Shown here piece by piece: positions 1 through 34,764 of a stretch of 34,764 nucleotides of DNA. The stretch comes from Deltaproteobacteria bacterium. Its GTDB lineage: Bacteria > Desulfobacterota > GWC2-55-46 > DRME01. A model generated the notes under the pieces. That model had not been told where the DNA came from. It saw nothing but the letters and a program-made list of their open reading frames with translations, and searched no databases. Both the position numbers and the translations under genes were made by a program. Position 1 is the first letter of the stretch; every line of letters begins with the position of its first letter. The stretch lies in assembly GCA_011375175.1 (NCBI GenBank), contig DRME01000062.1:1-34764 (forward strand). The letters are read 5' to 3'.

Positions 1-52
1 GGAGCCCGGCCCGCGCCGGACGGGTCTGTTACGCCCTTGCGGCCCGGGCTCC
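1..52 (-). repeat. Variable-arm hairpin repeat, family E, copy E0
   Basis: Outer arms GGAGCCCGG (1-9) and CCGGGCTCC (44-52) are perfectly complementary. Read on the minus strand, the interior carries the core GGGCCGCAAGGGCGTAA and then a GGCGCGGGCC block. The same core recurs at 5433-5506 and 5847-5929 with different outer arms. An inner GGGCG/CGTCC pairing is also possible. The copy lies just before the metal-efflux adaptor gene, whose open frame runs back into it; that is one reason to place the adaptor start at 94. Confidence 0.7.
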
Positions 53-93
53 GGGCCGCCGCCACACGGAGCTTTTGGAGAAAGGAAGCCGCC

Positions 94-1890
94 GTGCCCG
101 ACAGAAAGCGAAAAATTTTCTTCATCGCCCTGCTCGCGGCCGTCATCGCCGCCTCCGGGGCATTCTTGTATCTCCGCCCATCCGTCATGCGCCTGGAGGA
201 AGTCTTCCATTTCCTGGCGCACGAAACGGGGCTTCAGAGGGTCATGGGGTGGACGGGCCTCGGTGAAGAGACGGGCATCGGGGGGAAGAAGCTCTACTGG
301 TGTCCCATGCACCCGCAGGTAAGGAGGGAGAGGCCCGGACCCTGTCCGATCTGCAACATGCAGCTCGTGGAGATGGACGAGGAGAAGGAGACAAGGGCGG
401 ACGTCCTTCGATTCACGGACCGTCAGCTCCAGCAGGCCGGTGTGCGCACCGCCGCCGTCAGGCTCCTCGATCTCTTCCACGAGATAGACACGACGGGCCG
501 CGTGGCGGTGGACGAGCGGCTTCTCAGGACCGTCTCCAACAGGGTCAGGGGAAGGAGCCGCATCGAGAGGCTTCACGTGGACTTCACGGGCCAGACCGTC
601 GCAAGGGGGCAGCCGCTCGTATCCCTCTACAGTCCCGACCTCGTAACCACGCAGCAGGAGTACCTCGCTGTCCTTGCCCGCGGCGGCCCCTGGGCCGGAG
701 CGCTGCTCGAGGCGGCCAGGGCGCGACTTGAGAGGTGGGGCGTGAGCAGCGAGCAGATCGAGGCCGTCGCAGAGAGCGGAAGACCCGTCGAGGTGGTGAC
801 CATCCGCTCTCCCCTGTCGGGAACGGTGATAAGACGCCTCGTGACGGAGGGGCAGTACGTCGAAGAGGGCGAGCCCCTGCTCGAGATCGCCGACCTCTCG
901 AGGGTCTGGATATACGGCGACGTCTACGAGCGGGAGCTTCCGTTCATAAGGACCGGCATGGCCGTTGAGGTAACGGCCGAAGGGATAGGGGGAAGGAGAA
1001 TCGAGGGCGCGATAGACTTCATCGATCCCCTGGTCCGGCCCGAAAGCCGGACCGTGGGGGTGCGCTTCGCCGTCGGGAACGCCGACGGCCTGCTGAGACC
1101 GGGCATGTCCGCGAGGGTGCGCATAAGGACCCGGCGGGAGAAGGTGCCGGCCGTTCCCGCGAGCGCCGTTCTCCTTACGGGCCGAAGGGCCGTGGTCATC
1201 GTCGCCGAGGGTGGGGGGCTCATGCGCCCCGTGGAGGTGAGGCTCGGCAGAAAGTGGCTCTACGGGGGGACGGGGCAAGGGGAAAGAAAAAACTCCTTCC
1301 TCGCCGACGACGAGAGGTACCACGAGGTCCTCTCCGGGGTGAGCGTGGGCCAGCGGGTGGTGACGGCCGGAAACTTCCTCGTGGCCGCCGAGGCCGGCTT
1401 CCAGGGGGTGCTCAAAAAGATGCTGCCCCCCGAGGGAGAGGCGGACGCCGGAGAGGTCGGGGCCGCCCCGGCGCAGGTCTTCGAATCCTACGAAGAGATA
1501 CGAAAGGCCCTCGCCGCCGACGAGACCGCCTCTGTAAAGGAGACGGCCCTTCGCATGGTCGAGGAGATCGACGCCTTGAATACCGGGGACGGCGGTCTGC
1601 AAAGGGCGCTCCAGGAGGTGAGGAGCGCCGCTTCCGCACTGGCCGGTGAAGGCGATGAGACCGGCGGGCTCAGGCTCCGGTTTTCGGCTCTGAGCAAGAC
1701 CCTTATCGCCCTTGTCGAGCGATACGGTCTTCCGGCGGGGCTGGAGCGTCACGCCTTCTTCTGTCCCATGGCCCGGGGCTACGGCGGCTGGCTCCAGCCC
1801 GGGAGGGCCGTCGAGAACCCCTACATGGGCCGAAAGATGTCGAGCTGCGGCGCTCCCCTTCCCTTGAAAGACGCCGGGGCGGAGCCGTGA
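94..1890 (+). CDS. cusB: CusB-type heavy-metal RND efflux periplasmic adaptor
   Basis: This is the membrane-fusion (adaptor) subunit of a tripartite Cu/Ag-type efflux pump, linking the inner-membrane RND pump to an outer-membrane channel. An N-terminal membrane anchor or signal lies at about residues 8-27. A heavy-metal-binding domain follows at about 67-93 (YWCPMHP, then CPICNMQL). HlyD-like barrel-sandwich and beta-barrel segments fill the middle. The C-terminal 45 residues are a second Cys/Met segment (FCPMA, NPYMG, SSCG) resembling the DUF3347 tail of CusB relatives. I chose the GTG at 94 because GGAGAAAGGA precedes it at 77-86; upstream frame lies in a hairpin repeat. The stop overlaps the cusA start (GTGA). 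No outer-membrane channel gene is in view. Family call is firm; the metal (Cu/Ag versus Zn/Co) is inferred. Confidence 0.9.
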   Translation: MPDRKRKIFFIALLAAVIAASGAFLYLRPSVMRLEEVFHFLAHETGLQRVMGWTGLGEETGIGGKKLYWCPMHPQVRRERPGPCPICNMQLVEMDEEKETRADVLRFTDRQLQQAGVRTAAVRLLDLFHEIDTTGRVAVDERLLRTVSNRVRGRSRIERLHVDFTGQTVARGQPLVSLYSPDLVTTQQEYLAVLARGGPWAGALLEAARARLERWGVSSEQIEAVAESGRPVEVVTIRSPLSGTVIRRLVTEGQYVEEGEPLLEIADLSRVWIYGDVYERELPFIRTGMAVEVTAEGIGGRRIEGAIDFIDPLVRPESRTVGVRFAVGNADGLLRPGMSARVRIRTRREKVPAVPASAVLLTGRRAVVIVAEGGGLMRPVEVRLGRKWLYGGTGQGERKNSFLADDERYHEVLSGVSVGQRVVTAGNFLVAAEAGFQGVLKKMLPPEGEADAGEVGAAPAQVFESYEEIRKALAADETASVKETALRMVEEIDALNTGDGGLQRALQEVRSAASALAGEGDETGGLRLRFSALSKTLIALVERYGLPAGLERHAFFCPMARGYGGWLQPGRAVENPYMGRKMSSCGAPLPLKDAGAEP

Positions 1891-4800
1891 CGCGCCTTGT
1901 CATCGAGTGGTGCCTGAGAAACCGCCTCCTCGTATGCGCGGTCTCCCTTCTCCTCGCCTTTCTGGGGCTGTGGTCGCTGTCGCGCATCCCCCTCGACGCA
2001 GTCCCCGACCTCTCGGACACGCAGGTCATCGTCTCGACCGAATGGATGGGCCGGGACCCGCAGACCGTGGAAGACCAGGTCACATACCCCCTTGCTACGA
2101 CCATGCTGGCCGTGCCGGGCGTAAGCGACGTGCGCGGCTACTCCTTCTTCGGCCAGTCCTTCGTCTACATCATCTTCGAGGACGGAACCGACATCTACTG
2201 GGCGCGTAGCCGGGTGATGGAGTACCTGAACCAGGCAAGGCGCGACCTCCCCGAAGACGCCACGCCCACGCTCGGCCCCGACGCCACGGGGCTGGGCTGG
2301 GTCTTCATCTACACCGTCGAGGACAGGTCGAACCGCCACGACCTCGGCGCGCTGCGCGCGCTCCAGGACTTCTATATCCGCTACCAGCTCCTCGGCGTGC
2401 CCGGCGTCGCCGAGGTCGCAAGCGTCGGCGGGGCCGTAAGGCGCTACGAGGTGACCGTCGACCCCGACAAGCTCCTCTCCTACGCAATACCGCTGAGCGA
2501 CGTGGTGAGCGCCGTCAGGAAGAGCAACAACGACTTCGGCGGCGGCGTGATGGAACTCGCCGAAACGGAGTTCATGGTAAGGGGCAAGGGATACATAAAG
2601 GGAGTGAGGGACCTGGAAAACGTGGTCGTCAGGGCCGCGGCGCAGGGCGCGCCCGTGCTCCTGCGCGACGTGGCCGCCGTGGGGATCGGTCCCGACACGA
2701 AACGAGGTGTCGCCGAGAAGGACGGAAGGGGCGAGGTCGTGGCCGGCATAGTGGTGGCCCGCCACGGCGCAAACGCCCTCGAGGTCATAGAGGGGGTGAA
2801 GGAGAAGATAGGGAAGATAGCGCCGGGGCTTCCCGAAGGAGTCGTCATAGAGCCGGCCTATGACCGCTCGGGCCTCATCTACAGGGCCGTCGCAACGCTC
2901 GAGGAAAAACTTATCGAAGAGATCGCCGTCGTGGCCCTGGTAACGCTCCTCTTTCTCCGGCACGCACGCTCGGCGCTCGTGGCCTCGGTTACGCTCCCCC
3001 TCGGCGTGCTCGTGTCATTCATCGTCATGAAGGCCATGGGCCTGGGGGCCAACATCATGTCGCTTGGCGGCATCGCCGTCGCCGTGGGAGCGATGGTCGA
3101 CGCCGCCGTGGTGCTCGTCGAAAACACCCACAAGCACCTGGAGAGGGCCGGGGCGGCCGGAGAGGCGCCGAAGAGGCGGAGGCTGGTCCTCAAGGCCTCG
3201 ATGGAAGTGGGACCGGCCCTCTTCTTCTCGCTTCTCGTAATAACGGTCTCCTTCCTGCCCGTGTTCGCCCTCGAGGGCCAGGCGGGAAGGCTCTTCAAGC
3301 CGCTGGCCTACACCAAGACCTTCGCCATGGCCGCAGCGGCGCTCACAGCCGTCACCGTCGTCCCCGTTCTCGTCTTCCTCTTCGTCAAGGGCGATATCCC
3401 TCCCGAAAAGAGCAATCCCCTGAGCCGCCTGCTCGTATTCCTCTACAGGCCGGTCATCGCAGTCGCCCTCAGGTTCAGGAAGACGGTCGTCGCGGCGGCG
3501 GCGCTGGCGCTCGTCGTCACCTACATCCCCTACAGCCGCCTGGGCGGCGAGTTCATGCCGCCCCTCCAAGAGGGCGACATACTCTACATGCCCACAACCG
3601 TTCCCGGCCTGTCGGTCGCCGAGGCGACGAGGACGCTGCGCATCCAGGACGGGCTCCTCAAAGGGTTCCCCGAGGTGGAGAGCGTGCTCGGCAAGATAGG
3701 GCGCGCCACGACCCCCACCGACCCCGCTCCGCTCAACATGGTGGAGACGCACGTAGCCCTGAAGCCGGAGGAGCGGTGGCCGGAGCGGATAATCGAGAAG
3801 GGTTTCATCGCCGGCATCGCCCGGGAGATGCTCGCGCTCTTGAAGGAGCGGGGCCTGGCGCAGGAAGCGCCCCTTGAAGAGAGCGCGCTGCAGGTCGAGC
3901 GCAAGTGCCGCTGGAGGCTCAACATGTGGATACGGGAGGAGATGCTCAGGGGAAGGGGGCTTCCGTCCATAAAGAGGGAACTCGCCGCAAGGCTCGGGGA
4001 CGAGGTCTCTTCGGACCTCGTGGCCTACCTCGAGGCCGCCGGTCACCTCGGCGCCGCCTCCCCGGCGGAGGCCCGGGCGCTGGCCGGGGCATACGGGATC
4101 GAGGGACCGGTCCCGCTCAGGCGCACGAGCTTCGAGGAGCTTACAAAGGAGGAGATGGACCGTGTGGTGAGCATCCCGGGCATGCCCAACTGGTGGCTCA
4201 TGCCCATCGAGACCCGCATAGGAATGCTCACCACCGGGATGAAGGGGCTTGTGGGCGTGAAGATAAGGGGAGCGGACCTCCGGGAGCTCGAACGCATAGC
4301 CCTCGAGGTGGAGAGGGTGCTCGCCGGCGTGCCCGGCACCCTCTCGGTATCGGCCGAGCGGGCCATGGGAGGGCACTACCTCGACATCGAGCTCGACCGC
4401 CTGGAGCTTGCCAGATACGGGCTCACCGTCGAGGACGTGCAGGAGGTCGTAGAGTCCGCCGTGGGCGGCAGGAACGTCACCCGCACGGTCGAGGGCCGCT
4501 ACCGTTTTCCCGTAAACGTCCGCTATCCGCGCGAGATGAGGGACGACCCCGAGAAGCTCGAACGGATCCTCGTAGCCGCCCCCGACGGCACGCTCATCCC
4601 CCTGGGCCAACTCGCGACGATAACCCTCGGCGACGGACCGCCGGTGATAAGGAGCGAAAACGGGCTCCTGCTCGCCAACGTGCCCGTGGACATCGAAAGG
4701 GGCCTCGACATCGCCACATACGTGAAGCGGGCGCAGGCCGCCATCGACCGGGCCGTCGAAGACGGCGGGATCGGGCTTCCCCCGGGATACTACATGGAGT

Positions 4801-5378
4801 GGAGCGGCCAGTTCGAGTTCATGGAGGAGGTGAGCAAAAGGCTCCGGATCATAGTGCCCGTAACGCTTGCGCTCATCTTCCTGCTCCTCTATCTCAACTT
4901 CGGCTCCCTCGCCGACACCCTAATCATAATGCTCAGCCTCCCTTTCAGCGTCGTCGGCGGCGTGTGGCTCGTCCACTGGCTCGACTACGACATGAGTGTG
5001 GCCGTGGGCGTCGGTTTCATCGCCCTCGCGGGCCTGGCCGCCGAGACGGGCGTGGTGATGCTCGTCTACCTCAACCTCGCCTGCGAGAGAAGGAAAAAAC
5101 AGGGGAGGATGCGCACGAGCCGGGACCTCGCGGAGGCCGTTGTCGAGGGCGCGGTCATGAGGATAAGACCGAAGGCGATGGTGGTGAGCTGTCTTCTCCT
5201 CGGACTCCTTCCCATCATGTGGTCGACCGGTGTGGGCTCAAGGCCCATGCAGCGCATGGTCGCGCCCATGGTGGGCGGGCTCGTCTCGTCCGCCGTCCTC
5301 ACGCTCGTGGTGATCCCGGCCGTATACGTCATGGTCAAGGAGACTCTCCATAATCGCTCCGGGGGGAACTTTCTGTAG
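1887..5378 (+). CDS. cusA: CusA/CzcA-family heavy-metal RND efflux pump
   Basis: This is the inner-membrane, proton-driven RND transporter that pairs with the preceding adaptor; translation is coupled through a 4-base GTGA overlap. Family signs are the N-terminal helix with PLDAVPDLSDTQV, the proton-relay helix VDAAVVLVENTHK, twelve hydrophobic segments in two sets, and a C-terminal RPKAMVVSC region. At 1163 residues it is longer than typical CusA (about 1040-1050). The excess is a charged, helical-looking block at about residues 635-745, in the first porter region, just before the MPNWWLMPIETR segment that normally follows the conserved KPxxxW stretch. The last residues (GGNFL, stop TAG) are encoded by an interspersed repeat that overlaps the 3' end. 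Substrate is inferred to be Cu/Ag from the Met/Cys-rich partner. Confidence 0.93.
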   Translation: MTRLVIEWCLRNRLLVCAVSLLLAFLGLWSLSRIPLDAVPDLSDTQVIVSTEWMGRDPQTVEDQVTYPLATTMLAVPGVSDVRGYSFFGQSFVYIIFEDGTDIYWARSRVMEYLNQARRDLPEDATPTLGPDATGLGWVFIYTVEDRSNRHDLGALRALQDFYIRYQLLGVPGVAEVASVGGAVRRYEVTVDPDKLLSYAIPLSDVVSAVRKSNNDFGGGVMELAETEFMVRGKGYIKGVRDLENVVVRAAAQGAPVLLRDVAAVGIGPDTKRGVAEKDGRGEVVAGIVVARHGANALEVIEGVKEKIGKIAPGLPEGVVIEPAYDRSGLIYRAVATLEEKLIEEIAVVALVTLLFLRHARSALVASVTLPLGVLVSFIVMKAMGLGANIMSLGGIAVAVGAMVDAAVVLVENTHKHLERAGAAGEAPKRRRLVLKASMEVGPALFFSLLVITVSFLPVFALEGQAGRLFKPLAYTKTFAMAAAALTAVTVVPVLVFLFVKGDIPPEKSNPLSRLLVFLYRPVIAVALRFRKTVVAAAALALVVTYIPYSRLGGEFMPPLQEGDILYMPTTVPGLSVAEATRTLRIQDGLLKGFPEVESVLGKIGRATTPTDPAPLNMVETHVALKPEERWPERIIEKGFIAGIAREMLALLKERGLAQEAPLEESALQVERKCRWRLNMWIREEMLRGRGLPSIKRELAARLGDEVSSDLVAYLEAAGHLGAASPAEARALAGAYGIEGPVPLRRTSFEELTKEEMDRVVSIPGMPNWWLMPIETRIGMLTTGMKGLVGVKIRGADLRELERIALEVERVLAGVPGTLSVSAERAMGGHYLDIELDRLELARYGLTVEDVQEVVESAVGGRNVTRTVEGRYRFPVNVRYPREMRDDPEKLERILVAAPDGTLIPLGQLATITLGDGPPVIRSENGLLLANVPVDIERGLDIATYVKRAQAAIDRAVEDGGIGLPPGYYMEWSGQFEFMEEVSKRLRIIVPVTLALIFLLLYLNFGSLADTLIIMLSLPFSVVGGVWLVHWLDYDMSVAVGVGFIALAGLAAETGVVMLVYLNLACERRKKQGRMRTSRDLAEAVVEGAVMRIRPKAMVVSCLLLGLLPIMWSTGVGSRPMQRMVAPMVGGLVSSAVLTLVVIPAVYVMVKETLHNRSGGNFL

Positions 5379-5404
5379 AAGGGCCATAGGCCCACGTCTC
5401 CCCC
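5361..5404 (+). repeat. Palindromic boundary repeat, long type A, overlapping the cusA stop
   Basis: GGGGGGAACTTTCTGTAGAA is followed by the inner hairpin GGGCC-ATA-GGCCC and closing CCCCC. It is the inverse of the copy at 5751-5797 and supplies the last codons and stop of cusA. No terminal AATCAGAG repeat is seen on this copy. Confidence 0.75.
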
Positions 5405-5432
5405 TGCCCTATCGTATGTTGTTCGGACCTGC

Positions 5433-5506
5433 GGCTGTACCGGGGGTTCGGGCCGCAAAGGCGTAAAAGGATCCCGCCTGGCGCGGGCCGAACCCCCGGT
5501 ACAGCC
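5433..5506 (+). repeat. Variable-arm hairpin repeat, family E, copy E1
   Basis: A perfect 19-bp stem pairs 5433-5451 (starts GGCTGTACCGGGGG) with 5488-5506. The interior has the family core GGGCCGCAAAGGCGTAAAA and ends GGCGCGGGCC. A nested AGGCG/CGCCT stem is present; the matching stem in E2 is GGGCG/CGCCC, a compensated base-pair change. No T-run follows, so it is not a standard intrinsic terminator. Confidence 0.8.
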
Positions 5507-5703
5507 CCCCAGGCCGCCGGTGCGGCGTGTTGTCGCGTGCGGCGTTTTTGCACATCCGCGCCGTAACGGCGCGTATCTGCATTGTTTAGAAGGGGCCGCA
5601 CAGGAGGACGCCCCTGCAACCCTTGCACCGGCACGGTCGGGGGCCGATTGGACCGCCACACTTAACATCCCGAAAAAACAAGAAAATTTCTTTTATACCT
5701 CTC

Positions 5704-5720
5704 CTGGCACGCCTTTTGCG
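5704..5720 (+). promoter_or_regulatory. Sigma-54 (-24/-12) promoter
   Basis: CTGGCACGCCTTTTGCG matches the RpoN consensus TGGCACG-N4-TTGC. The invariant GG (5706-5707) and GC (5718-5719) are exactly ten bases apart. The expected start near 5731 would place the palindrome at 5735 and hairpin E2 in the leader of the Rrf2 gene at 6006. An A-rich tract lies upstream. An NtrC-type activator is encoded at 12387-13751, but a link to it is inference. Confidence 0.75.
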
Positions 5721-5734
5721 AATAATCTTGCGGC

Positions 5735-5834
5735 AACTCTGATTCATTACCCTGGGGGGAACGTGGGCCTATGGCCCTTCTACAGAAAGTTTCCCCCAGG
5801 GTAATTAATCAGAGTTTCCTTAATCAGAGCTTCC
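5735..5834 (+). repeat. Long type A palindrome with terminal repeats
   Basis: AACTCTGATT (5735-5744) pairs with AATCAGAGTT (5807-5816), enclosing CCCTGGGGG/CCCCCAGGG arms and the inner GGGCC-TAT-GGCCC hairpin. The right end is duplicated in tandem: TTAATCAGAGTTTCC is followed at once by TTAATCAGAGCTTCC. It looks like a short non-coding transposable or REP-like unit without a coding capacity. Confidence 0.8.
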
Positions 5835-5846
5835 TCATTAAGTATA

Positions 5847-5929
5847 CGTGGCGGTCCCCGGAAGGTTCGGGCCGCAAGGGCGTAAAAAACCCCGCCCGGC
5901 GCGGGCCGAACCCTCCGGGGACCGCCACG
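5847..5929 (+). repeat. Variable-arm hairpin repeat, family E, copy E2
   Basis: 24-base arms (5847-5870, beginning CGTGGCGGTCCCCGG, and 5906-5929) are complementary with one mismatch. The interior core GGGCCGCAAGGGCGTAAAA is nearly identical to E1, while the outer arms are unrelated to those of E1. An inner GGGCG/CGCCC stem is present. It lies in the probable leader of the Rrf2 gene. Confidence 0.8.
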
Positions 5930-5948
5930 CAGGCAGCGGGAGCTCAAA

Positions 5949-5978
5949 GCCTTCCGCCGCGCAGACGCGGCGGAAGGC
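5949..5978 (+). promoter_or_regulatory. Perfect 12-bp GC hairpin before the Rrf2 gene
   Basis: GCCTTCCGCCGC (5949-5960) pairs exactly with 5967-5978 across loop GCAGAC. It ends 27 bases before the start codon. There is no T-run, so a leader hairpin or operator is more likely than a terminator. Confidence 0.5.
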
Positions 5979-6005
5979 CGAAACGACTCTATCCGGGAGT
6001 GCCAG

Positions 6006-6428
6006 TTGTTCAAACTCAGCAGGGGAGCCGAATATGCGATGCTCGGTCTCCTGTACATGGCGGGGAAAGGGGAGAGCGAATTCTCCTACATCGACGAGAT
6101 AGCGCAGGCAAACCACATGCCCAAGGCCTACCTGGCCAAGCTGATGCAGCTTCTTGCAAACCGCAACCTCGTCAAGTCCTACCGGGGCCGGGTGGGAGGG
6201 TTTGTGCTGGCGCGCCCGCCCGAGGAGATCAACCTCCTCGACATAGTGGAGGCCATAGAAGGTCCCGTGGTCATAAACGAGTGCATCACCAGCGCGGGGT
6301 ATTGCAGCAGGTACAGGGCCTGTCCCATATACGGCGTCCTGCTCGAATGCCGCCGCGAGGTCACCGGCGTGCTTGCGAGTCATACGCTCGCAAGCCTTGC
6401 GCCGAAGGTCGGCTTTTTTTCACCGTAA
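6006..6428 (+). CDS. Rrf2-family transcriptional regulator with Fe-S-type cysteines
   Basis: A 140-residue Rrf2 protein, a small winged-helix regulator that usually senses iron-sulphur, nitric oxide or redox state. The N-terminus (LSRGAEYAMLGLLYMA), the wing (GRVGGFVLARPPEEI) and helix DIVEAIEGP are diagnostic. Three cysteines, C93-x6-C100-x5-C106, match the cluster-binding arrangement of IscR/NsrR-like members. I chose TTG at 6006 because GGGAG sits seven bases upstream and the protein then begins where Rrf2 proteins begin. It precedes the cytochrome oxidase genes and lies downstream of a sigma-54 promoter, so control of respiration is a reasonable inference. The last 20 codons also encode two hairpins, one a complete intrinsic terminator. 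Confidence 0.9.
   Translation: MFKLSRGAEYAMLGLLYMAGKGESEFSYIDEIAQANHMPKAYLAKLMQLLANRNLVKSYRGRVGGFVLARPPEEINLLDIVEAIEGPVVINECITSAGYCSRYRACPIYGVLLECRREVTGVLASHTLASLAPKVGFFSP
6372..6420 (+). terminator. Intrinsic terminator inside the 3' end of the Rrf2 gene
   Basis: CTTGCGAG (6372-6379) pairs with CTCGCAAG (6387-6394). A second stem, GCCGA/TCGGC (6401-6405, 6409-6413), has a 3-base loop and is followed at once by seven T. Both lie within the reading frame, which ends at 6428. The oxidase genes would then need their own promoter between 6421 and 6571, or readthrough. Confidence 0.7.
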
Positions 6429-6470
6429 AAGGAGAGTGTCGGGACCCGAATCGTTCTGTTTAAACTGTTT

Positions 6471-6546
6471 AGGAAACTCTGATTTATTGCACTGGGGGAA
6501 ACTTTCTACAGAAAGTTTCCCCCAGGGTAATTAATCAGAGCTTCCT
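6471..6546 (+). repeat. Short type A palindrome with both terminal repeats, before coxC
   Basis: AGGAAACTCTGATTTATT (left) mirrors AATTAATCAGAGCTTCCT (right) around a GGGGGAAACTTTCT/AGAAAGTTTCCCCC palindrome with spacer AC. TTTA flanks both GGAA...TTCC ends, a possible 4-base target duplication. It ends 25 bases before the coxC start, immediately before the ribosome-binding site. Confidence 0.8.
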
Positions 6547-6571
6547 TTAAAAAAACCGGGAGGTGACGTAT

Positions 6572-7333
6572 ATGGCAGATTACGCGGCAGAACACGATAC
6601 ACAGTGGCACACGAGCTACTGGCCCCTTATGGTGAGCGTCGGTACGCTCTTTCTCGTGCCGCTCTCGTTCACTTTCTACTTCGTCTACTCGAGCGCGCTG
6701 TGGGCCGTCATATCGCTCGGCATCGGCGCGCCGCTCACCCTCGGCGCTCTCGCCGGGTGGGTGAGAGAGGGACTCGCCGACGAACACCACTACGGCATGG
6801 GGCTGAGCGTGTGGGCCATGCCCTTTTTCATACTCGCCGAGGCGCTGCTTTTCATCGGCTTTTTCGCCGGCTACTGGGTCACGCGCCTTCAGGCGCCGCT
6901 GTGGCCGCCGGCGGGCACGCCCGAGATGTCGCTTCTGGTGCCGATCATAATGACCGTCATACTCGTCTCGTCGAGCGTGACCATCCACGTGGCCGAAGGC
7001 AAGCTCGAGGAGGGCGACAGGGCGGGCTTCAACTCGTGGCTCATCGCCACCATGGTGCTCGGCGCCGTCTTCCTCGGCTTCACCGCCATGGAGTGGAGCG
7101 TCCTCATAGGCGAGGGCTTCACGACGAGCACCAACATCTTCGCCTCGTCCTTCTACTCCATAACGGGCTTCCACGCCTCGCACGTGCTCGTGGGACTGGC
7201 CATCTTCGTGGCCGTCCTGCTGCCGGCCCTCGGCGGAACGGTGAACAAGCATTTCGTGGCGGCGGCGTCCATGTACTGGCACTTCGTCGACGTCGTATGG
7301 TTTTTCGTCGTCTCGCAGATCTATTTCTGGTGA
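6572..7333 (+). CDS. coxC: Cytochrome c oxidase subunit III
   Basis: The 253-residue integral membrane subunit III of a haem-copper oxidase, which supports the catalytic core in the cytoplasmic membrane. Seven hydrophobic segments are visible. Family motifs include AEALLFIGFFAGYWVTR, the Glu/Asp-rich turn before SVTIHVAEGKLEEGD, GFHASHVLVGLAIF and the C-terminal YWHFVDVVWFFVV. ATG at 6572 is preceded by GGGAGGTGA at 6558-6566 and is preferred to the in-frame GTG at 6563, which overlaps that site. It is first in a run III-II-I-Sco, different from the common II-I-III order. An interspersed palindrome abuts its ribosome-binding site. Confidence 0.94.
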   Translation: MADYAAEHDTQWHTSYWPLMVSVGTLFLVPLSFTFYFVYSSALWAVISLGIGAPLTLGALAGWVREGLADEHHYGMGLSVWAMPFFILAEALLFIGFFAGYWVTRLQAPLWPPAGTPEMSLLVPIIMTVILVSSSVTIHVAEGKLEEGDRAGFNSWLIATMVLGAVFLGFTAMEWSVLIGEGFTTSTNIFASSFYSITGFHASHVLVGLAIFVAVLLPALGGTVNKHFVAAASMYWHFVDVVWFFVVSQIYFW

Positions 7334-7379
7334 GCGGGGTTCGCCGCTGCGCAACATTCCACTATCAAGGAGAGATGCG

Positions 7380-8096
7380 ATGAGAGCAAAGGTTGTTTTA
7401 AGAGCCCTGGCCGCCGGTGCGGCGGCCCTCTCCCTCCCCGCCGCACCGGCGCTGGCGTCGGCCGGCGCGGCCACGGCCGGCGCCCTGGCGGACACGAAGG
7501 CGGGATGGGATCACCTCTGGCGGGAGCTGATGATCGACATCACCGTCATCGGCCTCGTCTTCGCCGCCGTAACGCTGTACTTCCTCGTCGTCTACAGGCG
7601 CCGCCGCCCCGACGACGAGGGCGGAAGCTTCAGGCTCGGAACGCTCGGCGCCTTCGGGTGGGTTCTCATCCCGGCCTTCATATTCATGGCCGACGACATC
7701 TTCCTGGCGGCCAAGAACTTCGAGCTCTGGAACGACTACCGCAACGTGCCCGACGACGCCTACGTGGTCGAGGTCGAGGGCTCCATGTGGAGCTGGGAGG
7801 TGCGCTACCCCGAGGGCGCGGTCTCGGACGAACTCGTAGTGGCCGTGGGCAGGCCGGTGAAGGTGAAGCTTACGAGCACCGACGTGGTCCACAGCTTCTT
7901 CATCCCCGACCTGAGGCTCAAGTGGGACATGGTCCCCGGCAGGACCACCTACGTCTGGTTCCCGGCCGGCGAGACGGGCGAGCACGTCATAACCTGCGCC
8001 GAGTACTGCGGTACGCTCCACTCGGGCATGCACACAAAGCTCAGGATCGTCCCGCGCGACGAATTTGAGCGGTTCATCGAAGAGAACAAGACTTGA
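7380..8096 (+). CDS. coxB: Cytochrome c oxidase subunit II with CuA site
   Basis: Subunit II accepts electrons from cytochrome c through its binuclear CuA centre and passes them to subunit I. An N-terminal signal-like segment (about 1-27, ending ALASA) is followed by two membrane helices (about 50-70 and 85-105) and a periplasmic cupredoxin domain. The complete CuA ligand set is visible: H171 (DVVHSFF), C206, E208, C210 (CAEYCG), H214 and M217. An aromatic electron-entry patch is seen around MWSWEVRYP. At 238 residues there is no fused cytochrome c domain, so this is not a caa3-type subunit II. AAGGAGAG precedes the ATG, and subunit I starts 13 bases after the stop. Confidence 0.95.
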   Translation: MRAKVVLRALAAGAAALSLPAAPALASAGAATAGALADTKAGWDHLWRELMIDITVIGLVFAAVTLYFLVVYRRRRPDDEGGSFRLGTLGAFGWVLIPAFIFMADDIFLAAKNFELWNDYRNVPDDAYVVEVEGSMWSWEVRYPEGAVSDELVVAVGRPVKVKLTSTDVVHSFFIPDLRLKWDMVPGRTTYVWFPAGETGEHVITCAEYCGTLHSGMHTKLRIVPRDEFERFIEENKT

Positions 8097-8109
8097 GGAG
8101 GAGATTTAA

Positions 8110-9786
8110 ATGAGCGTTCACGCCGTTGCAGCACCTTCGTCGGGCAGGTTCAGCCTGAAGGAGTGGATATTCACGACCGACCACAAAAGGGTCGGCGTGC
8201 TCTACCTGATAGGGTCGTTCGCGGCCTTTCTCGTGGCAGGCATTATGGCCATGCTCATGAGGACCGAGCTGGCCAGCGTGGGGCCCACGATTACCGAAAA
8301 CCCCATGACCTACAACACGTGGCTCTACTTCCACGGCGCGGCCATGATACTGGGCTTCCAGATACCGGCGCTCACGGGCTTCTTCGCCAACTACCTGGTG
8401 CCGCTCCAGATAGGCGCGCGCGACGTGGCCTTCCCCAGGGTCAACGCCCTCAGCGTGTGGCTCTACTGGATGGGCATCGTCCTTGCGCTGCTCACCTTTG
8501 TCATACCCGACCCGCCCGACATCATGTGGACCGGCTATCCGCCGTACTCCATCATAAGCCCGGGCAACACGGCGCTCTACACCTTCACGGTCCTGATCAT
8601 AGGCTTTTCGTCCATTGCCGCGGGAGTCAACTTTCTGGTCACCATCATCTACATGAGGGCGCCCGGCATGACCTGGGGCAAGCTCAACATCTTCATCTGG
8701 TGCATCATGGCCTCCTTCATCATACAGCTCATATTCGTGCCCATGCTCGGCGTGGCCGTCACCATGCTCTCCTTCGACAAGTACCTGGGCACCAACTTCT
8801 TCAACCCCGCCATGGGAGGCGACGTGCTCCTCTACGAGAACCTCTTCTGGTTCTACTCCCACCCGGCCGTCTACGTCATCCTGCTGCCGGCCATGGGGGT
8901 CATCTACGAGATAACGGCCACCTTCGCCAGGAACAGCGTCTTCAACTACAAGGGCGTGGTCTACGGCGGCATATGGGGCACCGTCATACTGAGCGGCATA
9001 GTCTGGGCCCACCACCTCTACATAGCGGGCATCCCCGACTGGCAGGCCCTCATACACGTCTTCTTCACGCTGCTCATAAGCGTGCCCGTGGGCCTTCTCA
9101 TGATCGGCATCGTCGGCACCCTCTACAAGGGCGCCATCGACTTCAAGACACCCATGCTCTACGCCATAGGCTTCATGTTCCTCTTCCTCATAGGAGGACT
9201 CACCGGCATACCCAACGCCATGAGCGCCATCTACATCCACCTGACCGACACCTACTGGATGCCCGGCCACTTCCACTACGTCATGGCCGTCTCCATGACA
9301 GTGGCCATCCTCGGCGGCGTCTACTACCTCTTCCCCAAGATGACGGGCAGGATGTACCACGAGGGCCTGGGCAAGCTCGGCTTCTGGCTCTTCTTCATCG
9401 GGGTGAACATCACCTTCGCGCTCACCATCTACCTCGGCTACCTCGGCATGCCGCGGCGCTACTACGACTACTCCCAGTTCCCAGAATTCGAGGGACTGCA
9501 GTCCATGACCACCCTGGGTTCGTACCTCATCTTCGTTGCCGGCGTGGTCATACTCCTTTCGTGGATCGTCGGGCTCGTCAAGGGCGAGAAGGTGGACCAC
9601 AACCCCTGGGGGTCGAAGTCGCTTGAGTGGACCCATGCGCCATCGCCTCCGCCCTGCGGCAACTGGGGCCCCAATGTGCCGGAGCTCGACGAGGCATGGA
9701 GCCCCTACGGCTACGGCAAGGGCGGCGAGGTGGAGGCGACCCCCCGGGCCGCGAGGGCCGCGGCGGGAGCGGCGAAGGGGGAGTGA
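8110..9786 (+). CDS. coxA: Cytochrome c oxidase subunit I, A2-type, lacking the K-channel lysine
   Basis: The catalytic subunit reduces O2 at the haem/CuB centre and pumps protons. The metal ligands are present: haem H75 and H389, CuB H251, H301 and H302, and haem H387; the cross-link tyrosine Y255 is also present. The motif YSHPAVY (249-255) is the A2 signature, in which the usual D-channel glutamate (HPEVY) is replaced by a Tyr-Ser pair. D105 (GARDVAFPR) keeps the D-channel entrance. Ungapped alignment by eye of the AHH...FKTPML stretch to A1 enzymes puts L330 at the invariant K-channel lysine and V327 at its threonine partner (VPTGIK becomes VPVGLL). At 558 residues the length is normal, and the tail has the usual SPPPxGNW segment. 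AGGAGGAG precedes the ATG. Confidence 0.95.
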   Translation: MSVHAVAAPSSGRFSLKEWIFTTDHKRVGVLYLIGSFAAFLVAGIMAMLMRTELASVGPTITENPMTYNTWLYFHGAAMILGFQIPALTGFFANYLVPLQIGARDVAFPRVNALSVWLYWMGIVLALLTFVIPDPPDIMWTGYPPYSIISPGNTALYTFTVLIIGFSSIAAGVNFLVTIIYMRAPGMTWGKLNIFIWCIMASFIIQLIFVPMLGVAVTMLSFDKYLGTNFFNPAMGGDVLLYENLFWFYSHPAVYVILLPAMGVIYEITATFARNSVFNYKGVVYGGIWGTVILSGIVWAHHLYIAGIPDWQALIHVFFTLLISVPVGLLMIGIVGTLYKGAIDFKTPMLYAIGFMFLFLIGGLTGIPNAMSAIYIHLTDTYWMPGHFHYVMAVSMTVAILGGVYYLFPKMTGRMYHEGLGKLGFWLFFIGVNITFALTIYLGYLGMPRRYYDYSQFPEFEGLQSMTTLGSYLIFVAGVVILLSWIVGLVKGEKVDHNPWGSKSLEWTHAPSPPPCGNWGPNVPELDEAWSPYGYGKGGEVEATPRAARAAAGAAKGE

Positions 9787-9868
9787 GCTTTCGCCGGGGA
9801 GGAGCTCCCTGATAAGGAGTTCCTCTCCCCCCTCCATGCTTAAACCCGCCCGCGAGCCGCGCCATGCG

Positions 9869-9927
9869 AGGTTCGGGCCGCAAGGGCGCGGCGACGGGGC
9901 GGGGGGCAAAAACAGGGGTTGCCCCCC
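9869..9927 (+). repeat. Half copy of family E plus a 9-bp hairpin
   Basis: GGTTCGGGCCGCAAGGGCG (9869-9887) is identical to one side of the E core, but the closing half is missing. A separate hairpin, GGGGGGCAA/TTGCCCCCC (9901-9909, 9919-9927), follows, 15 bases before the Sco start. The preceding bases 9795-9830 form an imperfect GGGGAG-rich hairpin after coxA. Confidence 0.5.
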
Positions 9928-9942
9928 TCTCAGAGACGATCA

Positions 9943-10872
9943 ATGCCTTATATCTTCCCTCAAGGAGAACCGCTTCCGGCGGCCGCCGCCGGCGGCCGGT
10001 GCCCGTCGCTTCCCGGGCGCGTGCTCCGCGCGCTCATCACGTCGGGCGCCGTCCTTGCGGCGGCCCTCCAGCTCTGCGCGGCGCCGGCGCAGGCCGCCAT
10101 GGACCGTGTCGCCGTACTGCGGGCCTTCGAGAAGGCCAAGGCCTCGGTGGGCAGGCGCATAGGCATCTACAACCTCACCGACCAGCGGGGCCGGCGCCTT
10201 ACGCTCGACGGCTCCTCGCTCGAGCGCCCTATCGTCGTAAGCTACGCCTACACATCCTGCGGCGACACCTGTCCGACCATCCTGATGGAGCTCAAGGCCT
10301 ACTTCGACGAGGCGGGGGCGGACTACGGAACGCTCTTCGAGGCGATGACCATAGGCTTCGACGTGGAGAGGGACACGCCGGAGAGGCTCGAGGCCTACGG
10401 CCGCATGATGGCCGGAGACTTTTCGGCCTGGACCTTCGTCACGGCCGACGGCCGGACCATGGCAAGACTCACCTCGGACCTCGGCTTCACCTTCGAGCCC
10501 GCGCCCTCCGGCTTCGACCACCCCAACATGGTCACCGTCATCGGCCGCGACGGCGCCGTTGTGCGCCAGCTCTTCGGCGCAGAGCTCGACAGGGCCGCCC
10601 TGGCGGCGGCCATCGAAGAGGCCGCGGGCGGCGAAGGAGAGGGGGACGGCCGGGAAGCGGAAGACGCCGCCTCCGGCGGCGGGCCGCCGGACCTTATCAA
10701 GTTCCTCTGCTACACCTATGACGAGGAGACCGGCACCTACAGGCTCGACTACAACTTCCTCATGAGCGTCGTCGTCGGCGTGGGCATCCAGCTCTTCATG
10801 ATCTATTTCGTCATTCACCATGTCTTCATAAAGGGCTCGCGCCGCGCCGCAAGGCTGCGCCGCGAGCGCTAA
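9943..10872 (+). CDS. Sco1/SenC-family copper chaperone for cytochrome oxidase
   Basis: Sco proteins deliver copper and/or reduce the cysteines of the CuA site in subunit II. The thioredoxin-like domain has C106-x3-C110 (TSCGDTCP) and the conserved metal-binding H193 (FDHPNM). A hydrophobic N-terminal segment at about 28-48 ends in APAQA, suggesting export. A second hydrophobic helix near the C-terminus (about 264-288) would re-anchor the protein, preceded by a CYTYDEETGTY segment seen in Sco proteins with a C-terminal anchor. ATG at 9943 is used; GTG at 10021 would give a tighter signal peptide, but neither has a strong ribosome-binding site. Position directly after coxA supports the role. 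Confidence 0.88.
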   Translation: MPYIFPQGEPLPAAAAGGRCPSLPGRVLRALITSGAVLAAALQLCAAPAQAAMDRVAVLRAFEKAKASVGRRIGIYNLTDQRGRRLTLDGSSLERPIVVSYAYTSCGDTCPTILMELKAYFDEAGADYGTLFEAMTIGFDVERDTPERLEAYGRMMAGDFSAWTFVTADGRTMARLTSDLGFTFEPAPSGFDHPNMVTVIGRDGAVVRQLFGAELDRAALAAAIEEAAGGEGEGDGREAEDAASGGGPPDLIKFLCYTYDEETGTYRLDYNFLMSVVVGVGIQLFMIYFVIHHVFIKGSRRAARLRRER

Positions 10873-11003
10873 AGAGCGCGGCACGGGCGGGACCGCCCTC
10901 TGACGTCCTCTCTCTCCCCGGCCCGACCGGCGTGCAGCCCATCGACGGGAGCCGTGCATAGATGACCTCTTCATCGGACCTTGAGAAAATGTGCAAGAGC
11001 TAC

Positions 11004-11032
11004 TTGACAGGGAGCTGCGAGTCGGCTACAAT
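11004..11032 (+). promoter_or_regulatory. Sigma-70-type promoter for the histidine kinase
   Basis: TTGACA (11004-11009), a 17-base spacer, and TACAAT (11027-11032). This is 11 of 12 consensus matches with ideal spacing. It lies inside the longest open frame of the kinase gene and implies transcription starting near 11039, so translation probably starts at 11112. Confidence 0.75.
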
Positions 11033-11111
11033 TTCGGATAATCGGGACCCTCGAAGTCTTTTTGATGGGTTCCCCCGCAGCCCCCACCCTGGCGATAACG
11101 AAGAGGCGGCC

Positions 11112-12242
11112 ATGCTCGAAGAGGTCATGCGCAACATCAAGGCAGCCGTGCTTGTTATCGACTCGGAACACTGCGTCCGCTGGATGAACGAGAGGGCGAG
11201 GCAGTGGTTCGGCATTCGGGAGACCGGCCTGCGCCGTACCTGCTACCGCACGATGTCGCTGGGCAGCACCTTTTGCGCCATATGTCCCACGGGCCGCGCC
11301 ATCGAGTGCGGCATCCCCGTAAGCTACCGTTTCGATCTGCCCGCCGACAGGGGGCCGAGGACGCTCGATGTGCTGGCCATTCCTTCCGCCGGTGGAGAGG
11401 GCGGCGACTGTGTCGTCGAACTCATCGTCGACAGGGACGAGCGCGGCGCCGTGGGAGGCGATAACAGGCTCATCTCCCAGATCGAGAAGCTCGCAGCCAT
11501 AGGACAGCTCGCGGCCGGCGTGGCCCACGAGCTCAACACGCCGCTGGGCACCATCTCCATCCTCTCCGAGGAGCTTCGCCGCGCCGTCGACGAGCCCGGC
11601 GGCGAACTGTCCAGGGAGCTCTTCAGGGAGTATCTCGACGACATGAAGGAGGAGCTCGCCCGGTGCAGCGCCATCATCGACGACCTGCTGGGCTTTTCCA
11701 AGAAGAGTGTGGCGCGGCTCGAGCGCGTCGACGTGGCAGAGCTCATAGACAGGACGCTGGACCTCATCAGGCGGGGAGGGACGGACCGCGGCGTGGAGAT
11801 AGACAGGCACATAAGCCCCGGACTCCCGCCGGTGGTGACGGACGCCAACAGGGTCCGCCAGGTCTTCTTCAATATCGTCAAGAACGCCGTCGAGGCCGTC
11901 GAGGACCGCGACGGCGGGGTCGTGACCATCGAGGCCACCACGGGCTGCGGCACTGTGGAAGTGACGGTGCGCGACAACGGCCCCGGCATGCCGCGCCACG
12001 TGCTCGACCGCGTCTTCGAGCCCTTTTTCACCACCAAGCCCGTGGGCAAGGGCACGGGCCTGGGCCTGTCGGTGAGCTACGGCATAATAAGGGACCTCAA
12101 GGGCTCCCTCAAGGTGGAGAGCAGCGAGGGCGACGGCACCGAGGTCACGGTGTCGCTGCCGCTCGGCTTCGATGAAGACCGGGACGCCGCGGCGCGGCGA
12201 GGTGCCGGCAACGCAGGGCTCTCCACCGCGAACAACACCTGA
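11112..12242 (+). CDS. PAS-domain sensor histidine kinase
   Basis: A 376-residue, apparently soluble histidine kinase. Residues 1-115 form a PAS sensor with an unusual Cys-rich stretch (TCYRTMSLGSTFCAICPTGR and a further Cys), which could bind a cofactor or serve as a redox sensor. The dimerisation/phospho-acceptor helix has H139 (GVAHELNTPLG). The ATPase domain has N (NIVKNAVEAV), G1 (DNGPGMP), F (FEPFFTTKP) and G2 (GTGLGLS) boxes. The frame extends upstream to 10962, but a near-perfect promoter lies inside that extension and the extra residues do not look like protein; ATG 11112 has GAAGAGG before it. It is probably the partner of the response regulator at 12387. Confidence 0.88.
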   Translation: MLEEVMRNIKAAVLVIDSEHCVRWMNERARQWFGIRETGLRRTCYRTMSLGSTFCAICPTGRAIECGIPVSYRFDLPADRGPRTLDVLAIPSAGGEGGDCVVELIVDRDERGAVGGDNRLISQIEKLAAIGQLAAGVAHELNTPLGTISILSEELRRAVDEPGGELSRELFREYLDDMKEELARCSAIIDDLLGFSKKSVARLERVDVAELIDRTLDLIRRGGTDRGVEIDRHISPGLPPVVTDANRVRQVFFNIVKNAVEAVEDRDGGVVTIEATTGCGTVEVTVRDNGPGMPRHVLDRVFEPFFTTKPVGKGTGLGLSVSYGIIRDLKGSLKVESSEGDGTEVTVSLPLGFDEDRDAAARRGAGNAGLSTANNT

Positions 12243-12263
12243 TATCCCATAGATCGCCCCGGC

Positions 12264-12298
12264 GGGGGAACTGGGGGGGAACGGGGGGGGAACTGGGG
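12264..12298 (+). other. G-quadruplex-type tract between kinase and regulator genes
   Basis: Four G runs of 5, 7, 8 and 4 bases are separated by AACT, AAC and AACT. This satisfies the usual quadruplex pattern with tetrads of four. It lies on the coding strand, so both DNA and mRNA could fold. It resembles tandem GGGGGAACT units related to the GGGGGAAAC ends of the boundary repeats. Confidence 0.7.
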
Positions 12299-12386
12299 CC
12301 TCCGGTCGCTGTGAAGAGGGCAATCCTCCCCCGCTGAAAGAGGACGAAGGGGCGCGTACATCACGGCGTTTGCAGGGAGGTTTGGG

Positions 12387-13751
<1,365 letters not shown>

Positions 13752-13823
13752 AGGCCGGTGCCGCCCGGGGCGCGCCCTCCGCGAGCGGGGCGCGTGCCGA
13801 AGTACAGAAGGAGAACGGCAAAG

Positions 13824-14234
13824 GTGTACAATCTATCGAGGACCTCGCAATACGCCATCATGGGGCTTGCCTCGCTGGCCCGTTTCGAAAAGAACGGGCC
13901 CGTGCCCGTGGGCGTGCTCTCGCGGCGCTGCGGCATCCCGTCGAGCTATCTCGTCAAGGTCTTCGGCAGGCTCGAGCGCAAGGGGTTTTTGAGATCCGTC
14001 AGGGGCCGCAGGGGCGGCTTCCGCCTTGCAAAACCTCCCGAGCAGATAAGCCTGCTGCGCATAGTGGAGGCCATAGAGGGGCCCATGGCCGCCCGGGGGG
14101 TCTGTCCTCTCACGGGCGAGGTCTGCACGGGACGGCAAAACTGTCTCGTCCACGAAGGGAAGGCGTGCCTTGAACGGACGCTGCTCTCGCTGCTCGAAAC
14201 GAGCAGCATATCGAGCCTTCACGTGGTCAAGTAA
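13824..14234 (+). CDS. Second Rrf2-family regulator with Fe-S-type cysteines
   Basis: A 136-residue Rrf2 regulator: N-terminal LSRTSQYAIMGLASLARF, wing GRRGGFRLAKPPEQI and RIVEAIEGP. Cysteines C94-x6-C101-x5-C107 reproduce the spacing of the Rrf2 protein at 6006-6428, so a shared type of iron-sulphur or redox sensing is likely. GTG at 13824 is preferred because AGAAGGAGAA precedes it and the protein then begins at the conserved YNLSRTSQYA. It follows the sigma-54 regulator by 72 bases and may be cotranscribed. A strong terminator lies about 115 bases beyond the stop. The regulon is not visible; Fe-S assembly or respiratory genes are usual targets of the family. Confidence 0.9.
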   Translation: MYNLSRTSQYAIMGLASLARFEKNGPVPVGVLSRRCGIPSSYLVKVFGRLERKGFLRSVRGRRGGFRLAKPPEQISLLRIVEAIEGPMAARGVCPLTGEVCTGRQNCLVHEGKACLERTLLSLLETSSISSLHVVK

Positions 14235-14347
14235 AGGGGGAGACATTTTTGGCTGACCTCGTCACCCCCGCAGCCGCGCAAACCCCCGGCATCCGGTCTT
14301 CCTCAGGGGGAGCGGACGCCGCCCGCCATCCAGGGCCGTCTTTTCCG

Positions 14348-14381
14348 GGCCGTGGACCTTGCAAGTCCACGGCCTTTTTTT
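14348..14381 (+). terminator. Strong intrinsic terminator
   Basis: GGCCGTGGAC (14348-14357) pairs perfectly with GTCCACGGCC (14365-14374) across a 7-base loop and is followed by seven T. It closes the kinase/regulator/Rrf2 block. Nothing gene-like was seen between 14235 and 14347. Confidence 0.92.
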
Positions 14382-14445
14382 CGTCGAGTATCTGAAAAGG
14401 GCCCGCGGATCCAGCGCCGCCCGGAGAGCAGGTCCGAGTCCCTTT

Positions 14446-14492
14446 CCCCGGTGGAATCAACCGGGGCTTCCGTAGTATATTGTTGACGGAAG
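14446..14492 (+). promoter_or_regulatory. Two adjacent leader hairpins before the glycosyltransferase
   Basis: CCCCGGT/ACCGGGG (14446-14452, 14460-14466) is followed directly by CTTCCGT/ACGGAAG (14467-14473, 14486-14492). They end 45 bases before the start codon. TATATT in the second loop could be a -10 box, but no clear -35 is seen. I could not match this to a known riboswitch. Confidence 0.4.
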
Positions 14493-14537
14493 ATAGCGGA
14501 GTCCGCGTCCCTCGACGAGGGGCCGGGGGAGGTCGCT

Positions 14538-15671
14538 TTGGCGAAGATACTGCTTGTAGAGCCCTACCTCACGGGCTCGCACTCGGCCTGGGCCAAGGGC
14601 TACGCCTGTGCGTCGGCCCACGACGTGGAGCTTCTCACCCTGGAGGGGCGCTACTGGAAGTGGCGCATGCACGGCGGGGCCGTCACGCTTGCGCGCCGTT
14701 TTCTCCGGAAGGGGCCGCGTCCCGACGTCTTACTGGCCACCGACATGCTCGACCTCACCACCTTCCTGGCGCTCACCAGGACGGTGACGGGCCGCACGCC
14801 GGCGGCCCTCTACTTCCATGAAAACCAGCTCACCTACCCGTGGTCGCCGGCGGACCGCGACGTGGAAAAGGGACGCGACGGCCACTACGGCTTCATAAAC
14901 ATCGCTTCCGCCCTGGCGGCGGAGCGCGTCTTCTTCAACTCCAGTTATCACATGGAGTCCTTTGTGGACGGGGCGGCCCGGTATCTCAGGGGCCTGCCCG
15001 ACCACCGCGAGCTCCAGGCCGTCAAGACCATAGCACAGAAGAGCTCGGTCCTGCCCGTGGGCATGGACCTGCGCGCCCTGGACAGAGGCTCGAGGCCGCG
15101 GCGGCGCGGCCCGGCGCTCGTCCTCTGGAACCACCGCTGGGAGTACGACAAGGGCCCCGAAGAGTTCTTCAGGGCCCTCTACGCCCTGGACAGAAGGGGC
15201 CTCGACTTCGAGGTCGCCGTCCTGGGCGAGAACTTCAGGAATAGGCCGAGCGAGTTCGACGAGGCCCGCCGAAGGCTCGGCCCGAGGATCGTCCGTTTCG
15301 GATACGTAAAGGAGAGGCGCGAGTACGCCCGCTGGCTCCACCGCGCCGACATCCTGCCCGTAACGTCGCGCCACGACTTCTTCGGCTGCTCCGTCGTCGA
15401 GGCCATCTACTGCGGCGTCTATCCGCTCCTTCCCCGAAGGCTCGCCTACCCGGAGCACATACCCCGCCGGCTCCACGGGCGCCACCTCTACGACGGCTAC
15501 GTGGACCTCGTGGAAAAACTCGCGGCGGCCGTAAAAGACATCGATGAGACGAGGAAGACGACACTGCGAAGCGCCGTGGAGCGCTACGACTGGAGCCTGA
15601 CGGCGCCGCTCTACGACGAGGCGCTCGAAGGGATGGCCCGGAAGGCTCCCGGCGCTTCACGGCGGCCATGA
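14538..15671 (+). CDS. tRNA-queuosine mannosyltransferase-like glycosyltransferase (DUF3524)
   Basis: A 377-residue GT-B type glycosyltransferase. The N-terminus (ILLVEPYLTGSHSAWAKGYA, WKWRMHGGAV) and the block YFHENQLTYPW with FNSSYHMESF strongly resemble the DUF3524 family, whose animal member mannosylates queuosine in tRNA-Asp. The C-terminal donor domain includes LWNHRWEYDKGPEEFF, FGYVKERREYARWL and SRHDFFGCSVVEAIYCG, the last being the usual nucleotide-sugar Glu region. TTG at 14538 is preceded by GGGGAGG at 14525-14532. It appears to be transcribed alone, after a terminator and two leader hairpins. No queuosine biosynthesis gene is in the window. Family assignment is fairly firm; the exact tRNA substrate in bacteria is inferred. 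Confidence 0.8.
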   Translation: MAKILLVEPYLTGSHSAWAKGYACASAHDVELLTLEGRYWKWRMHGGAVTLARRFLRKGPRPDVLLATDMLDLTTFLALTRTVTGRTPAALYFHENQLTYPWSPADRDVEKGRDGHYGFINIASALAAERVFFNSSYHMESFVDGAARYLRGLPDHRELQAVKTIAQKSSVLPVGMDLRALDRGSRPRRRGPALVLWNHRWEYDKGPEEFFRALYALDRRGLDFEVAVLGENFRNRPSEFDEARRRLGPRIVRFGYVKERREYARWLHRADILPVTSRHDFFGCSVVEAIYCGVYPLLPRRLAYPEHIPRRLHGRHLYDGYVDLVEKLAAAVKDIDETRKTTLRSAVERYDWSLTAPLYDEALEGMARKAPGASRRP

Positions 15672-15696
15672 CCACGAAGCGAAGGGTGTGGGAAGC

Positions 15697-15735
15697 GAAA
15701 GTCTTCGAAGGGGCCGGAGGGAACTTTTCCGGCGG
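15697..15735 (+). repeat. Degenerate boundary-repeat remnant at the edge of the A+T-rich island
   Basis: AAAGTCTTCGAAGGGG followed by GGAGGGAACTTTTCC resembles the AAAGTCTTTGAAGGGGG and CTGAGGGAAC modules of the boundary repeats. Base composition drops sharply just after it, where the HEPN-like gene begins. Confidence 0.45.
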
Positions 15736-15751
15736 GTGCTTGATTTTCAGA

Positions 15752-16732
15752 CTATTCCTCTTTGCTTTTCGTTTCGAACTTGAACCACCAATTTTCGGGT
15801 GGAGTTTGGATAATGGCATTTAGATCCATAGGAAAAACACCAAACTCGTCAAACAATTGGCCCTTCACTGATAGCTTAGAACCTTGCCGTATTATCAGAT
15901 CTCCAGTGGGTGAGGTCGTTGCCGCGATGGGAGCCCAAAGGTTCCTTCGAGATCTTGAACGGTCGTGCCATTTTTCTTTATTGAAAAGTACATCTAACGC
16001 GGCTTGTTCCATCCTTTGAGTTACTTTCATAACATCAGTTTCTGTCAAAATATAGTCAGATTTCTTACCATCAGCATGAGTCATAGGATCTCGCATGTTA
16101 GCCCAATTATCAATCTCTTGCCTTGTGTATTTATAAGCAGGATTGAGGAACTGCAGAAGCTTTTTTTGCAGTTGACTGAACTGTAGGGCAAATGCAGCCT
16201 CGAAAAACCTAACATATTCACGGTATCGTCCAGATTCATGCCTGTGGCTATAAGCTTCAGCCAAAAGGGCCACCCCATCTAATCTATCCTGAAGTCCCGA
16301 AACGAGATTGCTATCGACAGGAATTTGAAAGTGATGTCCAATAATATGAGATTGCTTGGCACGAAAACCTTTTGTTGCATCTAAAGATTTACGTTTATCC
16401 CGATCATCGACAAGCAGCACTGCACATGGATAAACTGAAGAAATTGAGCGGTGGCAGCGACCGAATATGGCGATAAGGTTAGCAACATTTTCAAGCGTAG
16501 CCTCACATAGCCGCCTTTCTTTTTCAGGAAGGTTAATGAAACCATCATTATCTATCTCTGGAGGTTGTATCTGAATCTCTGCTTTTACGATAAGATGAAG
16601 TTTTCCCTCAACCGGCGGAGACTTTTCAATTGGTATTGTACTGACTGATACATCTCCAAACTGGAACTTCCAAGAGGCCCACCCTTGTGGAGGTGGTTCA
16701 AAATACATGCTTACGATACGTAATAGTCTCAT
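15752..16732 (-). CDS. HEPN-like protein of unknown function in an A+T-rich island
   Basis: A 326-residue protein I cannot assign to a named family. The helical C-terminal half contains MRDPMTH, with R214 and H219 matching the Rx4-6H motif of HEPN domains, which occur in RNases of toxin-antitoxin and phage-defence systems. The preceding FFEAAFALQFSQLQKKLLQF helix and the motif placement fit a C-terminal HEPN domain, as in ApeA-like or RiboL-PSP-type proteins. The N-terminal half looks beta-rich (KLHLIVKAEIQIQPPEI). The gene is clearly poorer in G+C than its neighbours, is rich in Lys, Asn and Ile codons, and sits beside a transposase remnant, suggesting recent transfer. ATG at 16732 begins the conserved-looking part; the ribosome-binding site is poor, and ATG 16708 is an alternative. 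No antitoxin-like partner was found. Confidence 0.6.
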   Translation of the reverse strand: MRLLRIVSMYFEPPPQGWASWKFQFGDVSVSTIPIEKSPPVEGKLHLIVKAEIQIQPPEIDNDGFINLPEKERRLCEATLENVANLIAIFGRCHRSISSVYPCAVLLVDDRDKRKSLDATKGFRAKQSHIIGHHFQIPVDSNLVSGLQDRLDGVALLAEAYSHRHESGRYREYVRFFEAAFALQFSQLQKKLLQFLNPAYKYTRQEIDNWANMRDPMTHADGKKSDYILTETDVMKVTQRMEQAALDVLFNKEKWHDRSRSRRNLWAPIAATTSPTGDLIIRQGSKLSVKGQLFDEFGVFPMDLNAIIQTPPENWWFKFETKSKEE

Positions 16733-16769
16733 AGGAAATCTAACGTGGCCGCGGTTCAACCAGCAGCCA

Positions 16770-16800
16770 CGTTCGCCGGAGGCGTAGCGTCCGGCGAACG
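16770..16800. repeat. 11-bp inverted repeat near the island edge
   Basis: CGTTCGCCGGA (16770-16780) pairs perfectly with TCCGGCGAACG (16790-16800) across GGCGTAGCG. Outer GTGGCC (16745-16750) and GGCCAC (16806-16811) can extend the fold. Together it looks like a REP-type or attachment hairpin upstream of the HEPN-like gene. Confidence 0.5.
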
Positions 16801-16874
16801 TTCTGGGCCACTTGCCGCTATGGAGCAAGGCCGAAGACCGTAGTGGAGTAGACGTTTTGCTGATATAAGTCTTT

Positions 16875-17075
16875 GTGGCCCGACCATTAACAATCGAGTA
16901 TCCAGGCGCTTTTTGTCATGTCACCTGCCGGGGGAATGGACAGAAAGAGATATTCCGGGACGACTCTGACAGACACCGCCCCATCACTTTCCTTTCCGAG
17001 TCCGCAGAAACCCATTCCCTCAGGCTCCGCGGCCGAGAGGAAGAGAGGGGCTATTCTTTCCGGTTGACAATCTAG
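16875..17075 (+). pseudogene. Truncated REP-associated tyrosine transposase (RAYT, Y1_Tnp)
   Basis: The first 30-50 codons (ARPLTIEYPGAFCHVTCRGN then QKEIFRDDSDRHRPITFL) closely match the N-terminus of RAYT/TnpA-REP proteins of the IS200/IS605-type HUH class. The frame then degenerates and stops. The catalytic PNHxH motif and the tyrosine are absent, so the enzyme is dead. RAYTs mobilise REP palindromes, which makes this relic notable among so many palindromic repeats. Between it and the FBPase stop (17076-17107) nothing else was seen. Confidence 0.75.
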
Positions 17076-17107
17076 AGTTCCCCGCCGGAACAGAGGGACC
17101 CGGAGAA

Positions 17108-18091
17108 CTACGTCCCCTCGTAGTACGAGACGGCCTCTTCCACGTCGAGCCTGCTGCCTATGATGAGCGGGGTGCGCTGATGGAGCTCCGAGGGCTTTAC
17201 GTCCAGTATGCGCCCGCGCCCCGTCGAGGCCGCGCCTCCGGCCTGCTCGACGATGAAGGCGAGGGGGTTCGCCTCGTAGAGCAGACGCAGCTTGCCGTCT
17301 TTGTTCTTCCTGTCCGCAGGGTAGAGGAAGACCCCTCCCTTGAGGAGGTTGCGGTGGAAGTCGGCCACCAGGGAGCCCACGTATCTGGCGCTCACACTCC
17401 TTCCATCCGACTTGAGGGCCTCGATGTAGCGCCTCGTCTCCTCGTGCCAGCGGCTGGCGTTGCCCTCGTTTATGCTGTAGAGCTTGCCGCGCTCCGGGAT
17501 GCGGATGTCCTCGTTCGAAAGGAGAAACTCGCCCACGCCGGGGTCGAGGGTGAAGCCGTGGACGCCGTGGCCCGTGGTGTAGACGAGCATGGTGGACGAG
17601 CCGTAGATGAAGTAGCCGGCGCATACCTGCTCCGAGCCCGGCTGGAGGAAGTCCCCGTCCGTAAGCTCGCCTGCGGAGCGCTTCCTGAGGATCGAGAATA
17701 TGGTGCCCACGCTTATGTTGACGTCGATGTTGGAAGAGCCGTCGAGCGGATCGAAGAGGAGAAGGTACTTGCCCCTGGGGAAACGCTCGGGTATCTGCAC
17801 GGGCTCGTCCATCTCCTCGGAGGCCATGCCCGCCAGGTGGCCGCCGTGCTCCATCATCTGGATGATGGTGCGGTTGGCGTAGTCGTCGAGCTTCTGGACC
17901 TCCTCGCCCTGGACGTTGGTGTAGCCCGTGGCGCCGAGGATGTTGATGAGCCCCGCCTTGTTGACCTCGCTCGAGATGATCTTGGCGGCCACGGCGAGCT
18001 CGGAGAAGAGACCCGTGAAGTCGCCGGTCGAGCCCGGGTACTTGCGCTGCTCCTCGAGCAGGAACCTGGTCAGTGTGGTGCCTGTCTTCAT
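17108..18091 (-). CDS. fbp: Class I fructose-1,6-bisphosphatase
   Basis: It hydrolyses fructose 1,6-bisphosphate to fructose 6-phosphate in gluconeogenesis or the Calvin cycle. The 327-residue protein has the metal-binding loop FDPLDGSSNIDVN, the upstream acidic ASEEMDEP, the substrate-binding YVGSLVADFHRNLLKGGVF, and a C-terminal YEANPLAFIVEQAGGAA segment. ATG at 18091 follows GGGAGG. It starts 23 bases after the stop of the FmdE-like gene, so the two are probably cotranscribed from the promoter at 18833-18862. The length is typical and the reading frame is intact. Confidence 0.95.
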   Translation of the reverse strand: MKTGTTLTRFLLEEQRKYPGSTGDFTGLFSELAVAAKIISSEVNKAGLINILGATGYTNVQGEEVQKLDDYANRTIIQMMEHGGHLAGMASEEMDEPVQIPERFPRGKYLLLFDPLDGSSNIDVNISVGTIFSILRKRSAGELTDGDFLQPGSEQVCAGYFIYGSSTMLVYTTGHGVHGFTLDPGVGEFLLSNEDIRIPERGKLYSINEGNASRWHEETRRYIEALKSDGRSVSARYVGSLVADFHRNLLKGGVFLYPADRKNKDGKLRLLYEANPLAFIVEQAGGAASTGRGRILDVKPSELHQRTPLIIGSRLDVEEAVSYYEGT

Positions 18092-18114
18092 GGTCCGGTA
18101 CCTCCCGCTGTGCT

Positions 18115-18786
18115 TTAAGCCTCTTCGAGCCTCGATGCGTCGGGGAAGTCGAAGCCCTCGAGGGTCCTTACGGTGAAGAGACCGGGATGGGACTCGTCTT
18201 CCAGCAGGATGGAGCGCACCTTCCCCTGCCAGAGCGAGACGAACTCGTCGTGCTGGCGCTGCGTGGCCATGCCGCGAAGCACCAGGCCCATGAGCTCGCT
18301 TGTGCGCGGGTCCCCCGGCAGGACCGACGGGTTGTAGACGACCTCCACGGCGGCATCCGTGTCTTCGCGCTGGAATATGAAGGTGTTGAAGCGCGGGTCC
18401 GAGGGGTCGAAGAAGAGCTTTCCGTTGCGCGAAAACCTCCCGCCCAGCCCCTTGAAGCCCGCCTTTCCGGCGGCGCCAGTTATGAGGGTTATGACCTGGG
18501 CCTGGGGGCCGTAGGCGAGGTCGGCGGCGGAGCCCTTTACGAGCACCCGTATCTCGCCACGCACGGGAAGCTCGTCGGGATAGAGGGCCTTGAGCGCCTT
18601 GGCCGTCAGCTTGTAGGCGCCCGAGACGGCCGGGCACGAATGGCCGGCAAGCCGCACGGCATCGCCGTAGGTGAAGACCATGGGCATGCCCTCGTCCTGC
18701 GCCCCAAGGACGTAGGCCAGGGGGTCGCGCACCTTTATGGGCTCCACGTCATCGAAAAAGTCCTGCCGCCATCGCGTCTGCTCCAT
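18115..18786 (-). CDS. FmdE-like conserved protein upstream of fbp
   Basis: A 223-residue soluble protein. The segment FTYGDAVRLAGHSCPAVSGAY resembles the metal-binding GHxCP motif of FmdE-domain proteins (a domain first noted beside formylmethanofuran dehydrogenase), with the following helix KLTAKALKALYP also in keeping. The remainder (GLGGRFSRNGKLFFDP, SLWQGKVRSIL) is not recognised. The single visible Cys and neighbouring His could bind a metal. It is the first gene of a two-gene unit with fbp, suggesting a tie to central carbon metabolism, but no reaction can be assigned. AAAGGCGGA precedes the ATG. The family call is tentative. Confidence 0.6.
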   Translation of the reverse strand: MEQTRWRQDFFDDVEPIKVRDPLAYVLGAQDEGMPMVFTYGDAVRLAGHSCPAVSGAYKLTAKALKALYPDELPVRGEIRVLVKGSAADLAYGPQAQVITLITGAAGKAGFKGLGGRFSRNGKLFFDPSDPRFNTFIFQREDTDAAVEVVYNPSVLPGDPRTSELMGLVLRGMATQRQHDEFVSLWQGKVRSILLEDESHPGLFTVRTLEGFDFPDASRLEEA

Positions 18787-18832
18787 GGTCTCCGCCTTTC
18801 CTCATGAAGTTGAATGCCGAAAAACAGGGTGA

Positions 18833-18862
18833 AGTGTAACAGAAGGAGTGCGACGGTGTCAA
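18833..18862 (-). promoter_or_regulatory. Sigma-70-type promoter for the FmdE-like/fbp unit
   Basis: On the minus strand TTGACA (18862-18857), an 18-base spacer and TACACT (18838-18833). Transcription would start near 18826, giving a leader of about 40 bases before ATG 18786. Confidence 0.6.
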
Positions 18863-18943
18863 CCGCGGCAGGGGGCGGGGCGCGGGGAAGGCAAGGACCC
18901 TTGACGGCGGCTGAGGAATCCCGCTTACCGAGTCAGGCGCGGC

Positions 18944-19360
18944 TCAAAGACTTGCGAGGATGTTCTTCAGGTGGATGGCCGCCGCCGTATCGCCGGAGAT
19001 CTCCAGCCGCCGGGAGAAGAAGACGGTGTCGGGGTCTTCGGCACCGAGCACGAGCCCGAGCAGGACCTTCACGTCTCCGCGCATGGTCACGTCGGGTTTC
19101 CGGGCGCAGTGGAGGCGGACGGCCACGCCGTCGGCGGTTACGACGAGATAAAAGTCCTTTTTGATGTCCTTGGCCGAGAAGAAAAAGACCTTGCCCGCCA
19201 GCTCGCCGAGCCTTTGCCTGAGCGAGGGGTTACGCTCCAGTACGAGCGAGAGCGCCGCGCCCACGGCCACGGCCTCGGCGCAGCGGGGCGCCGCCCTCAG
19301 CGCAGGGGCCGCCAGCTCCATCAGGAGATCCCCGATCTTTTCGACGTTTTCCCTTCTCAT
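18944..19360 (-). CDS. ubiT: SCP2-domain protein, UbiT-like
   Basis: A 138-residue SCP2 sterol-carrier-type lipid-binding protein. The C-terminal DPDTVFFSRRLEISGDT is characteristic of UbiT (YhbT), the accessory protein that holds isoprenoid intermediates during O2-independent ubiquinone synthesis; UbiJ is the aerobic counterpart. It starts four bases after the ubiE stop, so translation is probably coupled. The same block contains ubiB and a UbiV-type protein. UbiT is preferred over a general SCP2 protein because of that tail and the context. No signal peptide or membrane helix is visible, in keeping with a cytoplasmic protein. Confidence 0.78.
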   Translation of the reverse strand: MRRENVEKIGDLLMELAAPALRAAPRCAEAVAVGAALSLVLERNPSLRQRLGELAGKVFFFSAKDIKKDFYLVVTADGVAVRLHCARKPDVTMRGDVKVLLGLVLGAEDPDTVFFSRRLEISGDTAAAIHLKNILASL

Positions 19361-19364
19361 CCCC

Positions 19365-20141
19365 TCACACCTTGTGTCCCACGTGTAGGGCGGCCACGCC
19401 GCCGAATATGTTGTAGTACCTGACGCCGTAGAGGCCGGCCCGCTCCATCATCGCCTTGAACTCCTCCTGGGCCGGAAACTTGCGTATCGACTCGGGCAGG
19501 TAGGTGTAGGCCTCGCGGTTGCCGGTTATGCGCTCGCCTATGCGGGGGATTATGCTGAAGGAGTAGATGTCGTAGAGCCTCGAGAAGAGCCTGCTCGTCG
19601 GATGGGAGAACTCGAGACAGAGCACGCGCCCGCCCGGCTTGACCACGCGGGTCATCTCCTCGAGGGCGTCACCGATGTGCGTTACGTTGCGTATGCCGAA
19701 GCCGACTGTAGCGCAGTGGAAGGTGTTGTCGGCGAAGCTTATGCGCTCTGCGTCGCCCTGGACGAACCACAGGGTGTCGAGTCTTCCGCGGTCGATGCAC
19801 TTGTCGCGCCCCACCCTCAGCATCTCGCCGTTTATGTCGTATACGACCACCCTGCCGCCGGCACCCACCCGCTCCGCCATGAGAAGCGCTATGTCGGCCG
19901 TGCCGCCGGCCACGTCGAGGGCCCTGTCGCCCGGCCGCAGCCCCGTCTTCTCGACGAGAAACCTCTTCCAGAGCCGGTGGGTGCCGAAGCTCATGAGGTC
20001 GTTCATGAGGTCGTACTTGTCGGCCACCGAGTCGAAGACCTGGCGCACGAGCCCCTTCTTCTCCTCCACGGCCACGACCCTGTTGCCGAAATAGGTCTTC
20101 TTCTCCCCTGTCTCTGGGGCCTTGTCCTTCTTCTCCTTCAT
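19365..20141 (-). CDS. ubiE: UbiE/MenG C-methyltransferase
   Basis: A class I SAM-dependent methyltransferase that adds the ring C-methyl group in ubiquinone or menaquinone synthesis. The 258-residue protein has the N-terminal VRQVFDSVADKYDLMNDLMS signature, SAM motif I ALDVAGGTADIA, motif II DAERISFADNTFHCATVGFG, and the C-terminal tract YNIFGGVAALHVGHK. GGGAG precedes the ATG. The N-terminal 20 residues are charged and less conserved. It sits between ubiB and ubiT. The sequence alone cannot tell whether the substrate is a demethyl-ubiquinol or demethyl-menaquinol. Confidence 0.95.
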   Translation of the reverse strand: MKEKKDKAPETGEKKTYFGNRVVAVEEKKGLVRQVFDSVADKYDLMNDLMSFGTHRLWKRFLVEKTGLRPGDRALDVAGGTADIALLMAERVGAGGRVVVYDINGEMLRVGRDKCIDRGRLDTLWFVQGDAERISFADNTFHCATVGFGIRNVTHIGDALEEMTRVVKPGGRVLCLEFSHPTSRLFSRLYDIYSFSIIPRIGERITGNREAYTYLPESIRKFPAQEEFKAMMERAGLYGVRYYNIFGGVAALHVGHKV

Positions 20142-20198
20142 CTCTCCCGTCCCGCGGCTTATGAGCCTCGTTTCTTCGCAATGAACTTCAAGTCTGAA

Positions 20199-20425
20199 GA
20201 AAACTCCGATTTATTACACTGAGGGAACCTTTTTGTAAAAGGGTCACAGACCCACGGTTCCCTCAGACTCCCTCCAAAAACTTTTTGTTTGCTCTTCGAG
20301 CCGCGTTGGTTTTCATGATCGTCCAAGGAAGCGAGGTTCTTTAGCCCAAGTTAAAAGTCTTTGAAGGGGGTCTGGGGGAAACTTTCTTCAGAAAGTTTCC
20401 CCCAGGGCAATTAGTCAGAGCTTCC
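20199..20425. repeat. Complete composite boundary repeat of about 227 bp with both terminal repeats
   Basis: Left end GAAAACTCCGATTTATT and right end AATTAGTCAGAGCTTCC are imperfect inverted repeats. Inside are module C (CTGAGGGAACC/GGTTCCCTCAG, 20219-20266, with inner GGGTC-ACA-GACCC), a slot of about 75 bases between CAAAAACTTTTT and TTAAAAGTCTTT, and short palindrome A (20372-20405, 16-bp perfect arms, spacer TC). The slot here has no long palindrome, unlike the other copies. It fills the gap between ubiB and ubiE and looks like a MITE. Confidence 0.8.
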
Positions 20426-20438
20426 CCGGTCGAAACCT

Positions 20439-22103
20439 CTACACCTCGTCGCCGCCGCGCTCCCAGCGGCCGGCCAGGTGGCGAAAGAGGACGGCGGCGG
20501 CAAAGCCCGCCAGGCTCAGGAGCGGCACGCCGGCAAGGCGCGGCGCGTCGGGTCCCGAGAAGACGCCGGCCATGAAGGCGCCCACAAGGAGCGCCGCCGT
20601 CACCAGGCCCTTTTCGATGCGCCGGCCGGCTCCTCCTATCTCGTCGGAGAGGCCCTCGAGGCGGTGATGGACGAAGCCTATGCGCAGCTCCTCGTCCACG
20701 GCGGCCCGCACGAGGCTGTTGACCGAGCCCGGAAGCTCGATGGCCGCGTCGACGAGCTCGCCGGCGTAGTCGCGGCCCTTTTCCAGGGCCTTCTTCGGCG
20801 AAAACTTCTCGCGCACCATCCACTTGTATATGAGGGGCCTGGCCACCTCCCACATGTTTATGTCGGGATAGAGCTGGCGGCCCACCCCCTCGATGATGAC
20901 CATCGACTTCTGGAGGAGCAGGAGGTTGGGCTGGAGCCGCATGTTGAAGCGGCGGGCCGTGCGGATGAGCTTCATGAGCAGGGCCGATATCTTGATCTCC
21001 TCGAGCGACTTGCCGAATATGGGCTCGGCGATGTCGCGCAGGGCGTCTTCGAACTCGTCGAGGTCCACGTCCCTTCCGATGAGCCCCATCTGGCGGTGGA
21101 CGATGGCCATGCGGCGGTAATCCTCGCGCACCAGGTGAAAGAGCATGGTGGCGAGGTAGGTCTTGAGCTCCCGGTCGAGCCTTCCCACGATGCCGAAGTC
21201 GAGGTATATTATGACGCCGTCGTCGCCGACGAAGATGTTGCCGGGGTGGAGGTCGGCGTGGAAGACGCCGTGCTCGAAGACCTGCTTGAAGAAGGCCTTT
21301 ATGCCGTTGACCGAGACCTTTTTCACGTCGTGCCCCCGGCGCTTGAGCTCCTCCACCTCGTCTATGGGCACGCCGCTTATGCGCTCGAGGGTCAGGACCT
21401 CGGCGGTGGTGAGCTTCCAGTAGACCTTCGGTATGCGCACCGTGGGGTCGCCCTCGAACATGCGGGCGAAACGGTTGGCGTGGGCGCCCTCGACGGTGAA
21501 GTCCTGCTCGCTGTGTATGACCCGCGAGAACTCGCGCACCACCTCGCGGGGCCTGTAGCGGCGCGCCTGGGGCACGTACTTTACGAGGAGGTCGGCTACG
21601 AGCCACATGACGGCGAGGTCCGACTCTATCGTCTCGCCGATGCCAGGACGCCTCACCTTGACGGCCACCTCCGAGCCGTCGTGGAGGGTGGCGTAGTGGA
21701 CCTGGGCGATGGACGCCGAGGCCACGGGCTCGGCCTCGAAGCTGCGGAACTTCTCTTCCAGCGGCCCTTCGAGAGAGCGCTCCACCACGGCCTTCACCTC
21801 GTCGAAGGGGACGGGCGGGACCATGTCCTGCAGCTTCTTGAGCTCCTCGACCCAGTCGGAAGGGAGGAAGTCGGCGCGCGTGGAGGCCACCTGTCCGAGC
21901 TTTATGAAGGTGGGGCCGAGCTCTTCGAGGACGAGCCTTATGCGCACGGCGGTAGGGAGGCCGGCCTCCTTCCTTCTGAGCAGCACACGCTCGAAGAGCG
22001 GAAGGAAGGGGAAGATGCGCAGCTCCGAGACGAGCCCGCCGAAGCCGTAGCCCGTGAGGGTGGCAACTATCTTGTGAAGTCTTCTGACTCTGCTGATCTT
22101 CAT
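20439..22103 (-). CDS. ubiB: UbiB/ABC1/ADCK-family atypical kinase
   Basis: A 554-residue membrane-anchored atypical kinase/ATPase needed for ubiquinone synthesis or lipid-precursor handling. Features in order are the KxGQ motif (GPTFIKLGQVASTRADFLP), the A-rich loop (SASIAQVHYA), the nucleotide-binding VAVKVRRPG, the catalytic FHADLHPGNIFVG, the metal-binding YLDFGIVG, and two C-terminal hydrophobic helices (about 505-545). The length is typical. No clear ribosome-binding site precedes ATG 22103. A phasin-like gene lies upstream and ubiE downstream across a composite repeat. Family assignment is firm; the precise activity of UbiB proteins is not settled in general. Confidence 0.94.
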   Translation of the reverse strand: MKISRVRRLHKIVATLTGYGFGGLVSELRIFPFLPLFERVLLRRKEAGLPTAVRIRLVLEELGPTFIKLGQVASTRADFLPSDWVEELKKLQDMVPPVPFDEVKAVVERSLEGPLEEKFRSFEAEPVASASIAQVHYATLHDGSEVAVKVRRPGIGETIESDLAVMWLVADLLVKYVPQARRYRPREVVREFSRVIHSEQDFTVEGAHANRFARMFEGDPTVRIPKVYWKLTTAEVLTLERISGVPIDEVEELKRRGHDVKKVSVNGIKAFFKQVFEHGVFHADLHPGNIFVGDDGVIIYLDFGIVGRLDRELKTYLATMLFHLVREDYRRMAIVHRQMGLIGRDVDLDEFEDALRDIAEPIFGKSLEEIKISALLMKLIRTARRFNMRLQPNLLLLQKSMVIIEGVGRQLYPDINMWEVARPLIYKWMVREKFSPKKALEKGRDYAGELVDAAIELPGSVNSLVRAAVDEELRIGFVHHRLEGLSDEIGGAGRRIEKGLVTAALLVGAFMAGVFSGPDAPRLAGVPLLSLAGFAAAVLFRHLAGRWERGGDEV

Positions 22104-22223
22104 CGAAAACCGACGGGCGGGGACGGACTGTGCGCCTTGCCGGCCCGACAGGGGATGTAAAGCGGCCGGCGGCGCGGCGAAGAGACGGCTCCAGGAGCGG
22201 TCCCCGAGAGGCGGGCCGCCGGC

Positions 22224-22637
22224 CTACTTCTCCTTGTCCTTGTCCTTTTTCTCCTTCAGCTTCTCTTCGAGCTTCTTTACGCGCCTTTCGAGCTTATCGA
22301 CCTTCTCCCTCGCCGTGCGGGCCATCTCCTTGACCACGTCGAGTTCCTCGGTCGTGGCCACGTGGAGCCTCTCAAGGAGCAGCTCCGCCTTCTCCACGAC
22401 CTCGCGGTCGAGCTTCTCCTTGCCCTCGCGCAAGACCGAGATTATCTCGCGCAGCGCCGCCACACCCTCGTCGACCACCTTGTTCTCGATGCGCTGCCTG
22501 GCCGAGAGCTCCTCTTCGGCCTCGGCGCCCTCGCCGCTCTCCCGGCTGCCGAGGGCCGCGAGCTCGTCCATCATCTGCTTCGCCTTCTTCTCAAGCCCTA
22601 TGCCTATGAGTATGGCCCTGTCTATGAAGTCCGCCAT
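22224..22637 (-). CDS. Phasin-like coiled-coil protein
   Basis: A 137-residue, highly charged, all-helical protein. The N-terminal FIDRAILIGIGLEKKAKQMMDE resembles phasin/PhaI-type proteins; residues 60-137 form a long Lys/Glu coiled coil ending in KEKKDKDKEK. Such proteins often coat polyhydroxyalkanoate granules or occur beside ubiB, where a role in membrane or lipid association has been suggested. ATG 22637 has GGGAGGGGGGAAG directly before it; upstream frame is the encoded tail of a boundary repeat. No PHA synthase is in the window, so a granule role is only a guess. Confidence 0.75.
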   Translation of the reverse strand: MADFIDRAILIGIGLEKKAKQMMDELAALGSRESGEGAEAEEELSARQRIENKVVDEGVAALREIISVLREGKEKLDREVVEKAELLLERLHVATTEELDVVKEMARTAREKVDKLERRVKKLEEKLKEKKDKDKEK

Positions 22638-22661
22638 CTTCCCCCCTCCCTTCGGTCTTTT

Positions 22662-22839
22662 CCGGGGGAAACTTTCTGAAGAAAGTTTCCCCCGGCCCCC
22701 CTTCAAAGACTTTTAATACGAGTTGGTTTCCCCCTGTTTTGCTTGGCAAAACAGGGGGAAACCAACTCGCGTTAAAAGTCTTTGGAGGGAGTCTGAGGGA
22801 ACCGGGGGTCTGTGACCCTTTTACAAAAGGTTCCCTCAG
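22662..22839. repeat. Composite boundary repeat with variable-arm stem D1
   Basis: In order: short palindrome A (22662-22695, CCGGGGGAAACTTTCT and its complement, spacer GA); AAAGACTTTTAA (22705-22716); a perfect 24-bp stem with a 3-base loop (22719-22742 with 22746-22769, outer bases CGAGTTGGTTTCC, tip TGTTTTGC); TTAAAAGTCTTT (22772-22783); and module C (22793-22839). The palindrome ends 25 bases before the phasin-like start codon. Terminal repeats are missing. Confidence 0.85.
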
Positions 22840-22858
22840 TGCAAAAATCATGGCCTCG

Positions 22859-23767
22859 TCAAGAAGCTCCCGCCAGGCCCTGGGCCGCGGATATATAGAC
22901 CTTTCCCGGCCCCGCCAGGTACCACCCGTTGCAGAGTCCGCCCGGGCTGAGGGCCTCGAGCTCGGCCGCCGCCTCTTCGGCGGAGAGAGCTCCGTCCATG
23001 CGGCGGCGGAAGATATCGACGGCCTCGAAGGTGTCCCTGCCGCCCGGCGAGATGCGGAGCGCCGCCACCCCTATGGCCTCGAGGTCTTCGACGTACTCGA
23101 CGAGGCTGTAGGTGGCGGCGCTGAGAACGGAGGTGCCGTTTATGGTAAAGGCCCGCTCGCCGTCGAGCGTGGCCGTCTCCATGCCGTCGGGCCAGCGGGC
23201 GCAGTCATGGGCGCACTCACCCTTGGTTCGGCCGTAGGCCCGCGACGTGTAGCAGCGCCAGGAGAAGGCCAGCGGCACCTTGCCGTGGCAGAAGACCTCG
23301 GTCGGCACCGAGGTGTGTTCGATGTTGTAGCGCAGGGACTCGCGTGAAAGCTCCACCGGAGCGCACACACCGCGGACGCCGAGCTCCGCCAGGCACTCCA
23401 CGGACGGGACGTTGTAGGTCGTGATGTGCGGTCCGGCGTAGATCTCGCGCTCTTTCGGGTCGGCCATGTTGAAGACCGACATGTCGTTGGCCTCCACGGC
23501 GAAGGGGAGGTCGAGCACACGGCGCACGAGGTCGAGCTCCTCGTCGTTGGAGACGACGGCCAGCGTGGAGACGACGACCTTCTTTCCGGCCCTTTCGAGC
23601 CCGCGGCCGACCTCGAGCATGTCGTCGATGGAGAGGCCGCGCTTCTTCACGCAAACGACCTCGCCGAGGTATACCCTGTCCACGGCGGAGCGCGCCGCCT
23701 TGTCGTAGAAATCGAGAAGCTCCGAGCGCTTCCACTCGAAGAGTACCGGTCCGATGGCAAGCTCCAT
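22859..23767 (-). CDS. ubiV: UbiV-like U32-family Fe-S protein for O2-independent ubiquinone synthesis
   Basis: A 302-residue member of the peptidase U32 family, but of the UbiV type: with UbiU it forms a heterodimer needed for O2-independent ring hydroxylation in ubiquinone synthesis. The N-terminus (GPVLFEWKRSELLDFYDKAA, VDRVYLGEVVC) and the four cysteines C39, C172, C185 and C189 match the 4Fe-4S ligands of E. coli UbiV in position and spacing (C-x12-C-x3-C). No UbiU gene is visible. TACTAT lies six bases before the ATG with no ribosome-binding site, so the transcript may be leaderless. It could be a combined UbiU/V activity or a paralogue with another role, but the motif agreement is strong. 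Confidence 0.85.
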   Translation of the reverse strand: MELAIGPVLFEWKRSELLDFYDKAARSAVDRVYLGEVVCVKKRGLSIDDMLEVGRGLERAGKKVVVSTLAVVSNDEELDLVRRVLDLPFAVEANDMSVFNMADPKEREIYAGPHITTYNVPSVECLAELGVRGVCAPVELSRESLRYNIEHTSVPTEVFCHGKVPLAFSWRCYTSRAYGRTKGECAHDCARWPDGMETATLDGERAFTINGTSVLSAATYSLVEYVEDLEAIGVAALRISPGGRDTFEAVDIFRRRMDGALSAEEAAAELEALSPGGLCNGWYLAGPGKVYISAAQGLAGAS

Positions 23768-23773
23768 ATCACG

Positions 23774-23798
23774 ATAGTATGCACCAGAAGAGGGTGCA
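23774..23798 (-). promoter_or_regulatory. Possible -10 box and inverted repeat before ubiV
   Basis: On the minus strand TACTAT (23779-23774) could be a -10 box. Directly upstream lies the inverted repeat TGCACC-N7-GGTGCA (23780-23798), placed where a repressor could block the polymerase. No good -35 is seen. Confidence 0.35.
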
Positions 23799-23852
23799 AG
23801 ACAAGGTTTTTTCCACGGGGGACGCGAGTCGACGCAGGCGGCGGCGGTGTCT

Positions 23853-25034
23853 TCAGCCCCTTGCGAGCTCGCGGCGCGCAGCCTCCCTGGCGGCGTCCAT
23901 GACTACAACGAGCGGCGCTCCCGCGGCCGCGGCCGCGGCCCGGCAGTCCTCGAACTCTGGGCGGCCGTCCACAAAGCGGCCGTCCCGCTCCACGGCCTTC
24001 ACCCGCACGGTCCCGTAAGGGGTCTCCACCTTCACCGTCTTTCTCGGAAGCGAGATCCGCTCCACCGTCCGGGTCCTTACGCCGAGCGTCGTCGACTCGG
24101 AGAAGATTATCTCCGTGAGCTCGCGGACCCCGTGCTCCTCGGCGAGCACGGTGACGAGGAGCCCGGGCCTGTTCTTCTTCATCTGCACGGCCGTGAAAAA
24201 GACGTCGAGGGCCCCTGCGGACAGAAGCCTCTCCATCAGGTAGCCGGCCGCCTCGGGACTCATGTCGTCCACGTTGGTCTCGATTACCGTGAGCCTCTCT
24301 GTGCGCCGGCCGCCATCGCGCAGCTCGCCCTCGATGACCCTCAGCACGTTCGGCGCCTCGGCGAAGTCGCGGCTTCCCACGCCGTAGCCGCTTTTGCCTA
24401 TTGTCATGGGTGGCAGGGGGCCGAAACCGTCGGCCACGGTCTTTATGATGGCCGCGCCCGTGGGGGTCGTGAGCTCGAAGCGGATATCCGACGGCGCCGT
24501 TGGCACTCCCCTGAGTATCTCCAGCGAGGCGGGAGCAGGCACGGGCATGCGGCCGTGGGCCGCGTCGATGAAACCCGTGCCCAGCGGAAGCGGCGAGGCC
24601 GTGACCCGCTCCGGGGCGAGGCGGCGCAGGCACAGGGCCGCTCCAACGATATCGACGATGGAGTCGACGGCGCCGACCTCGTGGAAATGCACTTCCTCCA
24701 CATCGACGCCGTGCACCCTCGCCTCGGCCTCGGCCAGGGTGCGGAATATGCGAAGGGCAAGCTCCTTTACGTCGTCGGCCAGGGCGCTGCCTTCGATCAT
24801 CTCCCGTATGACGGCGAAGGTGCGGTGGTGGCGGGTCTCGGAGATATCCACGTGGAGCCTCGTTCCGCCGATGCCGTGACGGTGCTGTCTTTCGGCCCTC
24901 AGCCCGTAGCCGCCGAGGGGCAGCCTGCCCAGCTCGCTTTCGAGCCACCGCAGATCGACGCCCAGGTCCACCAGCGCCCCGAGCGTCATGTCGCCGCTTA
25001 TGCCGCATATGCAGTCGAAATAAAGTACCTTCAT
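23853..25034 (-). CDS. larC: LarC, nickel-pincer cofactor cyclometallase
   Basis: LarC inserts nickel into the pyridinium dithiodicarboxylate precursor to complete the nickel-pincer nucleotide cofactor of lactate racemase and related epimerases. The 393-residue protein starts with YFDCICGISGDMTLGALVD, has the His-rich HGVDVEEVHFHEVGAVDSI, GFIDAAHGRMPVPAPA and FELTTPTGAAI, and the C-terminal half (VIETNVDDMSPEAAGYLMER) corresponding to LarC2. In Lactobacillus the two halves are joined by a frameshift; here they form one intact frame. No larA, larB or larE is present, so the user of the cofactor is unknown. It lies upstream of ubiV on the same strand. Confidence 0.93.
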   Translation of the reverse strand: MKVLYFDCICGISGDMTLGALVDLGVDLRWLESELGRLPLGGYGLRAERQHRHGIGGTRLHVDISETRHHRTFAVIREMIEGSALADDVKELALRIFRTLAEAEARVHGVDVEEVHFHEVGAVDSIVDIVGAALCLRRLAPERVTASPLPLGTGFIDAAHGRMPVPAPASLEILRGVPTAPSDIRFELTTPTGAAIIKTVADGFGPLPPMTIGKSGYGVGSRDFAEAPNVLRVIEGELRDGGRRTERLTVIETNVDDMSPEAAGYLMERLLSAGALDVFFTAVQMKKNRPGLLVTVLAEEHGVRELTEIIFSESTTLGVRTRTVERISLPRKTVKVETPYGTVRVKAVERDGRFVDGRPEFEDCRAAAAAAGAPLVVVMDAAREAARRELARG

Positions 25035-25123
25035 GGCGGGTCGATGCTCCTTTCAGCGGGATTCGGGGGAGAGGATACCATAAAGGCCGCCTGTAGGGCG
25101 CCGCCCCGGGACGGCCGGGCCCT

Positions 25124-26704
25124 TCATAGGGAGAGGGCCTCCGGTGGGATTGAGTACAGGAGACTCAGCACGCGGTCGCAGCTCCGCTCCAGGGGGGCCG
25201 AGGTGTCGACCGTCAGGTGGGCCTCGAAGCCATCGGCGGCGGCCTTCTGTCTCACGTAGATCTCCCATCGGCCGTCCGATACGGCTGGGGCCGTCTCTCC
25301 GGCGCCGAAGCGTCTTTCAAGCCTCCTCTTGATCTCCTCTTCCGGCGCCGTGCACCTTACGACGAGAAACCGGGCGCCGCGCCGCGCCGCCGCGGCGGCG
25401 GCCCTTTCCATAAACTCCTTTTTCGTGAAGGTGGCGTCTACGATGACGGGGCGGCGCTCGGCGAGCAGTCTCTCGGCGCGGGCCACGAGCTCGTCGTAGG
25501 TGCGGGCCGTGATCTCCGGGGCGTAGATGCCCTTGCCGTAGGGGTCGAGCCTGCGGGTGCGGCGCGGCGTGCCGGTGAGCTCCTTTCTGACGATGTCCGA
25601 CGAGAGGACGGGCATGGCGGTGAGACCGGAGAGCGCGGCGGCGAGCGTGCTCTTGCCCGTGCCCGTGAGGCCGCAGACCACGAGCAGGTCGGGCCTGAAG
25701 CCTCCGGTGGCGTAGAGCCGGGCGAGGTGGAAGTGGCGGGCGGCCGAGAGGGCCGCCAGGCGGCGCTCGCTTGCCGGCACCTCGGGCTCCTCGTACCTGA
25801 AGCTTTCCACCTTGCCGCGCACGTAGGCGCGGTAGCAGCGGTAGAAGTCCATCAGGAGGGGGCCGTCTTCGTCGTCCGCCGCCTCGAAGTAGGCCCTGTC
25901 GAGCCTTTGCGAGAGGTCTCCTCTGCCGCGGCAGTCGAGGTCCATGGAGAGGAAGGCTATGTCGGCCGCCCTGTCGCCGTAGCGGAAGCGCTCGTTGAAC
26001 TCGATGCAGTCGATGATGTTGATGCCGTCGGTTACGGAGATGTGCTCGCTGTGGAGGTCGCCGTGGCAGTCCCGGATATGGCCGCCGGCGACGCGTCCCT
26101 CCAGAAGACCCCTCTTTTCGGCGAGGAAACGGTCGGTATAGGCCCGTATCTCTTCGTAGGATTCGGCGGTGACGGTCCTGCCGCGGAAACGCCTTGTCTG
26201 GGCGAAGTTCTCGTCCGTGTTGGCCCTTACGGCCTCGGGACGGCCGTAACGGGCTATGCGCCGGTCGGTGCGGGTAGCGGCGTGGAAGGAGGCGACGGCG
26301 CGGGCTATGCGCTCCACCGTGGCCGCACCGGCCTCGCCGCGCTCGATAAGCGCCGAAAGCATCGACTCCGCGGGCAGCCTCCGCATCTTGACGGCGTACT
26401 CGACGGCGCTGCCTTCGCCCTCCATCACGAACGAGCCGTCCCGCGCCGTGACGGCCGCCACGCCGAGGTAGACGCCCTTTGAAAAACGCCTGTTGAGGCG
26501 CACCTCTTCGGTGCAGCAGCGAAGGCGCTTTTCGAGGGTGGAGAAGTCGAGAAAGCCGAGGTCGAGGGGCTTTTTCACCTTGTAGACGAGCCGCGGCGTA
26601 AGGAAGATATAGGAGATATGGGTCTGGACGAGCTCGACGCGCTCCGGGGGGTCGGCGTAGGAGGCCGGGTCGAGGAGCGCTTCTATGAGGGGGGGCAGCG
26701 TCAC
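25124..26704 (-). CDS. Bifunctional APH-like phosphotransferase/P-loop kinase
   Basis: A 526-residue two-domain protein of a widespread uncharacterised type. Residues 1-330 resemble aminoglycoside-phosphotransferase-like kinases: FLTPRLVYKVKKPLDLGFLD (ATP-site lysines), CHGDLHSEHIS (catalytic loop) and IDCIEFN (metal-binding acid). Residues 340-526 are a P-loop NTPase similar to gluconate- or nucleotide-kinase-like ATPases: GLTGTGKST, then SSDIVRKELTG. The start GTG overlaps the hpt stop by four bases (GTGA), so translation is coupled to hpt. The substrate is unknown; coupling to purine salvage is suggestive only. There is no sign of truncation. Confidence 0.85.
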   Translation of the reverse strand: MTLPPLIEALLDPASYADPPERVELVQTHISYIFLTPRLVYKVKKPLDLGFLDFSTLEKRLRCCTEEVRLNRRFSKGVYLGVAAVTARDGSFVMEGEGSAVEYAVKMRRLPAESMLSALIERGEAGAATVERIARAVASFHAATRTDRRIARYGRPEAVRANTDENFAQTRRFRGRTVTAESYEEIRAYTDRFLAEKRGLLEGRVAGGHIRDCHGDLHSEHISVTDGINIIDCIEFNERFRYGDRAADIAFLSMDLDCRGRGDLSQRLDRAYFEAADDEDGPLLMDFYRCYRAYVRGKVESFRYEEPEVPASERRLAALSAARHFHLARLYATGGFRPDLLVVCGLTGTGKSTLAAALSGLTAMPVLSSDIVRKELTGTPRRTRRLDPYGKGIYAPEITARTYDELVARAERLLAERRPVIVDATFTKKEFMERAAAAAARRGARFLVVRCTAPEEEIKRRLERRFGAGETAPAVSDGRWEIYVRQKAAADGFEAHLTVDTSAPLERSCDRVLSLLYSIPPEALSL

Positions 26705-27282
26705 CGTTGTTCATGCCCGCGGCGGCCGACGGTATAGAGGTCCGGCAGACCCCGCAGGCCCTCCCTGTAGTCCATGCCGTAGCCGACGACGAAGCCCTCG
26801 CCGACGACGGCGCCGAGGTAGTGGATAGCCGCGTCGAGCGGCCCCGGCCCTGCCGGAGCGCGGCGCAGGAGGGCGCAGACCCTGATCGAGGCCGGTCTCT
26901 TGGCCTCCATGTGGCGCAGGAGCGCCGTGAGCGTAGCGCCGCGGTCTACGATGTCCTCCACGACGATCACGTGGCGGCCCTCCACCGCCAGCTCCGTGTC
27001 CTTGAGAATATGCACCTCGGAGGACGGTGTCCCGTCCCTGCCGTAAGAGCTCGTCCTTATGAAGTCCACCTCGTGGGGTATGGAGAGCGCCCGGCAGAGG
27101 TCGGCGAGGAAGACGAACGAGCCCTTCAGTATGCCGACGAGCACGGGTGTCGTCGCGCCGTAGTCGGCGGATATGCGCGATGCGAGCCGCCCGACGATCT
27201 CCCCTATCTCTTCACGGCTCTTAAGTAGGGTCAACCCCCCTTCCACGCCGCCCGGCGCCCACGGCCGCTCTCTATCTTCCAT
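26701..27282 (-). CDS. hpt: Hypoxanthine phosphoribosyltransferase
   Basis: It transfers phosphoribose from PRPP to hypoxanthine or guanine in purine salvage. The core has LVGILKGSFVFLADLCRAL, FIRTSSYG, the PRPP-binding VVEDIVDRGATL and the C-terminal FVVGYGMDY. The start is uncertain. ATG 27282 gives 193 residues but lies within a few bases of the start predicted from the promoter at 27291-27318, so it would be read from a leaderless message. TTG at 27234, preceded by GGAAGGGGGG, would give 177 residues, close to the usual size. The 3' end overlaps the following kinase gene by four bases. Confidence 0.93.
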   Translation of the reverse strand: MEDRERPWAPGGVEGGLTLLKSREEIGEIVGRLASRISADYGATTPVLVGILKGSFVFLADLCRALSIPHEVDFIRTSSYGRDGTPSSEVHILKDTELAVEGRHVIVVEDIVDRGATLTALLRHMEAKRPASIRVCALLRRAPAGPGPLDAAIHYLGAVVGEGFVVGYGMDYREGLRGLPDLYTVGRRGHEQR

Positions 27283-27290
27283 AGACAGAG

Positions 27291-27318
27291 CATATAACCT
27301 GCAACGGCCGGCTGTCAA
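27291..27318 (-). promoter_or_regulatory. Sigma-70-type promoter for hpt
   Basis: Minus-strand TTGACA (27318-27313), a 16-base spacer and TATATG (27296-27291). The predicted start near 27284 almost coincides with ATG 27282. Confidence 0.55.
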
Positions 27319-27332
27319 GGGCCGCGGGGAGT

Positions 27333-27363
27333 CGAAAGTCTTTGAAGGGGGGCCGGGGGAAAG
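27333..27363 (+). repeat. Boundary-repeat fragment
   Basis: GAAAGTCTTTGAAGGGG leading into GGGGGAAA is one edge of the composite repeat (slot flank plus start of palindrome A) without its partner. It lies between hpt and the FHA gene. Confidence 0.5.
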
Positions 27364-27412
27364 CGGCGCGGGGGGAGGGGAGGAGCGCGGGTATCGAGGG
27401 GGCCTGGGGGTG

Positions 27413-28708
27413 TCAGCCCTTGAAGGTCATCTTCAGGGGGCCGACCTCTATGACGTCGCCGTCGCTCAAGGGGTGTTCGGTGACCTTCCTGCCGTTGACC
27501 TTCACCGGGGCGAGCACGGCCTTCTTCAGCACCGTGAAGCGGTCCTTGCCCCGTATGATGACGGCGTGGCGTTTGGCCATGAGCATGCCGTCGACCCTGA
27601 TGTCCGAGTCCTCGCCCTTTCCTATGGTGGTGATGCTGCCCAGGGGATGGACCGAGCCGTCGTTCATGTAAAGGGCCGCCGAGGGGACGAGGCTCTTCTT
27701 TTCGCTGCCGTCGGCATAGAAGGTCTGGCTCGCAAGGTCGGGGGCCTGCTCGGCCGTGCCGCTCTCTTCGGCGCTGCGCCTGGGCGAGCGGAACCTGAGC
27801 CTGAAGCCCACGATGTTGAGCTCGTCGCCGTCGCCGAGCTCCAGCGTGGTTATGCGCGAGCCATTGTGAAAGGTGCCGTTCGTGCTCGCCAGGTCTTCGG
27901 CCACGAAGCGGCCCTCGCAGTAGCGGATTACGGCGTGATGGCGCGAGACCATCCTGTCGCTCAGGTGTATCTCGTTGTCCGGGTCGCGCCCGATGCGAAG
28001 CTCCTCGACGAGCGGGAACTTGCCTATCTGCTCTCCGCCCTCGTCGTACAGCTCCACCCACGCATCGGGTGTGCCCTTGGTGTAGTGGGTGGCCACTCCC
28101 TCGTCGGGGAAGGGCTCGGAGTCCGGGGCGTGCACGACCTTGATATTGGTGTAGACCTTTATCTTGAACGGACGCTGCCGGCCCCTCTCGTAGCAGTAGA
28201 GGAGGAGCTTTTCGATGGTCGTCTCGCCGGCCCCGGGAAGGTGGACGAACGCGGCCTTGCCGCGGATGAAGATGGCGAAACCGAGGCCTTCGTCCGACTC
28301 CGTGACGACGATGATGTCCTTTGCCTGCTCCTCGATCTTCCTTACCAGGTCCTCCATGTTGACGGCGTCGGAAAGGGCCTCTTTCGCAGGCCTCTTGCCC
28401 AGGCGGACGAGCATGCACAGAAGGATCTTCTTGTCGGCCTTCACGGCCCGCAGGTCTACCCTTTCGACGGTCTTGCAGAAGGTGAAGAACTCCTTGATGG
28501 ACGTCGTCTTGCCGCCCAGCGGACTCTCGACGGCCGCCGAGTAGGGCTTGCCGCCGATTATGAAGAGATAGCGCGTGGTCTCCTTGTGGGCGGCCGATAC
28601 GTAGCCGTCGGAGATGATGGGCTCGACCTCGCGCCTGAAGAGGTCGTCAAGGTCGGCGAAGGGCACGGACCCTTTTTCAGTGACAAGCTCTGTAGCAGGC
28701 ACCTGCAT
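27413..28708 (-). CDS. Double-FHA-domain phosphothreonine-binding protein
   Basis: A 431-residue cytoplasmic protein with two C-terminal FHA domains, which bind phosphothreonine on partners. FHA1 (about 240-310) has all hallmarks: RIGRDPDNEIHLSD, VSRHHAVI and STNGTFHNG. FHA2 (about 355-430) is more divergent: IGKGEDSDIRVDG, AKRHAVI and VKVNGRKV. Residues 1-230 are not recognised; they look like two repeated alpha/beta segments (YLFIIGGKPYSAAV and FAIFIRGKAAFVHL), perhaps a duplicated domain. It lies near the Ser/Thr kinase and PP2C phosphatase and could read out that kinase's phosphorylation. AGGAG precedes the ATG. No membrane helix is seen. Confidence 0.87.
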   Translation of the reverse strand: MQVPATELVTEKGSVPFADLDDLFRREVEPIISDGYVSAAHKETTRYLFIIGGKPYSAAVESPLGGKTTSIKEFFTFCKTVERVDLRAVKADKKILLCMLVRLGKRPAKEALSDAVNMEDLVRKIEEQAKDIIVVTESDEGLGFAIFIRGKAAFVHLPGAGETTIEKLLLYCYERGRQRPFKIKVYTNIKVVHAPDSEPFPDEGVATHYTKGTPDAWVELYDEGGEQIGKFPLVEELRIGRDPDNEIHLSDRMVSRHHAVIRYCEGRFVAEDLASTNGTFHNGSRITTLELGDGDELNIVGFRLRFRSPRRSAEESGTAEQAPDLASQTFYADGSEKKSLVPSAALYMNDGSVHPLGSITTIGKGEDSDIRVDGMLMAKRHAVIIRGKDRFTVLKKAVLAPVKVNGRKVTEHPLSDGDVIEVGPLKMTFKG

Positions 28709-28741
28709 GGTAGCTCCTGGCCGTATCTTTCAACCGTATCG

Positions 28742-28770
28742 ACTATATCACCAAATGAAGGGTTTTTAAA
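28742..28770 (-). promoter_or_regulatory. Sigma-70-like promoter for the FHA gene
   Basis: Minus-strand TTTAAA (28770-28765), a 17-base spacer and TATAGT (28747-28742), followed by a leader of about 27 bases before ATG 28708. Confidence 0.4.
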
Positions 28771-28813
28771 GAGGAATAAGCCGCCCGGCACGTCGTGGGC
28801 CGGAGCGGACCGC

Positions 28814-29026
28814 CTGAGGGAACCTTTTTGTAAAAGGGTCATGGACCCACGGTTCCCTCAGACTCCCTCCAAAAACTTTTAACGCCCTGGGGATCACCCC
28901 GATTTTGCCAAGCAAAATCAGGGTGATCCCCAGGGAATTAAAAGTCTTTGAAGGGGGTCTGGGGGAAACGTGGGCCTATGGCTCTTCTACAGAAAGTTTC
29001 CCCAGGTGCAATAAATCAGAGTTTCC
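28814..29026. repeat. Composite boundary repeat with variable-arm stem D2
   Basis: In order: module C (28814-28861, inner GGGTC-ATG-GACCC); AAAAACTTTTAA; a 24-base-arm stem (28885-28908 with 28912-28935, outer bases CCCTGGGGATCACCC, tip GATTTTGC, one C-A mismatch, 3-base loop); TTAAAAGTCTTT (28938-28949); long palindrome A (28959-29005, inner GGGCC-TAT-GGCTC); and the terminal repeat AATAAATCAGAGTTTCC, which abuts the PP2C stop codon. It occupies nearly the whole 317-base gap between the FHA and PP2C genes; no gene was seen there. Confidence 0.85.
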
Positions 29027-29749
29027 CTAAAAACGGAGCATGACGACCGTTATATTGTCGTCGCCGCCCCGCTCGTTGGCCTTCTCGACGAGGTCGGCCA
29101 CGGCGGTCTCCATGTCGTCGCCCCTCGCCGCCACGATGGAGGCGATCTCCTCGTCCTCGAGCATCGTGGTAAGGCCGTCGGAGCAGAGAAGCACGGTCTC
29201 GCCGGCCGCGGCCTCGCGGCTGCCCACGTCCACCTCCACGGGATTGCGCACGCCGAGGGCCCTGGTTATGATGTTTCGCTTCGGCGAATGGCGGGCCTGG
29301 CTCCGTGTGATGAGCCCGCGGGAGACCTGCTCCTCCACGAGGCTGTGGTCCACGGTGAGCTGCTCCACGCTCCCGCCGCTCAGCACGTATATGCGGCTGT
29401 CGCCCACGTTGACGAACGAGAAGGAGCCGCCCGTGAGGACAAGCCCCGTAATGGTCGTTCCCATGCCGCTGCACTGGGGCATGGTGGACGCAATCTCCCA
29501 GATGGCCTTGTTGGCGAGCTGCACGCCCTCGACGAGCAGTCTTTCCGGCGCCGCGCCCCTGTCGCCCGCCATGTCGAAGAGCCTTTCCACCACCTCCACG
29601 GCCGTCTTGCTCGCCACGTCGCCGCAGTTGTGGCCTCCCATGCCGTCGGCCACGAGAAAGAGCCCCAGGTCTTCCCTGCACAGGTAGGCGTCCTCGTTCT
29701 GGTCGCGTTTTCTTCCGATATCCGTGCCGTATGCGTATCGAACCTTCAT
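29027..29749 (-). CDS. PP2C-type protein serine/threonine phosphatase
   Basis: A 240-residue soluble, metal-dependent (Mn/Mg) phosphatase of the Stp/PstP type that reverses Ser/Thr kinase action. Motifs are GTDIGRKRDQNEDA, FLVADGMGGH, GMGTTITG, NVGDSRIYVL, LVEEQVSRGLIT, LLCSDGLT and RGGDDNITVV; all metal-binding aspartates are present. The length is typical of the bacterial stand-alone enzyme. Its ATG overlaps the stop of the upstream CHASE2 kinase (ATGA), so the pair is translationally coupled. The natural substrates are probably that kinase and its targets. A boundary repeat abuts the stop codon. Confidence 0.94.
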   Translation of the reverse strand: MKVRYAYGTDIGRKRDQNEDAYLCREDLGLFLVADGMGGHNCGDVASKTAVEVVERLFDMAGDRGAAPERLLVEGVQLANKAIWEIASTMPQCSGMGTTITGLVLTGGSFSFVNVGDSRIYVLSGGSVEQLTVDHSLVEEQVSRGLITRSQARHSPKRNIITRALGVRNPVEVDVGSREAAAGETVLLCSDGLTTMLEDEEIASIVAARGDDMETAVADLVEKANERGGDDNITVVMLRF

Positions 29750-32280
29750 ATGCTCTTGATGCACGCAAGGGCGGCGGAGCTCATCTCGCCGGCCGTCTGG
29801 AACCTGCGGCGCCTGTCCTTTGCCAGCGCCCTGTCGATGAGCCGCTGGCAGCACTCCGGCAGCGACTGGTTGTAGCTTCTGAGCGGAGGGGGGTCGGACT
29901 TGGCTATGTTGTACATTATGCTCGTTATGTTGCCGCCCTTGAAGGGACGGTGGCCGGTGAGGAGCTCGTAGAGGACTATGCCCAGCGAGAAGATGTCGCT
30001 TCTGCCGTCGAGCTTGCGCCCCTCGACCTGCTCGGGCGACATGTAGCTCGGCGTGCCGAGCACCACGCCCGTCTTGGTCTGGGTGGAGGACTGGACGTGG
30101 GCGATGCCGAAGTCCATGACCTTTATGACGCCGTTCTTGGTGACCATGATGTTGGCCGGCTTTATGTCCCTGTGGACTATGCCCTTGGAGTGGGCGTAGT
30201 CGAGGGCGTCGGCGACCTTGGCCGCCACGGCAAGGGCCTCCTTGACGGGCAGGCGCTTGCCGCCCTTTATCCACTTGTCGAGCTCCCTGCCCTCGATGAG
30301 CTCCATGGCTATGTAGGCGAGCCCGCTGTCCTCGCCCACGTCGTAGATGGTGAGGATGTTGGGGTGCTGGAGCGTGCCGGCGCTCTGGGCCTCGCGGAAG
30401 AAGCGCTCCTTTATCTGGGGGATCATCTGCTCTTCCACGCCGTCGAAGTTTATGGTCTTTATGGCCATGTAACGGTTTATGACCGGGTCCCTCGCCCTGT
30501 AGACGACACCCATGGCGCCGCGGCCCACCTCCTCGATGAGTTCGTAGCGTCCGAGCGTGGGCCGCTCCATCCCCTCGGTTATGAGTCCCGTGTCGCCGGC
30601 GGCGCTGCGGGGCTCGGGCCGGGCGCCCGGACCGGTGATGATGTGCTTGAGCCGCTCCATCCTGGCGGCCACGTCCTTGTACGAGGCGTCGCCTATGTGC
30701 TCGAATACGTCGTACGCCTGGGGCCACATCCTCTTTTTCTCGAAGTCGAGGGCCAGGGTGTAAAGTATACCCTTCATTTCGTCGTCAACGGGCATGCGCT
30801 TGAATTTTTCGTAGGCCATCTCGAGCATGCCCTTGCTCTGGAAGGTGAGCCCTAACAGCTTGTTGGCCTCGCCGCTCTCCACCTCGGCCACCTGCTTGGC
30901 CTCCTCGGCGAACCAGAAGCGCCGCGAGGTGACGGCCAGGTAGTTGACGACCACGAGAAGCGCCGGGTGGGTGAGCTCGAGCCAGAGTCCGCGCAAGGCG
31001 AAGGCGTAGAAGACGGCGCCCACAAAGGCGGCCAGGAGCAGCAGCGCGGCCACGGCCCCTCCCTTTGCGGGAAGCCGTGAGAGCACCACCGTCGTTACGA
31101 GCCCCATCACCACTATGGCCGCCAGGCCCGCGGCCATGGCCCACCACGGCCGGGTGACGGTCCTGGCCCTTATGATGTTCTCCACCACCGTGGCCTCCCG
31201 CTCCACGCCCGAGTAGAGCGGCGCAAGCGGCGTGGGTCCGGCGTCGCCGAGCCCCACGTCGGTTATGCCCACGAGCACCACCTTGCCGCGGAAGGCGTCG
31301 GGGTTTATCTTGTTGTAGTAGAAGTCGAAGAAGGAGTAGACCGGAAAGGCGCCCTCGGCGTCGTAGTAGCTTACGAGCATGCCGAGGTTCGAGTCCACGG
31401 GGAGGACGGCCGGGCCGAGCTCGATGAACTCGCCCTCCGGGCCGCTGCCCATGCGGAGCGAGCCGGTGTCCATGCCCAGGTGTGCGAGGGCGACGGCGAG
31501 GGCGAAAGATGGGTAGTAGCGTCCCTGGAACTCTATGAAGAGCGGCTCCCAGCGGTCGACGCCGTCCTGGAAGCGTCCGGGGAAGCGGTTCAGGTGGCCC
31601 AGCGCCGCGGCGCCCGAGCCTATGGCGGGCACGGGGGGTAGGAGGTCCGAAGCCGAGAGCGGCTCCACGGGATAGTCGCCGCGGGGGATGAACCCGGCGG
31701 GCAGCGAGTTCCTCGTGATGAATCCCGGCGGAGCGGACTTTATGGCCGGTATCCTGCCCGACATGTCGAAGACGAAGGGGAGGACCACGTTGCCGGCCGC
31801 CTTGACCGCGCCGGCCAGACGGCTGTCGTTGTCGAGGTCGGCGGCCATGCGCTTCATGGCCTTTGAGAACCTCGCGCCCTTGGCCGTCTTGTGGAGGCCG
31901 AGCCTTGTGAACTGCTCGCGCAGCGCCCTCAGCGTTGCAAGCCCAGAGCTCTCCTCGGGCTCCGTGAAAAGGATGTCCAGCCCCACGACACTGGCGCCGG
32001 CGCCCTTGAGCTTCTGCACGGCCGCCGCTATGCGCGAGCGCGGCCACGGCCAGCGGCCGAGCTTTGCGATGCTCTCCTGGTCGATGGCCACGATGGCCAC
32101 GGCCGGCTCGTCGAGCTCGCCGCCGAAGAGCCTCATGCGCAGATCATAGGTCTTGAGCTCCAGGACGTCGAGGAAACCGATGGGAGCCCTGTACAGATAG
32201 AGGAGACAGAATACGACGACGACGAGACCCCCTATGCTCCACTCCGTCCGTCCGCCCCTTTTCGTGCCGCCCTTGGCCAT
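29746..32280 (-). CDS. CHASE2-domain membrane serine/threonine protein kinase
   Basis: An 844-residue receptor kinase. An N-terminal helix (about 14-36) is followed by a large extracytoplasmic CHASE2 sensor (about 37-340; VAIVAIDQESIAKLGRWPWPR and GKVVLVGITDVG), then three membrane helices (about 360-455), a linker, and a C-terminal PknB-like kinase domain (about 585-844). The kinase has GRGAMGVVYRA (glycine loop), AIKTI (ATP lysine), VHRDIKPANIMV (catalytic loop), MDFGIAH and PSYMSPEQ, so it should be active and of the RD class. ATG 32280 is preferred to the upstream frame, which comes from a repeat remnant. The stop overlaps the PP2C start by four bases. The sensed ligand is unknown; proximity to hemC/hemA may be chance. 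Confidence 0.92.
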   Translation of the reverse strand: MAKGGTKRGGRTEWSIGGLVVVVFCLLYLYRAPIGFLDVLELKTYDLRMRLFGGELDEPAVAIVAIDQESIAKLGRWPWPRSRIAAAVQKLKGAGASVVGLDILFTEPEESSGLATLRALREQFTRLGLHKTAKGARFSKAMKRMAADLDNDSRLAGAVKAAGNVVLPFVFDMSGRIPAIKSAPPGFITRNSLPAGFIPRGDYPVEPLSASDLLPPVPAIGSGAAALGHLNRFPGRFQDGVDRWEPLFIEFQGRYYPSFALAVALAHLGMDTGSLRMGSGPEGEFIELGPAVLPVDSNLGMLVSYYDAEGAFPVYSFFDFYYNKINPDAFRGKVVLVGITDVGLGDAGPTPLAPLYSGVEREATVVENIIRARTVTRPWWAMAAGLAAIVVMGLVTTVVLSRLPAKGGAVAALLLLAAFVGAVFYAFALRGLWLELTHPALLVVVNYLAVTSRRFWFAEEAKQVAEVESGEANKLLGLTFQSKGMLEMAYEKFKRMPVDDEMKGILYTLALDFEKKRMWPQAYDVFEHIGDASYKDVAARMERLKHIITGPGARPEPRSAAGDTGLITEGMERPTLGRYELIEEVGRGAMGVVYRARDPVINRYMAIKTINFDGVEEQMIPQIKERFFREAQSAGTLQHPNILTIYDVGEDSGLAYIAMELIEGRELDKWIKGGKRLPVKEALAVAAKVADALDYAHSKGIVHRDIKPANIMVTKNGVIKVMDFGIAHVQSSTQTKTGVVLGTPSYMSPEQVEGRKLDGRSDIFSLGIVLYELLTGHRPFKGGNITSIMYNIAKSDPPPLRSYNQSLPECCQRLIDRALAKDRRRRFQTAGEMSSAALACIKSI

Positions 32281-32351
32281 CTCGTTACGAATCCGCTTTG
32301 AGGGAGACTTCCCCGGAAAGACCCATGGACCGGCCGTCCCCACACAGGGGT

Positions 32352-33281
32352 TCAGGCCGGACCGTAAAGCTCCTCGAGTATGCGGTCGGCCCCGCGGGAG
32401 AGGAGTCTTTCGGCGAGAGTCGTGCCGAGGCTCTCGGCATCACAGGCCGGCCCCTCGACCGAGTCCCTGACGACCGTGGAGCCGTCGACCGAGGCCACCA
32501 GTCCCCTCAGCCTTAGCCTCTCCCCCTTCACCTCGCCGTATGCCGCTATGGGGACCTGGCACCCTCCTTCAAGGCGCGCAAGAAACGCCCGCTCGGCCCT
32601 CACGGCCCTGGACGTGTCGGCGTGGTCGAAGAAGGCGGTCAGATCGTTTATGTAGTCGTTGTCCACCGCCGTCTCTATGCCGAGGGCGCCCTGGCCTATG
32701 GCCGGAAGGCTCACCTCCACGTCGAGGTACTCGGTTATGCGCTCTCCCCAGCCCATGCGCCGAAGCCCCGCTCCGGCAAGTACGACGGCGTCGTACACGC
32801 CGTCGGCGGCCTTCCGCAGCCGCGTGTCTATGTTGCCGCGAAGCTCCCGGACCTCGAGGTCGCCTCTGCAGGCAAGAAGCTGGGCCTTGCGGCGAAGGCT
32901 CGAGGTGCCGACCGTGGCGCCCGGGGGGAGCTCCGAGAGGCGGCGGCCGGCGCGGCAGACGAGGGCGTCTCTCGGGTCCTCACGCTCGGTCACGGCCCGC
33001 AGGTGAAGCCCGTCGGGAAAGACGGTGGGCACGTCCTTCATCGAGTGGACCGCGAGGTCCACCCTGCCGTCGAGCAGCGCCTCCTCTATCTCCTTTACGA
33101 AGAGTCCCTTGCCGCCCACCCTGGCAAGCGGCACGTCCAGTATCTTGTCGCCCGTTGTCCTTATCCTCACGAGCTCGACATCGATGTCAGGATGGCGCCG
33201 CATGAGCTCCGTGCGCACCCAGTTGCTCTGCCAGAGGGCGAGCTTGCTGCCCCGCGTGCCTATTCTTATCGTCTTTTTCAA
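32352..33281 (-). CDS. hemC: Porphobilinogen deaminase (hydroxymethylbilane synthase)
   Basis: It condenses four porphobilinogens to hydroxymethylbilane in haem, sirohaem and cobalamin synthesis. The 309-residue protein has RIGTRGSKLALWQ, the catalytic aspartate in VDLAVHSMKDVP, the arginine-rich substrate site TSSLRRKAQL and ELRGNIDTRL, and the dipyrromethane-cofactor attachment C241 (LEGGCQVPIA). The start is a TTG (33281), with GGAAGGGG further upstream than usual. It lies 39 bases after hemA, the common order. No hemD, cobA or hemB is adjacent; instead the CHASE2 kinase follows after 71 bases that contain a short repeat-like remnant. Confidence 0.96.
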   Translation of the reverse strand: MKKTIRIGTRGSKLALWQSNWVRTELMRRHPDIDVELVRIRTTGDKILDVPLARVGGKGLFVKEIEEALLDGRVDLAVHSMKDVPTVFPDGLHLRAVTEREDPRDALVCRAGRRLSELPPGATVGTSSLRRKAQLLACRGDLEVRELRGNIDTRLRKAADGVYDAVVLAGAGLRRMGWGERITEYLDVEVSLPAIGQGALGIETAVDNDYINDLTAFFDHADTSRAVRAERAFLARLEGGCQVPIAAYGEVKGERLRLRGLVASVDGSTVVRDSVEGPACDAESLGTTLAERLLSRGADRILEELYGPA

Positions 33282-33320
33282 TTTTTTCTTTAACCCCTTC
33301 CGCTGCCTGCGGGCCGGTCT

Positions 33321-34625
33321 TCAGCGCTTCCGGCCGCCGGCGCTCCTCAGCTCCTCTTCGCCCTCCTCCAGATCAAAGAGCCGCCTGGCCGCCTCGACGA
33401 AGAAGTCGCCCTCCACCGTGTGTGCCTCGCGCTTGAGGTGGGTGACGGGGGCGTGGAGTATCTTCTTGACTATGGCGGCGCTCATGGCGTCGAGGACCTT
33501 TTTCTGCTTGGCCGTGAGCCCGCCCATCGAGGCGAGGGCCTTTTCGAGCTCGGCCCGCCTTATCGACTCGAACCGCCTGTTGAGGGCTATGATGGTGGGC
33601 ACCACGTCGAGCGACTTCACCCACCTGTAGAAGTTCCCGATCTCCTCGTCTATTATGGCCTCGGCCTCTCCCGCCTCCCTCGCCCGCTCGCGCAGGTTGG
33701 CCTCCACCACTCCCTGCAGGTCGTCTATGTCGTAGACATAGGCGTTGTCGATGTTGTTGACCAGGGGGTCTATGTTGCGGGGCACCGAGATGTCGATGAA
33801 GAACATGGGGCGCTGCTTGCGCTCGCGCATGACGCCCTCTATCTCTTCGGGTCTGATGATGAAGCTGCGGGCCCCGGTGCTGGCGATGACGATGTCCACC
33901 TCCTTGAGGTAGTGGGTGAACTCGCGGAACATGATGGCCTTGCCGCCGAAGCCGCGGGCCATCTCCACGGCCCGCGAATAGGTCCTGTTGGCCACGAAGA
34001 TGCCGCTTACGCCGTCGGAGAGGAGGTGGCGGGCGGCGAGCTCGGCCATCTCGCCGGCGCCGACGAGCATGACCGACCTGCCGGCAAGCGAACCGAATAT
34101 CTTCCGCGCAAGCTCCACGGCGGCGAAGCTTATGGAGACGGCCGAGGCGCCGATCCTCGTCTCCGTCCTTATGCGCTTGGCCACGGAAAAGGTCTTGTGG
34201 AAGAGCTTGTTCATCACAAGCCCCGCCGTCTTGCACCCCACGGCGTGACTGTAGGCCTCCTTGACCTGACCCAGTATCTGGGGCTCGCCCATGACCATGG
34301 AGTCGAGACTCGACGCCACCCGGAAGAGGTGACGCACGGCGTCCTCCCCCCTGTGCACGTAGAGATGGTCGTCGAGCTCCTCGATGGGTACGCCGTGGTA
34401 GTCCGATATGAAACCCTTTATCTGCCAGGCGCCCTTCTCCATGTCCCCAACGGCGGCGACAATCTCCACCCGGTTGCAGGTGGAGATTATGACCGCCTCG
34501 TTGAGACCGTAATGGTTGGTGAGCCTGCCCAAAGGCTCGGCTATGCCGTCCGCCGGAAAAGATACCTTTTCCCGTATCTCCACGGGCGAACTCCTGTGAT
34601 TCAACCCGACTATTACAAGATTCAT
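33321..34625 (-). CDS. hemA: Glutamyl-tRNA reductase
   Basis: The first committed enzyme of the C5 pathway to 5-aminolevulinate, reducing glutamyl-tRNA-Glu to glutamate-1-semialdehyde with NADPH. The 434-residue protein starts MNLVIVGLNHRSSPVEIRE, has catalytic C50 in ISTCNRVEI, the SSLDSMVMGEPQILGQVKEA block, the NADPH fold MLVGAGEMAELAARHL, and a C-terminal dimerisation helix. ATG 34625 follows GGGAGG; the longer frame is read from a boundary palindrome that ends 25 bases upstream. The N-terminus lacks the haem-labile Lys-Lys extension of enteric enzymes. It shows the organism does not depend on the ALA synthase (glycine) route. Confidence 0.96.
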   Translation of the reverse strand: MNLVIVGLNHRSSPVEIREKVSFPADGIAEPLGRLTNHYGLNEAVIISTCNRVEIVAAVGDMEKGAWQIKGFISDYHGVPIEELDDHLYVHRGEDAVRHLFRVASSLDSMVMGEPQILGQVKEAYSHAVGCKTAGLVMNKLFHKTFSVAKRIRTETRIGASAVSISFAAVELARKIFGSLAGRSVMLVGAGEMAELAARHLLSDGVSGIFVANRTYSRAVEMARGFGGKAIMFREFTHYLKEVDIVIASTGARSFIIRPEEIEGVMRERKQRPMFFIDISVPRNIDPLVNNIDNAYVYDIDDLQGVVEANLRERAREAGEAEAIIDEEIGNFYRWVKSLDVVPTIIALNRRFESIRRAELEKALASMGGLTAKQKKVLDAMSAAIVKKILHAPVTHLKREAHTVEGDFFVEAARRLFDLEEGEEELRSAGGRKR

Positions 34626-34649
34626 AATCCCGACGACCTCCCGACTCTC

Positions 34650-34764
34650 CTGGGGGAAACTTTCTGTAGAAAGTTTCCCCCAGACCCCCTTCAAAGACTT
34701 TTAATTCCCTGCGGTTCATCCCGATTTTGCAAGCAAAATCGGGATGAACCGCAGGGCGTTAAAA
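34650..34764. repeat. Composite boundary repeat with variable-arm stem D3, cut by the window end
   Basis: Short palindrome A (34650-34683, 16-bp perfect arms, spacer GT), then AAAGACTTTTAA (34693-34704), then a perfect 24-bp stem (34707-34730 with 34733-34756, outer bases CCCTGCGGTTCATCC, tip GATTTTGC, 2-base loop AA), then GTTAAAA at the window edge. Stem D3 differs from D2 at three positions in the left arm; each is compensated in the right arm. It ends 25 bases before hemA. Confidence 0.85.

Follow-up and report, generated by a model that had tools for sequence, protein, structure and literature searches.

Short bacterial MITEs with IS5-group-like ends are high-copy, non-autonomous, intergenic elements that carry terminal inverted repeats (TIRs) and are flanked by 4-bp target duplications of the YTAR type. 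The pneumococcal BOX elements (boxA-boxB-boxC) are modular intergenic repeats with TIRs, target duplications and stem-loops, in which constant ends enclose a variable middle (PMC3049150), while REP and REPIN sequences, associated with RAYT transposases, are dispersed intergenic palindromes that spread within a genome (PMC3116915, PMC2817692). Template switching at inverted repeats is a further process of interest, which is reported to homogenise the arms and invert the spacers (PMC8604942, PMC8794818). No description of the repeat family presented below was found in a search of open-access literature, in which most hits were assessed by title and abstract.

The stretch analysed here (the window, 34,764 nt) is a contig of the genome (G000) of an uncultured Deltaproteobacteria bacterium, a 2.49-Mb MAG in 138 contigs. 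The element at 20199-20425 comprises 227 bp on the forward strand. Imperfect TIRs bound it, and between them lie a C hairpin, an inner stem that encloses a slot of 65 bases, and an A hairpin. The left TIR (20199-20215) reads GAAAACTCCGATTTATT, the family consensus being GGAAACTCTGATTNATT, and the right TIR (20409-20425) reads AATTAGTCAGAGCTTCC. The C hairpin (20219-20266, CTGAGGGAACC...GGTTCCCTCAG) has the 'long' loop form, and together with the A hairpin (20372-20405, CTGGGGGAAACTTTCT..AGAAAGTTTCCCCCAG) it represents diverged versions of one half-module. The inner stem consists of a left arm (20267-20285, ACTCCCTCCAAAAACTTTT) and a right arm (20351-20371, TTAAAAGTCTTTGAAGGGGGT), and the slot between them (20286-20350) is bordered by the CAAAAACTTTT motif, ending at 20285, and by the TTAAAAGTCTTT motif, starting at 20351. 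The motifs, the imperfect TIRs and the C-slot-A order that the initial annotation had described were all recovered in place. RNA fold prediction assigns the element a very low folding energy (z -5.4) and a four-way junction, the arms of which would be the outer TIR stem, hairpin C, the slot-bearing inner stem and hairpin A. Rfam returns no match above the gathering score in the window.

Three further copies in the window, of mixed orientation, differ from the first in their slots. A core copy with the order A-slot-C lies on the reverse strand (22664-22839; left TIR not clear) and holds a hairpin slot of class S2 (22717-22771). A C-slot-A copy with a right TIR (28814-29026, forward strand) holds an S3 hairpin slot (28881-28937) next to an A hairpin of the 'long' form, and an A-slot copy (34650-34764, reverse strand), also with an S3 hairpin slot, is truncated by the contig end, which is the window end. 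DNA folding of the slots alone returns strong hairpins at 22713 (z -11.9) and 28880 (z -8.3), whereas the slot of the 20199 copy, of class S1, is unstructured (z +0.85); the contrast first proposed between its non-palindromic slot and hairpins elsewhere, including the S3 hairpin near 34693, is therefore upheld. The window also contains shorter derivatives, namely a TIR, an A hairpin and a TIR at 6472-6545 (forward strand), flanked by the 4-bp target duplication TTTA, and a TIR, a long-form A-type hairpin and a TIR at 5731-5834 (forward strand), immediately followed by a second TIR end. A diverged A-type half element (5332-5404, reverse strand) and a solo remnant made of the inner stem and the start of the A hairpin (27322-27362, forward strand) complete the set. 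A second abundant palindromic repeat, GGGCCGCAAAGGCGTAAAAAATCCCGCCTGGCGCGGGCC, occurs at 5447-5489 and 5867-5907, is matched 69 times in the 770 kb sampled from G000, and often directly adjoins the elements studied here.

A pattern for the half-module returns 304 + 294 = 598 matches in G000 and none in its reversed control, which indicates roughly 300 elements, and many G000 contigs, that of the window included, start or stop inside an element. Detailed counts refer to 770 kb of stretches, ~31% of the genome. In this sample, 22 of the 52 TIR-bounded elements are flanked by exact 4-bp target duplications (2000 shuffles gave 2.5 on average and 8 at most), which are found with both S2 and S3 elements and are absent at the 20199-20425 copy itself. 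The predominant duplicated 4-mers, TTAA, CTAA, TTAG, ATAA and CTAT, are YTAR-like, and such 4-bp targets and ends presumably resemble those of IS5-group elements. None of 96 element midpoints falls in a called ORF, with ~81% of the DNA coding, and short forms of 76-90 bp, made of TIRs and one A hairpin, recur as at 6472-6545. With TIRs, target duplications, a length of ~200 bp, a non-coding interior, ~300 copies and a mostly intergenic location, the family has the features of a MITE, as proposed at the outset, and behaves as a high-copy non-autonomous MITE-type mobile repeat that inserts with 4-bp duplications in G000.

Mobilisation would require a transposase in trans, for which no candidate was found among the three families searched in G000 (Y1_Tnp, DDE_Tnp_1 and DUF772), in an assembly that may be incomplete. 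RAYT/REPIN membership is ruled out by the lack of Y1_Tnp in G000, and with DDE_Tnp_1 and DUF772 lacking there, no IS5 partner was found. Across the order, DDE_Tnp_1 matches occur in only 4 of 48 genomes and are all weak or partial. Pairs of TIRs inspected by coordinates in the 770 kb as possible long frames around a transposase were each read as two neighbouring short elements. A search for a phage or plasmid origin returned no match, and an integron attC site, considered in view of its R-box motifs, was dropped as a candidate because the copies lie scattered between genes and no cassettes accompany them.

The fate of the slot was followed at ten site pairs of sister species, taken as orthologous from the similarity of the flanks on both sides (identity ~67-92%). 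The frame is kept at all ten, two of the frames containing an additional insert, and the slot differs at all ten; the stem differs at nine, mostly in both arms. At the pair L087/L143, frame and stem are unchanged and the loop is inverted, while at L139/L194 a bulge lies on the opposite side, which corresponds to an inverted slot. A larger interior also differs between species at one orthologous site. Simple vertical decay with identical slots, the outcome that would have spoken against exchange, was looked for at these ten sites and not found. Sites lacking an intact element in some sister species, which the initial annotation had proposed to look for, number two (L059 and L179). At L059, the element is present with different slots in G035 and G009, only a short spacer occupies the site in G015 and G022, and other sequence is found in G027 and G045, that of G027 being another repeat with the ends GGCTGCTCAAAAG...TTTTTCGGCAGCC and that of G045 a diverged version of it. 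At L179, G009 retains a single hairpin in which an A-hairpin arm is joined to a C-hairpin arm, that is, a loop-to-loop deletion.

The stems follow the genome in which they reside. Within a genus of six genomes, stem similarity is 0.63 within genomes versus 0.49 between them, a difference reached in none of 2000 permutations, and at three sites the stems of G045 and of other species are unlike one another (0.2-0.4), each being closer to the remaining copies of its own genome (0.59-0.76). The slot stems evolve in concert. Several loops are tied to their locus and the stems to their genome, so that the two are not always passed on as a unit, and G009 contains many different stems.

Arm matching was also scored within a single genome. 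Relative to their class consensus, the G000 slots show 39 both-arm changes and 19 mismatches (nine A-C, five G-T, five others), and perfect pairing is seen in 56 of 73 slot stems of relatives, the mismatches including seven A-C and three G-T; in these small numbers no excess of G-U over A-C was found among imperfect pairs in either data set. The slot loops of G000 stand in both orientations relative to the frame at ~50:50 (AA 15/TT 14, CAG 16/CTG 13), whereas in hairpins A and C the large loops hold a single orientation (41 versus 1 and 19 versus 1). Arm homogenisation and loop inversion are thus both seen, at orthologous sites as well as inside one genome.

Taken together, the whole is best explained, with a probability that we put at roughly 0.7, by a MITE-type four-way-junction repeat, the slot of which is rewritten by template switching and by copying between repeats. 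A DNA polymerase switching templates across the short-loop palindrome would copy one arm onto the other and flip the loop, and both arms would therefore change together without wobble intermediates. Since template switching would not suffice to give one prevailing stem per genome, copying between repeats is added as the simplest complement: gene conversion or recombination, for which the constant A and C modules may serve as homology arms, would spread the slot stem and thereby produce concerted evolution. Whole-slot conversion alone does not fit because the loops of relatives vary between loci more than the stems do, and loop inversion together with arm matching free of a G-U bias points to the two processes in combination. 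Deletions that resemble excision, and the forms with a single hairpin, probably arise from the same slippage-prone structure.

The repeat extends well beyond G000. The covariance model R1 matches 27 of the 63 genomes of the class that were searched, all in one order and with a patchy distribution, so that an order-wide repeat family is described here. Its core is also found in further families of that order, in Deltaproteobacteria bacterium records of which many are groundwater MAGs. The slot of these relatives likewise forms a hairpin, for the most part AGTTCTTCC-variable-CCCCC-loop, and in 31 of 77 of their elements one or both outer arms resemble the ends of the other repeat noted at L059 (~2.7 expected from shuffles), which indicates that the outer frame around the core differs between lineages. 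Another repeat of ~120 bp, with the ends CAGGCTGCTGAAAAA/CTCAAAAA, is found in relatives at L215 1373-1494, L039 127-248 and L079 5764-5886, and at one site it occupies the position at which sister species have the present element. Slots with long loops of tens of nucleotides in an otherwise conserved GAACAG-type stem occur in G026 (L058, L084) and in JACREV (L083).

The relatives also provide the arguments for a functional hairpin. If we assume that the slot is an RNA or single-stranded DNA hairpin kept by selection for pairing, with ordinary compensatory changes, and that the elements are terminators or 3'-end structures, the very low folding energy would be expected, as would the strong covariation of the slot in relatives: 10 of the 11 main slot helix pairs change on both sides, and none of 500 shuffles reaches the observed value, the structure being taken from the same alignment, so that part of the advantage over shuffled or slid versions is expected. 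Gene context agrees with this explanation in relatives, where by approximate counts, with ORFs from a simple script, elements lie a median of 14 nt behind the adjacent stop codon, with no more than 1 of 68 located between divergent genes. In G000, however, by the same approximate counts, divergent genes flank 22 of 68 element gaps and convergent genes 4, and the copies read show no evident U-run after their hairpins. Stepwise compensation should moreover pass through wobble pairs, whereas few such intermediates are seen and G-T is not commoner than A-C in either data set, nor does it lead one to expect slot or loop inversions at orthologous sites or loops standing equally in both orientations. 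We therefore hold this explanation to be unlikely, although in relatives old, vertically inherited copies may have persisted at 3' ends or been co-opted there, and may have a secondary 3'-end or terminator-like role.

Within G000, the slots fall into the unstructured class S1, that of the 20199 copy, and the near-perfect hairpin classes S2, S3 and S4. By whole-slot scoring, the 108 elements comprise 50 S2, 42 S3, 15 S1 and one S4; both arms of the slot belong to the same class in all 108 and are never chimeric, two S4 being counted when scoring by arm. Of these classes, S1 alone resembles foreign content that is not palindromic. It occurs outside any frame at two places (L101 9320 and L100 3666), a third case being a degenerate frame, and at L101 it follows an apparent tRNA gene and belongs to a short open reading frame. 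The idea that S1 is a coding fragment was set aside, the short reading frame being open in some copies and broken in others. No S2 or S3 arms were seen outside frames in the G000 sample. L125 1119 and L125 18710 are one element viewed from both strands, with S1 and S2 in tandem in its slot. A broader proposal, that the central hairpin is an exchangeable identity tag, its stems being rewritten genome-wide in concert to follow a lineage-specific trans-acting recogniser and its slot also taking up foreign DNA such as S1, appears distinctly unlikely.

The classes could also be old subfamilies, each amplified from its own master copy without exchange between sites. Their discreteness agrees with such a history, as do the frames of S1 copies, which are more diverged than those of S2 and S3 copies, and a nearest-frame test, which reveals a weak link between frame and slot (0.54 versus 0.38) and hence slots that are not fully shuffled. 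Against it, the S2 and S3 frame consensus sequences are practically identical, with about one confident difference in 177 aligned columns, while their slots are unrelated, the stems having only the tip in common. The loop-length variants of A and C are found with every main slot class, and different slot classes occur in closest frames about as frequently as expected. Subfamilies are already contradicted by slots that differ at vertically inherited orthologous sites and by stems that track the genome and not the site, which makes them an improbable explanation. Finally, a stem serving as the recognition hairpin of a lineage-specific protein, such as a transposase or DNA-binding factor whose changes all copies follow, would agree with genome-specific stems, variable loops and arms that nearly always match, but is very improbable given the many different stems of some genomes (G009) and the lack of an identified candidate protein.

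Returning to template switching combined with copying between repeats, the original proposal of a mobile unit whose interior is exchanged while the frame is kept stands in most respects, supported by the 4-bp duplications, by S1, S2 and S3 in the same frame and by the slot differences at every orthologous site. Its notion of a cargo is too strong, since the changes among the S2-S4 hairpins are best explained by arm-to-arm template switching and between-repeat copying, S1 being perhaps an exception. The orthologous copies in sister species constitute a natural record of palindrome rewriting, in which both arms change simultaneously, loops are flipped and copies change in concert across a genome inside a constant frame. 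They allow a direct test of how much of the covariation in DNA palindromes, often taken as proof of a functional RNA, stems from template switching and gene conversion.

The family is best filed with the bacterial MITE-like modular repeats, as a variant. It shares with the IS5-group-like MITEs a short length, high copy number, TIRs, target duplications, an intergenic location and non-autonomy, but differs in its complex interior, a four-way junction that holds an exchangeable hairpin slot, in having no partner transposase found and in a core that also lies inside other TIRs in relatives. With BOX, the likeness is one of architecture alone and covers modules, TIRs, target duplications, stem-loops, intergenic location and a variable middle between constant ends; BOX varies the number of its boxB modules, whereas the single slot of the element changes in sequence and mostly remains self-complementary (PMC3049150). 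Like REP and REPIN sequences, the elements are dispersed intergenic palindromes spreading within a genome, but they are much larger, possess TIRs and target duplications, and reside in a genome without Y1_Tnp (PMC3116915, PMC2817692). With template-switch mutations, they have in common arm homogenisation, simultaneous paired changes and loop inversion; the process is described as a source of mutations in rRNA and protein genes (PMC8794818, PMC8604942), and here it appears to act on a mobile repeat family along with exchange between copies.
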